From positions 1 through 64,000 of the forward strand of contig JADLFM010000241.1 of the NCBI GenBank assembly GCA_020845495.1: 64,000 nt of DNA. Reading direction: 5' to 3'. Origin of the DNA: Chloroflexota bacterium (GTDB lineage: Bacteria; Chloroflexota; UBA6077; JACCZL01). Each line of letters starts with the position of its first letter. Within the stretch, counting starts at the first letter, position 1. Below the pieces are notes generated by a model. The model saw only the letters and a list, made by a program, of their open reading frames with translations, did not search any database and was not told the origin of the DNA. Below are positions 1-64,000 of the stretch, one piece after another. Position numbers and translations under genes: made by a program.

Positions 1-1070
1 ATATCACTCAGGCGGTGCGGCTCGGGTCGCTCGAAGACCTCCAGCCGTCCTTCTCGAAGTGGGCCGACAGCGACCGCAACGATCTCTCGAAGGCGTGGTG
101 GGATACCGGCGTCTACGACGGCAAGAAATACATCGCGCCGCTGCTGCTCTTCGGCGACATGATCATGTACCGCAAGAGCATGTTCGAGGCGGCAGGCGCC
201 AACGTCAACGAGATCCGTACCTGGAAGCAGTACACCGAAACGCTCCAGAAGATCGTCAAGGATGGCCAGGGCCGGACCCCGACCCAGGCCGGCTTCGATG
301 AGTCGACGGTCAGCGTCTGGGGCTGGCACCAGTTCATGTCGCGTGGTTCCGGCGCCACGCTGCCCCGCTTCGACCAGCTTTGCTACGACCGCCTGGGACG
401 CCCGGACCTCGGCCCGCCAGACTGGAAGGCCGACCACTGGACCTCGCCGGAGATGATCGAGGCGGTTCAGATGTCGGTCAACTGGATCGTGAAGGACAAG
501 ATCGCGCCACGCTCGATGCTGACCTACAACCTGGAGGACGCCGACAACAAGTTCGTCAGCGGCCTCTCGGCCTCCTACCAGTTCGGAACCCACCGTTACG
601 CGTCGTGGCGAGAGAAGATGCAGTTTCCGGCCGACGACGCTGTGTTCGCGCGCTACCCCACCTGGGACGGCAAGCGCTGGGGACCGGTCCTCGTCAACCA
701 CTGGTCGATGGGCCTTTCCAGCAAGTCGAAGTACAAGGATCAGGCGTTTGAACTGATGAAGTTCTGGATGGGTCCGGAAGCGGACCTCATCATGGCCGAC
801 GTAGCCGGGCAGCAGCCGAAGCGGGCGAGCGTGACCGCCAACCCGCTCTTTGAGCAGCCGGACCGCTCGTACGTCAAGCTGTTCGACACGGCCGCTCGCG
901 AGTGGTCCGCTCCGCTGCTGAGCCCGCCGGTCCGGCCGAGCGATCTCTACGTGCAGGCGTACCATCAGATGGTCAACGACGGGACCCCGGTCGAGAAGGC
1001 GATGACCGAGGCCCGCGACGCCTACCACAAGTTGCTTGCCGAGATCCCGGCCGACCAGTTGCCGAAGTAG
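1..1070 (+). CDS. ABC transporter extracellular sugar-binding protein, 3' part (5' end outside window)
   Basis: The reading frame is open from the first complete codon at position 3, so the gene begins upstream of the window and about 355 C-terminal residues are visible. The sequence has the look of a family 1 solute-binding protein (MalE/UgpB type): the segment around YIAPLLLFGDMIMYRKSMFEAAG is the usual motif where the ligand-binding lobe cross-over lies, followed by Trp-rich stretches typical of carbohydrate sites. It is followed by two permease genes of the matching family, so it should deliver a sugar or polyol to them at the outer face of the membrane. The ligand cannot be told. An internal GTG at 15 is not a real start. 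Assignment is firm at family level. Confidence 0.88.
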   Translation, partial: ITQAVRLGSLEDLQPSFSKWADSDRNDLSKAWWDTGVYDGKKYIAPLLLFGDMIMYRKSMFEAAGANVNEIRTWKQYTETLQKIVKDGQGRTPTQAGFDESTVSVWGWHQFMSRGSGATLPRFDQLCYDRLGRPDLGPPDWKADHWTSPEMIEAVQMSVNWIVKDKIAPRSMLTYNLEDADNKFVSGLSASYQFGTHRYASWREKMQFPADDAVFARYPTWDGKRWGPVLVNHWSMGLSSKSKYKDQAFELMKFWMGPEADLIMADVAGQQPKRASVTANPLFEQPDRSYVKLFDTAAREWSAPLLSPPVRPSDLYVQAYHQMVNDGTPVEKAMTEARDAYHKLLAEIPADQLPK

Positions 1071-1174
1071 GATGGCCTTCGACGTGGGCCGGGCCCGAAG
1101 GAGCCCGGCCCACGTCCGTCCCCCGACCCGTGGACTCCGGGCCACCGCCGCCGGTGCGCCCTTCTGGTGAGGAG

Positions 1175-2089
1175 ATGCAGCAAGAGGCTCTTGCCCTACC
1201 CCGCTCAGCGCAGCGCGCACGCCGGCGGCGCTTCGATCCCCTGCCCTACCTGATGGTTGCGCCAGCCCTGCTGGCGATCGGCATCTTCAGCCTGCTCCCG
1301 ACGTTCTACGGCATGCTGATCAGCGTCTATCGCGTCGAGTTCGTCCAGTTGCTGAGGTTCGTGGGGCTGGCGAACTACCAGGATGTGTTGGCCGACGTAC
1401 GCTTCTGGAATAGCGTGCGCGTCTCGTTCACGTTCACCACGGCCTCGGTCGTGCTAAGCGTCTCGCTTGGGTTCGCGTTGGCGCTGCTCGCTAACCAGAA
1501 GGTGCGCTTCCGGAGCGCCTTCCGAACGGTGGCGCTGCTGCCCTGGGTGACGTCGTACGTCGTCACCTACTTGATTTTCCGCTGGATCCTGAACGCGGAC
1601 TTCGGCCTGCTCAACGCCCTGTTCGTCGAGGCGCTCGGCTGGCCCCGGATCCAGTGGCTCGGCGATCCGTTCCTGGCGTTGGCAAGTCTGATTGTGGTGA
1701 ACGTCTGGCGCGGCGCTCCTTACTCGATGGTGCTGCTACTGGCTGGCCTGCAAGGCATCCCGCAGGAGCTCTACGAGGCGGCGGCCATCGACGGCGCGGG
1801 ACGGGTCCGCTCGTTCCGCTCGGTGACGCTGCCACTGATGAAGGCGCCGCTGCTGGTGCTGATCGTCCTGGCCACGATCACTGATTTCAACGTCGTGGTG
1901 GCGATGCTGGTGCTCACCGGTGGCGGCCCTGGCGCGGCCACCGAGGCGATGAGCCTGCGGATGTACTACGAAGCGTTCACGTACGCGCGGATGGGGACGG
2001 CCTCGGCCATCGCGATGATCATCTTCGCGATCAACGTCGCACTGACGCTGCTCTACGTCCGGATCTTGAGGACGGAGCGATACTTCTGA
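1175..2089 (+). CDS. ABC sugar transporter permease, MalF/UgpA type
   Basis: 304-residue inner membrane permease of the binding-protein-dependent sugar uptake family. Several hydrophobic segments begin at about residue 27 (PYLMVAPALLAIGIFSL). The conserved EAA loop that docks the ATPase is visible as ELYEAAAIDGAG...VTLPLMKAP in the C-terminal third. The frame stays open upstream to 902, but ATG 1175 is chosen because it has a purine-rich GGTGAGGAG just before it and the residues before it are low-complexity. The binding protein lies 104 nt upstream and the second permease overlaps the stop codon by one base, so the three form an operon. No ATPase gene is present; a shared MsmX-like ATPase encoded elsewhere would be needed (inference). 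Confidence 0.92.
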   Translation: MQQEALALPRSAQRARRRRFDPLPYLMVAPALLAIGIFSLLPTFYGMLISVYRVEFVQLLRFVGLANYQDVLADVRFWNSVRVSFTFTTASVVLSVSLGFALALLANQKVRFRSAFRTVALLPWVTSYVVTYLIFRWILNADFGLLNALFVEALGWPRIQWLGDPFLALASLIVVNVWRGAPYSMVLLLAGLQGIPQELYEAAAIDGAGRVRSFRSVTLPLMKAPLLVLIVLATITDFNVVVAMLVLTGGGPGAATEAMSLRMYYEAFTYARMGTASAIAMIIFAINVALTLLYVRILRTERYF

Positions 2090-2961
2090 TGGCGACGACG
2101 TCCGTACCAGTTGCCCGCCCCCGAGCCAGCATCAGCGGCGAGTCGCGCTCGCTCCGCATTGCCACCTACGCGACGATGGCGCTGGTGGCGATCGTCTCGG
2201 TGCTGCCGTTCGTATGGGCGTTCCTGACCTCGCTGAAAGTGGAACGGCAGGTCTACGCCTTCCCACCGGAGCTCCTGCCCAATCCGGTGACGGGTTACAA
2301 CTACCTCCGCGCCATCGACCACGGCCTGTTGCTGGCGCTGTTCAACAGCGCGTTCATCTCGTCCACCACGGTGCTGCTGGTGCTGGCGGCCGGGTCGCTG
2401 GCCGCGTACCCGCTGGCGCGGCTGTCGTTCCGAGGCAGCCAGGTCGTGCTGTTCCTGATCCTGGTGCCGATGATGATCCCGGGCCTCGTCAATCTGGTGC
2501 CCACCTACATCATGATGGCGAAGCTCGGCCTGCTCGACAGCTACACCGGGCTGATCGTGATCTACTGGGTCCACTCGCTGCCGCTGGCGATCTGGATCCT
2601 GCGCGGCTTCTTCCAGCAACTGCCGCGTGAACTGGAGGATGCGGCGTCGGTGGACGGCGCGTCCCGGCCCCGGATTCTCTGGACGATCGTGCTGCCGCTC
2701 TCGCAGCCAGCACTGGCGGCAGTGGCGTTGCTGGTCTTTCTGAACGCCTGGAACGAGTTCGTGATCGCTTCGATCATGACGTCGTCGGCGCTGATGCGGA
2801 CGGCGCAGGTGTTCCTGTACCTGAATATGACCGACGTCGGGGTGAACTGGGGCGAGATGATGGCGTCCGGGCTGGCGATCAACCTGCCGGTGCTGGCGCT
2901 GTTCCTGCTCCTTCAGCGACGGTTCATCGCCGGGCTGACGGCGGGCTCGCTCAAGGCGTAA
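2089..2961 (+). CDS. ABC sugar transporter permease, MalG/UgpE type
   Basis: 290-residue partner permease. The ATG shares its A with the TGA stop of the upstream permease, indicating translational coupling. Six hydrophobic segments are apparent, with the EAA loop readable as RELEDAASVDGAS...VLPLSQPAL around residues 180-205. Length and order (binding protein, MalF-type, MalG-type) are standard for CUT1 importers. The operon ends here, and a GC-rich hairpin follows at 2995-3022. Specificity cannot be predicted from the permease. Confidence 0.93.
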   Translation: MATTSVPVARPRASISGESRSLRIATYATMALVAIVSVLPFVWAFLTSLKVERQVYAFPPELLPNPVTGYNYLRAIDHGLLLALFNSAFISSTTVLLVLAAGSLAAYPLARLSFRGSQVVLFLILVPMMIPGLVNLVPTYIMMAKLGLLDSYTGLIVIYWVHSLPLAIWILRGFFQQLPRELEDAASVDGASRPRILWTIVLPLSQPALAAVALLVFLNAWNEFVIASIMTSSALMRTAQVFLYLNMTDVGVNWGEMMASGLAINLPVLALFLLLQRRFIAGLTAGSLKA

Positions 2962-2994
2962 TCCCCCAACGATTCCCTTCACTGCTCCTCCGGC

Positions 2995-3022
2995 CCCCCT
3001 CTTCCGCACGCAGGAGAGGGGG
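2995..3022 (+). repeat. GC-rich palindrome after the sugar ABC operon
   Basis: An 8-bp perfect stem (CCCCCTCT / AGAGGGGG) with a 12-nt loop lies 34 nt after the permease stop. There is no T-run, so it may act as a weak terminator or processing hairpin. A related palindrome occurs at 51496-51521, suggesting a dispersed small palindromic repeat. Confidence 0.5.
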
Positions 3023-3246
3023 ATCACGTACCGGGCGACTGGGCCAACGTAGCCGCTCGGCGCTCCAGTGGCGCGATGGTGCTCGCCGGGTTGTGGGCAG
3101 TCTGCTCGTCAGCCATAATGGCCACCGTGACGTGCGCCGCGCTGGCAAGGTCCGGCGGGCACATACGGCATTGGCGCAGCAAGGCGTGGCAAGATCGTTG
3201 TGCGCTCACTCACCGAGAGTTCGTCGGCAGGCATCGGAGCAGCAGG

Positions 3247-3936
3247 ATGAACGGACCGCACGATATGGGCGGCATGCACGGCTTCGGGCCAGTCGTGCGT
3301 GAGCAGAACGAGCCAGTCTTCCATGGCGACTGGGAGAAGCAGGTCTACGGAATCATGCAGGCCGCCCGAGAGCGACGTATCTTCAGCGTCGACGAAATGC
3401 GCCATGCAATCGAACGGATGCCGCCCGTCGAGTATCTTGCGTCCAGCTACTACGAGCGCTGGCTGGCGGCGGCCGAGCGGCTGCTTGCCGAGAAGGGTGT
3501 GGTCAGTCCGGCGGAGCTCGAGGATCGGGTAGCCTCGCTGACGGCGAACCCAGACGCGCCATCGCCTCACCACGAGGATCCCAGGTGGGTCGAGCGCATG
3601 CGGGCGAGGACGACCGAGCGGCCGCCCTACGAGCGTCCGGGGCCAGCGCCGCGCTTCGCAGTCGGTGACGCGGTACGGGCTCGGAACGTCCATCCAGCGG
3701 GGCATACGCGACTACCGCGCTATGCGCGCGGCAAGCGTGGCGTGATCCATCAGTACTCGGGTTGTTTCATTTTCCCGGACACCTACGCGCACGGCCTGGG
3801 CGAGCAACCCCAGCCGCTGTACAGCGTCCGCTTCTGCGCGCGCGAGGTGTGGGGCGATTCGGCCGAGCCGAACCAGAGCCTGTACCTGGACCTCTGGGAG
3901 AGCTACCTGGAGCCGGATGGTACGTCGGCAAGCTAA
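3247..3936 (+). CDS. nthB: Nitrile hydratase subunit beta
   Basis: 229-residue beta subunit of nitrile hydratase, which hydrates nitriles to amides in the cytoplasm as an (alpha-beta)n complex. The N-terminal half has the helical MHGFGPV...EPVFHGDWE start and the YYERWLAAAERLL helix typical of the family; the C-terminal half (from about residue 135) is the SH3-like barrel with GDAVRARNVHPAGHTRLPRYARGKRG. ATG 3247 is chosen because GGAG lies 7 nt upstream and residues match the family start; the frame is open to 3076 but without family similarity. The alpha subunit follows 121 nt later. The order beta-alpha-accessory is that of the cobalt enzymes of Rhodococcus rhodochrous J1. Confidence 0.96.
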   Translation: MNGPHDMGGMHGFGPVVREQNEPVFHGDWEKQVYGIMQAARERRIFSVDEMRHAIERMPPVEYLASSYYERWLAAAERLLAEKGVVSPAELEDRVASLTANPDAPSPHHEDPRWVERMRARTTERPPYERPGPAPRFAVGDAVRARNVHPAGHTRLPRYARGKRGVIHQYSGCFIFPDTYAHGLGEQPQPLYSVRFCAREVWGDSAEPNQSLYLDLWESYLEPDGTSAS

Positions 3937-4057
3937 TTCCTGGCTGGCGTAGCCGCTCACCTGGCCGGCACGAGTGACACATCGTGCACCGCGGTCGTCA
4001 TGTGTGAGCGAGCAGCAACCAGCAGGGAGGCCGCTGGCCGGAGACGAGAGGAAGGAC

Positions 4058-4681
4058 ATGAGCGGGAACCACGACGACGGACACGATGGCGGGCACCACG
4101 GCGAGCACTCGCGGGCGTCCCTGCGCGTCCGAGCGCTCGAATCGCTGCTGGTCGAGAAGGGGCTGACGACGAGCGACCTGGTGGACAAGGTCATCAGCCT
4201 GTACGAGGAGGACATCGGTCCGCGCAATGGGGCGAAGGTCGTCGCGCGGGCCTGGACGGACCCGGAGTACAAGAAGCGCCTGCTCGCTGACGGCACCGCG
4301 GCGATCGCCGAGCTCGGGTTCGGCGGCAACCTGCTGGGCGTCGTTGAGAACACGCCGACCGTTCACAACCTGGTCGTCTGTACGCTCTGCTCGTGCTACC
4401 CGGGCAACTTCCTCGGCCTGCCGCCTACCTGGTACAAGTCGTTCGCCTACCGCTCGCGAGCCGTCATCGAGCCGCGCGCCGTGCTCCACGAGTTCGGCCT
4501 GGACCTCGGCGAGTCGGTCGAGATTCGCGTCTGGGACAGCAGCGCCGAGCTACGCTATATGGTGCTCCCGGAGCGTCCGGCCGGCACCGAAGGAATGAGC
4601 GAAGAGCAGCTTGCCGAGCTCGTCACGCGAGACTCGATGATCGGCGTGGCCAGGGCGCTAGCCCCGGCTGAGGTGGTGTAA
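4058..4681 (+). CDS. nthA: Nitrile hydratase subunit alpha, cobalt type
   Basis: 207-residue catalytic subunit. The metal-claw motif C108-T-L-C111-S112-C113 is intact; Thr after the first Cys is the mark of cobalt (not iron) enzymes, and Cys111/Cys113 are the residues oxidised to sulfinate and sulfenate in known enzymes. It is followed by the conserved [14 protein letters not shown] segment. The N-terminal 18 residues are His/Gly/Asp-rich ([13 protein letters not shown]), similar to many alpha subunits. ATG 4058 has GAGAGGAAGG just upstream; the open frame to 3974 lacks similarity. The accessory gene starts 11 nt after the stop, so the three are one operon. Confidence 0.97.
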
Positions 4682-4692
4682 GGGAGGCGCGC

Positions 4693-5031
4693 ATGACGGC
4701 CACACCCGATCGGCAGGTCGCCGACATGGACGGCGCGAGCGCCCTACCGCGCAAGAACGGTGAGCTTGTATTTGAGGACGTCTGGGAAGGGCGCGTTTTC
4801 GGCCTGGCCACCGCCATGCACGAGGCCCACCGCTTCCAATGGGACGAGTTCCGGGACCGGCTGATCGAAGAGATCGCGCACGCGGACCGCGAGGCCGAGG
4901 ACTCGAGTTACTACGAGCGCTGGCTCGATGCGTTCGAGCGGCTCCTCGTCGAGAAGGGCCTGCTCTCGCGCGAGGAGGTAGCGCTTCGCTTCGCCGAGTT
5001 TGAGTCCGGTCAGCGCGACGACGTGTTCTGA
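4693..5031 (+). CDS. Nitrile hydratase accessory (P14K/NhlE-like) metallochaperone subunit
   Basis: 112-residue protein resembling the N-terminal helical domain of the beta subunit (compare SSYYERWLDAFERLLVEKG here with SSYYERWLAAAERLLAEKG in the beta subunit at 3247-3936). Proteins of this kind in cobalt nitrile hydratase operons swap alpha subunits in and out to deliver metal-loaded, oxidised alpha (known for NhlE/P14K; inference here). RBS AGGGAGG lies 6 nt before the ATG. The gene is last in the operon and is followed by a strong hairpin at 5122. No amidase or cobalt permease gene follows, unlike several characterised clusters. Confidence 0.9.
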   Translation: MTATPDRQVADMDGASALPRKNGELVFEDVWEGRVFGLATAMHEAHRFQWDEFRDRLIEEIAHADREAEDSSYYERWLDAFERLLVEKGLLSREEVALRFAEFESGQRDDVF

Positions 5032-5121
5032 GGCGCACACTCGACCTCGAGGCGAGTCGATCCGGCCGTGTGGAAGCGCCAGCCGCCGGGCCAGATAACG
5101 ATCGTGCGAGCAAGGTTCAAG

Positions 5122-5160
5122 AAGGGAGGTGGCACTAGTACGTCAGTGCCACCTCCCTTT
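5122..5160 (+). terminator. Intrinsic-terminator-like hairpin after the nitrile hydratase operon
   Basis: A perfect 15-bp stem (arms 5122-5136 and 5145-5159) with an 8-nt loop and a short T tract at the end of the right arm, 91 nt downstream of the accessory gene stop. It cleanly separates the operon from the next gene. The remaining intergenic DNA (5161-5480) shows no convincing gene. Confidence 0.8.
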
Positions 5161-5480
5161 CAGACACGCCGCACGGGCCACGCCGCTACGAGTACGGCTG
5201 TGCCACAGGTTCTACACCGCCACAATGACAGTCATGGTTCGTGCTGCCGCGAGCGTGTTGTCACCGATGAGCGTGCGCAGTGGGCGCTCGAACGCCCCCG
5301 ATCGTCTCCTGCTGGCTGAAAGCCGAGACCAGACTGCTCGGCTCCACCGGTCCGTCGCTCCGTCGCTGGTCGCCTTGCCTGGTTGGCGCGCGTTTGCTAC
5401 CATGCGCACCGGCCTGGAGACTGGCAGCCCGCTACGGCGCCGCTGTGGCCAGGCGGCGTTGCACGAGACCCGGAGGATCG

Positions 5481-6212
5481 ATGGTTGCAGCGGCAGACGT
5501 CAAGGCGATCCGGCTCGGACACCCGAGCTACGTCTGGCGGAGCGGGCAAGATCGCCGCCTGAACCAGATCCGCGAGCACGTCCGACTCGAGGGCCGCCGC
5601 ATCCTCGACATCGGCTGCGGCCTTGGGATGTACGTCGACAAGTTCCGCCGCTTCAGCGACGAAGTCTACGGCGTCGACGTCGACCCGGAGAAAGTGGCCC
5701 AGGCGAGCGAGTGGCTGCCGAACATCTCCGTCGCGCCGGGCGAGCATCTCCCATTCGAGGACGGCATGTTCGATGTGATCCTCCTGAACGAGGTGATCGA
5801 GCATGTCGACGACGACCGCCTGACGATTCAGGAGGCGTACCGCTGCCTGCGGCCCGGCGGCCACATCATCATCTATGCACCGAATCGCCTCTACCCGTTC
5901 GAGACGCACGGCTTCTATGTGTTTGGCACGTACTACTTTCGGCTCCTGCCGGTGGTGAACTGGCTGCCGCAGGCGATTCGCGACGTCTTCTGCCCGCACG
6001 TGCGGGTGTACACGGCACGCGCCATTCGCGACTTGTTCCGTGGCCTCGACGTCGAGTTCACGGCGGTGACGCACATCTACCCCGGGTTGGACAACATCGC
6101 CGAGCGCTATGGCGTGGTCGGCCGCCTGATCCAGCGCGCTCGAGATCTGGCCGAGACGACGCCCCTGCGCAGTTTTGGTATTAGCCACTTCATCATCGCC
6201 CGCAAGCGCTGA
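5481..6212 (+). CDS. Class I SAM-dependent methyltransferase
   Basis: 243-residue soluble enzyme with the Rossmann-type SAM site: motif I ILDIGCGLG at residues 41-49, acidic loop VYGVDVDPEKV, then FDVILLNEVIEHVDD and LRPGGHIIIYAPN, as in the Methyltransf_11/UbiG-like group. ATG 5481 has CGGAGG 4 nt upstream; the longer open frame back to 5280 is not conserved-looking. The C-terminal half is aromatic-rich (FYVFGTYYFRLLP). It stands alone between a terminator and a low-complexity membrane protein, so context gives no substrate; similar proteins often act on glycans or lipids. Confidence 0.85.
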   Translation: MVAAADVKAIRLGHPSYVWRSGQDRRLNQIREHVRLEGRRILDIGCGLGMYVDKFRRFSDEVYGVDVDPEKVAQASEWLPNISVAPGEHLPFEDGMFDVILLNEVIEHVDDDRLTIQEAYRCLRPGGHIIIYAPNRLYPFETHGFYVFGTYYFRLLPVVNWLPQAIRDVFCPHVRVYTARAIRDLFRGLDVEFTAVTHIYPGLDNIAERYGVVGRLIQRARDLAETTPLRSFGISHFIIARKR

Positions 6213-6497
6213 CGCCGGATGCCGGAGCCGCCGCCCACGCTCGGCACGGCCGCGGAGATCGCTGGCCACGCGCGCCCTGTCGTGATGCGTGGATCGAGCT
6301 CGGCAGGGGCAGGTGTGGGGAGCGGGGTTCGGCGAAGATGAGTCTCATCGTGGATGAGAGCGTACCCACATGCAGCGACCGCAGGCACTGACGACACCGG
6401 TGCACGCTCAGCCTACGTCGACCCACTGCCGACGGGCTCGTACCCCCGAGCACCCGGCCTCCTCTCATGTCTCCATCATGCTGCACCCGAGCGGCCG

Positions 6498-8870
6498 ATG
6501 ACTCTCCCCAACGAGCCGCTCAATTCTGGCCGTCTGGCTCCCGAGACCACCGACGCGGCGGAGCCGATACCCGCGTATGCCCGCGATGCGGCGATCCTCC
6601 CCTGGTTCGACCGGCTCCTCAAGGGCAAGCCCGACGAGCAGGCGCGGGCACGCACCGAGATCGGTCTGATCCTCCAATCGCGAGGCTACGTTTCGGATGC
6701 CGAAGACGCCTTCTGGGCCAACGTCCAGGCGAGGGCCGTCGATCGCCGTGCCTATGATCGACTACTGGCGATCTACCGTGAGCGACGCGATCGCTTGTCC
6801 GAGTCGCTCGTACGTCGCCAACTCGACGACGTCTTCCCCGCTTCCGTGCCTGGAGAGTCGCCGCCCGTGGTGCAGGCTCCGTCCTGGCGCAGCTTCGGCG
6901 ACGGCACCACGGGCGGCGACCGCACGGCAGACGGGAACAGCGCGGCGGACGGTGACGAGACCGGCCCCGAGAACGGCGTGGAGGGCAGCGCCAGGGGGGA
7001 TGGCAAAGACGTCGGCGGCCGGTCGAGTGCCGCCGATGATGCCAGCGACCGCGGGACCGGCTCCGGAGCGGACCGGTCGCCGCGGTCGTCCGGCCTTGGT
7101 CTGAGCGCGAGCGACGGCCGACCGTTGCCCTTGCTCCCCTGGGAGATCGCTCCTGGGCAGCCACGGCGCTCGGGACGAACCGCGGCGTCGCAGCAGGGCA
7201 TCCGGACGCCAGTATCGTCCTCCTCAGCGCCAGCCGCCTCTCCCGCGCCGCCCCCGACAGGTACCCGTCGAGAGGGTCCGCAGGTGCCCCTGACAACAGC
7301 GCCGCCATCACTGGCAGGCCGCACCTACCAGTCGGTCGCAGCACGCTCAGCGCCGGATGCCGAGCGGGCCGGGATGTCGGACGAGGCATCGGGGACGGCG
7401 TTGGCCTCCGCCTACACACCCATCTCCGAGCGCACTCAGAGCGTCGCCTCAGACCCCGTCCACGGGATCTCCATGGAGCGCAGGCAGAAGAGCGCCGCTC
7501 GAGAACGCAACCCTGAAGCCGTCTCGGGCCAGCCAGCGCAGGCTCCATCCAGCGCCGTACTCTCGCGTCGGCTGTCCGGGCTGGCAAGCCCCATGCCCGA
7601 GGCTCCACCCGCTACCAGGGCGCCAGAAACCTCAGAGCCTGGTGCGATGCAGGCGGATGCGGACGTCTCTCCCCTGCCTCCGACGACTGGCACCCCGATG
7701 CCTGCCGTAACGTCCGCCGTAAAGCCCGCCGTAAAGCCCGCCGTGGCGCCGTTCGACGCCGCGCCGACGAGCCCGCCGTCGCCGACGAGCCCGCCGTCGC
7801 CGATCGCCGTTCCCCCGGCCGGTCTGTCGCCGGCACCCCAGGGCCGGCGCCTCCGTCGATTGCGCGGACAGGCAGGCCGCACGACGGAGTCCGGCCAGAC
7901 GCTCGCCACGCCTGGCCCCGTCGCCGCCGGCCACCCCCCGGGTCCATCGCCGTCTCCGGCTGGTGGCCTTGCCCCGGGAGCAGCTGAGGCCACCGGCGGG
8001 GAGCCAGCTCGTGTGAGAGCGGGGCCTCTCGCACGGCCTTCGTCGGCATCTCGGGGGCCGCGCCCGCTGGCGCCGCTCGCGGCAGGCGAGCGGCAGGAAC
8101 TGACGGGTTTACGCCGCTGGGGCCTCGATCCGTTGATGATCCTGGGCCTGCTGCTGGCGTCGGTCGGACTGGCGGCGCTGATCGCGTTCCTGCTGATCGC
8201 GCAGGGTCGACCCCACCCGGCCGGCGACGCGCCCGCTACCGCCTCTAGTGCACCTACCGTCTCTAGCGCGTCCGCTGCCTCCGGCTCGCCCGCTCCCACC
8301 GCTGCATCAGACATGTCCGGGGCGACGGCCGATACAGCCCGGGCGTCAGCCACTACCGAGGGGCCGGCCGCAGACACCCCCGCGCCTGGCACATCCGAGA
8401 CGACGCCCGTCGCCGATGCGACAGCCACCGGTGCGCCTGCTGTGGCAAGCGCCCTGCCCGCCACCTGCACCGATGGCTCACTGCGGTTCCCAGGCGCGAG
8501 TAACCCGGAGGCCGCCGTTGCCGATGCGTATCGTCAGAACGGCGTCACCATCGGCGCGCCTGGCCAGCCGACCGAGCGCTTCGTCCGCGACACCTCGAAT
8601 CGGGTAGTGGGCGCCTGGATCGTGGTCTCGCTGATGCTCGGACACGCCGGCAAGGCGCCGCCGACCCTGGTCGAGTGGGTAAGCACCACCCCAGACCGCC
8701 CGACGCTGACGAACCTGCTGCTCGCCGGCCGGCGCATGGACGGGGCGATCACGCCGGAGGAGTGGGCGGACATCCAGTCCTGGCCGGCCACGACCTGCGA
8801 GGGCGCCTTCGTCCGGAATCCCCGCAACGCCGCCCTGATCCGCCTCGTCGAGCGTGTCGTGGCCCGCTGA
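6498..8870 (+). CDS. Large disordered single-pass membrane protein of unknown function
   Basis: 790 residues if started at ATG 6498; the frame is open to 6354 and the true start is uncertain because no clear ribosome site is seen. Residues 1-120 form a helical region (AILPWFDRLLKGKPDEQARARTEIGLILQSRGY) resembling tetratricopeptide-like helices. Residues about 120-545 are Pro/Ala/Ser/Gly-rich and probably disordered, with small internal repeats (AVKP twice, SPPSPT twice). One membrane helix lies at about 547-570 (MILGLLLASVGLAALIAFLLIA), then a Ser/Thr/Ala-rich linker and a folded C-terminal domain with two Cys (ATCTDGS and ATTCEGA) that may form an extracytoplasmic disulfide. I do not recognise the family; I infer a cell-envelope sensor or scaffold. 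Confidence 0.7.
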   Translation: MTLPNEPLNSGRLAPETTDAAEPIPAYARDAAILPWFDRLLKGKPDEQARARTEIGLILQSRGYVSDAEDAFWANVQARAVDRRAYDRLLAIYRERRDRLSESLVRRQLDDVFPASVPGESPPVVQAPSWRSFGDGTTGGDRTADGNSAADGDETGPENGVEGSARGDGKDVGGRSSAADDASDRGTGSGADRSPRSSGLGLSASDGRPLPLLPWEIAPGQPRRSGRTAASQQGIRTPVSSSSAPAASPAPPPTGTRREGPQVPLTTAPPSLAGRTYQSVAARSAPDAERAGMSDEASGTALASAYTPISERTQSVASDPVHGISMERRQKSAARERNPEAVSGQPAQAPSSAVLSRRLSGLASPMPEAPPATRAPETSEPGAMQADADVSPLPPTTGTPMPAVTSAVKPAVKPAVAPFDAAPTSPPSPTSPPSPIAVPPAGLSPAPQGRRLRRLRGQAGRTTESGQTLATPGPVAAGHPPGPSPSPAGGLAPGAAEATGGEPARVRAGPLARPSSASRGPRPLAPLAAGERQELTGLRRWGLDPLMILGLLLASVGLAALIAFLLIAQGRPHPAGDAPATASSAPTVSSASAASGSPAPTAASDMSGATADTARASATTEGPAADTPAPGTSETTPVADATATGAPAVASALPATCTDGSLRFPGASNPEAAVADAYRQNGVTIGAPGQPTERFVRDTSNRVVGAWIVVSLMLGHAGKAPPTLVEWVSTTPDRPTLTNLLLAGRRMDGAITPEEWADIQSWPATTCEGAFVRNPRNAALIRLVERVVAR

Positions 8871-9387
8871 CGGGCCGCCAGGTTGGCCGTCCCACATCTC
8901 CCCTTGCTTTGGATGTCACTCTCGACCATCCCGCCCCCGGACGCTCTCGTCAACGCTCAGGTGCGCGTCGGCGAGACAGGAGATCGTAGGCGAGAGAGGA
9001 GATCGTGTGACTGGCGCTACGCTCGCCCGAGGAGCGGGCGCCGGCGGTACCGGCTCCAACGGGTACGCGTGCGATGGGCGACGGCCCGCCAGCGAGCAGA
9101 TCGCGTAGACGCTCGACGGGCTGCACTCCAGCACGTGAGCGTGCGATGGACGGGCACCGACAGGCATCGCGCGGGAACGGCTCGGTGAGGGGGTTGACCG
9201 GTATAGTTCTGCGTGGGAAGCCCCTTCGGGATCGCGACGCCGGTCGCGCGCCCGGCCCGTCCTCGAGATGGCTCGACTCGGTGTCGGGCCCTGCCCCCCG
9301 CTCGGTACGATCGCCTCGGCCTGGCCACGCGAACCTGGCTGACTCGATCGTGCGGCGGGGACCGATACGGAAGGCATAGGACAGACG
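8871..9387. other. 517-nt intergenic region, no gene recognised
   Basis: I see no ORF with plausible codon use. A short direct repeat, AGGAGATCGT, occurs twice near 8980-9004, and the segment before the next gene carries TTGACC near 9194, which could be part of its promoter, but no matching -10 box at good spacing is evident. Confidence 0.4.
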
Positions 9388-10587
9388 ATGCACATCGGGC
9401 TCTATAGCTGGGCTGGCTGCCTGATCGACGACGCCGGGATGGACGGCCCGGACCCGTACAGCCGTCGGTATCCGCCGGAGCGCTACGCCGAGGGCTATCG
9501 TGCCCTGTTCGACTGGTCGAAGCTCGCCGACCGCCTCGGCTACGAGAGCTTCTGGCTGACCGAGCACCACTTTCAGCGCGAGGGCTACCAGATCATCCCG
9601 AACGTGGTGCTCGTCGGCACGACCCTGGCCCAACATACCGAGCGGATCAAGTTCGGGGCCTTCTTCCATCAGACGCCGATCTGGAACCCGATCCGGCTCG
9701 CCGAGGACATCGCCCTCGCCGATATCATGACGAACGGCCGGTTCCTCTTCGGCACGGGACGCGGGTCGGTCCAGCGCGAGATGCCGATCTTCGGGGCGAC
9801 CTTCGGGCGGGGCGGCGACGCCGACGACCGCGCGAACCGCGACCTGTTCGAGGAGCAAATGGCGATCATCAAGCTCGCATGGTCCTCGGACGAGTTCAGC
9901 TACCAGAGCGACCGCTTCACCATCCCGGCGCCCGGCTTCTTGAACACCGGCAACCCCGCCACCGGGCGGCCCTGGGACAAGGTCACGCTGGTGCCCCGCC
10001 CGATCCACCGCATCCCGATCTATCAGGCCGTCACCAGCGAGCCGACCTTCCACTACGTTGCGAAGGAAGGCCACATCGCCATCTTCCCGTTCGCCAACCG
10101 GACACTCTTCACTCCCCGTTGGAACCTGTTCGGTGAACTGGTCGAGAAGTATCAGGGCCGGCCCGTGCGCGGCGACGACCGGATGCTCGTCGTCCAGGTC
10201 CACATCGGCGACACCCGCGAGCAGGCGATGGCACGCTTTCGGCCGGCCCACGACGAGCGGAACCGCTTCCTCGGGGCACAGCGGCCGATCGGCGGCTACC
10301 TCGATGAGGCCGGCAAACCGTTCGGCTTCGGGCGGCTCCCGACCCTCGAGGAGTCGATGGATCAGGCTGGCTGGTTCGTGGGCACGGCCGAGGACGTGCG
10401 CGACGGGCTGGCTGAGGTCGTCAGCCGGTATGGCGTCGGGCAACTGGCCGTCGAGATCGCCTTCGCTGGCATGAGTACGTCGCTGATCGAGGAGCAGATC
10501 TCGGCCTTCGCCACCGAGGTCCGCCCGGCCATCGAGCGCATGGCCGCCGAATCGGTCGACGGCGCGGCCCCGGCTGGCGCACGCTGA
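9388..10587 (+). CDS. LLM-class flavin-dependent oxidoreductase (bacterial luciferase-like)
   Basis: 399-residue TIM-barrel monooxygenase of the luciferase-like family, which uses reduced FMN or F420. Family features: MHIGLYSWAG start, FDWSKLADRLGYESFWLTEHHFQ (the E-H-H segment of the active site), VVLVGTTLAQHTERIKFG, and the ADIMTNGRFLFGTGRGS strand-loop. The C-terminal region has FVGTAEDVRDGLAEVVSRYGVGQL, the usual cofactor-side helix. Length is normal. The DUF1786 gene follows 56 nt downstream on the same strand and may be co-transcribed. Substrate is unknown. Confidence 0.88.
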   Translation: MHIGLYSWAGCLIDDAGMDGPDPYSRRYPPERYAEGYRALFDWSKLADRLGYESFWLTEHHFQREGYQIIPNVVLVGTTLAQHTERIKFGAFFHQTPIWNPIRLAEDIALADIMTNGRFLFGTGRGSVQREMPIFGATFGRGGDADDRANRDLFEEQMAIIKLAWSSDEFSYQSDRFTIPAPGFLNTGNPATGRPWDKVTLVPRPIHRIPIYQAVTSEPTFHYVAKEGHIAIFPFANRTLFTPRWNLFGELVEKYQGRPVRGDDRMLVVQVHIGDTREQAMARFRPAHDERNRFLGAQRPIGGYLDEAGKPFGFGRLPTLEESMDQAGWFVGTAEDVRDGLAEVVSRYGVGQLAVEIAFAGMSTSLIEEQISAFATEVRPAIERMAAESVDGAAPAGAR

Positions 10588-10643
10588 CGGCAGGAGGGTA
10601 GACGAGGCAGCGAGAGCCTACACTGAGCAGGCGAGGAGGACCG

Positions 10644-11756
10644 ATGCGCATCCTCACTATCGACGTCGGGACGGGTACCCAGGACATCCTGCTCTTCGAC
10701 GCCGATACCGAGCTCGAGAACTCGCTCAAGCTCGTCATGCCCTCCCCGACAGTCGCGATTGCCAGGCGCATCCGGGATGCCACGGCGCGCGGCGTCTCGA
10801 TTCTCCTCGAAGGCGTGACGATGGGTGGCGGCCCGAGTAGCTGGGCCGCCGAGGATCACGTCCGCTCTGGGCGGCCGGTCTACGCCACGCCCGATGCCGC
10901 CCGCACCTTCGACGACGACCTGGAGGGCGTGGCGCGGATGGGCGTCACGGTTGTCTCGGAGGACGAGGCGCGCGGGCTCCAGGGCGTCGAGCGAATCGTG
11001 CTCCGTGACGTCTGGGTGGACGAGATCCGCGCGGCGCTCCGGCTCTTCGGCGCTGACGACCAGTTTGACCGGCTGGCCGTGGCCGTATTCGACCACGGCG
11101 CCGCTCCGCCGGGCACGAGCGACCGGATCTTCCGCTTCGAGTATCTCGAGCGGCAGGTTTCCGAAGCGTCGGACCTCACCGCCTTCGCCTTCCTCCGCGA
11201 GGCCATCCCCGCGAGCCTGACTCGGCTCCGAGCCGTTGCACGCAGCGTCGACCCGGCCTACCCGCTGCTGGTCATGGACACTGCGCCGGCCGCCGTACTC
11301 GGAGCCCTCGAAGACCCGAACGTCTCGAAGCGGCGCTCGGCGATCATCGCCAACGTTGGTAACTTCCACTGTCTGGCGTTCCGGCTGGAAGCTGGGCAAA
11401 TCGTCGGCTTCTTCGAACACCATACTGGCGAACTGACCCGGTCGGAGCTCGAGGTGTTCCTCGGTAAGCTCATCGACGGCTCGCTCACGAATCAGGAGGT
11501 ATTCGACGATATGGGTCACGGCGCGCGGATGTTCCGGCCGCCGGCGCGCCTCGCCGAGCCGTTCGTGGCGGTGACTGGCCCTCGCCGGGGCCTCTTGAAG
11601 GGTTCGCCGCTCGATCCGTACCTTGCCGTCCCCCACGGAGACATGATGCTTGCAGGCTGCTTCGGACTGCTGCGTGCCTATGCCGCTCACGACCCGGCTG
11701 TCGCCGAGGCCGTGGCCGCGCGGATGGGGAGCACGCGGATGGGACCGTGCCAATGA
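10644..11756 (+). CDS. DUF1786 family protein (ASKHA-like fold)
   Basis: 370 residues. The N-terminus MRILTIDVGTGTQDILLFD (residues 1-19) is a classic phosphate-1 motif of the actin/sugar kinase/Hsp70 superfamily, and the body matches my recollection of DUF1786 (COG4012), sometimes annotated as a putative pyruvate formate-lyase activating enzyme without biochemical proof. Other notable stretches are FDHGAAP, IIANVGNFHCLAF and HTGELT, which could form metal- or nucleotide-binding loops. The start is preceded by GCGAGGAGG. The stop overlaps the next methyltransferase start (ATGA), so the two are translationally coupled. Function unknown. Confidence 0.82.
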   Translation: MRILTIDVGTGTQDILLFDADTELENSLKLVMPSPTVAIARRIRDATARGVSILLEGVTMGGGPSSWAAEDHVRSGRPVYATPDAARTFDDDLEGVARMGVTVVSEDEARGLQGVERIVLRDVWVDEIRAALRLFGADDQFDRLAVAVFDHGAAPPGTSDRIFRFEYLERQVSEASDLTAFAFLREAIPASLTRLRAVARSVDPAYPLLVMDTAPAAVLGALEDPNVSKRRSAIIANVGNFHCLAFRLEAGQIVGFFEHHTGELTRSELEVFLGKLIDGSLTNQEVFDDMGHGARMFRPPARLAEPFVAVTGPRRGLLKGSPLDPYLAVPHGDMMLAGCFGLLRAYAAHDPAVAEAVAARMGSTRMGPCQ

Positions 11757-12607
11757 CCGATCGCTCGCCTGACACCGGGGAGTCCGTCACCGCCGAGGCA
11801 CGCTCGGCCGAGTGGGATGCCAGCGCCTATCACCGGGTCGCTAATCCCCACGTGACCTGGGGTCAGCGCGTCCTCGCGCGTCTCCACCTGCGCGGCGACG
11901 AGCGCATTCTGGACGCCGGCTGCGGCACTGGCCGTCTCACGGCCGAGCTCCTCGGACGGCTGCCGAACGGCCGCGTCCTCGCCGTCGACATCTCGGAGAA
12001 CATGCTTGCTGTTGCCCGCGAGCACCTCGCGCCGCGCTTCGGCAGTCAGGTCACGTTCCTGTGCGCCAACCTTCAAGACCTGACGCTTGCCGAGCCGGTC
12101 GACGCGATCTTTTCGACGGCCGCACTTCACTGGGTGCCCGATCACGCACGCCTGTTCCGTCACCTCCACGGAGCGCTCAGGCCGGGCGGCTGGCTGGTAG
12201 CGCAATGCGGTGGCGGGCCGAACATCAAGCTCCTGGTGGATCGCTCGGAGGCGCTGATGCGGCAGACGCCGTACGCCGAGAGTTTCGGGATGTGGCGGGG
12301 ACCGTGGGAGTTCGCGGACGCCGAGACGACTGCCCACCGGCTGGAGGAGGCTGGCTTCGTCGACGTCGAGACGAGCCTCGAGTCCGCGCCGACCGTGCTC
12401 GGCAGCCGAGACGAGTACCGCGAGTTCCTGCGGGCTGTCGTCTTCGGGGAGCATCTAGCACGTCTGCCGACCGACGCGCTCCGCCTATCCTTCGTCGAGA
12501 CGCTGGCCGAGCAGGGCGCGGCGGACGACCCACCGTATCTGCGCGATTACTGGCGCCTCAACCTATGCGCCCGCCGCGCTCCTCACACCGATTCACCTGA
12601 ACGGTAG
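11753..12607 (+). CDS. Class I SAM-dependent methyltransferase (Tam-like)
   Basis: 284-residue methyltransferase. Motif I RILDAGCGTG lies at residues 51-60, then VLAVDISENML, VDAIFSTAALHWVPD and LRPGGWLVAQCGG; the ALHW motif resembles trans-aconitate 2-methyltransferase and related small-acid methyltransferases. ATG 11753 is chosen because it overlaps the upstream TGA as ATGA; a GTG at 11747 is possible. The coupling with the DUF1786 gene suggests a shared pathway, not known from literature I can recall. Substrate not inferable. Confidence 0.86.
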   Translation: MTDRSPDTGESVTAEARSAEWDASAYHRVANPHVTWGQRVLARLHLRGDERILDAGCGTGRLTAELLGRLPNGRVLAVDISENMLAVAREHLAPRFGSQVTFLCANLQDLTLAEPVDAIFSTAALHWVPDHARLFRHLHGALRPGGWLVAQCGGGPNIKLLVDRSEALMRQTPYAESFGMWRGPWEFADAETTAHRLEEAGFVDVETSLESAPTVLGSRDEYREFLRAVVFGEHLARLPTDALRLSFVETLAEQGAADDPPYLRDYWRLNLCARRAPHTDSPER

Positions 12608-12724
12608 GGCCACCGGTAGCGCGTCCGTTGGAATCTCCAGTCGTGGGATCCACGCGACGCTCGGCATCGTCGATCTGCCAATGCGCTAACGGCGGAAGTT
12701 GCGTGGGTCGCCCAGCACGTCACC

Positions 12725-13588
12725 ATGCTGCCTATCTGTATCCGCTTCTACGGCAGTTTGAACGACTTCCTGCCGGCTCATCGGCGACAGATGACGTTCA
12801 CGGTCACGCTGAACGAGCCGGCCTCGGTGAAACACGTCATCGAGATGCTCGGTGTGCCACACACCGAGGTCGACCTGATCCTCGTCAACGGCATCTCGGT
12901 CGACTTCGTGGCGCGGCTCTCCGGAGGCGAGCGAGTGGCTGTCTACCCCCGCTTCACTCGCCTCGACGTCGAGGAAGTCTCGCGGGTCCGGCCACCGGCC
13001 CCGGAGACACCGCGCTTCGTACTCGACACCCACCTCGGCAAGCTGGCAGAGTACCTCCGGATGCTCGGCTTCGACACGCTCTACCGCAACGACTACCCGG
13101 ATGACGTGCTGGCCACCATCTCCGCCGAGGACGGCCGACTACTGCTCACCCGCGATCGGGGCCTACTGAAGCGCTCGATCGTCAGCTCTGGGTACCTCGT
13201 CCGTGCCGACGCTCCACGCGCGCAGGTAGCCGAGGTCGTACGCCGCTTCGACCTCAGCGGTCGGGCGGAGCCGTTTCGGCGCTGTCTTCGCTGCAACAGT
13301 CGCCTCGAGTCGGTCTCGAAGGCCGACATCTTCGACCAGCTCCAGCCCAAGACTCGCCGCTACTACGACGAGTTCGCGCGCTGCCCAGGCTGCGGCCGTA
13401 TCTACTGGAAAGGCTCCCACTACGAGCGGATGCGCCGCTTCCTGGCTGGCCTACCTGTGGGCCGGATGCCAGCAGGAGCGGCCGACCCGGCCAGTCTCGA
13501 CGGCGGCCATCCGCGCGGCGGTGCCTCTCGAGTGTCGCATCCCTCGAACGAGATCGAACACCATGCTGATGCGGCCGAGTCACCGTGA
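12725..13588 (+). CDS. Ubiquitin-like domain fused to Mut7-C RNase domain
   Basis: 287 residues. Residues 1-88 form a MoaD/ThiS-like beta-grasp domain (ICIRFYGSLNDFLP, LVNGISVDFVARLSGGERVAVYP), known as the Mut7-C ubiquitin-like domain. Residues 95-250 are a Mut7-C PIN-like nuclease: acidic residues D101 (FVLDTHLGKLAEYLRMLGFD) and D144 (LLTRDRGLL), then a zinc ribbon C187-x2-C190 and C220-x2-C223. The C-terminal 45 residues are divergent. The role of these proteins in bacteria is not established; RNA degradation or tRNA processing is inferred from the fold. A strong hairpin follows at 13663. Confidence 0.88.
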   Translation: MLPICIRFYGSLNDFLPAHRRQMTFTVTLNEPASVKHVIEMLGVPHTEVDLILVNGISVDFVARLSGGERVAVYPRFTRLDVEEVSRVRPPAPETPRFVLDTHLGKLAEYLRMLGFDTLYRNDYPDDVLATISAEDGRLLLTRDRGLLKRSIVSSGYLVRADAPRAQVAEVVRRFDLSGRAEPFRRCLRCNSRLESVSKADIFDQLQPKTRRYYDEFARCPGCGRIYWKGSHYERMRRFLAGLPVGRMPAGAADPASLDGGHPRGGASRVSHPSNEIEHHADAAESP

Positions 13589-13662
13589 TTCGTGTAGCGC
13601 GGACGCATCCGCGCTGGATCTGCCATGCTCGCGGATCGGTGAAGGCGTACGCCAGAGACGCA

Positions 13663-13692
13663 ACGAAGCCCCGTCAGGTGACGGGGCTTCGT
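13663..13692 (+). terminator. Hairpin terminator after the Mut7-C gene
   Basis: Perfect 14-bp stem (arms 13663-13676 and 13679-13692) with a nominal 2-nt loop, 75 nt past the stop codon. No long T-run follows (GTCGATTC), so Rho-independent action is probable rather than certain. Confidence 0.7.
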
Positions 13693-14349
13693 CGATTCAT
13701 GGCTTCAAACGTGTCAAGGTACGCCGAGGTGGTGGCTTTCGCGGCGATCTCCGCTGGCTCTCGGTCGGCGGCTCGTGCCTTCAGGGCTGGGTGGCACTGT
13801 TCTGGCTCACCCGGGTGTCCGCTTCCTTCCTACGCGCCACGGCGATCCGCGACGTTTCAGTCAATTTGCAACACCCCCAGCAGAAGGTGGCGCGCCCGGG
13901 TCTTCCTCGTCGTGACCATCTCCTGCACTCCAATCCGAGTATCCGATCTCCAGGAGCCGCGTTCTCGATCTGGGTCGATCTGGTTTCGGTTCCGCTGGCC
14001 TCCTGGTGACATCATGGTACGCCATTCCCACGGGTGCGCCATCCGACGAATGTCCCGAGATTGGATGGGACATTCTGGGCCGTCTCCGGATGCTGCGCGC
14101 GCCCGATGCAGGTACCCATTCAGGGTGTCTGGTGTAGGTGGCGGTCCGATGCGCCCAACTGCCAGATTCGGCGGTCGAGGAGCGCCGATTCAGAATCGTC
14201 GCGCCGAGAACGGATGGTTCGTGCACGCGCTCGCCGGCCCGGCTAGGATACCGGTCAAGCCGGGTCGCTCGGCGCGTCAGTGCGCCGCTCCTGCCCTCCC
14301 CCAGTGGGCACGGCCCGCCATTGAGCCCGCCATTGAGGAGGTTCGACCC
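13693..14349. other. 657-nt intergenic region with one hairpin, no gene recognised
   Basis: Long upstream region of glpX. Frames are open but their translations look like shadow sequence. It holds a perfect 9-bp hairpin at 14048-14075 (arms GAATGTCCC and GGGACATTC, 10-nt loop). The base composition looks less GC-rich than the flanking genes, suggesting a decayed gene or element. I do not see a transposase remnant. Confidence 0.45.
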
Positions 14350-15408
14350 ATGCTCACCGAAGAGCGAGGTGTCCCAGGCACGGCCCAGTCACTCGACCGA
14401 AACCTCTCGTTCGATCTCGCCCGCGTCACCGAGGCAGCGGCACTGACGTCGGCCCGTTGGATGGGGAAGGGCAACAAGAACGCCGCCGATCAGGCGGCTG
14501 TCTCGGCCATGCGCTTCGCGCTTGGCTCGGTCGCGATGGACGGCATCGTCGTCATCGGGGAGGGCGAGAAGGACGAGGCTCCGATGCTCTACACCGGCGA
14601 GCGCATCGGCAACGGCCAGCCGCCCGAGACTGACATCGCCGTCGATCCCATCGACGGCACGACCCTGCTCTCGAAGGGGCTGCCAAACTCCGTGGCCGTG
14701 GTCGCGCTCGCGCGGCGCGGCTCGATGCTCGGTTGGAAGGGTATCGCCTATATGGAGAAGATCGCCGTCGGCCCGGTCGGCAAGGGCGTCGTCTCACTCG
14801 AGTTGTCCGTCGCCGAGAACCTGCGGGCACTCGCATCGGCCAAGGGTGGAGCGGTCGACGACCTGACCGTCGTCATCCTTGACCGCGACCGTCACGCAGA
14901 CCTGATCCGACAGGTCCGTGATGCGGGCGCGCGGGTCAAGCTCATTTCGGACGGCGACATCGCCGGCGGCATCATGCCCGCGCTCGACGAAACCGGTATC
15001 GACATGCTGCTCGGTATCGGCGGCTCGCCGGAGGCCGTAACCACGGCCTGTGCGCTCAAGTGCCTGGGCGGCGACCTTCAGTGCCGCTACTGGCCGCGTA
15101 ACGATCGGGAACGCCAGCTTGCCGAGGAGCAGCAGCTACCACTCGGCCAGATCCTCACCATCGACGACCTCGTCTCCGACGACGACGTCTTCTTCTCGCT
15201 GACCGGCGTCACCGGCGGTGAACTGGTGAAGGGTGTTCGCTACGCCCCGCACAAGGCGTACACCGAGACCCTGGCGATGCGCGGGAAGTCGGGGACGGTA
15301 CGCCGGATCGAATCGGTCCACAACATCGACAAGCTGATGCGCTACTCCGCCGTTGCCTACGACCACGCGGATGGTCCGGCTGCTGGCGGCAACGGAGCAG
15401 TCGAATGA
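14350..15408 (+). CDS. glpX: Class II fructose-1,6-bisphosphatase (GlpX)
   Basis: 352-residue cytosolic enzyme that dephosphorylates fructose-1,6-bisphosphate in gluconeogenesis. Signature elements: ALTSARWMGKGNKNAADQAAV at the N-terminus, GEGEKDEAPML (70-80), metal-binding DPIDGTT (99-105), and DGDIAGGIMPA further on; the C-terminal ESVHNIDKLMRY is also typical. The frame is open far upstream to 13585, but ATG 14350 has GAGGAGGT 7 nt before it and is where family similarity starts. The aminotransferase gene overlaps the stop by ATGA. Some family members also hydrolyse sedoheptulose-1,7-bisphosphate. Confidence 0.96.
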   Translation: MLTEERGVPGTAQSLDRNLSFDLARVTEAAALTSARWMGKGNKNAADQAAVSAMRFALGSVAMDGIVVIGEGEKDEAPMLYTGERIGNGQPPETDIAVDPIDGTTLLSKGLPNSVAVVALARRGSMLGWKGIAYMEKIAVGPVGKGVVSLELSVAENLRALASAKGGAVDDLTVVILDRDRHADLIRQVRDAGARVKLISDGDIAGGIMPALDETGIDMLLGIGGSPEAVTTACALKCLGGDLQCRYWPRNDRERQLAEEQQLPLGQILTIDDLVSDDDVFFSLTGVTGGELVKGVRYAPHKAYTETLAMRGKSGTVRRIESVHNIDKLMRYSAVAYDHADGPAAGGNGAVE

Positions 15409-16535
15409 GCGCGCTCGCGCCGAAGGGCGACTTCATCGGCGTCGAGGAGCGGACCCATCTCGCGGCCGGCGGCGAGACACCGTTTCTCAAGAGCCACCTC
15501 GAAGCGCTCACCCGCTACGCCCTCGACAAGAGCGCCGGCTTGCCAGGCCGATCCCGTCAGCTTGCTATGCACGATCGTGCCCGCGAACGTGCGGCCCGGC
15601 TGCTCGGCGTCGACAAGGACGAAGTCGCATTCATCCCCAGCACCTCCGATGGCGTCAACATGGTGGCTCAGTCGATCGACTGGCGGCCGGGGGACAACGT
15701 CGTCGTGGAGACGATTGAGTTCCCTTCGGACGTGTACCCCTGGCTCCTTCAGCGCGAGAAGGGGGTGGAGGTACGCTTCGTGGGGACCGGCTTCGACGTG
15801 CCGCCCGGCGCGCTTGAAGCGGCCGTCGACGAGCGGACTCGTGTCGTCAACGTGAGTCAGGTCAGCTACCTGACCGGCGTCCGTCACGACCTTGGTCCCA
15901 TCGCCGATGCCGCCCACCGGGTTGGGGCGCTGCTGGTGGTGGACGCCTCGCACGCGCTCGGGGTGGTGCCGGTGCCGGCCCGGATGGCCGACTTCGTCTT
16001 CTCGTGCTGCTACAAATGGCAGCTTGGGTGTACCGGCATCGCCGTCGGTTTCTGGAACCGCCAGCGCAACCCTGAGTGGGCGCCGAAGGTCGCGGGTTGG
16101 ATGTCGTCGGCGCCGGCCAGCGGCGAGCTCCGGCGGCACGACTTCACTCCCCGCGACGATGCCATGCGGATGACGCTCGGGAACCCGAGTCTGCCGGGCG
16201 CGTACGTTGTGGACAACGGCTTTCGCTACCTGGAGGAGGTCGGGATCGAGCGAATCGAGGCGCACGTGCTCGAGTTGACCGCTCGCCTCCGTGAGGGTCT
16301 CGCCGAACTCGACCTCCACGTCCTGACGCCAGCCGAGCCGGAGCGGCGGGCCGGCAACGTGTGCATCGCCCGCGCGGATGGGACCGCGTTCGCCGAGGCG
16401 CTCGCCGAGCGGGGCGTGCTGGTCTGGGAGGCGGACGGCCGCATCCGCTACTCCGTTCACCTCTACAACGACGGCGACGACGTCGATCGGGCGCTCGCCG
16501 CCACCCGCTACGCCGTGGATACGCTCGGAGGCTGA
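15405..16535 (+). CDS. Class V (cysteine desulfurase-like) PLP aminotransferase
   Basis: 376 residues, fold-type I PLP enzyme. The cofactor lysine is K204 in SCCYKWQLG, with D180 and H183 in LVVDASHALGVVP stacking on PLP. Early motifs FIPSTSDGVNMVAQ and NVVVETIEFPSDVYPW match class V enzymes such as kynureninase/isopenicillin N epimerase-like proteins. Unlike NifS/IscS there is no conserved mobile-loop Cys followed by a typical IscS tail, so sulfur transfer is unlikely. ATG overlaps the glpX stop (ATGA), indicating translational coupling, an unusual partnership. Substrate unknown. Confidence 0.85.
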   Translation: MSALAPKGDFIGVEERTHLAAGGETPFLKSHLEALTRYALDKSAGLPGRSRQLAMHDRARERAARLLGVDKDEVAFIPSTSDGVNMVAQSIDWRPGDNVVVETIEFPSDVYPWLLQREKGVEVRFVGTGFDVPPGALEAAVDERTRVVNVSQVSYLTGVRHDLGPIADAAHRVGALLVVDASHALGVVPVPARMADFVFSCCYKWQLGCTGIAVGFWNRQRNPEWAPKVAGWMSSAPASGELRRHDFTPRDDAMRMTLGNPSLPGAYVVDNGFRYLEEVGIERIEAHVLELTARLREGLAELDLHVLTPAEPERRAGNVCIARADGTAFAEALAERGVLVWEADGRIRYSVHLYNDGDDVDRALAATRYAVDTLGG

Positions 16536-16568
16536 ATGAGGGGGTGAGACCGGAGGTGCGGACGGCCG

Positions 16569-18680
16569 ATGGTGGATCTGCTGCTTCAGCTTCTCGTCTT
16601 CGGGCTGACGAGCGGCGCCGTGGTTGCGCTGAGCGCGGCCGGCTTCACCCTCACCTATGCCGTCTCGCGCCAGATCAACCTGGCGCACGGCAACGTCTTC
16701 GCGCTGACCACGGTCGCGGTCGCCAGCCTGGCGCGCGTGCTCGGGGTCACGGCCGTCACGCCGGTCGGACTGCGGGTTGGCGCGCTGGTCGTGCTGCTTG
16801 CGTTCGGCGCCCTCTGCGGCGCGCTCCTGAACGGAATCGTCGAGCGGCTAGCCTTCCGCCCGTTCGACCGGCGCGGCGACCCGCTCGGGCCCTTGATCGC
16901 GAGTATGGCGCTCTCGTTCATGATGCTGGGCGTGGCCGTGCGCTGGCACGCCTGGACGTCGGTCCCGATGCCCGGCCACCAGGGTGTCAACCTGCCGCTG
17001 CTGGCGCTGCCGGACCTGCTGCCGGCGATCGATCTCGGCGCCGGCGGGGTGATGCTGCTGCTCAAGGACGTGGTAGTGCTGGCCCTGGCCGGGGCAGTCG
17101 CCCTCGGCGGGAGCGCTGCACTGCTCCGAACGCGAGGCGGGCGGCTGCTCCGCGCCATCGCCGAAGACCGCGAGCAGGCTGCACTCTGCGGCGTCGACGC
17201 CGGGCGCGGCCGACTCTACGGCTTCATCGCAGCCGGGGGGCTGGCCGGCCTGGCCGCCGCCGTCTTCGCGACCTACCACGGTGGCACGACGGCAAACCAG
17301 GGGCTTCAGAGCGGGTTGACCGCGATGACGGCCGCGTTCCTCGGCGGGATTGGCGACCCGCGTGGAGCGTTGCTGGGCGGCCTCGCACTCGGCGTCTTCG
17401 GCGCCTACAGCGACTTCTGGCTGTCGGCGTTCTGGACGCCGGTACTGGTCCTGGTGTTGCTCGTCGGGCTGCTGGCGTTCCGACCCCTCGGCATCCTCGG
17501 CGGCGCTCTCCCGACGGCCCTCGACGTGCCGCGCGAGCATGTCCGCATCGTCGTCGGCTGGGGCAGACGGCATGCGCAAGGAGCACTTGGACTGCTGCTG
17601 GTGCTCGCCGCGGCCTATCCGCTCGTCGGCCACTCCCCGCTCGGGTCAGCCCTCGGACTCAACGGTACGCTCCGCCTGTACGATGCGACGGTCGTCGTGC
17701 TGCTGATCGCGCTGACGGTCGGGCTAGGCGTCGTGGTCGGGTTCGCTGGCCTGCTCGACCTTGGCTACGCCGCGTTCTTCGCAGTGGGCGGCTACACGGC
17801 GGCCGTCGTCACGAGCACCGGCTCGTGTCTGGTCGGGCTGCCGGCTGCGCTCCGCGATCCCTGGCTCGCGCTACCCCTGGCGGGCCTTGTTGCCGCGACG
17901 GTCGGCATCGGCTTCGGATTGCCCACCATTCGGACGCGGGGTGAGTACCTGGCGATCGTGACGCTGGCACTCGGCGAGCTCGTGCCGGCCTCAATCGTCC
18001 GTTTCCCGTCGTGCACCGGCGGGCCACGCGGGATCAGTGGCATCCGCGCGCCGACATTATCGTTCCTGCCGGGCGACGGTCCGCTTCAGACCTACATCGT
18101 GGCGCTCGCGCTGGCTGCACTGGCGTGCGTGGTGGCCGGACGGCTGGCCGGGAGCCGGCTTGGACGAGCCTGGGCAGCCGTCCGCGACGATGAGGTGGCA
18201 GCAGCGGCGGTCGGAGTGAACGCCGTGCGGGCCAAACTGCGCGCCTTCGCGCTGGGCGCCGGAGTCGCCGGGCTGGCCGGGGCGATCTACGCCGGTCTGC
18301 TCGGCAGTATCGTCCCCGAGCAGTTCGACCTGACACTCTCGCTGATGGTACTGGCAGCAGTCGTCCTCGGGGCGCGCGGGGGGATCGCCGGCCTCGTCAT
18401 CGCGGCCCTCCTCGTAGCCGCCTACGACCGCGCCATCGTCGACTTGCTTACAACGGGGCTGCGCGCGCTCGGCAGCGGGCTTGGGATCGGGGCGCTGGCT
18501 ACCGCCGACCTGCGCGGGGACAACTTCGCAGTCTTCGGGCTGGTCCTGTACCTCGCCACGCTCGTGCCAACTGGAGGGCTCCCTCGGCCCGCCGCCGAGC
18601 GCACGTCGCGTACCCTGGAGTGGCCTCCGGCGGCTCCGCCGAGCGGGCCGCCGGGCATCGAGCGGCCTGGCGCTGTCTGA
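16569..18680 (+). CDS. Fused LivH-LivM branched-chain amino acid ABC permease
   Basis: 703 residues holding two permeases in one chain. Residues 1-310 are LivH-like (FGLTSGAVVALSAAGFTLTYAVSRQINLAHG, EDREQAALCGVD). A link around 310-345 leads to a LivM-like half (VVVGFAGLLDLGYAAFFAVGGYTAAVV, TIRTRGEYLAIVTLALGE, AVGVNAVRAKLRAFALGAGVAGLAG). Together about 16-18 membrane segments. LivH and LivM are normally separate proteins forming a heterodimer for uptake of Leu/Ile/Val, urea or similar. No LivG/LivF ATPases or binding protein lie next to it. The gene starts 33 nt after the aminotransferase stop. Confidence 0.9.
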   Translation: MVDLLLQLLVFGLTSGAVVALSAAGFTLTYAVSRQINLAHGNVFALTTVAVASLARVLGVTAVTPVGLRVGALVVLLAFGALCGALLNGIVERLAFRPFDRRGDPLGPLIASMALSFMMLGVAVRWHAWTSVPMPGHQGVNLPLLALPDLLPAIDLGAGGVMLLLKDVVVLALAGAVALGGSAALLRTRGGRLLRAIAEDREQAALCGVDAGRGRLYGFIAAGGLAGLAAAVFATYHGGTTANQGLQSGLTAMTAAFLGGIGDPRGALLGGLALGVFGAYSDFWLSAFWTPVLVLVLLVGLLAFRPLGILGGALPTALDVPREHVRIVVGWGRRHAQGALGLLLVLAAAYPLVGHSPLGSALGLNGTLRLYDATVVVLLIALTVGLGVVVGFAGLLDLGYAAFFAVGGYTAAVVTSTGSCLVGLPAALRDPWLALPLAGLVAATVGIGFGLPTIRTRGEYLAIVTLALGELVPASIVRFPSCTGGPRGISGIRAPTLSFLPGDGPLQTYIVALALAALACVVAGRLAGSRLGRAWAAVRDDEVAAAAVGVNAVRAKLRAFALGAGVAGLAGAIYAGLLGSIVPEQFDLTLSLMVLAAVVLGARGGIAGLVIAALLVAAYDRAIVDLLTTGLRALGSGLGIGALATADLRGDNFAVFGLVLYLATLVPTGGLPRPAAERTSRTLEWPPAAPPSGPPGIERPGAV

Positions 18681-18750
18681 TGAGTCCGATCGTGACCGCC
18701 CGGCTCGGAATCGGCTAGCCTGATGATGGACCGCCGCGACTGCACCCAGC

Positions 18751-18883
18751 CGTGACGTGGCCTGCCAGATGTCCGGCCAGAATACGCCGGTACTCGACCA
18801 CGACATCGATGTCCACCGTCGCACGTGACGCGGCCCGTCAGATGCCCGGCCTGAATGCACGGCAGGAATACGCGGCCCGGTAC
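18751..18883 (+). repeat. Imperfect direct repeat upstream of the glutaredoxin gene
   Basis: Two related copies beginning CGTGACG(T/C)GGCC at 18751 and 18824, each continuing with CAGATG(T/C)CCGGCC and ending near an AATACGC...GGTAC motif, spaced 73 nt. They fill most of the 248-nt gap and could be regulator sites or a decayed duplication. Confidence 0.45.
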
Positions 18884-18928
18884 GGGCGTTGCATACAAGG
18901 GTACCCAGGTGGGTAGGAGGCACGATCC

Positions 18929-19180
18929 TTGGCTACGCCAGCGCAAACGGTAAAGATGTTCACGACGACATGGTGCGGCTACTGCCGCGGCACCAAGCGT
19001 TACCTCGACAGCAAGGGTGTCGCGTACGAAGAGATCGACATCGAGCAGTTCCCCGAGTACGGCGACCGCATCGAGCAGAAGACTGGCGGCTTCCGAACGG
19101 TACCGACGCTCGAGATCGGCGGCGAACTGTACGTGAACCCGAGCCGCGCCGAACTCGACCGGCTTCTCGCCGCATCCTGA
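18929..19180 (+). CDS. Glutaredoxin / mycoredoxin-like protein (CGYC)
   Basis: 83-residue thioredoxin-fold disulfide reductase. Active site C16-G-Y-C19 in FTTTWCGYC, cis-Pro in FRTVPTLEIGG, and the C-terminal VNPSRAELDRLL. CGYC is the motif of mycoredoxin-like proteins in actinobacteria, whereas classical glutaredoxins have CPYC; the electron donor here is unknown. The start is TTG at 18929, supported by TAGGAGG 8 nt upstream; no in-frame ATG precedes the motif. Two tandem hairpins follow it. Confidence 0.9.
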   Translation: MATPAQTVKMFTTTWCGYCRGTKRYLDSKGVAYEEIDIEQFPEYGDRIEQKTGGFRTVPTLEIGGELYVNPSRAELDRLLAAS

Positions 19181-19207
19181 CCGTCTGACCTCCTGACAAC
19201 GCGCTCG

Positions 19208-19292
19208 GCTGTCCGACACTCCGGACAGCGTGAAACGTCCGACCGGCCAGACTGCACCCTCTAAGGACGGTGCAGTCTGGCCGGTCGGACGT
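19208..19292 (+). terminator. Two tandem hairpins after the glutaredoxin gene
   Basis: The first is an 8-bp stem (19208-19215 / 19222-19229). The second is a perfect 24-bp stem (19235-19258 / 19269-19292) with a 10-nt loop. Neither has a T-run. The 24-bp duplex is unusually long for a plain terminator. The rest of the gap to the RND gene (19293-19721) shows no convincing gene. Confidence 0.65.
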
Positions 19293-19721
19293 GTGCCGTG
19301 TTCGGCTAACGCGCTCGAGTCGTTGGCCGCAACGACCAGCCGAGCGACGCCGCGCGAACCCTGTCGGTCACCCGTCTCGCTCGTGACGAGGGACGGCATA
19401 TCAGGTCACCAGAAGCGCTCGGCATCGCCTGGCCGAGTTGCTCGGCCTGCGCGAAAGCCTCGGTCCGACTGCAACCTTTCGCACGTTGGCCCCGTCAAAC
19501 CCTGAGAACTCGGCAGGTGTGCACCGACCCAGTGGCGGTGCGAGATGTTGCGGTACGGTGACGCGCACTGGAGCGCGCAATCCCAGACGACGTTGCCGGA
19601 ATGTGTCGCCGGCGACAGTATCGAACGGGTGTTCCGTCGTACAGTTATCGGGTTGTGCCGGTGGAGATGCACGGTCAGCGTGTGGGAAGCTCGTGGGCCG
19701 GGTGGAGGAGCTAGCGGAACG

Positions 19722-22700
19722 ATGAAGCTCACTCGGTTGGCGGTCTATCGTCCAGTCGTCGCGCTGACGGTCACGCTGGCGCTGGTCCTGTTCGGGATCG
19801 CGAGCTACTTCTCACTCGGGCTGGAGAACAATCCGGAGCTGAAACTGCCGATCGTCACGATCACGGCGGTCTATCCTGGTGCGAGCGCTGAGACCGTCGA
19901 GGAGCAGGTGACGCGCAAGATCGAGGACGCCGTCGCCGGGCTGCCGCGCATCAAGACGATGACCTCGACGTCACAGACGAGCGTTTCGCAAATCGTCGTC
20001 GAGTTCGAGGAAGGCGTTGACGTCGACATCGCGGCGAGCGACGTTCAGCAGAAGGTGAGTGGCGTACGCCGCGACATGCCGGCTGAAGTCGACGAGCCGA
20101 GCTATGCCAAGCTCGACTTCAACGACGTGCCGATCGTCAACCTGGCCGTGACCAGCGTCGGTGACGCCGACCCGGCCAGCCTGTACCGGGTTGCGAACGA
20201 CGTCATCCGCCCGCGCCTGGAGAACGTCTCGGGCGTCGGACGGGTCGAAGTCGTGGGCGGCACCGTTCCCGAGGTTCTGGTCGAGGTGCAGCCGGATCGG
20301 CTTCGCGCCTACGGCCTCACACTGGATGACGTCACCAACGCGGTGCGTTCACAGTACGTGACAGCCTCTGGCGGCCAGATCAAGAGTGGTTCGGGCGACA
20401 CGACGCGCGGCGCGTCGCTGCGTCTGGACGCGCGCGGCGACGTCAGCCGGCTGGGGACGATCCCGGTCGGTGGACCGGGCACCGTTGGGGTGGAGCTACG
20501 CCACGTCGCCAACGTCTACCTCGGCGGCAAGGAAGTCGAGCAGATCGTTCGGGTCAACGGGAAGGCGGCGGCCGGCCTGCTCGTGTACAAGCAGTCGAAG
20601 GCGAACATCACCAGGACGGTCGACGCCGTCACGCCCCAGGTGGAGAAGCTAAACGGCGAACTGCCGCCCGGCTATCAACTGCAACTCGTCATCGACCAGA
20701 GCCGCTACGTTCGCGACACCGTGGACGAGGTGCAGCACGAACTGCTGCTCGCGTCGCTGATTACGGGCATCGTGCTGTTCTTCTTCCTTCATAGCCTGCG
20801 CAGCACGATCATCGTCCTCATCGCGATCCCGATGTCGCTGCTGGTCGCGCTGATCGTCATGAAACTCGTGGGGCTCAGCTTGAACGGCCTGACGCTGATC
20901 GGGCTGACGACCGCCATCGGCGTGCTCGTCGACGACAGCATCGTCGTGCTGGAGAACATTTTCTCCCACCTCGAGACCGGCAAAGATCCGAAAACGGCCG
21001 CCGTGGATGGCCGCTCCGAGATCGGCATGGCCGCCATCGCGATCACGCTGGTGGATGTGGCGGTCTGGGGACCGATCATCTTCATCACCGGCATCACCGG
21101 CGCGTTCTTGCGGAACTTCGCGATCGTCATGGTCGCGGCCACGCTCGCGTCGCTGCTGGTTAGCTTCACGCTGACGCCACTCATCGCATCGCGCTGGCTC
21201 TCGCAGGCCAATCGCACCGGCCGGGCGAGCCTGTTTGGTCGGTTCGCGCAGCTCTTCGAGCCGATCTACGGCTTGACCGAGCGAGTCTACCGGGTCTTGC
21301 TGCACTGGTCGCTGCGGCACCGCCCGGTGGTACTGGCCGGCGCATTGCTGGTGTTCAGTTCGAACGTCCTGATCCTCCAGCACATCGGCTCTGAGTTCAT
21401 CCCGGAGGGCGACATGGACGTTGTCACCCTCGCCGGCGAGCTACCGGCCGGCACCGCTCTCGATGCGACTGACCTGGCCGCCCGGCGCTGGGAGCGGCAA
21501 CTGCTCGACAAGGAGCGCTTTCCGGAGGTCCACCTCGCCTACGTGCGGGTTGGCGGGCGTGACGCCCGCGCCATCACCGTGGACCTGGAGGTCGGCAAGC
21601 CGGCGACACGCACGCGAACGTCGAAGGAGATCGCGCGGGCGGCCATCGCGGCCGGTCAGGCGACGACACCGGACCTGCGAGCACGTCGGCAAACCGACGG
21701 TGGCCCGAGTGGCCAGCCGGTTCAGGTGCACGTCTTCGGCGACAACCTCGAGCAATTGAATCAGATGGCTGGACAGGCCGAGCAGGCGCTCGCGGCCCTG
21801 CCGGAGCTTGCCGACGTCACCAACAGCCTGACCGCCGCTCCCGAGGTCACGATCCGCCCGGACCCGAGCCGCTTGCGCGATCTTGGTGCCAACGCACAGC
21901 ACATGGGCACGGTCCTGCGCGTGGCATACCAGGGCGCGGTGGTCGGGAAGTGGCCGGAACCAGGCGGGAAGGAGCGTGACGTCCGGGTCATCGTGCCGGC
22001 CACGCTTCGGAATCGCCCGGAGGCGGTCGCCAATTTGCCGCTCTTCGAGCGAGAGGGGCGGCTGGTGACGGTCAGCCAGGTTGCGACGACCGAGGTCGAG
22101 ACTAAACCCACGAAGATCGGCCGCGTCGACCGCCAGCGGGTGGCCACCCTCGGCGCCGAGCCGAGTGACGTGCCGCTCGGCACTGCCAGCGAGGAGGTCA
22201 CCCGGACGATGAACGCCCTGACCTTCCCCCAGGGCATGCGCTGGGAGATGGCCGGCACCAGCGAGGAGCAGCAGAACTCGTTTGCGATGCTCCTGTTCGG
22301 GCTGGGCGCGTCGATCGTCCTGATGTACCTCGTCCTGACGGTGCTCTACGAAAGCTGGCTCCAGCCGGTCTTGATCCTGACCGCGCTTCCGCTAGCGACG
22401 GTCGGCGCGTTTCTTGGGCTACTCGTCTTCAATCAGACGCTCAGTATCCCCTCGTTCATCGGGCTGATCGCGCTGTTCGGGCTGGTCGGCAAGAACAGCA
22501 TCCTGCTCGTCGACCGGGCCAACGATCTCCGACGCCACGGCATGGACCGGACGACGGCACTCGAACACGCTGGCCCGTCCCGGCTCCGGCCGATCCTCAT
22601 GACCTCGGCGGTGCTGATCCTGAGCATGCTGCCGGTCTCGCTCCAGCTTGGGGGTGACGGGTCGGGCCGCGCTCCCCTCGGGGCGGTGCTGGTGGGCGGG

Positions 22701-22949
22701 ATGACGACGAGCACGTTCCTGTCGTTGCTCTACGTGCCGGTCGCGTACACCTACTTCGACAGCTTCGGGCAGTTCATGGGACGGCTGTTCGGTTGGCGCC
22801 CGCCGCGGCGCCGTGGCACGCCTGTCACGGTCCGCCCGACTCCGCTACCGATGGCGGGCGGCGCGAGTCTGGCCGACGAGCGGCTAGCGGCCCTACGCGG
22901 CCGGCTCCGCAAGAAGCGCCGCCCCACCCTCGCGACGACCGTCCGCTGA
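19722..22949 (+). CDS. RND family efflux transporter (AcrB/HAE1-like)
   Basis: 1075 residues, proton-driven multidrug or lipophile exporter. N-terminal helix MKLTRLAVYRPVVALTVTLALVLFGI, porter domain with ELKLPIVTITAVYPGASAETVEEQV, and a second half repeating the topology. The proton-relay Asp pair is D404-D405 (GVLVDDSIVVLEN) and the partner Lys is K924 (LVGKNSILLVDRAN). ATG 19722 has GGAGGAG upstream; residues encoded before it are not family-like. The tail is Arg/Lys-rich. No membrane fusion or outer-membrane channel gene is nearby, which fits a single-membrane cell envelope (inference). Confidence 0.93.
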   Translation: MKLTRLAVYRPVVALTVTLALVLFGIASYFSLGLENNPELKLPIVTITAVYPGASAETVEEQVTRKIEDAVAGLPRIKTMTSTSQTSVSQIVVEFEEGVDVDIAASDVQQKVSGVRRDMPAEVDEPSYAKLDFNDVPIVNLAVTSVGDADPASLYRVANDVIRPRLENVSGVGRVEVVGGTVPEVLVEVQPDRLRAYGLTLDDVTNAVRSQYVTASGGQIKSGSGDTTRGASLRLDARGDVSRLGTIPVGGPGTVGVELRHVANVYLGGKEVEQIVRVNGKAAAGLLVYKQSKANITRTVDAVTPQVEKLNGELPPGYQLQLVIDQSRYVRDTVDEVQHELLLASLITGIVLFFFLHSLRSTIIVLIAIPMSLLVALIVMKLVGLSLNGLTLIGLTTAIGVLVDDSIVVLENIFSHLETGKDPKTAAVDGRSEIGMAAIAITLVDVAVWGPIIFITGITGAFLRNFAIVMVAATLASLLVSFTLTPLIASRWLSQANRTGRASLFGRFAQLFEPIYGLTERVYRVLLHWSLRHRPVVLAGALLVFSSNVLILQHIGSEFIPEGDMDVVTLAGELPAGTALDATDLAARRWERQLLDKERFPEVHLAYVRVGGRDARAITVDLEVGKPATRTRTSKEIARAAIAAGQATTPDLRARRQTDGGPSGQPVQVHVFGDNLEQLNQMAGQAEQALAALPELADVTNSLTAAPEVTIRPDPSRLRDLGANAQHMGTVLRVAYQGAVVGKWPEPGGKERDVRVIVPATLRNRPEAVANLPLFEREGRLVTVSQVATTEVETKPTKIGRVDRQRVATLGAEPSDVPLGTASEEVTRTMNALTFPQGMRWEMAGTSEEQQNSFAMLLFGLGASIVLMYLVLTVLYESWLQPVLILTALPLATVGAFLGLLVFNQTLSIPSFIGLIALFGLVGKNSILLVDRANDLRRHGMDRTTALEHAGPSRLRPILMTSAVLILSMLPVSLQLGGDGSGRAPLGAVLVGGMTTSTFLSLLYVPVAYTYFDSFGQFMGRLFGWRPPRRRGTPVTVRPTPLPMAGGASLADERLAALRGRLRKKRRPTLATTVR

Positions 22950-23340
22950 CTTCCCCATCCCGGCGTACACTGTGACAGTCCAGGGGTTCGCATCGATTTC
23001 CTCGCGGCGGCCCTCCCTATGACTCCCCCTTCCTGGAGATCCCCTCGCCTTCAGCGCCCGTTCTGTCCGTGGCGTCGCCAGATGGTGTCGCCATGGACGC
23101 TGCCTCGGTGCTGCACAGCGGCATGGGAGGCTCTTCCACACAGGTCGCGGACAACCCGGGGGACGGCCACCTATCGACCTGATGAACTGCCGGGCGTCAT
23201 GGTTCAGCCGGGCCGCCTCGGGCAACGGAGGTGCTGCTGCGACCCGTAAGAACGGGCGTCGAGCCGTCTGGGAGTGAGCAGAGTTCCCCGCGCGTCAGCG
23301 GGCCTATCTGTGCGTGAGTCGATCGTGCGGGTCGACGACG
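22950..23340. other. 391-nt region between convergent genes, nothing recognised
   Basis: Lies between the stop of the RND gene and the stop of the minus-strand permease. I see no gene and no clear bidirectional terminator. Confidence 0.4.
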
Positions 23341-24267
23341 CTAGTCGATGCGACGCTTCAGGCGGGGGTCGAGCACATCGCGCAAGGCATCACCGAACAG
23401 GTTGGCGGCCATAATCGTCAGGGTGATGGCGATGCCAGGGAACACGATCAGCCACCAGGGCGGCCGAAACGCCTCGCTCAGTACGCCGCCGAGCATCCGG
23501 CCCCAGGTGGGCGTCGGCTCGGGGACGCCGATGCCCAGGAATGCCAGCGCTGACTCGGCGAAGATCGCGGTGCCGAGGTTGGCGCTCAGAATCACCAGCA
23601 TCGGAGCGACGCACTGGGGCGCGATATGGCGTACCATCACGCCGAGCGACGTCGCGCCCGTGCAGCGCGCTGCCTCGACGTAGGCGAACTCCTTGACCGA
23701 CAGCACCACCGAGCGGATCACGCGCGTCGAGAGCGGCACCCGCGAGACCGCGATGGCCACGATCACCGTCTCGAGTCTCGGGCCGAGTGCCGCCATCAGC
23801 AGGATGGCGAGGATCAGGCCGGGGAACGAGAGCATGATGTCGAGGATGCGCTGGCTGACCATGTCGACGCGCCCGCCGAGGTAGCCGGAGGCGACGCCCC
23901 AGATAAAGCCGAGGCCGTCACCGAGCAGCACCGACGTCACCGCCACCAGCAGCGTGACCCGGGCGCCGTAGATGATCCGCGAGAGGACGTCTCGCCCGAG
24001 GTAGTCTGTCCCGAGCAGGTACGCAACCGACGGCTCGCGGCGCGTCGCGGCGAAGTTCGCGGCCAGCGGATCGTACGGCGCGACGACCTCGGCGAACGCC
24101 CCGACGAACAGGATGAGCAGCAACGCTGCCGCAGCGACCGCTCCGATCGGCGAGGCTCGCCAGAACCGACGCACGAAGCCGACCGCCCGGCTACGTCGGC
24201 TGGGTACGGCGATGGGCGCCCAGGCACCGGAGTGGAGTGCGGGCGAAGTCTGGATCTCAGTCGTCAT
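23341..24267 (-). CDS. Peptide/nickel-type ABC permease, DppC/OppC family
   Basis: 308-residue permease. N-terminal cytoplasmic arm, first helix IGAVAAAALLLILFVGAFAEVVAPYDP, the DppC-typical LLGTDYLGRDVLSRIIYGARVTLLVA, and the EAA loop EFAYVEAARCTGATSLGVMVRHIAP. The C-terminal LFGDALRDVLDPRLKRRID is the standard ending. It is the third gene of a minus-strand operon (binding protein, DppB, DppC), 115 nt after DppB. No DppD/DppF ATPases follow in the window. Confidence 0.94.
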   Translation of the reverse strand: MTTEIQTSPALHSGAWAPIAVPSRRSRAVGFVRRFWRASPIGAVAAAALLLILFVGAFAEVVAPYDPLAANFAATRREPSVAYLLGTDYLGRDVLSRIIYGARVTLLVAVTSVLLGDGLGFIWGVASGYLGGRVDMVSQRILDIMLSFPGLILAILLMAALGPRLETVIVAIAVSRVPLSTRVIRSVVLSVKEFAYVEAARCTGATSLGVMVRHIAPQCVAPMLVILSANLGTAIFAESALAFLGIGVPEPTPTWGRMLGGVLSEAFRPPWWLIVFPGIAITLTIMAANLFGDALRDVLDPRLKRRID

Positions 24268-24382
24268 GCAGGGCTCCGAGCCGGCCGCGACAGCCAGGTG
24301 CTCCGCCGTGCTACTTCTGGCGGGCTTCCCGTTCGCGTAGCGTTGCGCCGTGTCATCGTGTCAGACTCCTTGCCGTGCCGAA

Positions 24383-25342
24383 CTAGCCGTACCGAATGCG
24401 CGGGTCGATCACGGCATAGCTTACGTCGACCAGCAGGTTCACCAGCACGAACACGATGCCGTAGAACAGCGCCAGATTCTGGATCAGCATCCAGTCGCGC
24501 TCGGTCACCGCCATCACCAGCGCCAGACCCAGGCCGGGCACCCCGAACGCACGCTCGACGGCGACCGAACCGCCGATCAGCCCCCCGAGCGCCAGCCCGG
24601 AGACGGTCACAACCGGCAAGAGGGCGTTCTTGAGGACGTGGCGGGCCAGGATGCCCCTGTCGTTCAGGCCCTTGGCCTGCGCCGTCCGGACGTAGTCCTC
24701 GTTCAGCACTTCCAGCGTCGACGAGCGCGCTATTCGGGCGATGAAGGCGCCGAGCCCCAGCCCGAGCGCCAGGGCTGGCCCGAGCGTCATCTGGAGGTTA
24801 CGGATCGGATCGGTCCAGAGGTAGACGATCGTCAGCGAGGGCCGCCAACTGAAGTAGAGGATGCCGACCATGATGGCGAGCATCCCCAGGAAGAAGCTTG
24901 GCAGCGCCTGGAACAACGTGACGAACACCCGCGTCGCGTAGTCGAGCGCCGAGTTTCGGCGGGCGGCTGAGAGCATCCCGATCGGCAGGCCGATGGCCCA
25001 GGAGAGCAGCACGGCCATGATGGCGATCTGGATCGTGATCGGGGCGCGCCGCGAGATCAACTCGATCAGCGGCTCGCCGCGCCAGAAGGACGTGCCGAAG
25101 TTGCCCCGCAGCACGTCGCCCATCCACGACAGGTACTGGACGTAGTACGGACGGTCGAGGCCGAGGCTGGCGCGGGCGGCCGCGATTTGCTCTGGCGTGA
25201 GCTGGACGCTGCCGATCGACTCGCCCTCCAGCGTGGAGAGCGGGTCGCCCGGCAGCACCCGCATGGCGATGAAGATGAGCAGCGTCACCCCGATGATGGT
25301 CGGGATGGCGATGAGCAAGCGCCGCAGTACGTACAGGTGCAT
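24383..25342 (-). CDS. Peptide/nickel-type ABC permease, DppB/OppB family
   Basis: 319-residue permease with the diagnostic start MHLYVLRRLLIAIPTIIGVTLLIF, then MRVLPGDP, LGLDRPYYVQYLSWMGDVLRGNFGTS, and the ATPase-docking loop LNEDYVRTAQAKGLNDRGIL. The ending VSYAVIDPRIRYG is typical. It follows the binding protein gene after a 101-nt gap that holds an inverted repeat, perhaps allowing higher expression of the binding protein than of the permeases. Substrate could be peptides, nickel or glycosides. Confidence 0.95.
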   Translation of the reverse strand: MHLYVLRRLLIAIPTIIGVTLLIFIAMRVLPGDPLSTLEGESIGSVQLTPEQIAAARASLGLDRPYYVQYLSWMGDVLRGNFGTSFWRGEPLIELISRRAPITIQIAIMAVLLSWAIGLPIGMLSAARRNSALDYATRVFVTLFQALPSFFLGMLAIMVGILYFSWRPSLTIVYLWTDPIRNLQMTLGPALALGLGLGAFIARIARSSTLEVLNEDYVRTAQAKGLNDRGILARHVLKNALLPVVTVSGLALGGLIGGSVAVERAFGVPGLGLALVMAVTERDWMLIQNLALFYGIVFVLVNLLVDVSYAVIDPRIRYG

Positions 25343-25357
25343 GGAAGTCCAGTTATC

Positions 25358-25438
25358 AGTTGTTAGCGATCGGTCATCAGGAGTGGTGGCCGGGTAGCCC
25401 TACGTCTTCTAGGAACTGACGGCCGATCGCTGACAACT
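25358..25438 (-). promoter_or_regulatory. Inverted repeat between binding-protein and permease genes
   Basis: 16-nt arms (25358-25373 and 25423-25438) pair at 15 of 16 positions across a 49-nt loop. Its place inside the operon suggests an mRNA stabilising or partial termination structure that favours the binding protein (inference). Confidence 0.5.
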
Positions 25439-25443
25439 CTTCG

Positions 25444-27291
25444 CTACTTGTCCACCCACATCGTTTCGGTTTTGCCCCAGGAGAGCCGTACGCGCTCGAA
25501 GGGCATGCCCTTGAGGTACTTCTTCCACATGTGGAGGTGGCTGGTGAAGCCAATGGTCATCCAGGGCGATTCCTGATCCAGGAAGTCCTCGATCTCGCGG
25601 AACATCGACTTCCGCTTCGCCTGGTCCTGCTCCGAGTCGAGCTTCGTCAGCATGTCGTCGAGCTTCGGGCTCGAGTACTTGCCGTAGTTGTTCGGGCCGT
25701 TCGTGCTGAAATAGTCGATCCAGCCGAGGGTTGGGTCGTAGAGCGGCATGCCGATCGTGTTGAGCGATAGATCCCACTGGCCCTTCTTCAACTCCTCGTT
25801 GAGGACGGCCCGCTCGACGGCCTTGATCTCACTCTCGACGCCGAGGTTAGCCTTGAGGATCGCCTGCGACGCCGGCGCGAGCGTCTGGGCATGCGGTCCG
25901 ACCGACGCGGTCAGGATCTGGACGCCCTTCAGCCCGTCCGCGTGCCCGGCCTCCTGAAGCAGCTTCTTTGCCGCCGCGATGTCCTCGGCCTTGTCGGCAC
26001 GGTAGCCGGGAATTTTCAGCACCTCGTCAGGCGGCATCGCGAACTCGAAGCCGTGGCTCATGTAGCGGGTGTAGTTCAGCGGCTCCTGGGTCTTGAACGC
26101 CTCGAAGAGATCCTGGCGACTCAGGGCCAGGTGGAGGGCGCGGCGGACCCGCGCGTCGTCGAATGGCTTCTTCGCGCAGTTGAAGTAGATCTGGTAGGCG
26201 CCGGCGCCCGGCACCATGAACGTCCCGATCTCATTCGCGCGAGTTTGCCCTTCGGCGAAGGTCTCCTTCGAAACGTTCCAGGACAGATCGGCTTGCCCCG
26301 ACAGGATCGCCGTGCCACGGTCGCTCCACTGGGGGGCGTGAATGAATTCGAGCGTGTCGATGTACGGCAGTTCCTTGTCCCAATAGTTCGGGTTCTTGGC
26401 GAGCGTCCACTTCTCGCCGACTTTGTGCTCTTTGAAGACGTACGCGCCCGTCCCCGGCGCGATCACCTTGCGCAGATCGCCCTGATTCTCGTCGATGGCC
26501 TTCTTCGAGTAGATTGGCGCGGCCTCGGTCGCCAGCAGCTCCAGGAAGTAGGCGCGCGGCCCCGAGAGCGTCATCTTGACGGTCGACTTGTCGGGCGCCT
26601 CGACTCTGGTCAGCGCCCCGAAGCGAGCCTTGAAAACGCTCACGATCCCGGGTGGTGGATTGATGATTCGGTTGAAGGTGGCGACGACGTCGTCAGCCGA
26701 GAAGTCGGTGCCGTCGTGCCACTTGACGCCCTGGCGCAGCTTGAACGTATAGGCCGTGCCGTCCGGCGAGACCTCCCAGCTCTGGGCGAGGTCCGGCACG
26801 ATCGTCTTCAGGCCATCGAGGGGATTCAGGCGAACGAGGTTGTTGTAGGTGTGCCAGAGCACGGCGTACGCACCGGCGCCCTGATGCAGGTCGAAATGAT
26901 TGGTCGTCACGCTAAAGGCGAAGGTGGCGGTGCCGCCGCGCTTCGGGTTCGGCTCCGGCGCGCGCAGGATGCCAGCGTCGGTCGGCTTCGCGGCGGCGGC
27001 CGTGGTCGGCGCGGCGGTAGGCTTCGCCTCGGCGGCCGGCTTCGCGGCCTCGGTGGGTTTGGCAGCAGCTGGGGCCGTCGCCGGTGCCTGGGCAGGCTTC
27101 GCCGGGGCGGCTGGTGCGGCGGTCGGCACCGGAGCGGTGGTCGCCTGAGGCTGCGCCGCCCCCCCGCTCGCCGGCTTTCCGGCCGGCGGCGGCTGGCTCC
27201 CGCAGGCCGCCAGGAGCGCGGCCCCGAAGCCGAGAGTCTGGGCGAGCAAGACACGACGGGTGATCTTCGAGCCGAGCCGATGGTCGCTCAT
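25444..27291 (-). CDS. Peptide-type ABC transporter substrate-binding lipoprotein (SBP_bac_5)
   Basis: 615 residues from ATG 27291. The signal region holds a twin-arginine-like ITRRVLLAQ and lipobox LLAAC with Cys30, so export and lipid anchoring outside the membrane are predicted. Residues about 33-120 are an Ala/Pro/Lys-rich linker. The rest is a family 5 binding protein: LNPLDGLKTIVPDLAQSWEVSPDGTAYTFKLRQGVKWHDG is the hallmark, followed by FNCAKKPFDDARVRRALHLALSR. An earlier start at 27342 would bury the signal peptide. First gene of the operon, divergent from the oxidoreductase at 27769. Confidence 0.95.
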   Translation of the reverse strand: MSDHRLGSKITRRVLLAQTLGFGAALLAACGSQPPPAGKPASGGAAQPQATTAPVPTAAPAAPAKPAQAPATAPAAAKPTEAAKPAAEAKPTAAPTTAAAAKPTDAGILRAPEPNPKRGGTATFAFSVTTNHFDLHQGAGAYAVLWHTYNNLVRLNPLDGLKTIVPDLAQSWEVSPDGTAYTFKLRQGVKWHDGTDFSADDVVATFNRIINPPPGIVSVFKARFGALTRVEAPDKSTVKMTLSGPRAYFLELLATEAAPIYSKKAIDENQGDLRKVIAPGTGAYVFKEHKVGEKWTLAKNPNYWDKELPYIDTLEFIHAPQWSDRGTAILSGQADLSWNVSKETFAEGQTRANEIGTFMVPGAGAYQIYFNCAKKPFDDARVRRALHLALSRQDLFEAFKTQEPLNYTRYMSHGFEFAMPPDEVLKIPGYRADKAEDIAAAKKLLQEAGHADGLKGVQILTASVGPHAQTLAPASQAILKANLGVESEIKAVERAVLNEELKKGQWDLSLNTIGMPLYDPTLGWIDYFSTNGPNNYGKYSSPKLDDMLTKLDSEQDQAKRKSMFREIEDFLDQESPWMTIGFTSHLHMWKKYLKGMPFERVRLSWGKTETMWVDK

Positions 27292-27768
27292 CCGTTGTCC
27301 CCCCACGGTTGTGAACCTGCATAGCCACGGCAACGTGACCACGCACAGACGTCGTCGTCAGGGGCATCGCCGCCCCAACTGGGTGGAATTGATGTCGAGA
27401 GGCCGATCCGTCTGGCTACGCTACGCTGGTGCTGACTGCTCCGATCGTGAGCCGGGAACGCCGTGCGAACGGTGCACGGCATCGGTTGATGGCGCCGGTC
27501 AGTGACGCGTGCGCACTACGGTAGCCGCAGCGGTCGGTCTTGGCAACGGATTTCGGCAGTTCAGTGCGGGGCGCGGCACGAATTCGTGCAGGCGAATCGG
27601 GGAGGTGGCTTCGAGCCAGGCGGTGAGCGGCTATTCTCTCTGCGTGACGGCCGCGTCTGACGGCTCTCTGTGGAGAACGGCCGGCCTGACGGCCCCGGTC
27701 CCAGAGAGCCACTAGCTCCCGCCAATCGGGCACAACTGACGCGACGACGAGTGAGGAGGACGTGCTCC
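27292..27768. promoter_or_regulatory. 477-nt divergent promoter region
   Basis: Separates the minus-strand peptide transporter operon from the plus-strand Gfo/Idh/MocA gene, so it must hold promoters for both. I cannot assign -35/-10 boxes with confidence. No ORF here looks genuine. Confidence 0.45.
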
Positions 27769-28887
27769 ATGGCGACGAGGGACCGGATCGCCGGCGACAG
27801 GGTCAAGATCGGCATCATCGGGTGCGGCGCGATTGCCCAGATCCAGCACCTGCCCCACCTCCGCGAGCTAGCCGGCGGATTCGAGATTGCCGGCCTCTGC
27901 GATCTCTCGCGCAAACTCCTCGACCGGCTCGGCGACGAGTACGGTGTGCCGTCGGAGCGGCGCTTCACTGACTACCACACCCTGCTCGCGTCGGGCGTGG
28001 ACGCGGTTATCGTCTGTCCGACCGGCAGCCACGCGCCAGCGAGCATCGCCGCCGCCGAGGCCGGCAAGCACGTCTTCGTCGAGAAGCCGATGTGCGTGAC
28101 CGTCCGTGAGGCCGAGGAGATGGTGGCCGCGGCCGACCGGGCGGGCGTCATCCTTCAGGTCGGGTACATGAAACGCCATGACCCGGCCTACCAGTTCGCG
28201 CAGGCTCGCATTCGCGCGATGTCGGACCGACGCTTCGTCCAGGTGAACCATCTCCACCCTGACAACGCGCTGCACCTCGCCGAGTTCGGGCTGCATCGCT
28301 TCGACGATATCCCGCCCGAGGCCGGCCCCGCTCTCGAGGCCGAGCGCCGCCGCCTGGTATCGGAAGCGCTCGGCAGCGATGCCGTTCGGCCGGATGTCGC
28401 GCGGATGTTTGGGACAGTCTTGGGAAGTCTGATCCACGACATCGGGAACCTGCACGGTTGTTTCGGCCCGCCCAGGCGTGTCGTCTCCACCGATATCTGG
28501 TCAGATGGCCGCGCGATCTCGACCGTGTTGGAGTACCCCGGCGACGTCCGTGCTGTCGTCAGTTGGGTCGATCTTCCGGCGCTTCAGCACTTTGACGAGA
28601 CGCTCGAGGTGTACGGCTCGCGCGAGCGGACGCTCATCGCCTTCCCGACCGGCTTCTCGCGGGGCCTGCCGACGACGGTCACGCTGGAGAGCATGGACGG
28701 CGATGGCACGCCCTGGACGAAGCAGTACTCCTGGCACGATAACCCGTTCAAACTCGAGCTTCAGCACTTCCGGGACTGCATCCTGACCGGCACTCAGCCG
28801 ATCACCCCAGGCCGCGACGCCGTCGCCGACATCGCGCTGGTGCGCGACATCATCCTGGCCTACGTCAACGGTCGTCGAACGCCATAG
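27769..28887 (+). CDS. Gfo/Idh/MocA family NAD(P)-dependent oxidoreductase
   Basis: 372 residues from ATG 27769 (GAGGAGGA 8 nt upstream). Rossmann fold start VKIGIIGCGAIAQIQHLPHL (residues 12-31), then the family signature E105-K106-P107 in HVFVEKPM, whose Lys binds cofactor and substrate. The C-terminal alpha/beta domain contains GSLIHDIGNLHGCFG with a candidate catalytic His. Such enzymes oxidise or reduce sugars, inositols and similar polyols. A cupin gene follows 34 nt downstream, probably in the same operon, and the divergent ABC importer may bring the substrate (inference). Confidence 0.93.
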   Translation: MATRDRIAGDRVKIGIIGCGAIAQIQHLPHLRELAGGFEIAGLCDLSRKLLDRLGDEYGVPSERRFTDYHTLLASGVDAVIVCPTGSHAPASIAAAEAGKHVFVEKPMCVTVREAEEMVAAADRAGVILQVGYMKRHDPAYQFAQARIRAMSDRRFVQVNHLHPDNALHLAEFGLHRFDDIPPEAGPALEAERRRLVSEALGSDAVRPDVARMFGTVLGSLIHDIGNLHGCFGPPRRVVSTDIWSDGRAISTVLEYPGDVRAVVSWVDLPALQHFDETLEVYGSRERTLIAFPTGFSRGLPTTVTLESMDGDGTPWTKQYSWHDNPFKLELQHFRDCILTGTQPITPGRDAVADIALVRDIILAYVNGRRTP

Positions 28888-28921
28888 GCGGCCGCCGACC
28901 GCCGCCACCGGAGGAGACGTC

Positions 28922-29566
28922 ATGCCGTACGCGATCTTCGACTACCGCCACGACATCAAGAACCTGTTCGTCACGCCACGTATCCGAAGCCGCTTCCTGC
29001 GGATGGAGCCGGGTGAGGTCCATCGGCGGCACAGCCACGATCTCGGCCACGAGATCTTCCTGATCCTCGAGGGGCAGTGCGACATGGACATCGACGGCGA
29101 ACGGGCCGTGCTCGGCCCCGGCCAGGTGTGTGTGGCGTTCGCTCACCAGATGCATCAGGCCCGCAACACCGGCGATACGCCGATGACGATGTATCTGTCC
29201 GTCACTCCCCACGTCGAGCCGACCCACACGATGTACGACCCGGACACCGGCGAGCGCCTGCCGCCACGCTACAACCTGCCGTCGCACTTCGATCTGGAGG
29301 ATGCTACTGCCGGCCTCTCGACGACCGCGCTCGCGGACCGCTTCGCCACCGCGTACCGTGCGCTCGCTGCGACGGTGCAGGCCGCCGCGGACAGCCAGGA
29401 GACGGCCATTACGGCCCTTATCAACGCTGCTGACCGTGACGACTTCGATGGGCTGGCGCGAGCGATGGATAGTCTCTGGGAGGGGGTTCGCGCTACCCAC
29501 GACCAGTTGGACGCGATGACGGCGGCCTGGAACGCGCTGGCGCCGCGTGCGGCCGGCCGATTGTGA
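28922..29566 (+). CDS. Cupin-domain protein with C-terminal helical extension
   Basis: 214 residues. The single cupin has both metal motifs: H37-x-H39...E44 in GEVHRRHSHDLGHEIFLILEG, and H75/H78 in VAFAHQMHQARNTG. Such a cupin may be an isomerase, an oxygenase or only a binding protein. Residues about 130-214 are predicted helical. GGAGGAG precedes the ATG. It is probably transcribed with the Gfo/Idh/MocA gene, suggesting a role in the same sugar pathway. Confidence 0.85.
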   Translation: MPYAIFDYRHDIKNLFVTPRIRSRFLRMEPGEVHRRHSHDLGHEIFLILEGQCDMDIDGERAVLGPGQVCVAFAHQMHQARNTGDTPMTMYLSVTPHVEPTHTMYDPDTGERLPPRYNLPSHFDLEDATAGLSTTALADRFATAYRALAATVQAAADSQETAITALINAADRDDFDGLARAMDSLWEGVRATHDQLDAMTAAWNALAPRAAGRL

Positions 29567-29996
29567 ACGACGTGTCGGCCGGCCCTGACAGAGCAGAGAG
29601 GGCGGCTCACATTGACGAGGACTCCCCGCTGGTTGTGACGGAATTGTGTCGCCGAGGTGCCGGGCCTACCCGTGGCCCCACACCAGCCTGCGAGAGGCGC
29701 CCATCTGCCTCGGTGGATGTCCCTGGACCACTTCGTGCACTGGGGGCGCACGGTATGTCTGGTGGCCGGAGAAGGTCCTGCGCTCGATCCCTCTGGAGGC
29801 CGGTACTCGAAGCGCAGTTGGGCCAGAGACAGTCCTCGCGAGGATCACGATGAGTCAAGGGCCTGACGACGGTCACGGTGACCGCTGTCCCAATGACCTG
29901 GGCTGCCGGCTGCTCCGGGTGCGCACGCTTCTGGCTCAGGCTTCTCGTGTCACGACCGGAGTACCATGACGTCAGCGCACAAGGAGGACGCGGTAC
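29567..29996. other. 430-nt intergenic region, nothing recognised
   Basis: Upstream of the secreted-protein gene. A long minus-strand frame spans it, but its translation is the antisense shadow of the secreted-protein gene and is rejected. Confidence 0.4.
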
Positions 29997-31322
29997 ATGC
30001 GGCGCTTCATCGTTCTGGTCGGATTCCTGTTCCTGGCGGTCGCCACCGCAATCGTGCCGGCGAGCCAGCCGGCCGAGGCCCAGAACTGCTTCGGGACCGG
30101 CTTTTGCATTCAAAACCCGGCATTCCTGGAGTACTACCAGAGCCGTGGCCAGGAGCGGACGCTCGGCTTCCCGATCTCGAACGAGTTCACGCTTGACGGC
30201 TTCCAGGTCCAGTTCTTCCAGCGCGTCGTGCTCCAGATGAACCAGGGAACTGTGGCGCGCCTCAATGTGCTGGACCCCGACATCATGCCGCTCACGCGTG
30301 CGAATGGGTCCATCTTCCCGCCGTCTGATCCAAGCCTGGCAGCCGCCGCACCCCAGGTCGGCAGCCCGAGCTACGCTCAGGACGTCGTTAACTTCGTTCG
30401 GCAGGTCGCGCCAAACCAGTTCAACGGGCAGCCGGTGAACTTCTTCCAGACGTTCATGACCACCGTGCCGCCCCAGCCAGGTGCGGACGCCAACATCATG
30501 ACGCTGCTGAACCTCGAGATCTGGGGGCTCCCGACCTCCAACCCGGCGGCTGACCCGAACAACGGTGGGTTTATCTACCAGCGCTTCCAGCGCGGCATCA
30601 TGCACTACCGCGCCGTGTGCACGTGCACCGAGGGCATCCTGATCGGCGAGTACTTCAAGGCCGTTCTGACCGGCGTCAACCTGCCTCCGGATCTCGCTGA
30701 AGATATGCAGAATAGCCGCTACTTCCGCCAGTACGACCCGAGCGCGCCGAACGCCGTCGCGCGGCCGAACCAACTGCCGAACACCAACATGAGCGGCGCT
30801 TTCGGTAACATCACCCCGCCTCCGCCGCCAGTAAATCCCCCATCGGGCGCGACCGCCACGTCCACGCCGAGCACGACGACCGCATCCGGGCCGAGTGTGA
30901 CCATTCAGTTGAGCGACAGCCGCATCGACCCGGGCCAGCAGGTCGACATCACCGTCATCGCGAGCGACCCGGCGAAGCTGACCTGGATCGAGTGGGAGGG
31001 CATCCCGTCCTCGCGGCGCAATGAGAACGACAACGAGGACCGGACCGACGACCCGCAACTCGACCGCCAGCGTTTCGACTGTGACCGGCGTACCCAGTGC
31101 GCGAACGTCTGGTCGGTCAAGCCAACCGTGCCGGGCGACTACGTGATCCGCGCCCGCGCTCGCGACGAGAACGGCGTCCGCTCCGACTGGACGTCGGTCG
31201 ACTTCCGAGTCCGGCAGAGCCAGACGACGGCAACCCCGACCGGCACGACAGCAGCCACGGCCACCAGCACGACGGCGCCCGCCACCGCGACACCAACCGC
31301 CACACTTACCCCGACGCCGTAA
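29997..31322 (+). CDS. Secreted protein with LGFP-like repeats and Ig-like domain
   Basis: 441 residues. Signal peptide 1-29 (RRFIVLVGFLFLAVATAIVPASQPAEAQ). Two LGFP-like segments follow: RTLGFPISNEFTLDGFQVQFFQRVVLQM and, near residue 175, WGLPTSN...GGFIYQRFQRGIMHY; LGFP repeats occur in cell-wall-associated proteins. Four Cys near the N-terminus and in CTCTEG may form disulfides. After a Pro/Thr linker (about 275-300) comes an Ig-like beta domain (SVTIQLSDSRIDPGQQVDITVIASDP), then a Thr/Ala/Pro tail suited to wall spanning or glycosylation. RBS AAGGAGG is clear. Exact function unknown. Confidence 0.8.
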   Translation: MRRFIVLVGFLFLAVATAIVPASQPAEAQNCFGTGFCIQNPAFLEYYQSRGQERTLGFPISNEFTLDGFQVQFFQRVVLQMNQGTVARLNVLDPDIMPLTRANGSIFPPSDPSLAAAAPQVGSPSYAQDVVNFVRQVAPNQFNGQPVNFFQTFMTTVPPQPGADANIMTLLNLEIWGLPTSNPAADPNNGGFIYQRFQRGIMHYRAVCTCTEGILIGEYFKAVLTGVNLPPDLAEDMQNSRYFRQYDPSAPNAVARPNQLPNTNMSGAFGNITPPPPPVNPPSGATATSTPSTTTASGPSVTIQLSDSRIDPGQQVDITVIASDPAKLTWIEWEGIPSSRRNENDNEDRTDDPQLDRQRFDCDRRTQCANVWSVKPTVPGDYVIRARARDENGVRSDWTSVDFRVRQSQTTATPTGTTAATATSTTAPATATPTATLTPTP

Positions 31323-31357
31323 CGTCGTACCGAACGCGGCCCGAGAGCCACTTGACA

Positions 31358-31396
31358 GCGCGCCCCGCTCACACATCAGTCGTGAGCGGGGCGTGC
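31358..31396 (+). terminator. Hairpin terminator after the secreted LGFP-like protein gene
   Basis: 12-bp perfect stem (31361-31372 / 31382-31393), extended by a G-U wobble and two more pairs, with a 9-nt loop, 36 nt past the stop. No T-run. Confidence 0.65.
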
Positions 31397-31617
31397 ACGT
31401 CAGCGCCCGGCGATGACGACGACGCACCCAACTGAAGCATCGACGGGATGTATATCCCCAAGGGGCGGCGCGAGGGCTGCCCGCGATGTGGTACACGATG
31501 TGGCGCGCGACAGCGGTGGAATACCGGCCAGGTCACCAGGGTTGTACCGGGGCGCGAGCCCGGCCGACGATGACCGGGCCGCACCGTGGAGCGCCAGACC
31601 TCTTCAGGAGGCGTGCA

Positions 31618-32586
31618 ATGGAATTACGGCAGCTCGGGCAGTCCGATCTGCGGGTCTATCCGCTCTGTCTGGGCGGAAACGTCTTCGGCTGGACCGCCAA
31701 TGAGGAGGCGTCGTTCGCGGTCCTCGACGCCTACCTGGAGGCCGGCGGAAACTTCGTGGACACCGCCGACGTCTACGCCCGTTGGGCACCTGGCAACAGT
31801 GGCGGCGAGTCGGAGTCAGTCCTCGGGCGTTGGATGGCCGCACGCAAGAACCGCTCGTCGGTCATCATCGCGACCAAGCTCGGAAGCGAGATGGGGCCGG
31901 GCAAGCGTGGCCTCTCGCGCCAGTACATGATGGAGGCAGTCGAAGCGTCGCTCAGGCGCCTCCAGACCGACTACATCGACCTCTACCAGTCTCATCGCGA
32001 CGACGAGGCGACGCCGATCGAGGAGACCCTGGCTGCCTACGGCGATCTGGTGCGCCAGGGGAAGGTGCGGGTCATCGGCGCGTCCAACTTCACGGTGGAG
32101 CGGCTGGCCGAGTCGGTCCAGATCAGCGAAGAGCACGGCTACCCGCGCTATGAAAGCCTCCAGCCGCCGTTCAACCTCGTCCAGCGCGAGAGTTACGCCG
32201 GCGCGCTCGAAGCGTACTGCCGCGAGCACCAGATCGGTGTCATCCCGTACTCGTCGCTCGCGAGCGGTTTCCTCACCGGCAAGTACCGCCCTGACCAGGA
32301 GTTGCCGTCGAGTGCGCGCGCAGGTGGCATCCAACAGCGCTACATGGGCGAGCGCGGCTTTCGGATTCTGGGCGACGTAGATCGGGTGGCGGAGAAGCAT
32401 GGCGCGACGCCGGCTCAGGTCGCCCTGGCATGGCTGATGGCTCGGCGCGGCATCACCGCGCCGATCGCCAGCGCCACGACTGTCCCGCAATTGCACGAGC
32501 TTCTGGGCGCCGTCACCCTCAAGCTCGATCCCGAGTCCATCGCGGCCCTTGACCGTGTCGGAGCCGACGCCGGCCAGCCAGGCTAG
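31618..32586 (+). CDS. Aldo/keto reductase
   Basis: 322 residues from ATG 31618 (AGGAGG 6 nt upstream; the frame is open to 31486 without similarity). TIM-barrel NADPH-dependent carbonyl reductase with the catalytic tetrad D48 and Y53 (NFVDTADVYARW), K87 (IIATKLG) and H126 (LYQSHRDD). The C-terminal IASATTVPQLHELLGAV is the cofactor-phosphate loop. It groups by sequence with YdhF/YajO-like bacterial reductases. It is flanked by a terminator on the left and a convergent gene on the right, so it is probably monocistronic. Substrate unknown. Confidence 0.93.
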   Translation: MELRQLGQSDLRVYPLCLGGNVFGWTANEEASFAVLDAYLEAGGNFVDTADVYARWAPGNSGGESESVLGRWMAARKNRSSVIIATKLGSEMGPGKRGLSRQYMMEAVEASLRRLQTDYIDLYQSHRDDEATPIEETLAAYGDLVRQGKVRVIGASNFTVERLAESVQISEEHGYPRYESLQPPFNLVQRESYAGALEAYCREHQIGVIPYSSLASGFLTGKYRPDQELPSSARAGGIQQRYMGERGFRILGDVDRVAEKHGATPAQVALAWLMARRGITAPIASATTVPQLHELLGAVTLKLDPESIAALDRVGADAGQPG

Positions 32587-32709
32587 GACACGAGGGCGCC
32601 GGGCGCACTGACCTCTGACACGCGTATCTTCTGTGTAGTGCCGAGGTGGACGGCAAGGCGACAGAGGTCGCAGCCAGGGACAGTGTCGCTCGGCCTCAGC
32701 GGCTCGGCC

Positions 32710-33465
32710 TCAGTCGCTCAGGCGGGGGGCGCGGGCGACGCTCGCGGCTCGGCTGAGCAGGCTCGGCCGGTGACGGTGGACCAGATGCGCCGCTACGAGC
32801 ACCGCAAGGGTGGCCCCAGCCATCAGGCCGTGCGCGAGCAACGTCGGCTCGTACACGGCCGCGCCGGTCGCCTCGACGTGCCGGGCTAGCAGCCCGTCGG
32901 CCGTCAGAAACGGGGCGATGGCCGGTTCCAGCACCATCAGATCCAGGCTCGTCCAGGCGATGACGCCACTCCCCAGGTAGGCTAGCCACCACAGGTGGTC
33001 CAGCAAGCCGGCGATCAGCCCTCCGCCTAGCATGACGATCGGCATACTGAGCACCAATCCGAAGAGCAGTAGGATCGTGTCGCCGTGGGCGGCTGCCGCA
33101 ACGCCGAGGACGTTGTCGACGCTCATCACGATGTCGGCAACGATGATCGTCTGGATCGCCGCCCGGATCGTCTCCGGCGAGCCGGCGCCTTCGTGCTCCT
33201 CCTCCTCGCCCTTGAGCAGTTGGAAGGCGATCCAGAGCAGGAGCGCGCCCCCGAGGAGCTTCAGGTACGGGATGTCGAGCAGCAAGGCCGCGACGGCCGT
33301 CAGCACGATCCGCACGACGACGGCGCCGCCGGCTCCCAGAACGATCGCCAGCCGGCGTCGCGCGGCCGGGAGCCGATGCGCCGCCATCCCGATGACTACC
33401 GCGTTGTCACCGCTGAGGACGACATTGATGACGATGATGGATGCAATTGCGGCGAGCCATTCCAT
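32710..33465 (-). CDS. TerC/YjbE family integral membrane protein (putative metal transporter)
   Basis: 251 residues with about seven membrane helices. The two acidic motifs of the family are present: VVLSGDNAVVIGMAAHRLP (N-terminal) and IVMSVDNVLGVAAAAHGD (middle), each with an in-membrane Asp-Asn. TerC relatives export manganese and help metallate exported enzymes. The loop after helix 3 carries a Glu-rich KGEEEEHEGAG. I looked for a yybP-ykoY manganese riboswitch upstream and did not find its consensus. Convergent with the aldo/keto reductase. Confidence 0.88.
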   Translation of the reverse strand: MEWLAAIASIIVINVVLSGDNAVVIGMAAHRLPAARRRLAIVLGAGGAVVVRIVLTAVAALLLDIPYLKLLGGALLLWIAFQLLKGEEEEHEGAGSPETIRAAIQTIIVADIVMSVDNVLGVAAAAHGDTILLLFGLVLSMPIVMLGGGLIAGLLDHLWWLAYLGSGVIAWTSLDLMVLEPAIAPFLTADGLLARHVEATGAAVYEPTLLAHGLMAGATLAVLVAAHLVHRHRPSLLSRAASVARAPRLSD

Positions 33466-33803
33466 ACTGACGGTGTACCATCCTGAGGCTTTGCCTGGTC
33501 CCTTTCCCGAAACAACTCCAGCAGGGTGAGTGCCTGACGCCTCGAGCGCCTCCAGACGCTTCCAGCGACTGTCGTGCGGCCATGCTAGCTGTCGTTAGGG
33601 GCCAGACGAATCGTAGCCGGCGAGACGCCCCGTTGAACAGCGTTGAATGGCGATGCACGGAAAGGTGCCCACCCTGGTGCAGCGCCAGGCGCCCATGGTG
33701 GGAATGACCAGAAGGAGCGTCCCCGCCAGGCTCTCCTGGACTTGCATGAGCTCTCCCCCAGCGGACGAGGCGGGAACGTCATTCCCGCGCGTCAACCCTC
33801 CGC
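33466..33803. other. 338-nt region upstream of the TerC-like gene, one possible small ORF
   Basis: Between the TerC-like gene and the next minus-strand gene. It includes the low-confidence 50-codon ORF at 33595-33747. No riboswitch consensus or terminator is evident. Confidence 0.35.
33595..33747 (-). CDS. Possible small protein (50 aa), unverified
   Basis: ATG at 33747 is preceded by GGGGGAGAG at short spacing. The product begins MQVQESLAGTLLLVIPTMGAW, has three Cys and no recognisable family. GC at third positions is high, as in neighbouring genes, but the length is near what chance allows in this GC-rich DNA. Reported only because it fills an otherwise empty gap. Confidence 0.25.
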   Translation of the reverse strand: MQVQESLAGTLLLVIPTMGAWRCTRVGTFPCIAIQRCSTGRLAGYDSSGP

Positions 33804-35366
33804 CTAAAAGGCGCTGGGGCCGCCGCCGACGAAGCTGGGCCAGGGGCCGCACGCGTCCTCGAGAGTGAGTGGTACGAGGGTGGCCCCCGCGCCGGTGCGT
33901 ACGACGTTGAAACTGACGCTCGATTGGCCGGCGGGCGCCGTGAGCCATGCTCCGGAGGATGGGACGCTCACGCCGAAGATCTCGACGCGGGCATTTCTCG
34001 CCGGCCCAAGCCGCACGAACCTGAGGCTATTGTCCGGCGCGGACGGTGAAGTTTCGACATCGACGGTGACGTTTAGCACGCCCGGGCTACCTGGTGCGGT
34101 CCGGACCCGTAGCGGCGGCCGCGGCGAGCAAGCGCCCGGGCGCTGGACCGAGCTCCAGACCGAGAAGTCGCGCGCCATCCAGCCCCCTCCCCACCAGTCC
34201 TGGCCGCGCACGTCGATGCGAGTGATTCCGGCTGGAATGGGCGTCCAGTACGACATGAATGCCTCAGCCGGTGCCTTGACCGTTTGACGCGCGCGGGCGG
34301 GCTGCCAGCTTCCGCCTCCGTCGAAGCTGATTTCGATATCCGTGCCGATCGCGGCGAAACGGAGGCTGCCGCCGACTGGCGTTGGCTGGGAGAACGCGAC
34401 CCAGCGGCGACTCCCGGCGTCGATCCACGGGACGTCACCCCTGAGCAGCGTGAACGGGATCGAGCGCGAGATGCTGACGTTGTCCCAATGCCAGGTATTC
34501 GGGCCGCATGACGGCCCAACGCACTCTTTCGTCGGTGTATATGAATGGTGCCCGAGTTGAAGCACGGCACGATCCCAGCCAAGATCGGCGAACTGGGTGT
34601 CGATCCACCACAGTCCATACTGTGGCAGTCCGAATTTCAGCGTCGTGCGCGAGATCCGCAACTCGAACGTGTCCCGTCGCACCGCGCTCGGGGTCAGGAC
34701 CGTCTCGTAGCCGTCGAACGAGGCGATATCGAGGTCGGTAACGCGAAAATCGCGGACGATACTGCTCCGAAAGATCGTCTGAGCGTTGAACTGGCTCATC
34801 TCAACCTGAACGCCATGCCGCGGCTCGCCAGTCAGGTCGGGAAGCCAGCGATGGAGCGGTAGCTGGAGGTGGTCTTCGACCGGGCTGAGCCAGATATCAA
34901 TCCAGTCTCGCCCGGAAGAGCGGAGCGTCGTCATATCGAAGCGGACCACGGCTTCTCCGCCTGACAGGTCGACAAGGCGATTTGGCGTCAGTTCGATCGA
35001 ACCGTATCCCGAGGCATTGATCGCGGTCATCAGGTGATCGTTGCAGATGAAGGCCGCGTCGTCGTACCGAGTTACGGGGTGCGAGGCTGGGTAGGGCGCG
35101 CAATCACTGCCATGATGGGCGAGCATCGGCTCCAACGATTTCCAGGTCTCGCGATCGCGGGAATGGACCGTCACGTCCCAGCCAGTCGGGCGAAAGGGCG
35201 TCGGGGATGCTGGCCGGCCATCGAAGCTGTCGCTCCAGGCGGTGCCGGCCTGGGCGAGTGCGTCGCCGCTCTGGAGCGTTCCGGCCGCGACCACGGCCAG
35301 GGTCAGCAGGAGAGCAACCGCGAGGTGTGGCCGTCGGAGGCCGCGTGGCGAGAGGCATGTGCGCAT
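33804..35366 (-). CDS. Secreted beta-rich protein of unknown function
   Basis: 520 residues. Signal peptide 1-37 (RRPHLAVALLLTLAVVAAGTLQSGDALA). The mature part begins with TAWSDSFDGRPASPTPFRPTGWDVTVHSR, which resembles the first strands of concanavalin A-like (LamG/glycosidase-type) jelly rolls, and the Trp-rich strands that follow (IDIWLSPVEDHLQLPLHRWLPDL) fit this. Two disulfide candidates are CAPYPASH...FIC and ECVGPSCG. The C-terminal half is Fn3/Ig-like by composition. I do not recognise a precise family; an extracellular carbohydrate-binding role is a guess. Its 5' region carries eight 16-bp repeats. Confidence 0.72.
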   Translation of the reverse strand: MRTCLSPRGLRRPHLAVALLLTLAVVAAGTLQSGDALAQAGTAWSDSFDGRPASPTPFRPTGWDVTVHSRDRETWKSLEPMLAHHGSDCAPYPASHPVTRYDDAAFICNDHLMTAINASGYGSIELTPNRLVDLSGGEAVVRFDMTTLRSSGRDWIDIWLSPVEDHLQLPLHRWLPDLTGEPRHGVQVEMSQFNAQTIFRSSIVRDFRVTDLDIASFDGYETVLTPSAVRRDTFELRISRTTLKFGLPQYGLWWIDTQFADLGWDRAVLQLGHHSYTPTKECVGPSCGPNTWHWDNVSISRSIPFTLLRGDVPWIDAGSRRWVAFSQPTPVGGSLRFAAIGTDIEISFDGGGSWQPARARQTVKAPAEAFMSYWTPIPAGITRIDVRGQDWWGGGWMARDFSVWSSVQRPGACSPRPPLRVRTAPGSPGVLNVTVDVETSPSAPDNSLRFVRLGPARNARVEIFGVSVPSSGAWLTAPAGQSSVSFNVVRTGAGATLVPLTLEDACGPWPSFVGGGPSAF

Positions 35367-35378
35367 GTCACGGGCTCC

Positions 35379-35516
35379 GTTCAGGGCCGCCCTCGTTCAG
35401 GGCCGCCCTCGTTCAGGGCCGCCCTCGTTCAGGGCCGCCCTCGTTCAGGGCCGCCCTCGTTCAGGGCCGCCCTCGTTCAGGGCCGCCCTCGTTCAGGGCC
35501 GCCCTCGTTCAGGGCC
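35379..35516 (+). repeat. Tandem repeat: 16-bp unit, 8 full copies
   Basis: Unit GTTCAGGGCCGCCCTC is repeated exactly eight times from 35379 to 35506, plus 10 nt of a ninth. It begins 13 nt upstream of the start codon of the minus-strand secreted-protein gene, so it occupies the place of that gene's leader and promoter. Each unit carries the palindrome AGGGC-C-GCCCT. Identical copies suggest recent expansion. Confidence 0.97.
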
Positions 35517-35707
35517 ATCACGGCCCGGTGCCGAACGCTGGGCGGACTATAGCCAATCCCAGATACCTCCAGGTGCTCTCGGCTGCGCGTAGCGTCGATG
35601 TGGCACGACCCCTGCATCACGCGGCTGGCAACATACCGCATTACGTCGCGGCCGTCTCCGACGTGTGACGAGGCCAGACGCCGACGCGGCCGCGAGGAGC
35701 GCCACCT

Positions 35708-36085
35708 ATGGTCAACGATGACGCGTACACCCGAGAAATACTCATCAAGAAGGCGGCAGAGGCCGCGCGGCTGCGCGACTTCATCGATCGAACGACGTTC
35801 GCGGGCGACCAGCGCGAGGCCGCCGACGAGCTAAGCGTCGTCGATCAACACCCGGCCGACGTCGCCGATATGACGATGCAGCGAGAGGTCGACTACACCA
35901 TCAAGGGGATCGTCGAGGACGAGGCCCAGCAGGTGAAGGAGGCGCTGGAGCGCCGGGAGCAGGGGCGCTACGGGGTCTGCTCAGACTGTGGCCGACAGAT
36001 CGACCCGGCCCGACTGGCGGTCCGGCCACAGGCGACACGCTGTATCGACTGCCAACGCAAGCTCGAACTGGGTGGCATCTATTGA
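35708..36085 (+). CDS. DksA/TraR-type C4 zinc finger protein
   Basis: 125 residues. An N-terminal helical part (coiled-coil-like, residues 5-85) is followed by a C4 zinc finger C91-x2-C94...C112-x2-C115 (VCSDCGRQIDPARLAVRPQATRCIDC). The helical part carries QHPADVADMTMQREVD, typical of YteA/DksA-like proteins. Classical DksA binds in the RNA polymerase secondary channel with its acidic coiled-coil tip; whether this shorter protein does is unknown. GAGGAGCG precedes the ATG. Monocistronic by context. Confidence 0.92.
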   Translation: MVNDDAYTREILIKKAAEAARLRDFIDRTTFAGDQREAADELSVVDQHPADVADMTMQREVDYTIKGIVEDEAQQVKEALERREQGRYGVCSDCGRQIDPARLAVRPQATRCIDCQRKLELGGIY

Positions 36086-36188
36086 TCCACGGCGCCCTGT
36101 GGATGCAGCGGCGTCATGACCGTCGAGAGGTATGGCGCAGGCTACTCGCTCCGAAAGGTCAGTGCTGCGCCTCCCTCCCGTCGTCCTG

Positions 36189-36270
36189 AACACCTGCTCG
36201 TGAGGTCAAACTCGTCTTGGGCAGGTGTTGCTCACGAGCAGGTCACGTGCAGGTGTTGCGCTGCGCAACA
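36189..36270. repeat. Nested inverted repeats between convergent genes
   Basis: ACCTGCTCGTGAG (36192-36204) pairs perfectly with 36231-36243. AACACCTGC (36189-36197) can instead pair with GCAGGTGTT at 36221-36229 or at 36249-36257. A further 8-bp palindrome with 1-nt centre lies at 36254-36270. The structures compete with one another. Position between two convergent genes suggests termination, but the nesting is odd. Confidence 0.7.
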
Positions 36271-36355
36271 GCACGGTGAGGCTGCTCGGCGCCGCAAGGT
36301 CAGCACTCAGACGGCCTGAGTCGCCAGAGTACGGCAAGCCCGTCGGCCGTTCGGG

Positions 36356-36415
36356 GCGATCCGAGCGGGGGCGATCCGAGCGGGGGCGATCCGAGCGGGG
36401 GCGATCCGAGCAAGG
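36356..36415 (+). repeat. Tandem repeat: 15-bp unit, about 4 copies
   Basis: Unit GCGATCCGAGCGGGG occurs at 36356, 36371 and 36386, with a fourth copy from 36401 that diverges at its end. It sits just past the stop of the minus-strand GAF gene (36423). Confidence 0.92.
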
Positions 36416-36422
36416 GCCGTGG

Positions 36423-37319
36423 TCAGGCGTCGCTCGATGCGCCCGCATCAGGGAGCCACGCTTCGTTGCGGGCCAGCGTGTGGAACGCGCGCACCCGCGC
36501 TTCGGCAGTCCCGAGGTCCGACGCCGCCGCTGTCATAAGCTCTCGGACGTCCGCGGCGAGGTCCGCACGCGCCTGGAGCAGTTCGAGCGCCCCGATGGGA
36601 AGTGTCAGGTCGTTGTTGAGGGCGTGCGACAGTTCGCGCGCTGCCTGCACCAGAGTGTCGTACGTGCCCCGCAGCCTCACGAGCTCCGTTTCGCGCGTCG
36701 CGAACTGTCGGCGTTGATTGGCTGCGTCAACCGCGTGCGCCACCTGCCGCCCGATCCCCTCGACGAGCGGCGCGTCATCGTCCAGGTAGCACGCTCGCTC
36801 GGAGGTCAGGCCAAGCACGAGCATGCCGAGCAGGCGTCCGCCGAACGCGAGCGGTGCCACGATGCAGGAGGTGAGGCCAATCTGCCGTAGCAGCCGATCC
36901 TGCCCTCGGCTGTGCACGATGACCTGTCGCGATGCATCGCCAACGTCTGGCATGACGACAGCCAGACCGTCATTACCCCCACCTTCACCCCATCCTGCTA
37001 CATCTTCAGGCCGGAGCGGCCGTGGGCGCGGCCATCGGTCCTCCGGCCAGCGTAGTCGAAGCCCGGCTATGAGGCGTTCACTCCTCGGATCGACATGCGC
37101 TCGAACGAGAGAACGGACGCTGCCGCGTTCGTCCAGTGCGTCGACGAGGCAGACGTCACTCAGCGCCGGGATCAGCAGGCGTGAAACGGCAGCCCCAAGG
37201 TCGACATCTGGCGCAGCGGTGAGGGCGCGCCCAACCTCGATCAGGAGTGCGAGACGGTCGGCGGGATCGGGGAGGAGACGCGGCGACGGGCTCACTCCCT
37301 CCGGCAGTGTCGCGTCCAT
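36423..37319 (-). CDS. GAF-domain protein with DHp-like helix but no kinase ATPase domain
   Basis: 298 residues. Residues 20-200 form a GAF sensor domain (ADRLALLIEVGRALTAAPDVDLGAAVSRL ... IVAPLAFGGRLLGMLVLG). After a short coiled coil comes LSHALNNDLTLPIGALELL around H232, which resembles the H-box of a histidine kinase (H-E-L-N-N-x-L), with a second helix after it. The ORF then stops; the ATP-binding HATPase domain is absent. It could be a phosphotransfer or inhibitor protein, or a truncated kinase. The stop codon has clear surroundings with no open frame beyond. The nearest response regulator is at 41662, too far to assume pairing. Confidence 0.75.
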   Translation of the reverse strand: MDATLPEGVSPSPRLLPDPADRLALLIEVGRALTAAPDVDLGAAVSRLLIPALSDVCLVDALDERGSVRSLVRAHVDPRSERLIAGLRLRWPEDRWPRPRPLRPEDVAGWGEGGGNDGLAVVMPDVGDASRQVIVHSRGQDRLLRQIGLTSCIVAPLAFGGRLLGMLVLGLTSERACYLDDDAPLVEGIGRQVAHAVDAANQRRQFATRETELVRLRGTYDTLVQAARELSHALNNDLTLPIGALELLQARADLAADVRELMTAAASDLGTAEARVRAFHTLARNEAWLPDAGASSDA

Positions 37320-37806
37320 GGGCGCACCTCACGGGCATGGTAGCCGGTTCGGCCCTCGTCGGTGCCGGCCGGATCGGCCCCAACGAACCCGGCACACCAC
37401 TGCGTGCCCCCACAGACCGGCGACGCTCAGGGTCACGTAATCGCATGGGCGCGTGCCGATACCTGGCGGCTGCGTGTGGGCGCGGCGCTCTGGGGCCTGA
37501 GCGGCTACATCCTCGCTCTGTCAGCCTGACGCGCGTCGCAACGTCTCGACTAGCATGCGCCGCGCAAGACCGTGTCTGGCACCCTCACTCCCATGCTAGC
37601 ACGGCGGTCCGGTAGGTCCAATGTCCCGCCGGGAACAGGACATTTGTCGCCCGTCAGGCGACGTGCGGAAGGCTACCATGATGGTGCCAGCGGGGAACGC
37701 CCTGCGGCTCCGCTCAAAACGGACATCCCACCCTCTCCACCAGGTCGGGGGGCGCCAATGGCGCCCCCTTACCTGTTAAGCAGGTCCGCCCAACCCCTTC
37801 AGGCCA
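37320..37806. other. 487-nt region between lon and the GAF gene; two hairpins plus lon terminator
   Basis: Holds the lon terminator (37741-37775) and two adjacent hairpins at 37620-37644 (AATGTCC / GGACATT) and 37646-37662 (GTCGCC / GGCGAC). The first shares its arm sequence with the hairpin at 14048. They may be remnants of a small mobile element end, or regulatory sites for the GAF gene. No ORF is convincing. Confidence 0.45.
37741..37775 (-). terminator. lon terminator hairpin
   Basis: 9-bp GC-rich stem (37748-37756 / 37760-37768) with a 3-nt loop, flanked by outer complementary CAGGT / ACCTG. It lies 32 nt after the lon stop on the minus strand. Confidence 0.7.
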
Positions 37807-40692
37807 TCACTGACTCGCGCGGCCCGGGTGTTGAACGCTCGAGTCGCCCGTCCCCGTCGACTCGCCGCCCAGTGAGGTGGCCGCCCGCTTTCGGCCAGTC
37901 GGCACGCCTGCGGGCGTGCCGGAACGCTGACTCGTCGGGGCTTTCGAGTCGGCGCCGTCCGTGCGCTCCCCCTTTGGGCGGGTCGTGCTCGTGCGGAGCG
38001 TGCTCCCACGGGTCGCGCCATTGGCGCGCGCGCGCTTGCTGGTGGCATGCCCCCCTCGCGGCTCCGCCTCGGCCTGCGCCGCACCTTCCGGCAGCGGCTC
38101 GAGCGCGTGCGTCAGAACGTCCTCGGCCGTATCGACGAAGATGACTTCCAGGTCACGCCGTAGCTCCTCTGGCACGTCCTCCAGATCGCGCTCGTTGCGG
38201 CGCGGCAACAGCACCGTCTTGATCCCGGCCCGGTGCGCCGCGAGCACCTTCTCCTTGACGCCGCCGATGGGTAAAACCTTACCGCGCAGCGTCAACTCGC
38301 CGGTCATGGCCAGATCCGAACGGACCGGTCGGCCGCTCGCCAACGACGCCAGCGCCGTCAGGATAGTCACGCCGGCCGATGGGCCGTCCTTCGGGATCGC
38401 GCCGGCCGGTACGTGAATGTGGACGGTGGTGTTCTCGAAGAACTTCCCGTCGAGACCGGCACAGCCGTTGGCCGGCGTCGACGCGGCTGAACTGTCTGGC
38501 GTGCGCGGCCGGTCATGATTCAGGACCGCGAGGTGCGAGCCGTACGCCCGGATGTAGGAGAGGGCCGCCTGCGCGCTCTCGCGCATGACGTCGCCCAGCA
38601 TGCCAGTCAAGATCAGCCGCTCCTGGCCAGGCATACAGGTCGCCTCGACGAACAGCACGTCGCCCCCGACCGGCGTCCAGGCCAGGCCGGTCGCGACGCC
38701 GGGCCGCGCCGTTCGTTCGGCAGCCTCGTCGAAGAAGCGTGGCCGGCCGAGGTAGCGCTGCACATCGCCCTGAGCGATCGTCACCGACGTCGCCGAGCCC
38801 TCGGCGATCTCGCGGGCCACCTTGCGGCAGAGCGCGGCCACCTCGCGGTCGAGGTTTCGGACGCCGGCCTCACGGGTGTACCCTCGGACCACCTCGCGAA
38901 TTGCGCTCGGCTCGATCGTCAACTCGCCCTCGCGCAGGCCATGGGCAGCCAGTTGCTTCGGGATGAGGTAGGTCCGAGCGATCTGGACCTTTTCCTCGTC
39001 GGTGTAGCCGGACAACTGCAACACTTCCATCCGGTCGCGCAGCGGAGCCGGAATCGTATCGAGTGCGTTGGCGGTTGTGACGAAGAGGACTTGCGACAGA
39101 TCGAACCCGACACCGAGGTAATTGTCGACGAAGTTGTAGTTCTGGGCCGGATCGAGCACTTCCAGGAGCGCCGACGACGGATCACCGCGCCAGTCCGCGC
39201 CCACCTTATCGATCTCGTCGAGCATGAAGACTGGGTCGCGGGCATCGGCGCGCTTGATGCCCTGGACGATGCGCCCGGGCATCGCGCCAATATACGTCCG
39301 TCGATGCCCGCGAATCTCAGCTTCGTCGTGGACGCCACCCAGCGAGATGCGCACGAACTTCCGGCCGAGCGCCCGCGCGATCGACTGGCCGAGGCTCGTC
39401 TTGCCGACGCCGGGCGGTCCGACGAAGCACAGAATCGGCTCGCGTGCGACACGGTCGGTGGGGGTCTCGGAGTGAGCGGTCGGGGCGGGCATCTCGGCGG
39501 AGCCGTCCTCGTGGACCTCGGCCACGACTGCCTGGCGCTCCTGACGCAACTTCTTGACCGCCAGGTGCTCCAGTATCCGATCCTTGATCTTCTCCAGGTC
39601 GTAGTGGTCTTCGTCGAGGATTCGGCGCGCCTTGGGCACGTCGATCTCGCCGCCGGTGCAGCGATTCCAGGGGAGCACCGCCATCCAATCGAGGTAGGTC
39701 AGGATGATGCCGTGCTCGGGTGAGGACGGCGGGACGTTGGCGAGCCGTTCGAGCTCGCGGTCAGCCTCGCGGCGTGCCTCGTCGGGCAGGCCAGCCTCCT
39801 CGATGCGCCGGCGTAGCTCACCGATCGGGCTCGTCTCATCCTCCTCGCCAAGCTCCTTGCGAATCGCCCGAAGCTGCTCGCGCAGAAAGTACTCGCGCTG
39901 CGCCTTCGTCATCCGCTCGCGGGTCTCGGACGTGATCTTCTGGCCAAGCTCGCGCACGGCCAGCTCATGCTGAAGCAATTCGACGAGCCGCTGGAGCTTT
40001 GCCCCGACCTGATCCTCTTCGAGCAGTTCCTGACGCACGGTGCCGAGCAGCGGGATCGCCGACGCGACGAGGTAGGCAAGCTGGCGCGGATCGTCGAGCG
40101 CCTCAGCGGCCGGAATCAACTCGTTCGGAAGCTCCTCGATGAGCGGCACCAGCCGGCGGAACAGATCGACGACGGCCCGGCGCAGCGCCTGAGTCTCGAC
40201 GTCGTCACTCGTGGCCTGATCCGGCGCCATCTCGACGCGCGCCTTCAGGTACGGCTCGGTCTGGATGAACTCGGTCAGGCGGATCCGCTCCAGTCCTTGC
40301 AGGACGAGTCGAAGCGTGCCGTCCGGGCTCCGAAGGAGCTGGTGGATGACGCCCGCCGTCCCGACCGAGTAGAGGTGGTCCGGCCCGGCCTGCTCCGGCG
40401 AGTCGGGTCGCTGCGCGACGAGCGCGAGCATCCGGTCGCCGCGCATGACGTCGTCGATGAGTCGAATCGACCGCTCCTGGCCGACGAGGAGCGGGACGAC
40501 GGCAAGGGGGAAGACGACTGTCCCCCCGCGCAGGGGCAGGACCGGCAAGGCGGCGGGGATCGACGGTTCCGTCGCCGGGCCGCTGACCTGCTCGTCCGAG
40601 TCAGTGCCCTGCTGTGCCGCTTCTCGGTCAGTGGTCTCCAGGTCGGTGGTGTCCAGGCTGGTGGTATCCTGAGGTGGGGTCTCGCGCTCCAT
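37807..40692 (-). CDS. lon: ATP-dependent Lon protease
   Basis: 961 residues from ATG 40692 (a GTG at 40701 is possible). Order: acidic/Thr-rich N-terminus, LON substrate-binding domain ([24 protein letters not shown]), coiled coil, AAA+ domain with Walker A GPPGVGKT at 425-432 and Walker [11 protein letters not shown], then the protease domain with catalytic Ser772 (KDGPSAGVT) and Lys815 (GGVKEK). It degrades misfolded and regulatory proteins in the cytosol. The last 90 or so residues after [10 protein letters not shown] form an extra basic, low-complexity tail rich in Arg/Thr/Ser/Gly, absent from typical Lon. It follows hsp20 by 65 nt, forming a heat-stress operon. Confidence 0.97.
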
Positions 40693-40757
40693 GTCGCTCA
40701 CTCTTCGCAGTCCGTTCCGTAGTCGGGGGCGCCGGCGCCAGGCCGACCCGCGCCGGA

Positions 40758-41288
40758 CTACTCGTGATTCGTCTCGTCGCTTCGGCTGCCCGATTCACGG
40801 TCTCCGTTTCGAACGTTCGTGTCACCGGTCTCGCCTGAGGCAGTCCGTCCAGCTTGAATCGTCGCGGCCACGCGGGAGTGTGCCCGCTGCTTGACGAAGT
40901 GCAACTCGAGCAGGCCACGGTCGTAGCGAGCCTCGACAGTGTTCGGGTCAATCTGACCGGGCAACAGCAGTTCGAGCCTGAACGGACCCTGGCGAATCTC
41001 GGCCGCGTGGTACACGCCGGCGGCTCTGGCTGGTGGCAGGCGCCGGGTACCCTCGACGATCAGCGCGTCTTCGAACAGCAGGATGTCCAGCGCTTCCTGG
41101 TCGATGCCGGCTAGTTCGACGGTGACGACGATCTCCGACGCGGTCTCGACGACGTCGGTCGGAGGGCGCCACCCCGGGCCGGCGAGACTCACACTCGCTG
41201 CCGGCGGCCGCCAGGGTGCGCCGAACGAGCGCCCGCCGCCGGTCGCGAGCACCATAGCGTAGCGATAGCTCAGGCGTCGGTACCGCAT
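40758..41288 (-). CDS. Hsp20/alpha-crystallin small heat shock protein
   Basis: 176 residues. An alpha-crystallin domain spans about 42-140: PTDVVETASEIVVTVELAGIDQEALDILLFEDALIVEG, then RQGPFRLELLLPGQIDPNTVEARYDRGLLELHFVK. The usual C-terminal IxI anchor is not obvious; the tail is hydrophilic (GETGDTNVRNGDRESGSRSDE). ATP-independent holdase for unfolding proteins. First gene of an operon with lon. GGAG lies before the ATG. I looked for a CIRCE element upstream and did not see it. Confidence 0.93.
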   Translation of the reverse strand: MRYRRLSYRYAMVLATGGGRSFGAPWRPPAASVSLAGPGWRPPTDVVETASEIVVTVELAGIDQEALDILLFEDALIVEGTRRLPPARAAGVYHAAEIRQGPFRLELLLPGQIDPNTVEARYDRGLLELHFVKQRAHSRVAATIQAGRTASGETGDTNVRNGDRESGSRSDETNHE

Positions 41289-41661
41289 CAGTTCACTCCG
41301 TAGGACCGTGCATCGGCGTGCGCTTGCCCGCGTCGCACGTCCCCCTCAACCTCCGTACGAGGAATCGTAACCAGTCAGGCGCAGCGGCGGTCGGAAGTCG
41401 GCGATCGAGGTGCATCGTTCAACCAAAACCGCACGAACAGTGCCGGACTGAGGACCGGTCCTGGTCTTGCGCTGACTCTGCTGCCAGGGATCGTCGCCCG
41501 CGGGCCTCGCCCTCGACCATCGAACCTGACGTTTCGGCCCTGGCACATCATGTATCGTACTGCGAGCTTCTTGCGTCGTGCCGGCTACTATGTAGGAGCC
41601 CGTGGCCGTGGGCGCGACTCCATGCTGTGGACGAGGAGCGGACGGAGGCGGAGCGGCGACC
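41289..41661. promoter_or_regulatory. 373-nt divergent promoter region (hsp20-lon / response regulator)
   Basis: Must hold promoters for both directions. No CIRCE, no clear ROSE-type thermometer and no confident -35/-10 pair is recognised. Confidence 0.4.
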
Positions 41662-42093
41662 GTGACGCCAGGATCGCTGGGAACAATCCTCGTCGTCGAC
41701 GATGACGACCATATTCGTGCATTCGTCACCGAGGCGCTCGATCTCGAGGGCTACGAGGTCCGCAACGCGCCGGACGGCATCGCCGCCCTGGACGTCCTCG
41801 CGGTCTGGCGGCCGGACCTGATCCTGCTCGACTTGAACATGCCCCGGATGGACGGCTGGACCTTCTGCTCAGTCCAGCAAGCGGCGCCCGACCTCGCGGA
41901 CATCCCCGTCGCCCTGATGTCCGCGACCCACAACCTGCAAGCGCAGGCACTGCCATGCGCACCGGTCGCAGTGCTGGAAAAGCCGTTCGATCTTGACAAG
42001 CTGCTGGATCAGGTTGCGGCGGCGCTCCACGAGCGGCGAGACAATCGGGGCGTGGACGAGGGCGGTCAGTCCGGCCAATCCGGCGCGCGGTAA
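41662..42093 (+). CDS. Single-domain response regulator (CheY-like receiver)
   Basis: 143 residues from GTG 41662, chosen because GGAG lies 8 nt upstream; a GTG at 41602 would add 20 residues. Receiver fold: acidic pocket in ILVVDDDDHIRAF (residues 13-16), phosphorylation site D57 in LILLDLNMP, S87 in LMSATH, and K107 in VLEKPFD. There is no output domain, so it acts through protein contact like CheY or Spo0F, or as part of a phosphorelay. No kinase is adjacent. Its 3' end overlaps the convergent enolase-superfamily gene by 28 nt. Confidence 0.92.
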   Translation: MTPGSLGTILVVDDDDHIRAFVTEALDLEGYEVRNAPDGIAALDVLAVWRPDLILLDLNMPRMDGWTFCSVQQAAPDLADIPVALMSATHNLQAQALPCAPVAVLEKPFDLDKLLDQVAAALHERRDNRGVDEGGQSGQSGAR

Positions 42094-43163
42094 CGCTGCA
42101 GCACCTCCTCGTCGAGCGAGACGCCCAGCCCCGGACCATCCGGCGGCCGAACGCATCCGTCCGTGGCGGCAATAGGTTCGATCAGGAGCGGCGGCTCGTA
42201 CTCGAAGGCAGGAAGCTCGACGAGTGCGTCCCCGGCGAACGTCGCTGCAACGTGCAGGGTGGCCGCCAGCCCCGGCCCGATGTAGAACGAGTGAGGTGCT
42301 ACCGGTACGCCCGCGACTGTCGCCAGCGTCGCGATCCTCTTCATCTCGGCGATGCCGCCCGCCTTGACGATGCTCGGTTGAATGACGTCGGCTGGCCGTT
42401 TCGCCAACAAGTCGCGGAAGCCGTAGACCGTTCCCTCATTCTCGCCAGTCGCAATCGGGATACGAGTCCGGGTACGGAGCTCAGCGAGCGCGTCGTAATC
42501 CTCTGGCGGCCAGATCGGCTCTTCCAGCCAGGTGAGGCCGAACGGCTCGAGCGCCTTCGCCATCGACAGCGCTTCGGCTGGCGTCCAGGGCGCGTTCGGG
42601 TCGAGCATCAAGCCGACGTCCGCGCCGACCGCCTCGCGCGCCACGTGCACCGACGCGACGTCGGTCTGATGCAGTTTCAGGTAGGTGAAGCCGCGCGCAG
42701 CCCAGCTTCGGCAAGCCGCTGCAACGTCCGCCGGCGTGGAGTAGCGTAGGAGGCTCGCATACGCGCGCATGGACGGCCGCGTCAGGCCGCCGAGCAGGTC
42801 GTACAGTGGGGCATTTCGAAGCTTGCCGAGGAGATCCCACAGGGCAATCTCGACGGCGCTCACGGCGTAGAGCCCGGTGCCGCGCCGCCCCAGGCCGGTC
42901 GTGGCTCGCAAGAGACGGTCGGTCAAGGACTCGATGCGGGTCGGATCCTGCCCGAGCAGCAGCGGCCGCAGGGTGTGGACGATTGCACTCACAAGCGGAG
43001 TCGTGCCACCCATCGCGAAGCCCTCGCCCAGCCCGACCAGCCCTTCATCGCTGAGCACCCGCACGACGACCTGCCGGCGCATCCGCTGGCCCCACGGCGA
43101 CGGCGGGGTGGCCGGCGCGAGCGGGATCGCAAGGGGTATCGCCTGAACGTCAACGATCTTCAC
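42066..43163 (-). CDS. Enolase superfamily enzyme (mandelate racemase/muconate lactonizing type)
   Basis: 365 residues from GTG 43163 (AGAGGTG upstream). The longer ORF to 43367 runs through the 12-bp repeat as alternating Pro-Tyr and is rejected as the start. The barrel has K163-x-H165 (YLKLHQ) where mandelate racemase has K-x-K, metal ligands D188 (LMLDPN), E214 (WLEEP), E241 (ATGENE), and the D259/H291 base pair (DVIQPS; APHSFY) of the racemase/acid sugar dehydratase subgroup. So an acid-sugar dehydratase or racemase is likely; the substrate is open. It is divergent from the marR-emrAB operon. Confidence 0.9.
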   Translation of the reverse strand: MKIVDVQAIPLAIPLAPATPPSPWGQRMRRQVVVRVLSDEGLVGLGEGFAMGGTTPLVSAIVHTLRPLLLGQDPTRIESLTDRLLRATTGLGRRGTGLYAVSAVEIALWDLLGKLRNAPLYDLLGGLTRPSMRAYASLLRYSTPADVAAACRSWAARGFTYLKLHQTDVASVHVAREAVGADVGLMLDPNAPWTPAEALSMAKALEPFGLTWLEEPIWPPEDYDALAELRTRTRIPIATGENEGTVYGFRDLLAKRPADVIQPSIVKAGGIAEMKRIATLATVAGVPVAPHSFYIGPGLAATLHVAATFAGDALVELPAFEYEPPLLIEPIAATDGCVRPPDGPGLGVSLDEEVLQRYRAPDWPD

Positions 43164-43182
43164 GCCACACCTCTGCTGCCAT

Positions 43183-43230
43183 GGGTACGGATACGGGTAC
43201 GGATACGGGTACGGATACGGGTACGGACAC
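43183..43230 (+). repeat. Tandem repeat: 12-bp unit, 4 copies
   Basis: Unit GGGTACGGATAC occurs three times exactly (43183, 43195, 43207) and once with a single change (43219). It lies in the 194-nt gap between the divergent enolase-superfamily gene and marR, 20 nt from the former's start. Inner 6-mer periodicity (GGGTAC / GGATAC) is also visible. Confidence 0.96.
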
Positions 43231-43357
43231 AGCCGAAGTATCGCCTGGGTCCGGGCGCGCGGCAAATGGATTGACCCTCGACGGACGCCAGAACGCGGAA
43301 GTACGATGTGAGCATCAAAATATTCGTGCGTCGAAGCAGTCTGTAAGGGCCGAGATC

Positions 43358-44047
43358 GTGTCGACACCAGCCGCTCTAGTCCGCTCCGTGCCTGCTATCA
43401 CGCCAGAGACATCATCGGAGGCCGTCGCCGTCGCACTGGTGGGCCTGTTGCCGCGCCTCTACCGAGTGGTGGTAAGCGGGCTCCACGAGACGCCGGGCGT
43501 CGGCGAGATGTCCGTCGCACAGTTCCGGGTTCTTGGCCGGTTAGGCGAGCAGGCATATCGAGCGGCCGAGTTAGCGGCCGCGCTGGAGATCAGCCGGCCG
43601 ACGCTGACGGCGATTGCCGATGGACTGGTTCGGCGTGGCCTGGTCGAGCGGCGCCGCGAGCTACCGGGCGACCGACGCGGCGTCCTGTTGCACCTGACGC
43701 CGGCGGGGCGTGCCGCCAGCACGGCGATTCAGCAGCAAGCGGTCGCCAGTGTCCGGCGACTGCTGGCTGACGCCCAGCCGATCGACCTTGCCGCGCTCGA
43801 GCGTGGCATCGTCGTACTCGAGCGCGGTCTGCCAGCGTGCGACAGGGTGGCGAAGCACGCGGCAACGTCGGCAGCCGGCACACCCTCTGCGCCCGGTCTA
43901 TCAGCCGCTCCCCACGGTCCGTCGGCGAGCGCGCCGTTAGCCATCCGGGAACGTACGGCTGCCCGTGGCGCACCATCGGCGACGATGCTCGACGAGACAG
44001 CCGCACGCACAGCCCCGGCGCGCGGTCGTGACGGAGGACAGTCGTGA
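43358..44047 (+). CDS. MarR family transcriptional regulator
   Basis: 229 residues from GTG 43358. Winged helix-turn-helix at about 45-130: EMSVAQFRVLGRLGEQAYRAAELAAALEISRPTLTAIADGLVRRGLVERR, then wing RELPGDRRGVLLHLTPAGRAA. The last 75 residues are Ala/Ser/Pro-rich and probably disordered, longer than usual for MarR. It is first in an operon with emrA (GTGA overlap) and emrB and is likely their ligand-responsive repressor, binding the repeat-containing upstream region (inference). Confidence 0.9.
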   Translation: MSTPAALVRSVPAITPETSSEAVAVALVGLLPRLYRVVVSGLHETPGVGEMSVAQFRVLGRLGEQAYRAAELAAALEISRPTLTAIADGLVRRGLVERRRELPGDRRGVLLHLTPAGRAASTAIQQQAVASVRRLLADAQPIDLAALERGIVVLERGLPACDRVAKHAATSAAGTPSAPGLSAAPHGPSASAPLAIRERTAARGAPSATMLDETAARTAPARGRDGGQS

Positions 44048-45018
44048 GTTCCAAGGCGCCACCCGGCGCGCCGCGTGAGCGCCCGAATCGCTCTCCGGAC
44101 CGAAGCCCAGAGTCGCGGCCAGATACGACGCCACCGCTGGCGCCCTCCTCCCTGAACGGCCCGACGACGGGGCCTCCGCCGGCCGTCACCCCGTCCACGG
44201 GCGCACCGGCCACGAATTCCCCGCCGGCCAGCGCGCCGGCGGCCCCTGGCCGGGCGGCCGTCATCCATGAGACCCGGGCGCCGCGCCGTCGTCGGCGGCG
44301 ACTGCTGCTGCTGATTCCGCTCTTGCTGATCATCGGAGCGGTCGGCGCGGTGGTCGGGTATCGCTACTGGTACGACACCACCTACTTCGTCTCCACGGAT
44401 AACGCCCAGGTAGCCGGTGATCTGGTGCAGGTCGGGTCGTTGAATGCCGGACGGCTCGTCGCGACGAGGCTGGACATCGGAGCGAAGGTCCAGGCCGGGC
44501 AAGAACTGGCGGTCGTGGCGATGCCGCAGCAGGTCGGGAGCACGCCGGCCGGCACAGCTCCCCGGATGGACGTGATCAACACCTCGGATACGCTCGTCTC
44601 GGTGCCGTCCCCCCTGACTGGGATCGTCGCGGCTCGGCTTGCCTACGTTGGTGGGACGGTCGCCGCCGGCCAGCCGATCTACGCACTGGTGGACCCCAAG
44701 AACGTCTGGATCCGCGCGAATATCGAGGAAAGCGTGGCCTGGCGGCTGGAGGCGGGCCAGCCGGTCGAGGTGCACGCCGACGCGCTGGGGCGGACCCTGC
44801 CAGGCCGAGTCGACGCGATCACGCCAGCCAGCGCGGCAACATTCTCGCTGCTGCCATCGTCAAACGTCTCCGGCAACTACACGAAGGTGACTCAGTACGT
44901 GCCGGTCAAGATCGCGGTTGATGCTGGCGATGCGACCCTGCCGCTGGGGACGTCGGTCGAAGTCAAGATTCGGGTCGCCGAGCCCACGTCGAGCTTCCCA
45001 CTCCCATGGCGGCCGTAG
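44044..45018 (+). CDS. emrA: HlyD/EmrA-type membrane fusion protein
   Basis: 324 residues from GTG 44044 that overlaps the marR stop by 4 nt. Residues 1-80 are a Pro/Ser-rich cytoplasmic arm, longer than in E. coli EmrA. One membrane helix at 87-106 (LLLLIPLLLIIGAVGAVVGYRY) follows an Arg cluster. Then the lipoyl/biotinyl half-motifs (STDNAQVAGDLVQVGSLNAGRLVATRLDIGAKVQAGQ and VPSPLTGIVAARLAYVGGTVAAGQP) and a beta barrel. The coiled-coil hairpin is very short, so it may not reach an outer-membrane channel. Works with the downstream EmrB-like pump. Confidence 0.92.
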   Translation: MSSKAPPGAPRERPNRSPDRSPESRPDTTPPLAPSSLNGPTTGPPPAVTPSTGAPATNSPPASAPAAPGRAAVIHETRAPRRRRRRLLLLIPLLLIIGAVGAVVGYRYWYDTTYFVSTDNAQVAGDLVQVGSLNAGRLVATRLDIGAKVQAGQELAVVAMPQQVGSTPAGTAPRMDVINTSDTLVSVPSPLTGIVAARLAYVGGTVAAGQPIYALVDPKNVWIRANIEESVAWRLEAGQPVEVHADALGRTLPGRVDAITPASAATFSLLPSSNVSGNYTKVTQYVPVKIAVDAGDATLPLGTSVEVKIRVAEPTSSFPLPWRP

Positions 45019-46586
45019 CGCATCCCGTCCCCGCCGGGCGGCTGGGCGGACTGGCGTACCACTGGCAGGCGCTGATCGTCATCGTTCTTGGCTCGTTCAT
45101 GGTCGTGCTCGATACCACGATCGTGAACGTGGCGCTGCCGCGCATCATCCAGGTCTTCCAGACCACGGTGACCGAGGGTCAGTTGATCCTGACCGGCTAC
45201 ATGCTGGCGCTGGCGGTCGTGATGCCGGCGACCGGTTACTTCGCGGACACGTACGGCTCGAAGCGCACCTACATGGTGACGATCGCGCTGTTCACGCTCG
45301 GGTCGGCGCTGTGCGGGCTCGCGCCGAACATCGAGGGGCTGATCCTGTTCCGGATCATCCAGGGGCTGGGCGGCGGCATGGTGATGCCGCTGGGGATGAG
45401 CATTCTGTTCCAGGTGGCGCCGCCGAACCAGCGCGGGACGATCATGGGCGTCTTCGGACTGCCGATCCTGGTCGCGCCGGTTATTGGCCCGACGCTCGGC
45501 GGCTACCTGGTCGAGTTTGTGGATTGGCGACCGATCTTTACCCTGAACATCCCGGTCGGCATCGCGGCACTCCTGGCCGGCGCGGCGATCCTCCGCGAGT
45601 CGCCGCGCCGGACCGGTCTGCGCTTCGACAAAGCCGGTTTCCTGCTGTCGGCCATCGCCTTCTCGGCGGCCATGCTCGCGCTGGAAAAGGCGCCCGAGGA
45701 CGGCTGGACCGCACCGCACGTCATTGCACTCTGGTTCGTGGCGGCAGCGGCGCTGCCGGCCTGGATCATCGTCGAGCTCTCGCAGGAGCAGCCGCTGCTC
45801 GACCTCAGCGTGCTGCAAGACCGCACCTACCTCATCGCGACGATCGTGAGCTTCGTGCAGACGATCGCGATGTACTCCTCGTTGCTGCTGCTGCCACTCT
45901 TCCTGCAGAACGTGCGCGGTCTCGGCGCGATGGAGACCGGGTTGCTGCTGATGCCTCAGGCGCTCGCGGCGGCCGTCATGATGCCGATCTCCGGGCGCCT
46001 GCTCGACGCGATCGGCCCGAAATCGGTGGTGATTCCCGGGCTCTTCCTGCTCGCCTACGCCACCTGGCTGCTGACCGACCTGGACCTGGGCACGCCGGAC
46101 AGCACGATCCGGATCATCCTCCTGCTCCGAGGTATGGCCATGGGCCTGATGATGATGCCGACGATGACCGTCTCGATGGACACCATCCCGCCCCACCAGA
46201 TCCCACGCGCCAGCGCCCTCTCGAACGTGATGCGCCAGTTGTTCGGCGCGTTCAGTACCGGCATCTTTGCCAGCATCCTGGTGGAGCGGCAGCAGTTCCA
46301 CTCGGCAATTCTGTCTCAGGCCATCACGCCGACGAATATCGCGGCGGTCGGCACCCTGGAGACCATCCGCTCGGCGATGTTGGAGCAGGGTGCCTCGGCG
46401 GCGTTGGCGCTGGCGGCCGGTCAGGCGGCGCTCGCGCGGCAAGTGGCGCTCGCCGCGAGCGTTCGCGCCTACGACGATTGCTTCTTCCTGGCGACGCTAC
46501 TCGCGCTGGTCGGCGTGGTGCCGGCTCTCTGGCTGAAGCGTGGCAAGCACCACGCCGCCAGCCCGAGCCCGGCGATGCTGGAGTGA
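45006..46586 (+). CDS. emrB: DHA2 family MFS drug exporter (EmrB/QacA type)
   Basis: 526 residues, about 14 membrane helices. Family motifs: ALIVIVLGSFMVVLDTTIVNVALPRI in helix 1, the motif A loop GYFADTYGSKRTYM, motif C-like LPILVAPVIGPTLGGYLVE, and a second-half LPLFLQNVRGLGAMETGLLLMPQALA. Proton-coupled export of hydrophobic toxins with the EmrA-like adaptor. The ATG lies within the last 13 nt of emrA, so the two are coupled. It ends facing a convergent MFS gene with a short tandem repeat between. Confidence 0.95.
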   Translation: MAAVAHPVPAGRLGGLAYHWQALIVIVLGSFMVVLDTTIVNVALPRIIQVFQTTVTEGQLILTGYMLALAVVMPATGYFADTYGSKRTYMVTIALFTLGSALCGLAPNIEGLILFRIIQGLGGGMVMPLGMSILFQVAPPNQRGTIMGVFGLPILVAPVIGPTLGGYLVEFVDWRPIFTLNIPVGIAALLAGAAILRESPRRTGLRFDKAGFLLSAIAFSAAMLALEKAPEDGWTAPHVIALWFVAAAALPAWIIVELSQEQPLLDLSVLQDRTYLIATIVSFVQTIAMYSSLLLLPLFLQNVRGLGAMETGLLLMPQALAAAVMMPISGRLLDAIGPKSVVIPGLFLLAYATWLLTDLDLGTPDSTIRIILLLRGMAMGLMMMPTMTVSMDTIPPHQIPRASALSNVMRQLFGAFSTGIFASILVERQQFHSAILSQAITPTNIAAVGTLETIRSAMLEQGASAALALAAGQAALARQVALAASVRAYDDCFFLATLLALVGVVPALWLKRGKHHAASPSPAMLE

Positions 46587-46642
46587 GGCAAGCCCTCAGT
46601 CGTCAGGTAGCAGTAGTGGGGATACCGCTCGTCCATCAGCCA

Positions 46643-46684
46643 CTGACGGCTGAGCACTGACGGCCGAGCACTGACGGTTGAGCA
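46643..46684 (+). repeat. Tandem repeat: 14-bp unit, 3 copies
   Basis: Units CTGACGGCTGAGCA, CTGACGGCCGAGCA and CTGACGGTTGAGCA are contiguous at 46643, 46657 and 46671, differing only at two inner bases. Just before, TCAGCC / GGCTGA can pair (46636-46641 / 46648-46653). Lies between convergent genes. Confidence 0.93.
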
Positions 46685-46690
46685 CTGGCC

Positions 46691-48001
46691 TCACTCGCCA
46701 CTCGCTACGGCCGGCTTCGGCGCGGGGTCCGGGACCAGGCCGGGGGGAATCTCGGCGGGAGCCAGGGTGTGAAGCGGGCCGATCCGCGCCAGCGCTGGCC
46801 AGACGACCATCGCGATCCCGACGACGACGAGCGTCCCGATGCCGCCGCCCACGACCGAGATGACCGGGGTGAAGAGTGCCGCGAGCGCGCCGCTCTCGAA
46901 GGCGCCAAGCTCGTTCGAGAAGCTAATGAACAGATAGTTCACTGCGGCGACCCGGCCCCGCAGGGCATCCGGGGTGATGACCTGATGGAGCGTCTGGCGG
47001 ATCACCATGCTGATCGAGTCGAAGATGCCGGTGAAGAAGAGGCAGATCAGCGACAGCCAGACCTCGCGGGAGAGGCCGAACCCGATCGTCGCGACGCCGA
47101 AGCCGGCGACCGTGAACAAGAGCACTCGGCCAGGGCGCTGCCAGGGTGGTATCCGGGTCGCGACGAGGGCTGCCGTCAAGGCGCCAAGCGACGGCGCAGC
47201 GCGCAGCATGCCGAGCCCCTCCGGGCCGATCTGGAGGATGTCCTTCGCAAAGATCGGCAGCAGCGCGACGGCTCCGCCCAGCAACACCGCGAACAGGTCG
47301 AGCGTGATCGCGGCCAGCAGGATCGGCGTGCTCCGAACGAAGTGCAGTCCGGCGAAGATATCGCGCGACGAGCGCTTCGTGGTGATCCGTTCGGGTGGGA
47401 TCGCCGGCAGCCGGGTCAGCACGCCCAGGAAGATCAACTGGCCGATGGCAGCCAGGACGTACGAGGACGTTGCTTCGCCGGTGATCGCGATCAGGATGCC
47501 GCCAAGCGCTGGCCCCGAGATCGACGAAAGCTGCCCGCTCGAGATGAGCCAGGCGTTGGCGTTGGCAAACTCACGCGGTTTGAGCAACTGCGGCAGGATC
47601 GTTCCGACCGAGGGCGAGGCGATGGCGCGGACCGCCCCCATCAGTATCAGCGGCAGGTAGACGAACTCGATTGGCGCCGCCTGCCAGGAGATAACCGCGA
47701 GCAAAGCCGCCGCGAGCGCGGCCAGCGCATACGCCACCATCGCGATGTTGCGGCGCGGAAAGCGGTCGGCGGCGTTGCCGGATGGCAGCATCAGTACGAC
47801 GGCCGGCGCAAGCTCCACCAGCCCGACCAGTCCTAGCGCCCACGGATCGCCGGTCCGCTCGTACAGTTCCCAGCCCACGGCGACCGAGACCATCTGCGTC
47901 CCGAGCGAGGCTGCCACCCGTCCCAGGGCAAAGGGGGCGACGTACCGGATGCGTAACGCGGCAAATGGATCGTGCCCCGACGATCGTTGGCTTCCGAACA
48001 C
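46691..48001 (-). CDS. MFS transporter (MFS_3 / enterobactin-exporter-like)
   Basis: 436 residues, 10-12 membrane helices: YVAPFALGRVAASLGTQMVSVAVGWELYERTGDPWALGLVGLVELAP then the loop NAADRFPRRNI, and LVFTVAGFGVATIGFGLS-like second-half helices. This family includes EntS-type exporters and macrolide efflux proteins. It is divergent from the putative peptide precursor gene at 48294 (292 nt between starts) and related in family to the MFS gene at 50010, so it may belong to the same cluster (inference). Confidence 0.9.
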   Translation of the reverse strand: MFGSQRSSGHDPFAALRIRYVAPFALGRVAASLGTQMVSVAVGWELYERTGDPWALGLVGLVELAPAVVLMLPSGNAADRFPRRNIAMVAYALAALAAALLAVISWQAAPIEFVYLPLILMGAVRAIASPSVGTILPQLLKPREFANANAWLISSGQLSSISGPALGGILIAITGEATSSYVLAAIGQLIFLGVLTRLPAIPPERITTKRSSRDIFAGLHFVRSTPILLAAITLDLFAVLLGGAVALLPIFAKDILQIGPEGLGMLRAAPSLGALTAALVATRIPPWQRPGRVLLFTVAGFGVATIGFGLSREVWLSLICLFFTGIFDSISMVIRQTLHQVITPDALRGRVAAVNYLFISFSNELGAFESGALAALFTPVISVVGGGIGTLVVVGIAMVVWPALARIGPLHTLAPAEIPPGLVPDPAPKPAVASGE

Positions 48002-48293
48002 GTGCCTCCCGGCGCTGCGAGAATCTCTCTATCGCACGGCTTGTACCTGGAACGGGCCGCCACATGCCAGCCCGGACTGAGGCCAGCGCAGTCAACCTCG
48101 ACGCGCCCCGAGAGGGGACGGCGCTCACGCACTGAGGTTGGAGCGATTGGGCAGCATCCGGTGTTCCGTCCGAAACACACGCTCTGTCGCACCGGCGGCA
48201 GCCGGGTCGGCCGGGCCGCGCGATGATGATGGTGCGACGCGGGACACAGAGCCCGCCGCCGAGTGGCCAGAGGCCACCAGAAAGGACTCGATC
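48002..48293. promoter_or_regulatory. Divergent promoter region with a candidate operator
   Basis: 292 nt between the MFS gene (minus) and the small repeated peptide gene (plus). An imperfect palindrome GTGTTCCGTCCGAAACAC lies at 48161-48178 and is a candidate regulator site. No -35/-10 pair is assigned with confidence. Confidence 0.4.
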
Positions 48294-48407
48294 ATGTCGG
48301 CAGAGTTCAGCATCCCCCGTGGCCCGGTGTGCTTCCTCCCGCGTGGCCCAGTGTGCTTCCTTCCCCGTGGCCCGGTCTGTTTCCTCCCGCGCGGCCCGGT
48401 CTGCTAA
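48294..48407 (+). CDS. Putative multi-core RiPP precursor (37 aa, four PRGPVC repeats)
   Basis: 37-codon ORF: a 7-residue head MSAEFSI, three copies of PRGPVCFL, and a last PRGPVC ending in a C-terminal Cys before TAA. AAAGGA lies 7 nt before the ATG. Across the four copies six codons vary, every change at the third position and every one synonymous, which is what selection on the peptide predicts. The next gene is a cysteine-decarboxylase-family flavoprotein, whose known peptide substrates end in Cys. There is no Ser or Thr in the repeats, so dehydration as in lanthipeptides is not available; any crosslink would use Cys. An alternative is a Cys-codon leader peptide that regulates the downstream genes. 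I know of no described family with this repeat. Confidence 0.72.
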   Translation: MSAEFSIPRGPVCFLPRGPVCFLPRGPVCFLPRGPVC

Positions 48408-48420
48408 TCAGCGTACCACC

Positions 48421-48477
48421 CGAAGCATCTGCTTCGAGCTCCGGCGGGGTCTCGACCGTTCAGGCCGAGACCCCGCC
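48421..48477 (+). terminator. Two hairpins between peptide gene and decarboxylase gene
   Basis: A 7-bp stem (48421-48427 / 48430-48436) is followed by a perfect 12-bp stem (48443-48454 / 48466-48477) with an 11-nt loop. There is no T-run. In peptide natural product operons such a partial terminator after the precursor gene lowers enzyme expression relative to precursor; in a leader-peptide model it would be the attenuator. Confidence 0.75.
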
Positions 48478-48564
48478 TCGCTTGTACAGCCTCCAGCAGA
48501 AGGCGTCTCGCTCGTGCCGCTGGCACGGACCAGCAGCACAGATCCGCAACGAGGAGGACCGACG

Positions 48565-49215
48565 ATGGCTGACACGTTCACCCCGCCACAGCTCCCGGCC
48601 CGTCACGTCCTGATCGGCGTGGCCGGCTCGATCGCCTCCGTGACCGTGCCGCAGTCGATCCTCTGGCTTCGCCACGAGCTGGGGGTTGACGTTCGCGTCC
48701 TGATGACCCGCCAGGCCGCCACGATGGTCACGCCGCGTGCGCTCGCGGTGGCGTCCGGCGCGCCGGTGGCGCTCGACGAGACGACCGACTACACCGACCC
48801 AGTCGTCCGGCACATGGAGTTGACGCGCTGGGCCGACCTCATGTTGGTCTTGCCAGCCAGCGCGAACCTGCTCGCCAAGGCCGCTCACGGCATCGCCGAT
48901 GACCTGCTGACGACTTGCATCATCGCGTCGTCGTCACCGGTCGTGTTCGTTCCAGGGATGAACGAGGTCATGTGGCGGAAGCCGGCCGTACAGCGCAACG
49001 TCGCCACGCTGGAAGCAGACGGGTACGGCGTCGTGGCCCCGGTCGAGGGGCTGGCAGTCTCCGATGGCCGCCCGACCGTCGGCGCGATGCCCGAGATCGA
49101 CGCCATCATCGCGTGGGTGACGCGCTTTCTCAACGAACGGAACGGTACGGGCACGCTGACGACAGCCGATCTTCTGGCTGCGCCGCCGACGTCACTTCAG
49201 GAGGCCGCACGATGA
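48565..49215 (+). CDS. HFCD-family flavoprotein (peptidyl-cysteine or phosphopantothenoylcysteine decarboxylase-like)
   Basis: 216 residues. Flavodoxin-like FMN enzyme with GVAGSIAS (18-25), catalytic H83 in VVRHMELTRWAD, PASAN (97-101, with Leu after it where Thr is usual), and the substrate clamp PGMNEVMW (130-137). Known family members decarboxylate a C-terminal Cys of peptides (EpiD, MrsD, CypD, TvaF) or phosphopantothenoylcysteine (CoaC). There is no fused CoaB synthetase domain, so it is not a standard bacterial CoaBC. GAGGAGG lies 7 nt before ATG 48565; the open frame to 48223 is not conserved. The neighbour upstream is the Cys-terminated repeat peptide and the next gene overlaps by ATGA. 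Confidence 0.9.
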   Translation: MADTFTPPQLPARHVLIGVAGSIASVTVPQSILWLRHELGVDVRVLMTRQAATMVTPRALAVASGAPVALDETTDYTDPVVRHMELTRWADLMLVLPASANLLAKAAHGIADDLLTTCIIASSSPVVFVPGMNEVMWRKPAVQRNVATLEADGYGVVAPVEGLAVSDGRPTVGAMPEIDAIIAWVTRFLNERNGTGTLTTADLLAAPPTSLQEAAR

Positions 49216-49970
49216 TTCGGATCGCACTCTTTCACCTTGTGGCCGTTACGGCCATGCTCGCCCTGATTCCGCCCCGTTCAACCACCTTGGACGAACTGAG
49301 TCATGCCACAGTCGTCACCGAACGGCGTGCCGACGCGGGCGCATCGCCTTCGCGCGCCGACATGTACCAGTCGGTGCTGAGCTTCGGACCGGGCGCCTGG
49401 ACGATGCTCCACTGGCACAACGGCGGCAGTTACAACACCGTCCTCGCAGGCCAGGTGACCCTCCGCATCGGCGATACCGACCGCACGTTCGGGCCGGGCG
49501 AGGGGTGGACCGACGTACCTGGCGTCCTGCACGTCGCCGGCAATGCCGGGGATGGCGAGGCACGCCTGCTCGCCACGATGGTCGTCGAGCCCGACGTGCC
49601 GCCCGCCACGATGGTGGAGCCGGAGGACCATGCAAGTGCGCCGCCGCCGCCCGAGTATCTCGCGATGACGACGGCGACCGACGATCTGCCGGCCGGGCCA
49701 CTGGACGTCGTTCAGCAGTTCATCGACCTCGACCCGAGCGCTCAGGTCACCCTGCCGGCCGCCACCGGCCCACGCCTGATCGGCGTGGTTGACGGGATGG
49801 TGACCGTGACTGGCGACGGCGTCAGCCAGATGGTGGAGGCCGGCGACGGCTGGTCAGAGACGATGGGCGTCACCTACACCTACGCCACCGGCGACGCGGG
49901 CGCGCGGATCTGCGTGACCACGCTGGTCCCCCGCGACGCGACCGCCGCCGCGCCGGTCGATCGATCGTAG
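49212..49970 (+). CDS. Exported bicupin protein
   Basis: 252 residues. The N-terminus MIRIALFHLVAVTAMLALIPP is a signal peptide or anchor. Two cupin modules follow: residues about 50-115 (FGPGAWTMLHWHNGGSYNTVLAGQVTLRIGD ... GEGWTDVPGVLHVAGN) with H-x-H metal ligands, and about 165-240, which is degenerate and lacks the His pair. The ATG overlaps the decarboxylase stop (ATGA), so the two are translationally coupled, odd for a cytosolic and an exported protein unless both act on one product. Could bind or oxidise an exported thiol (thiol dioxygenases are cupins; inference). Function not known. Confidence 0.82.
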   Translation: MIRIALFHLVAVTAMLALIPPRSTTLDELSHATVVTERRADAGASPSRADMYQSVLSFGPGAWTMLHWHNGGSYNTVLAGQVTLRIGDTDRTFGPGEGWTDVPGVLHVAGNAGDGEARLLATMVVEPDVPPATMVEPEDHASAPPPPEYLAMTTATDDLPAGPLDVVQQFIDLDPSAQVTLPAATGPRLIGVVDGMVTVTGDGVSQMVEAGDGWSETMGVTYTYATGDAGARICVTTLVPRDATAAAPVDRS

Positions 49971-50009
49971 CAGTCGTAACCAGTGGGTGACTTCGAGGGA
50001 GGCGGCATC

Positions 50010-51422
50010 ATGCGGCCCGACGTACGACAGGGGATGTGGGCCTTCGGTTTGATCTGGATCGGTCAGGTCGTCTCGCTCGTCGGCTCCGGCCTGACCGAGT
50101 TCGGCCTTGGGGTCTGGGTGTTCCAGCACACCGGCGCCGCCACAGACTATGCCCTGATTGCCCTCTGCATCAGCCTCCCTCACGTCCTGGTGGCGCCCCT
50201 CGCGGGAACCCTGGTGGACCGCACCGACCGGCGACGGGTCATGCTGCTGAGCGACAGCGCGGCGGCGCTCAGCACCCTGGCGGTCGCGCTGCTGGCCTGG
50301 GGCGGCCGGCTCGAAGTCTGGCACGTCTACGCGGCGGTCCTCGCCACGTCGACCTGCGCCGCCGTGCAGTACCCGGCCTACGCCGCGCTGGTCATGCAAC
50401 TGGTCCCAAAGGAGCACCTCGGGCGCGCGAACGGCCTGGTCGAGCTGGCGTGGTCGGCGAGTCTGATCGTAGCTCCGCTCGCCGCGGCGGCCTTGATCGC
50501 CGTGGTCGGGCTGCCCGGCGTCCTGATGGTGGACCTGCTGACCTTCGGAGTCGGATTCGGCACCCTGCTCCTGGCGCGTGTCCCGTCACACGCCCCGGAA
50601 CGGATCGCCGAGCCAGATGCGATGCCCGATGCGACCCCCTTCGGCGTCCGGGTGCGCGCCGGCTGGGCCTACATCGCAGCGCGCCCCGGCCTCGCCGGCC
50701 TGCTCGTCTTCTCGGCGGTGATGAGCCTCAGCGCTGGGACGTTCAACGCGCTCTTCGCACCAATGATCCTCAGCACCGAGCCCGCGTCCGTGCTCGGCGG
50801 GCTGGCGTCGCTCGGCGGCTGTGGCATGCTGACCGGCGGTCTCCTCCTAGCAGCCTGGGGCGGCCCGCGTCGCCGCATCGTAGGCGTCATCGGCACGAGC
50901 CTGCTGTTTTCCCTGGCCCTGGTCGTCATCGGCGCGCACCCCTCCTGGCTCGCGCTGGCGGTGGCCGTGGTCCTCTACTTTGGCTGCCAGCCGGTCCTCA
51001 ACGGTTGCGAGCAAACGCTCTGGCAGAGCGCGGTACCAGATCATCTCCTCGGGCGGGTCCTGTCGGCGCGGCGGGCCGTCGAGCACGGAGTGGCGACGCT
51101 CGCCTATCTCGGAGCCGGACCGCTGGCGGATCGACTCGTCGAGCCGTTGCTCGCTCCCGGTGGGGTACTTGCGCCGACGGTCGGCGCGATTATCGGGGTC
51201 GGCGCAGGGCGTGGCATCGGCTTGATGCTCGTGGTGATGGGCCTCGTCGCGCTGCTGACCACCATCGCGAGCGGTCTGTCGGCCCGCCTCCGGGTCGAGG
51301 ACGGACTACCAGACGTTGACGGGCACGCCGGCAACGACGGGCAGACCGGCAACGACAGGCAGACCGGCAACCGCGTGGCGGGCTCGAAGCCTTCGGCCCC
51401 CGCGTTGGAGCCAGCCGCGTAG
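50010..51422 (+). CDS. MFS transporter (MFS_3 type), candidate exporter of the peptide cluster
   Basis: 470 residues, about 12 helices: MWAFGLIWIGQVVSLVGSGLTEFGLGVWVFQHTGAATDYALIALC, loop LVDRTDRRRVMLLSD, and a long mid-loop. ATG 50010 has GAGGGAGG 7 nt upstream; a GTG at 49983 is less likely. Members of this family export siderophores, macrolides and peptides. It starts 39 nt after the bicupin gene and is probably in the same operon. The C-terminal tail (GNDGQTGNDRQTGN) is a short repeated hydrophilic stretch. Confidence 0.9.
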   Translation: MRPDVRQGMWAFGLIWIGQVVSLVGSGLTEFGLGVWVFQHTGAATDYALIALCISLPHVLVAPLAGTLVDRTDRRRVMLLSDSAAALSTLAVALLAWGGRLEVWHVYAAVLATSTCAAVQYPAYAALVMQLVPKEHLGRANGLVELAWSASLIVAPLAAAALIAVVGLPGVLMVDLLTFGVGFGTLLLARVPSHAPERIAEPDAMPDATPFGVRVRAGWAYIAARPGLAGLLVFSAVMSLSAGTFNALFAPMILSTEPASVLGGLASLGGCGMLTGGLLLAAWGGPRRRIVGVIGTSLLFSLALVVIGAHPSWLALAVAVVLYFGCQPVLNGCEQTLWQSAVPDHLLGRVLSARRAVEHGVATLAYLGAGPLADRLVEPLLAPGGVLAPTVGAIIGVGAGRGIGLMLVVMGLVALLTTIASGLSARLRVEDGLPDVDGHAGNDGQTGNDRQTGNRVAGSKPSAPALEPAA

Positions 51423-51495
51423 TCCTCTGGCTGGCGGCGTTCACCTGGTGGGTCACACCACCAGTGATTGAGCATCGACACGTTCAGATCAGCCG

Positions 51496-51521
51496 CCCCT
51501 TTCCCGCGCACAGGGGAGGGG
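51496..51521. repeat. GC-rich palindrome (dispersed repeat copy 2)
   Basis: CCCCTTTCCC pairs with AGGGGAGGGG at 8 of 10 positions around a 6-nt loop, followed by TTGGGAGTGGGGGC. Related to 2995-3022. May serve as terminator of the MFS gene. Confidence 0.5.
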
Positions 51522-51625
51522 TTGGGAGTGGGGGCTGTCAGCCAGATGCCGCGTTCACCGAGAACGGTGCCCTCGGCAAGGTCGAGGGAAGCTTCAGGTG
51601 AACGAGTCAGGGAGTGTTGCAGGCC

Positions 51626-52558
51626 ATGAATCTGGCGAGGACGAGAGCTCAGCTACCCCGGCAGGTCGATCTGCTGATCGTGTGCCCCCATCCCGACGAC
51701 GAGAGCGTCACGACGGGTGCGCTGATCGCCCGCTACGCGGCGCGCGGCATCCGTACAGCCGTCGTGATGTGTACCCAGGGTGAGGAAGGCGAGATCGTCA
51801 CGCCGGGTGCGGACGTGGCTACGCTGCGCCCGCATCTGGGGACCGTGCGCGCCGCCGAGCTTCGCGCGGCCTGCCGAACACTCGGCGTAACCTGTCTACG
51901 AACGCTCGGCTACCGGGACTCCGGCATGGCCAGGACGCCGTCGACCCTCCGGCCAGACGCTTTCTGCAACGCCGATCTGGACGAAGCGACGGGCCGGCTC
52001 GTCCAGGTCGTCCGGGCACTTCGGCCAACCGTCGTCGTGACAGAGAGCGCGTGGGCCACCTACGGGCATCCCGATCACGTCATGGCGCGCACGATCGCGC
52101 TTCGGGCCTTCGCGGCGGCCGGCGACGAACGCGCGTTCCCGGATGCTGGTCTGCCCTGGCGCCCGGCGCGCCTCTACGCAATGCATCCGACCGCCGACCG
52201 CTGGAGCGTCCACGCGCGTTGGGATGACCTGGTCACCCAGATGCGCGCCGAAGCGCAAGGCGCATCCTTTCTGACGCGCTGGTCGCTCGATCGGTTCGGC
52301 GAGGAGCGAGTCACAACCCAGATCGACGTCAGCGCATACGTCCACGTCCAGCGCGCCGCGATCGCCTGCCACCGCAGCCAGTTTCCGTCAGGAAGCTGGT
52401 GGCTCACGATGCCCGCTATCGCTCGCCGGATCGCCCTCGGCACGGCTCGGCTGACCCGGCTGCACCCGTCCCCTACGGCGGGCGATCGAGATTGGGAACT
52501 GTTTCCGGGCCGGTACTCGGTCGCGGGCGACGACCGCTGGCGCGCACAGTCGGCATGA
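51626..52558 (+). CDS. PIG-L family (LmbE/MshB-like) deacetylase
   Basis: 310 residues from ATG 51626 (GTG 51614 possible). Zinc site PHPDDE (21-26) and HPDH further on (YGHPDHVMA) define the family of metal-dependent N-acetylglucosamine deacetylases, including MshB (mycothiol), BshB (bacillithiol) and antibiotic-tailoring enzymes. The GEEGEIVTPGADV loop and TLRTLGYRDSGM are typical of MshB/Mca-like members. A thiol-cofactor role would fit the CGYC glutaredoxin at 18929, but no MshA/MshC is here. It may or may not belong with the peptide cluster upstream (203-nt gap). Confidence 0.9.
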   Translation: MNLARTRAQLPRQVDLLIVCPHPDDESVTTGALIARYAARGIRTAVVMCTQGEEGEIVTPGADVATLRPHLGTVRAAELRAACRTLGVTCLRTLGYRDSGMARTPSTLRPDAFCNADLDEATGRLVQVVRALRPTVVVTESAWATYGHPDHVMARTIALRAFAAAGDERAFPDAGLPWRPARLYAMHPTADRWSVHARWDDLVTQMRAEAQGASFLTRWSLDRFGEERVTTQIDVSAYVHVQRAAIACHRSQFPSGSWWLTMPAIARRIALGTARLTRLHPSPTAGDRDWELFPGRYSVAGDDRWRAQSA

Positions 52559-53008
52559 GGTCAGGCGACGAGCGGGTCGAGCGCTGCACGCCGTAGCTGG
52601 GTTCGGTGGTGGCACGCTGGATGCCGCTGACGGCCATTACAGGCCTCGTATCGTGCCTGACCGCCGGCCTGTCACACAGCGCCACGGTCACTCGCCCAGG
52701 CGCGACTCACGCTGATGCCGATGAATCTCGTGCCGCCGGAGTGACGGCCTCGCCCATACGCCGATCGCTCTGCTATCGCAGTCCGCAGTTGCACTCTCCC
52801 GCCGATGTTCGTCCCAGAAGGAGCCGCCGATGGATGCTCGGGCGCCACGCTCAGCGGGCGGCGTCAGAGCGCGGACCGGCGTTCTTGCAGGCGGAGTCGG
52901 CAGTGCGCAGGTCGCCGACAGCCGCGCATCTCCTCCTTCTGATGCGTCTGCCCGACCCGACCCCGCGTTGGATCGGCGGCGCTCGTCGATGGACGGAAGA
53001 GGCGGCAC
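52559..53008. other. 450-nt intergenic region, no firm gene
   Basis: An ORF from 52606 begins with a signal-peptide-like stretch but then turns into arginine-rich shadow sequence and overlaps the next gene, so it is not called. Nothing else stands out. Confidence 0.35.
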
Positions 53009-54100
53009 ATGTCGGGCTGGATGATCGCGGCCGGCATCCTGGTACCGGCGGCGCTCGCGGTCTGGTTCCTGTCGCTGCCGGACTGGCTGGTGTTCTCGGT
53101 CTCGGCGGCCGCACTCGTCCCGGTTGCGGGCCTGATGGGCCAGGCGACTGAACACCTCGCCCATCATCTAGGGGCGCGGGCGGGCGGCCTACTGAACGCG
53201 ACGTTCGGGAACGCCTCCGAACTGATCATCACCTCGTTTGCCATCCAGCGGGGCCTGCTGACGTTGGCGAAGGCGTCCATCACCGGCTCGATCATCGGCA
53301 ACACGCTGCTGGTGCTCGGGATGTCGCTGGTGGCCGGCGGCTTGCGCCACGGCAGGCAACACTATGAAGGCCGCGACGCCAGCCTCACCGCCGCGATGAT
53401 GATCCTCGCCGTGGCTGGGCTGTACCTGCCGGCTACCTTCGCCCACTCACTGCCAGTACCGGGCATCATCGAGGAATTGAGCCTGCTGATGGCCGGGGTC
53501 CTGCTCCTGACCTATTTTGCCTACCTTACCTACACCGTCTTCCTCAGCCAGCCGCGACTGGCAGGCTCAGGCAAGTGCCAGCATGCCGGCACGGAGCAGC
53601 CGGCATCATCCGAAGATAGCGACGAGGGCTGGGGCGTCTGGAAGGCGTTGGGGGTGCTCGCCGCGGCGACCGTCGGCGCCGCCATCGCGAGCGAACTGCT
53701 CGTCGGCACGGTGGAGCCGGTCTCGCGCGAGTACGGCCTGACGGAGTTCTTCATCGGCGTCATCATCGTGCCGATCATTGGGAACGCCGCTGAGCATTTC
53801 ACCGCGCTGAAGATGGCCTGGAACAACCGCCTGGACGTGACGCTGGCGATCGCGGCCGGTTCGAGCACCCAGATCGCCCTCTTCGTTGGGCCGGCGTTGG
53901 TGTTCTTCAGCCTCGTCCTCGGACATCCGTTGAACCTGATCTTCACGCCGCTCGAACTGGTGATCCTCGGGCTAACGACCGCAATCTTCGCCTACATCTG
54001 TCTGGATGGCGAGTCCAACTGGCTGGAGGGCGTGCAGCTTCTGGCGATCTACCTCATGGCTGGAATGGCATTCTTCCTCCTCGCAAAGACCCCGAGCTGA
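53009..54100 (+). CDS. Ca2+/H+ antiporter (CaCA superfamily, CAX type)
   Basis: 363 residues, about 11 helices in two inverted halves. The two alpha-repeat motifs are GNASELII (68-73, E71) and GNAAEHFTALK near 256, whose Glu residues bind the cation. The inter-repeat loop after helix 5 is acidic (EQPASSEDSDEG). Exports calcium in exchange for protons. AAGAGG precedes the ATG. A 20-bp hairpin follows the stop and separates it from a convergent gene. Confidence 0.95.
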   Translation: MSGWMIAAGILVPAALAVWFLSLPDWLVFSVSAAALVPVAGLMGQATEHLAHHLGARAGGLLNATFGNASELIITSFAIQRGLLTLAKASITGSIIGNTLLVLGMSLVAGGLRHGRQHYEGRDASLTAAMMILAVAGLYLPATFAHSLPVPGIIEELSLLMAGVLLLTYFAYLTYTVFLSQPRLAGSGKCQHAGTEQPASSEDSDEGWGVWKALGVLAAATVGAAIASELLVGTVEPVSREYGLTEFFIGVIIVPIIGNAAEHFTALKMAWNNRLDVTLAIAAGSSTQIALFVGPALVFFSLVLGHPLNLIFTPLELVILGLTTAIFAYICLDGESNWLEGVQLLAIYLMAGMAFFLLAKTPS

Positions 54101-54120
54101 GAAGACTCCTGGCAGACTGG

Positions 54121-54169
54121 CCTCGGCTGACCGGCCGTGCCGCTCCTCTGCACGGCCGGTCAGCCGAGG
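54121..54169. terminator. Bidirectional hairpin terminator, 20-bp perfect stem
   Basis: Arms 54121-54140 and 54150-54169 are perfectly complementary with a 9-nt loop. It lies between the stops of the Ca2+/H+ antiporter (plus) and the aldo/keto reductase (minus), 20 and 12 nt away. No T-run on either side. Confidence 0.8.
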
Positions 54170-54181
54170 GGCGCCGGTCGG

Positions 54182-55123
54182 CTAGAACGAGGCGTTACGT
54201 GAGACCGGCGCGAACGTCGCGATGGCGCGCTCGATGCGATCCGGCGGCAGGCCCGGCCCGAGGATCGCCCGCACGTTCTCTTCCAGGTGCTCCAGCCGGC
54301 CGGTACCGGTCAGCACGCACCCGACGGCTGGATGGGCTGCTGCGAACTTATAGGCGGCCGCCGGGATAGTGTCGGCCCAGGGGCCGAGCAGCCAGCCCAA
54401 CGGATCGTGGTCCGGCACGGCGTCACGTGGAAGGATGCCCTGGTCCTTCCACTCGCCCACGACTTCGCGGATTCGTTCGGGGCGGAGCAGGACACCGCGC
54501 ACGGCGCACATGATGACGACGCCGATGTCGTCGGCCAGGGCGCGCGGCAGCACGTGGTGAGCTGGGGCTGGCGAGAGCACGTTGTAGCCGACCATGATGA
54601 CGTCGAACAGCCCGAGCGGCAGGACCGCCTGAAGGGCGCCGTGGGCGTGATCATCCTGGAAGTTCTCGGTGACGCCGAGGAAGCGGATCAGCCCGTCGCG
54701 GCGCGCCTGTTCGAGCGGCTCACGGAAACGCTCCAACACCCGCGCATGCCACTCTGGCCGGACGCCGTGGAGGTACAGCACCTCGAGGCGATCGGTGCGC
54801 AGCCGGCGCAGGCTTTCCTCCAGGGAGGTGCGGAGCGCGTCAGACGGCATGAGCGCGCCATCCTGAACCGGCATGAATTTGGTGCAGAGGGAGTAGCTCT
54901 CACGCGAGACGCCGTCCAGGGCGGTCCCAAGCAGCGCTTCGCTCTCGCCGTAGGCCGGCGCGGTGTCGATCAGATTGATGCCGAGGTCGAGCGCCCGCCG
55001 GACGATCCGGGTGACGTCTTGCTGCGCCAGCCCATGGGCCTGTCCGAGGCGGCTGCGTCCGCCGGAGCCCAGCCCCACGAGCGATACGTTCAGGTTCGTT
55101 CTTCCCAGGCGACGAAACTCCAC
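54182..55123 (-). CDS. Aldo/keto reductase
   Basis: 313 residues from GTG 55123, preferred because GGAAGGACAGGGA lies upstream and family similarity starts with VEFRRLGRTNLNVS; an ATG at 55177 would add 18 residues without a ribosome site. Tetrad D53 and Y58 (NLIDTAPAYGES), K82 (LCTKF), H119 (VLYLHGV). It resembles L-fucose/galactose dehydrogenase-like members in the C-terminal GCVLTGTGRLEHLEENV. It may be related to the GDP-fucose gene at 57963, but the genes are not co-transcribed. Substrate unproven. Confidence 0.9.
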   Translation of the reverse strand: MEFRRLGRTNLNVSLVGLGSGGRSRLGQAHGLAQQDVTRIVRRALDLGINLIDTAPAYGESEALLGTALDGVSRESYSLCTKFMPVQDGALMPSDALRTSLEESLRRLRTDRLEVLYLHGVRPEWHARVLERFREPLEQARRDGLIRFLGVTENFQDDHAHGALQAVLPLGLFDVIMVGYNVLSPAPAHHVLPRALADDIGVVIMCAVRGVLLRPERIREVVGEWKDQGILPRDAVPDHDPLGWLLGPWADTIPAAAYKFAAAHPAVGCVLTGTGRLEHLEENVRAILGPGLPPDRIERAIATFAPVSRNASF

Positions 55124-55221
55124 GGTCCCTGTCCTTCCGTTCGCGCCCGCCGTGGGATGGCGGGGCGTCCGGGGCATGGTAGCCCGGCCCGGGGCCGCAC
55201 CTTTACCCCGGCGCTAGCCGC

Positions 55222-55938
55222 TCACCCTCGGTCAGGGAATGACCGCGCGGGCGGGGGCGTTCCGTGGGTGCGCCGCCGCGAGAACCAGATCGTCAGCAGC
55301 AGGTAGTAGACCGGGAAGGCGAGGCTCGCCCAGGCGAGCCAACCTGGCGGCTCCGGCAGCAGGATCAATGCAAGCATGGCAGCGCCCCAGAGCCACCCGA
55401 GCGTCAGGGTCAGGCTGCGGAGAGTACGCGTCTTGGTAGGGTAGGGATAGCGGATCGGCACGAAGACCATGACGCTCAAGGAAAGGACGATCGCCGTGTT
55501 AAAGGAGGACGGCGAGCCGAAGATGAAGAGGTAGAAGCCGACCAGACTCCAGTACGATGGGAAGCCCAGGAAGAAGTCGTCGTCCGTCTTCGCCTGCGTC
55601 TGGGCGAAGCCGTAGCCACTCGCCAGGAGCGGCGCCGGCGTCACCCAGAGGGGGAGCAAGCCAGCCTGCACCAGCAGGATCACCGGCACGATGACCCAGC
55701 AGAAGTAGTCGACGATGTCGTCCAGGCGACGGCCGTCGACCCGGGGCAACACCTCGCTGACCCGGACGCGCCGGGCCAGCATCCCATCTGTCGAGTCGAT
55801 GGCGACCGTGACGGCGAGCAGGAGCCAGGCCCGCCGGAAATCGCCGTCGATGATGGCGAAGACCGACCAGACGCCGAGCGGCGCGCTGAGCGCGGTATAG
55901 AGATGGACCGCCCAGGCGGCGACAACCCGACCCGGCAT
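55222..55938 (-). CDS. pcs: CDP-alcohol phosphatidyltransferase, likely phosphatidylcholine synthase
   Basis: 238 residues, about eight membrane helices. The catalytic motif is D48-x2-D51-G52-x2-A55-R56 then, after an insertion of 12 residues, G69-x3-D73-x3-D77. The longer spacing and the LPRVDGRRLDDIVDY segment are what I recall of phosphatidylcholine synthase (Pcs), which joins choline to CDP-diacylglycerol, rather than PgsA or PssA, which have eight residues there. It begins 9 nt after the NDH-2 stop and is co-transcribed with it. Phosphatidylcholine in this group would be notable. Confidence 0.78.
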   Translation of the reverse strand: MPGRVVAAWAVHLYTALSAPLGVWSVFAIIDGDFRRAWLLLAVTVAIDSTDGMLARRVRVSEVLPRVDGRRLDDIVDYFCWVIVPVILLVQAGLLPLWVTPAPLLASGYGFAQTQAKTDDDFFLGFPSYWSLVGFYLFIFGSPSSFNTAIVLSLSVMVFVPIRYPYPTKTRTLRSLTLTLGWLWGAAMLALILLPEPPGWLAWASLAFPVYYLLLTIWFSRRRTHGTPPPARSFPDRG

Positions 55939-55947
55939 CTCGTGGTC

Positions 55948-57561
55948 TCAGCGCCGGGTGCCACGTCGGGGCAACGGCACGTCCGGGTGTGGAGGGGTGT
56001 CTGACGATTCCGGGCGCGCTGCCGCAGGCGCCCCGTCTGGATGCGGTGGAGCGTCCGAAGGCTCTGGCTGGCGCGGGACCGCCGGAGCGTCGGCACGTGG
56101 CATGGGTGACGGTGGAAGCGGGGAAGCAGACTGCTCCTCGGCGACGGCCCCAACCTCCGCAGCCTCCAGAGCACCCGATGGCCGGCGATCCGCCATCGAA
56201 CTGCCTGTCAGGACAGTGTCGACCGCCAGTGAGCGCCGCGGGCCGCTGATGACGCGCACCACCGAGTCGAATCGCACGTAGGCGTAGGCCCAATCGAGCA
56301 GCGCCACCAGTCGGTTCCGGAACCCGATCAGTTCCCACAGGTGCAACCCGAGCCACATGGCCCAGGCGACCAGTCCGGTCAGGCAGAGGTGTGGCAAGGG
56401 AAGCCAGCGAAACGGCCCCCAGCGCAGGAACGGCAACAGGTTGCGGATCGCGTTCGGGGGAAAACTCGCTATGGCGGCAGCCCGTCCGATCGTCGCCATC
56501 GTGCCGGGATCGCGGTAGCGGAAGGGCGGGGCCGGCCGGCCTCGCTCGCGGCCGAGGGTGATAACCTTCGCGACGTAACTGCCCTGCTGGATCGCCGGCG
56601 TCGCCAACTGCGGAAGAGGGGCGCCATCCTGTTCTCGGTAGGCGAGATCGCCGATCACGAAGACCTCGGGACGATCGGCGAGGCTGAGGTCCGGCCCGAC
56701 GACGAGCCGCCCGGCCCGCGCCTTCGGGACGTCAAGGGCACGGGCGAGTGGCGCCGCTCGCACGCCGGCCGACCAGAGCAGGGTACCGGCCCGAAGCATC
56801 GAGCCATCCTTGAGGGTCACCCGATCGCCCTGGACGTCCGACATGGCCGTCCCGAGCCGTATCTCGACGCCAAGCTCGTTCAGCCGCTCGAGCCCGTACC
56901 GTTGCAAATCGGGCGGGAAGGTTCCAAAGACACTCTCACCGGCTTCGATCAGGATGACTCGCCCCTGCTCGGACTGAAGGTCCGGGTAGTCGTGGTGGAG
57001 CGAATGTCGCAGCAATTCAGCGACTGCCCCAGTGAACTCGACGCCGGTCGGGCCGCCACCCACCACCACGAAGGTCAGCAGGATGTGACGGGCTTCTGGG
57101 TCGCGCTCTTCATTGGCGCGCTCGAGGGCACTCAGGATGTGGTTCCGGAGCGCCAGCGCATCGTCCAGATGCTTCAGGTCGAATGCCTGCTGCTCCACCT
57201 GGGTCTGCCCAAAGAAGTTCGTCACCGAGCCCGCCGCCAGGATCAGGTAGTCGTACGAGATCGGACCGTTCGTAGTATGGACCTCACGGCCTTCGAAGTC
57301 GACGTCGTGGACCTCGGCAAGCCGGAAGCGGACGTCGGGCCAGTTTCGGATGATCGTTCGGACGGGTGCGGTGATGGCACCCGGATCCAGGCCGCCGATC
57401 GCGACCTGATACAGCAGCGGTTGGAACAGATGGTAGTTCTGGCGGTCGACCAGGATGACGTCGAGGCCGTGACCGTTGAGCGCGCGGGCTGCGCGCAGCC
57501 CGCCGAAGCCGGCCCCCACGATGACCACGCGCGTGCGCCGACCTGGAGTGAATGTCGTCAT
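55948..57561 (-). CDS. ndh: Type II NADH dehydrogenase with Pro-rich C-terminal tail
   Basis: 537 residues from ATG 57561 (GGGAG upstream; the frame is open to 57615). FAD site VVIVGAGFGGL (13-22), NADH site FVVVGGGPTGVEF, and APVRTIIR, LILAAGSVTNFFG, and the AxxIQQG quinone-side segment (ATPAIQQGSYVAK). A hydrophobic stretch LPHLCLTGLVAWAMWLGLHLWELIGF anchors it to the membrane. Transfers electrons from NADH to quinone without proton pumping. The last 90 residues are an extra Pro/Asp/Ser tail with imperfect repeats of SDAPPHPDG. First gene of an operon with the Pcs-like gene. Confidence 0.92.
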   Translation of the reverse strand: MTTFTPGRRTRVVIVGAGFGGLRAARALNGHGLDVILVDRQNYHLFQPLLYQVAIGGLDPGAITAPVRTIIRNWPDVRFRLAEVHDVDFEGREVHTTNGPISYDYLILAAGSVTNFFGQTQVEQQAFDLKHLDDALALRNHILSALERANEERDPEARHILLTFVVVGGGPTGVEFTGAVAELLRHSLHHDYPDLQSEQGRVILIEAGESVFGTFPPDLQRYGLERLNELGVEIRLGTAMSDVQGDRVTLKDGSMLRAGTLLWSAGVRAAPLARALDVPKARAGRLVVGPDLSLADRPEVFVIGDLAYREQDGAPLPQLATPAIQQGSYVAKVITLGRERGRPAPPFRYRDPGTMATIGRAAAIASFPPNAIRNLLPFLRWGPFRWLPLPHLCLTGLVAWAMWLGLHLWELIGFRNRLVALLDWAYAYVRFDSVVRVISGPRRSLAVDTVLTGSSMADRRPSGALEAAEVGAVAEEQSASPLPPSPMPRADAPAVPRQPEPSDAPPHPDGAPAAARPESSDTPPHPDVPLPRRGTRR

Positions 57562-58925
<1,364 letters not shown>

Positions 58926-59228
58926 GGGCGCTGGCAGCCCTGTCCATACGCCCCACGCCACCTCAGAGAGGGCGGAGCGGCCTGTGACGAGCGGTCCGCT
59001 TCAGGTTCGTAGATGCTGGGGCCACTGGCCCCTGGTTCTACCCGGGTTGTCCCCCTCGCCCGGCACTTCCCGTGTACCCCGCCAGTCCCCCTGTACGCCG
59101 CCTGCCCCCGTGTCTGGGCGACAGGACAGAACCTGGGTGAGCGTGCGCTTGCCTGGAGCGCGCGGAGACGAGCGTCTACCTGACAGAAGGGGATTGCGGT
59201 ACACCTCGTGGCGTACAATCTCACCACT
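58926..59228. other. 303-nt region upstream of the HMT/MTHFR gene
   Basis: I looked for a SAM-I, SAM-II or SAH riboswitch consensus and did not find one. A short GGGGCC / GGCCCC hairpin lies near 59025-59040. TACAAT at 59214-59219 is 10 nt before ATG 59229 and could be a -10 box giving a leaderless message. Confidence 0.4.
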
Positions 59229-61130
59229 ATGAGAAGCCCCTTCCTCGAGAGGCTGGAGCGCGGCCCGATCCTCGCCGATGGTGCGATGGGTACGATGCTC
59301 TATTCCCGTGGTATCCCCTACGAGCGCTGCTTCGATGAGTTGAACCTGACCGAGCCCGGGCTGGTCCAGCGGATCCATCGGGAGTACATCCGCGCCGGCG
59401 CCGAGTTGATCGAGACGAACACCTACGGCGCGAATCGCTTCAAGCTCGCGGCGTTTGGCCTCGAGGACCGGGTGCGGGACATCAACTTCCGGGCGGTGAA
59501 GATCGCGCGGGAGGCCCGCGAGGAGTGCGGCGAGACGGTCTTTCTGGCCGGCGCCATTGGACCGCTGGGGCAGGCCGTCGAGCCGCTCGGGACGATCTCG
59601 GCGCCTGACGCGCGGGCTGCATTCCGGGAGCAGGCCGATGCGCTGCTGGAGGCCGGGGCCGACCTGATCGTCCTCGAGACATTCGGCGACCTGCTGGAGC
59701 TTCAAGAGGCCGTCCGAGCCGTTCAGGATGCGTCGGACTTGCCCATCGTCGCGCAGGTGAGCCTGACCGACGACGGGCGCATGCTGACCGGCGAGAGCCC
59801 GGCCGACGTGGCGCGAGTGCTGACCAGCCACCGGGTAGACGTCATCGGTGTGAACTGTGGGGTCGGCCCCCAGAGCACCTACGATGCCGTCCGCCAGATG
59901 GCGCTGCCGCTCTTCGCGCAGTTGTCGGCCATGCCGAACGCGGGCGCGCCGAGCCGGCTCGATGGACGCTACGTCTACTTCTCGACGCCCGAGTACTTCG
60001 GCGAGTACGCGCGCCACTTCGTCGACTCCGGGGTACGGCTGCTCGGCGGCTGTTGCGGAACGATGCCGCAGCACATTGCCGCTATGCGGAGCGCACTCGC
60101 GGAGTACAGTGCCACCGCCGCGCTCCCGACGATCTTCCCGGTCGCCACGCCCCCCCCACCGCCCGAGACGATCGAATCGGCGGTCAGCGTCGAGCCGACG
60201 CCACTTCAGAGCGCACTTGCTCAGAAGCGTTTCGTGATCAGCGTCGAACTTGACCCTCCGAAGGGGTTGAATCCGTCGAAGGTCATGCACGGCGCGTCGC
60301 TCCTCGGCGAGGCCGGGGTCGATTGCATCAACATCGGTGACAGTCCGATGGCGCGGGTGCGGATGGGCTGCGTCAGCCTGGCACTGCACATTCAGCGGCG
60401 CGTCGGCCTGGACACGATCATCCACTTCACCACGCGTGACCGCAACTTGATGGCGCTCCAGTCGGAGCTACTGGGAGCGCACTCGCACGGCATCCGCAAC
60501 ATCCTGGCGCTGACCGGCGATCCGCCCCGGATGGGTAACCTTCCACACGCCAAAGGCGTCTGGGACGTCGACTCGATCGGACTGATACGGATCCTGAAGC
60601 GGATGAACGAGGGCCAGGACTGGGCCGGTAACTCGATCGGTATGGCGGCACAGTTCCACGTCGGGTGCGCGGTGAACCCGGTCGCCGACGATCTGGAGCT
60701 CGAGCTCGACCGCTTCTATCAGAAGATCGAGGCCGGCGCGGACTACGTGATGGCCCAGCCGCTCTACGATATGGAGCAGTTGCACGCGTTCCTGGATCGT
60801 GTGGGCAAGATCCCGATCCCGTTCCTGCTTGGCATCATGCCGCTCCAGAGCTACCGCCACGCCGAGTTCTTGCACCACGAGCTACCAGGCGTCTCGATCC
60901 CAGACCACCTCCGCGAGCGCATGCGGCTGGCCGGCGACCGCGGCATCGAAGAGGGGATTCGCCAGTCCCAGGAGTTCCTGGCCGAGGCCCAGGCATGGTG
61001 CGACGGCACCTATCTGATGCCGTCGTTCGGCCGCTACGAGATGGTGGCCGAACTGGTGAAGGTCATCAACCGCCGCTCGCCGGCCGACACGGCGGCATCG
61101 TCGCCAGAGCATCGGCTACCGGGCTCATAG
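59229..61130 (+). CDS. Bifunctional homocysteine S-methyltransferase / methylenetetrahydrofolate reductase
   Basis: 633 residues (YitJ-like). Residues 1-295 are a homocysteine methyltransferase with ILADGAMGTMLYSRG, ETNTYGANRF and the zinc motif GGCCG near residue 273. Residues 340-615 are a MetF-like FAD/NADH barrel (KRFVISVELDPPKGLNP, THSHGIRNILALTGDPPRM). No cobalamin domain. The fused pair makes methyl-THF and moves methyl to homocysteine. ATG 59229 lacks a Shine-Dalgarno sequence; GTG 59208 is possible but its nearest purine tract is too far. A leaderless start is plausible. Confidence 0.94.
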   Translation: MRSPFLERLERGPILADGAMGTMLYSRGIPYERCFDELNLTEPGLVQRIHREYIRAGAELIETNTYGANRFKLAAFGLEDRVRDINFRAVKIAREAREECGETVFLAGAIGPLGQAVEPLGTISAPDARAAFREQADALLEAGADLIVLETFGDLLELQEAVRAVQDASDLPIVAQVSLTDDGRMLTGESPADVARVLTSHRVDVIGVNCGVGPQSTYDAVRQMALPLFAQLSAMPNAGAPSRLDGRYVYFSTPEYFGEYARHFVDSGVRLLGGCCGTMPQHIAAMRSALAEYSATAALPTIFPVATPPPPPETIESAVSVEPTPLQSALAQKRFVISVELDPPKGLNPSKVMHGASLLGEAGVDCINIGDSPMARVRMGCVSLALHIQRRVGLDTIIHFTTRDRNLMALQSELLGAHSHGIRNILALTGDPPRMGNLPHAKGVWDVDSIGLIRILKRMNEGQDWAGNSIGMAAQFHVGCAVNPVADDLELELDRFYQKIEAGADYVMAQPLYDMEQLHAFLDRVGKIPIPFLLGIMPLQSYRHAEFLHHELPGVSIPDHLRERMRLAGDRGIEEGIRQSQEFLAEAQAWCDGTYLMPSFGRYEMVAELVKVINRRSPADTAASSPEHRLPGS

Positions 61131-61310
61131 ACGGGAGCGCGGTTCGGTCCGGCGGGCGGCGCCCTGATTGAGGTCGAGAGCGGCCGACTCCTGCTCCGGC
61201 ACCAGCGGCGAGGGTAGAAGGCCGTACGTTCCCTAACCGTCCAGAGCCGTGCATAACCGGCGCCCTCGGGACAGTCTTGCGCCGTGGGGCTGCCCACAGC
61301 GTGGAAGGAA

Positions 61311-61340
61311 CCGGGGCGCCGCCTCCAATCGGCGCCCCGG
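61311..61340. terminator. Bidirectional hairpin terminator
   Basis: Perfect 11-bp GC stem (61311-61321 / 61330-61340) with an 8-nt loop, between the convergent HMT/MTHFR and hemerythrin genes. Confidence 0.7.
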
Positions 61341-61381
61341 CGCCCCCAGACACGGAGAGCGCGGGTGTTTCCTCCGGTGTG

Positions 61382-61939
61382 TCAGCGTGCCGGGGCCAGC
61401 CACGGCGTGATGCGCGCGGGCAGGCCGTCGAGCATCCCATGCAGCCGCTCGTGGACACCTGGTCCGATCTTCTCGATTTCGATCCGCTCGAACGCCTCGA
61501 TCAGATCGCGGTCGTGGGGCGCCAACGCGGCGATGGCGGGCAACAGTTCGCGGTTCTCCAGGTCGATGTGCTCGCGCAGGAAGGCCGTGTAGGCACGCGC
61601 CGCACCGGCCAGCCGGGCACCGGACACGCTGTCGCCAGGCTGGTAGCCGTTGACGGCCGCGACGTACGCCTCTACCAGCCGGCGACCATCGACGTGCTGA
61701 GCTTCGAGCCGCTGGACCAGCGCTACACCCTCGGGCGACGTCAGACGCGGAAACAGTTCGCCCTCTTCCTTGCCGTGGTGGCAGCGGTCGACGAAGACCG
61801 AGAAGAACGCACCAACGTCGGTGAAGACGTCCTTCGGGACCGGTGCGCCCCGCTCGGCCGCGCCCGTCGCCTGCTCCAACAGCGCGAGGACGCCCAGGAC
61901 GGCGTCGTGCTCGCCCTTCAACGTGTCGATCGTCTGCAT
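61382..61939 (-). CDS. Hemerythrin HHE-domain protein
   Basis: 185-residue four-helix bundle with di-iron ligands spread as expected: H11 (KGEHDAVL), H54/H55-x3-E59 (CHHGKEEGELFP), H82 (EAQHVDG), and H124-x3-E128 (REHIDLENREL). Such proteins bind O2, or repair nitrosated iron centres as in YtfE/RIC. It is the last of a minus-strand set with a DUF1858-like protein, a Crp regulator and an NnrS-like membrane protein, which favours an oxygen or nitric oxide response (inference). Confidence 0.93.
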   Translation of the reverse strand: MQTIDTLKGEHDAVLGVLALLEQATGAAERGAPVPKDVFTDVGAFFSVFVDRCHHGKEEGELFPRLTSPEGVALVQRLEAQHVDGRRLVEAYVAAVNGYQPGDSVSGARLAGAARAYTAFLREHIDLENRELLPAIAALAPHDRDLIEAFERIEIEKIGPGVHERLHGMLDGLPARITPWLAPAR

Positions 61940-62085
61940 GTCGTCTCTCCATCGGTGTCTGGTAATCCAGGCTGTACGAGCGGCGGCACTGTGGACGTCG
62001 ATCCACAGTGCGCTGGCTCAGTCAGCCGGTATTGGCGTAGGTAGTATGCGCTGGCTCAGTGAATGCTGACGCAGTTGCCGCCGGC

Positions 62086-62379
62086 TCAGGCCGCGGCCCA
62101 GGCCATCTCAGCGCGGCTCGCCTCTTCGGCGTCGATGGCCGCGTTCAACTCGTCCATCAATGCGACGCTGTCGTCGATGTGGCAGACCAACTCCACGTCG
62201 GCCAGCATGTATTCGATGTGGTGTTCGTCGGTACACTCGATGGTGGGTTGGCAACCGTGCCGCTCGAAGATCTCGGCGGCTCCCATTACCGTGAACAACG
62301 CCTCTCCGACCGTCGTTTCCAGGGTCACGTGGTACGCATCCTCGGCGTCGGTAGCGACGTCCTCAACGTACTCGTCCAT
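62086..62379 (-). CDS. DUF1858/ScdA_N-like small protein
   Basis: 97 residues from ATG 62379 (GGGAGG 5 nt upstream). The core TTVGEALFTVMGAAEIFERHGCQPTIECTDEHHIEYMLADVELVCHID resembles the DUF1858/ScdA N-terminal domain (TVGE...A..VFE..G), which often precedes hemerythrin-like domains in iron-sulfur repair proteins. It carries three Cys and an HH pair that may bind metal. Here it is a separate gene 146 nt upstream of the hemerythrin gene, as if an ScdA-like protein were split. The longer frame to 62673 crosses a tandem repeat and is not used. Confidence 0.75.
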   Translation of the reverse strand: MDEYVEDVATDAEDAYHVTLETTVGEALFTVMGAAEIFERHGCQPTIECTDEHHIEYMLADVELVCHIDDSVALMDELNAAIDAEEASRAEMAWAAA

Positions 62380-62504
62380 CGCGGCCTCCCAACGTTCTCG
62401 TGTCACGGTCAGTATCGACCTGACTGGCGGGCTGCCGCCTTGACGTACGTCAAGTCTTGGGGCCAACTTCTGAGCGCGCTCAGAACTGGATTCAGGAGAC
62501 TGCC

Positions 62505-62556
62505 TCGGCTCGTTGGCTCGGCTCGTTGGCTCGGCTCGTTGGCTCGGCTCGTTGGC
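62505..62556 (+). repeat. Tandem repeat: 13-bp unit, 4 copies
   Basis: Unit TCGGCTCGTTGGC repeated exactly at 62505, 62518, 62531 and 62544. It lies in the 205-nt gap between the Crp gene and the DUF1858-like gene, where the latter's promoter is expected. Confidence 0.96.
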
Positions 62557-62584
62557 TCGGCCCGGTGCCTCGGCCTGCTGGCAG

Positions 62585-63262
62585 TCAGCCGTCGGCCAGG
62601 TGGCGCAGGCGGTCAGGATCGAGCAGGACGACGGTTCTCGACCGCTCCTGACGGAGGATGCCCTCGGCCGCAAGCGACTTGAGACGGCGGCTCAGGCTCT
62701 CTGGGGTGGTCCCGATCCGCGCGGCGATCTCGGTCCACGGTACCGTCAGTCGAACCTTGATGCCGTCGTGAGTCCGCTCGCCGTCCTCGGCCGCCCGGAG
62801 AAGCTCCCCGGCGAGACGCTGACTGACGTCGCGCAGGCCGAGGTCGCCGATAGCGCGTTCGGCGGTGGTCAGGCGTTGGGCGAGCGCCTCCATCAGCCGA
62901 ACCGCGACGTCGGGGTAGCGGCCGATCAGATCGTGCATGGCCTGCCGGCTCACCAGGCAGACGTCAGATGGCTCGAGCGCGACGAAATCACCCTCGTAGT
63001 GGGCCACTGTAAAGAGTGCCAGCTCGCCCAGGAACTCGCCCGGCCCCAGCGTCCGAAGCACCTGCTCCCGCCCGCCGCTCGCGGACTGCACCAGCTTCAG
63101 CCGCCCGTTCGCGACGACCGTCAGGTGCTCGACCGGGTCGCCGGTCAGCGCGAGAATCTCGCCCCGCTCGACGTGGCGGTGCCGCATCGAGCGCCCAAGC
63201 TCGGCCATCGCCTCGGCTGGGAGCACGCGCAGGTAGGGGACGCCGGCCGCGCAGGTCGGCAT
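62585..63262 (-). CDS. Crp/Fnr family transcriptional regulator
   Basis: 225 residues from ATG 63262 (GTG 63271 possible). An N-terminal cyclic-nucleotide-binding-type barrel (RHVERGEILALTGDPVEHLTVVANGRLKLVQ, GPGEFLGELALF) and a C-terminal winged helix (VPWTEIAARIGTTPESLSRRLKSLAAEGIL). No Cys cluster as in Fnr and only one Cys near the N-terminus, so an iron-sulfur oxygen sensor is unlikely; haem-based (Dnr-like) or cyclic nucleotide sensing remain. It starts 10 nt after the NnrS-like stop, so they form an operon, and it is a likely regulator of the hemerythrin group. Confidence 0.92.
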   Translation of the reverse strand: MPTCAAGVPYLRVLPAEAMAELGRSMRHRHVERGEILALTGDPVEHLTVVANGRLKLVQSASGGREQVLRTLGPGEFLGELALFTVAHYEGDFVALEPSDVCLVSRQAMHDLIGRYPDVAVRLMEALAQRLTTAERAIGDLGLRDVSQRLAGELLRAAEDGERTHDGIKVRLTVPWTEIAARIGTTPESLSRRLKSLAAEGILRQERSRTVVLLDPDRLRHLADG

Positions 63263-63272
63263 GTCGACCACG

Positions 63273-64000
63273 TCAGTGCCCCGTGAGTGGCGTGTCCGGC
63301 CTGGACGCCGGCGCATCGGCGCGGCTCGATGGCACAGGCGGCTCCGGCGGTGCACCCCGAGCCTTGCTGAATGTGCCGCCCGGCCGCGCTCGCACGGCGC
63401 CGAGCGGTGGTGACGGGCGGAGCGCGGCCCGCACGGTCAGCGCAGCGAAGATGAGGATAGCGACGACGTTGAGTAGGCCGCCCCAGGCCCGCGCCTCGAG
63501 CATTGTCGTCAGGTCGCCGAGGATGCGGAGTGCTAGCGAGAGATGGAGCACTCCCACGTGCAGGTAGAACACCCGCTGGAACGGAATCTGGATGCCGGTC
63601 ACGGCCGGGATGATGGTTGGAGCGTGGCCGAAGATCATCGAGAAGACAAAGCCCAGGAATACGCTGTGGACCATCGCGTCGTACCAGAACGCGCCCGGAA
63701 AGCGGCTCGGCCCGAGGAGCCAGAACAGCCCCCCCAACCCAAGCCAGCCATAGCCGAGCAGCAGGCAGACCGCGGAGAACTGGGCAACTCCCCTACGCCG
63801 TACCGTGCGGCGGGCGACGTCGTAGCGGACCAGCCACGCAGCGAGCCCGATCAACCCGACACCGCCGATCTGCACGCCCGTCCAGTACCACCCTACCGAC
63901 ACGATCAGGCCGACCACCAGCAGACCGGACGCGCCCAGGAGCAGGCCCTGGACGCGTGCCGGCATCAGCACTTGCGCGAGCTCTAGCCGCTCGCCGGCGA
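63273..64000 (-). CDS. NnrS-like multi-pass membrane protein, 5' end outside window
   Basis: The frame is open to the window edge, so the N-terminus is missing; 242 residues are visible. At least six helices. Conserved-looking His lie in helices: FWYDAMVHSVFLGFVFSMIFGHAPTII and FQRVFYLHVGVLHLSLALR, reminiscent of NnrS, a haem- and copper-containing membrane protein involved in nitric oxide tolerance. The C-terminal 45 residues are a Pro/Ala/Arg tail. Pairing with a Crp regulator is common for NnrS. Family assignment is by pattern only and is the weakest in this operon. Confidence 0.6.
   Translation of the reverse strand, partial: AGERLELAQVLMPARVQGLLLGASGLLVVGLIVSVGWYWTGVQIGGVGLIGLAAWLVRYDVARRTVRRRGVAQFSAVCLLLGYGWLGLGGLFWLLGPSRFPGAFWYDAMVHSVFLGFVFSMIFGHAPTIIPAVTGIQIPFQRVFYLHVGVLHLSLALRILGDLTTMLEARAWGGLLNVVAILIFAALTVRAALRPSPPLGAVRARPGGTFSKARGAPPEPPVPSSRADAPASRPDTPLTGH

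Follow-up and report, generated by a model that had tools for sequence, protein, structure and literature searches.

In cypemycin biosynthesis an enethiol is trapped by a dehydroalanine that derives from Cys, which furnishes an AviCys-type ring. The HFCD flavoproteins of the LanD type (EpiD, MrsD, CypD, RosD, KinI, and TvaF) are encoded alongside a short Cys-ended peptide and are partnered by Ser/Thr dehydratases, kinase-fold proteins, or similar enzymes. RosD is reported to need no partner to turn the last Cys of RosA1 into its enethiol, peptide enethiols hydrolyse unless they are trapped or protected (PMC12291118), and the HFCD enzyme KinI is inactive without its partner KinH (PMC9415263). 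In the HFCD pathways described in these papers, the enethiol is then trapped by dehydroamino acid or radical SAM chemistry. The published T/S-Xn-C mining rule (PMC11162475) requires Ser or Thr 2-6 residues before the C-terminal Cys and concerns two other phyla.

Here we analyse a stretch of 64,000 nucleotides from a Chloroflexota bacterium (the window), in which the repeats of a Cys-ended peptide lack the residues for such traps and the trap enzymes were not found among the ORFs scanned, yet four genes are kept together. No description of the peptide was found in an open-access subset of the literature on HFCD/Cys-decarboxylase RiPPs, AviCamCys, Chloroflexi RiPP flavoproteins, multi-core Cys precursors, and cysteine attenuation. 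With a probability of roughly 70%, the locus encodes a four-unit peptide, the C-terminal Cys of which is decarboxylated by the adjoining HFCD enzyme, followed by export through an MFS transporter.

The gene set and its repeat peptide

All four genes lie on the + strand. The first (48294..48407), the likely precursor gene, encodes the 37-aa product MSAEFSI-(PRGPVCFL)x3-PRGPVC, with unit starts at 48315, 48339, 48363, and 48387, a stop directly after the final Cys, and AAAGGA 7 nt ahead of the ATG. It is followed by the HFCD flavoprotein gene (48565..49215; 216 aa; Pfam Flavoprotein 3.8e-30), whose product contains His83, PASAN, and PGMNEVMW and which, given its domain, motifs, and clade, likely encodes a peptidyl-cysteine decarboxylase. 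The ATG of the bicupin gene (49212..49970; Cupin_2 1.1e-12) sits inside the closing ATGA of the HFCD gene, and the set ends with an MFS transporter (50010..51422; MFS_1 3.1e-28), the likely product exporter. The sequence-only reading had proposed these features, and its four-unit ORF ending in Cys, its repeats free of Ser and Thr, its HFCD motifs, and its downstream MFS gene on the same strand are all borne out. Of its exported bicupin, the cupin assignment and the ATGA overlap stand, and export is predicted from a hydrophobic N-terminus as judged by eye.

Neither the PRGPVC units nor their FL/FI linkers contain Ser or Thr, and the repeats are also devoid of Asn, leaving Cys as the sole possible source of dehydroalanine within them. 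The repeats do not conform to the T/S-Xn-C rule for AviCys and AviMeCys peptides (PMC11162475), and having no Ser/Thr, such clusters would be missed by it. The peptide has several near-identical core units, a trait of multi-core precursors, with four units in the window and five in a second genome, G071. The repeat register FLPRGPVC, in which Cys closes the unit and directly precedes the stop codon, also suits a multi-core precursor.

All six residues of PRGPVC are kept across these nine units, and the nucleotide differences between them are silent third-base changes only. The variable sites at codon positions 1, 2, and 3 number 0, 0, and 5 among the four window units, 0, 0, and 6 among the five units of G071, and 0, 0, and 6 over all nine. 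In a star model that treats the units as independent, the chance that randomly placed changes are all silent is about 1e-4 for the window, 7e-5 for G071, and 1e-8 for the nine units. From this pattern we conclude that the repeat peptide gene is real and maintained under protein-level selection.

Recurrence of the set and relatives of the flavoprotein

The second genome, also from Chloroflexota, shows the identical order of peptide, HFCD, bicupin, and MFS genes (locus L112), with an HFCD that is 78% identical to that of the window and an MFS counterpart, in the same position, that is 68% identical. The window peptide gives a single strong match there (2.5e-16), a gene at L112:6306-6443 with five exact PRGPVC units, and the repeat peptide is known from these two genomes only. 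G071 additionally carries a separate CoaBC on contig C92, with PAMDADMY where the HFCD has PxMNxxMW, so that its HFCD is not the sole phosphopantothenoylcysteine decarboxylase of the cell. The sequence-only reading had named two observations that would speak against it, namely a homologous HFCD lacking a nearby Cys-ended peptide and an HFCD that is the only such decarboxylase; in G071 neither is seen. A ribosomal precursor gene beside a putative modifying enzyme is kept together in two genomes, as in RiPP pathways. Because the four genes recur, because of the codon evidence, and because both counter-observations fail in G071, the interpretation of the genes as a dedicated HFCD-peptide set is supported.

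The flavoprotein itself has the traits of the HFCD family, with the Flavoprotein domain, the active-site His, and PxMNxxMW; H83, P97, M132, N133, M136, and W137 are invariant in an alignment of 60 sequences, and the sequence matches the structures of MrsD, EpiD, and CypD. Among curated models the best is coaBC (TIGR00521), which gives 158.4 bits, below its cut-off of 219.7, over profile positions 3-181 of 392 only. The CypD model (NF033753) comes behind with 35.4 bits against a cut-off of 215. The window HFCD shares a superfamily with CoaBC but differs from it in lacking the CoaB domain, in PGMNEVMW instead of PAMDADMY, and in its position in the tree, where it falls into its own clade (support 100/96) apart from the CoaBC clade (100/98) and from the HFCDs linked to radical SAM enzymes (90/81).

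With the LanD-type enzymes the window HFCD shares homology, motifs, and the short Cys-ended peptide alongside, but their dehydratases, kinase-fold proteins, or similar partners were not found among the window ORFs scanned. The closest HFCD found in a named isolate (51% identical) belongs to a LanM-HFCD cluster of Catellatospora (L122). Its precursor likewise ends in Cys, but the cluster differs by its LanM, its C39-peptidase ABC transporter, Ser/Thr in a precursor without repeats, and no bicupin seen. In five further clusters (L113, L116, L117, L118, and L119) an HFCD also lies by a short Cys-ended peptide, and in L113 an MFS transporter follows; unlike the window these have a radical SAM enzyme, Asn-bearing peptides, and HFCDs of the separate clade. 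Judging from a single statement in PMC11162475, they are possibly of the AviCamCys type. In the window no radical SAM gene was found beside the HFCD among 26 ORFs, which sets the locus apart from AviCamCys-like clusters, and the sole CxxxCxxC in six frames, at 45871, lies in a frame that overlaps an MFS gene (45006-46586).

When the neighbourhood of the best HFCD per genome was read by eye, leaving out the second-rank matches of G002 and G004, a Cys-ended polypeptide was present in 9/9 genomes, up to 5.7 kb away. These comprise the window-type peptide, one LanM cluster with a precursor ending in MCCHCVC, five radical SAM clusters with Cys-ended peptides, and two genomes with YlbF- or SnoaL-like proteins that end in Cys. 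On a broader set, a mechanical count of Cys-ended ORFs with a ribosome site at most 1.5 kb upstream was weaker, giving one for 5 of the 24 standalone flavoproteins vs 6 of the 56 fused ones. Ordinary CoaC probably accounts for many of the 24, which also include L022, a 2-codon frame artefact. HFCD matches at the set limit occurred in 3/400, 1/29, 0/110, and 1/396 genomes, and in 0/1, 0/3, 1/2, and 0/7 of further sets, all of which overlap. Viral contigs gave neither a peptide-pattern match nor an HFCD relative, and on plasmids the peptide had just two matches, both weak (E 0.7 and 0.8). Weak peptide matches also appeared in G104, G140, G040, and G239 (3e-5 to 7.7e-4). The weakly matching loci L126-L132 were rejected, as they have other Cys- or Pro-rich repeats and no PRGPVC array; in L129 a single RRGPVC and a single NSPVC occur in a reading frame whose last residue is not Cys.

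Proposed fate of the C-terminal cysteine

In the reading that we favour, the HFCD would oxidatively decarboxylate the C-terminal Cys of the peptide to the predicted aminoenethiol, with an expected loss of 46 Da, and the MFS transporter would then export the product. The bicupin, predicted to be extracytoplasmic and to hold a three-His site, may act on or shield the sulphur end. Less surely, a host protease could cut the multi-core precursor after each Cys, which would make every unit a substrate. The conserved gene order, the purely silent changes in nine units, the single peptide match in G071, the invariant HFCD motifs with the matches to the MrsD, EpiD, and CypD structures, the HFCD's own clade, the separate CoaBC of G071, the Cys-ended polypeptides near all nine best HFCDs, and the partner-free activity of RosD (PMC12291118) argue for this reading. 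Against it stand the restriction to two genomes, the weak mechanical count, the lack of a KinH-like partner or of a protease for unit release within the four-gene set, and the better score of the HFCD on the coaBC than on the CypD model (158 vs 35 bits), below both cut-offs. A Lon protease of the housekeeping type is encoded at 37807-40701.

The locus is likely an unrecognised variant of the HFCD-modified ribosomal peptides, as far as its genes and their neighbours tell. The earlier proposal of a new RiPP class is upheld in its dedicated gene set, while the class itself has the status of a well-founded candidate. Our more detailed picture of such a class is tentative and rather doubtful: the HFCD would be the sole primary modifier, the units would be cut after each Cys into linear FLPRGPVC aminoenethiols and exported by the MFS transporter, and the bicupin would oxidise or shield their ends, giving a secreted, ringless, sulphur-ended peptide, perhaps a metal ligand. 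If true, this would show how a cell handles an untrapped peptide enethiol, would extend HFCD chemistry to repeat precursors and to Chloroflexota, and would point to clusters invisible to the T/S-Xn-C rule of PMC11162475.

Alternatively, a dehydroalanine formed from another Cys of the repeats could trap the enethiol and join units through AviCys-like rings, in the manner of cypemycin. Cys is available as the dehydroalanine source, and the lability of free peptide enethiols (PMC12291118) would favour such a trap. We consider it unlikely, since neither the gene set nor the 26 Pfam-scanned window ORFs (29997-63355, cluster included) contain a dehydratase, kinase-fold cyclase, or lyase domain, and Cys residues eight apart would require rings bigger than those generally known from AviCys peptides. 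Radical SAM, YcaO, LanM/LANC, and kinase domains were equally not found in these 26 ORFs, in agreement with the sequence-only reading of a set without lanthionine synthetase, YcaO, or radical SAM enzyme.

It is quite improbable that the HFCD acts on a small molecule, e.g., phosphopantothenoylcysteine, and that the Cys peptide handles metals or thiols on its own, having nothing in common with the enzyme but the operon. This would fit the coaBC model as the best curated one and the next window gene after the set, which resembles mycothiol deacetylases. However, the missing CoaB domain, the separate CoaBC in G071, and the differing PxM[N/D] motif and clade argue against it, as do the related HFCDs that adjoin Cys-ended peptides; moreover, the MshB-like gene does not adjoin the set in L112.

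Flanking RNA and the bicupin

Ahead of the peptide gene, an untranslated stretch (48220..48271, + strand) is conserved, with long identity runs in the alignment of the window with L112. A riboswitch reading was dropped, as no Rfam family reached the gathering score in the upstream region of either locus. Between the peptide and HFCD genes (48421..48477, + strand) lie a small hairpin (48421-48436) and a strong 12-pair hairpin (48443-48477); this intergenic RNA has a folding z of -5.0, and L112 has a comparably strong hairpin (z -3.8). Cysteine attenuator leaders have clustered Cys codons, which alone are kept, plus a terminator. That the short ORF is such a leader, with ribosome stalling under Cys or Arg/Pro shortage controlling the hairpin ahead of the HFCD gene, is very unlikely: both genomes do retain Cys codons at regular intervals in a short ORF, with a strong hairpin just downstream, but conservation covers the whole six-residue unit rather than Cys alone, which is why we set this reading aside, and in addition the unit number varies from 4 to 5, the Cys codons are eight apart and unclustered, the intergenic region has no consensus intrinsic terminator and no T-run, and no Rfam leader family was found upstream.

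On the bicupin side, a search of the open-access subset for RiPPs with cupins or thiol dioxygenases gave no paper. The predicted structure of the bicupin is a two-barrel model (mean pLDDT 87) with the conserved H67, H69, and H107 in the first barrel; despite these three His, fold searches matched generic cupins only. Its family is tiny, with 20 proteins among 5.8 billion, and 8 of the 19 members from elsewhere agree with HFCD contigs in length and source.

A four-gene set around a Cys-terminated repeat peptide

The sequence-only reading had described four PRGPVC units ending in Cys, an HFCD flavoprotein, a bicupin overlapping it by ATGA and an MFS exporter on one strand, and we indeed found all of these elements on the forward strand at 48294–51422. 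The 37-aa repeat peptide, recognized by ORF reading (48294–48407), reads MSAEFSI PRGPVCFL PRGPVCFL PRGPVCFL PRGPVC, then stop. Domain and ORF reading gave the 216-aa flavoprotein (48565–49215) and the 470-aa MFS transporter (50010–51422), while the ATG of the 252-aa bicupin (49212–49970) lies inside the closing ATGA of the flavoprotein gene. The C-terminal tail of the transporter contains an 18-base tandem repeat in 3 copies (51318–51371).

Among 400 genomes of the phylum of the Ktedonobacteraceae record G001, which we take to be Chloroflexota, three yielded an HFCD match with E of at most 1e-35: G071 (78% identical to the window's), G001 (45%) and G008 (44%). Judging from the HFCD relatives, the window's host probably belongs to Chloroflexota as well. 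At locus L112 of G071 the four genes stand in the window's order, with the peptide gene at 6306–6443, the HFCD at 6599–7306, the bicupin ending at 8052 and the MFS gene at 8077–9492. The PRGPVC repeats that the earlier reading proposed to seek 5′ of HFCD genes in Chloroflexota are thus present here as five units, MFAESGA (PRGPVCFI)x4 PRGPVC. Between the two peptides the linker changes from FL to FI and the leader from MSAEFSI to MFAESGA, while PRGPVC is unchanged. The four 18-base unit cores of the window gene show five variable sites, each of them a third codon position; for the nine pooled units, variable sites at codon positions 1, 2 and 3 number 0, 0 and 6. The bicupins share 59% identity (146/248) and the MFS proteins 68% (312/456). 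A PIG-L gene resembling the mycothiol deacetylase MshB and the amidase Mca, under both cut-offs, adjoins the MFS gene on its 3′ side in the window (51614–52558). It is missing at that place in L112, showing that the conserved unit is peptide-HFCD-bicupin-MFS. This set has a patchy distribution: within the class of G071 (29 genomes) G071 alone reached E 1e-30 or better with an HFCD match, and the remaining matches in its order (16 genomes) are at E 5e-25 or weaker, in long CoaBC-type frames.

The window peptide matches G071 at one place (2.5e-16; next match 0.2). At 0.001 or better it matches 5 of the 400 genomes, G071 and four others; the loci of these four (best E 3e-5 to 2.6e-4) carry different repeats without PRGPVC and were rejected, so that the array was found in two genomes. 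A scan of the window and the loci (1.28 Mb) for ORFs with at least three exact tandem amino-acid units gave 19 ORFs, among them the window ORF, two more in the window and the G071 counterpart, counted twice because L095 and L112 are one place. Several of the remaining ORFs are masked stretches or come from a single DNA repeat that can be read in several frames; silent divergence among the units distinguishes the PRGPVC peptide from the others. A short tandem repeat at about 43181–43260, reading GTDTGTDTGTDT on the forward and YPYPYPYP on the reverse strand, opens overlapping ORFs of MarR-type and mandelate racemase-type genes.

The flavoprotein, its relatives and their neighbours

A search with the HFCD at E 1e-10 gave 961 relatives; among the best 120, the first 27 are 70–93% identical to it. 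Conservation across 60 aligned sequences is complete at H83, P97, M132, N133, M136 and W137. Relatives of solved structure include 7cfu (3.8e-41), which carries only the name 'DNA/pantothenate metabolism flavoprotein', as well as MrsD (2.2e-25), EpiD (4e-14), CypD (9.4e-6), AtHAL3a and CoaBC; the window's HFCD reached the cut-off of no NCBIfam model. In a maximum-likelihood tree built from 51 selected rows, support is 100/96 for the window family (9 rows, of which two are identical), 100/98 for CoaBC (13 rows) and 90/81 for the five radical-SAM-linked HFCDs. The CoaBC proteins of G071 and eight other genomes of its order carry the motifs PAMDA.M[YF] and SGLxGxGRL; 6 of 15 CoaBC-type loci did not match the motif expression used. 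Nine genomes from a single Chloroflexota order (L097, L098, L105–L111) have a CoaBC in which the Asp of PAMDA occupies a site that is Asn or His in the other flavoproteins aligned.

Read by eye, the neighbourhood of the best HFCD contains a Cys-ended polypeptide in all nine genomes with the best matches, at varying distances and peptide sizes. In G071 this is the PRGPVC peptide. Catellatospora (L122) encodes a C39-peptidase ABC transporter alongside a LanM carrying DUF4135 and LANC_like; a 60-aa precursor-like ORF ending MCCHCVC lies 5.7 kb 5′ of the HFCD. A radical SAM gene occurs in G001 (peptide ending NFATGC; MFS 3′ of the HFCD), Catenulispora (NYGC), Tumebacillus (GCNNCWC), Actinoplanes (NGNCGIC) and Kitasatospora (PVNGIC). 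Such radical SAM, HFCD and short Cys-ended peptide clusters (L113, L116, L117, L118, L119) span Chloroflexota, Firmicutes and Actinobacteria and are possibly of AviCamCys type; in three of the five, the peptide has an Asn no more than five residues from its final Cys. In G008 (L114:2179–6797), genes for an ArsR-type regulator, ArsD and ArsA precede those for two YlbF-like proteins, which end in GPGCC and GPGSC, and for the HFCD; this arsenic-type operon may serve to modify whole proteins at their C-terminal Cys. In G787 (L121:80–1764) the HFCD lies directly 3′ of two SnoaL-like proteins, the nearer of which, ending IFAC, is a possible protein substrate. A mechanical count gave a weaker result than this reading: among the 80 loci from the genome scan, a Cys-ended ORF lies within 1.5 kb 5′ of 5/24 standalone and 6/56 fused flavoproteins, many of the standalone ones probably being ordinary CoaC.

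The bicupin

A search of 5.8 billion proteins at E 1e-5 puts 20 in the bicupin family, the window's own among them. For 8 of the 19 others, contig size as printed and source equal those of an HFCD relative's contig (2846, 2298, 2938, 1868, 93191, 2101, 2553 and 107057), indicating that the bicupin goes with the window's HFCD subclade; the other 11 were not placed. With sizes shifted by up to 10%, 20,000 trials gave 0.4 matches on average and 5 at most. H69 and H107 are present in all 20 sequences and H67 in nearly all; no comparable His set was seen in the second barrel. The predicted structure is a two-barrel cupin (pLDDT 87.4, pTM 0.81) with only generic fold matches.

Proposed maturation and novelty

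Judged by position, conservation and family, the repeat peptide is likely the substrate of the adjoining HFCD. PMC12291118 describes conversion of C-terminal Cys by HFCD enzymes into an enethiol that is unstable unless protected, with RosD alone acting in this way on RosA1; unlike RosD, KinI requires KinH, according to PMC9415263. Enethiol fates named in PMC11162475 are trapping by Dha or Dhb, or AviCamCys formation with a radical SAM enzyme. The same paper describes flavoprotein mining that required T/S-Xn-C and covered actinobacteria and firmicutes, so that the PRGPVC-HFCD set falls outside it. We found no description of this set in the open-access subset of the literature searched. The enzyme family is that of known HFCD peptides and the chemistry would be theirs too; the substrate, the partner and the missing trap are new.

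The PRGPVC repeats and linkers contain no Ser, Thr or Asn, which leaves only Cys-derived Dha or no ring, the same two options that the sequence-only reading drew from the lack of Ser/Thr. In cypemycin the ring arises from Cys-derived Dha. FLPRGPVC units may be cut after Cys, which would fit the strict register, the final Cys and the stop directly after it; no protease is encoded in the four-gene set. Export of the product is suggested by the MFS transporter and by the predicted extracytoplasmic location of the bicupin. Many RiPP operons express the precursor peptide more highly than the enzyme. RNA folding gave a stable hairpin between the peptide and HFCD genes in both the window and G071, which would suit such expression of the peptide above the enzyme.
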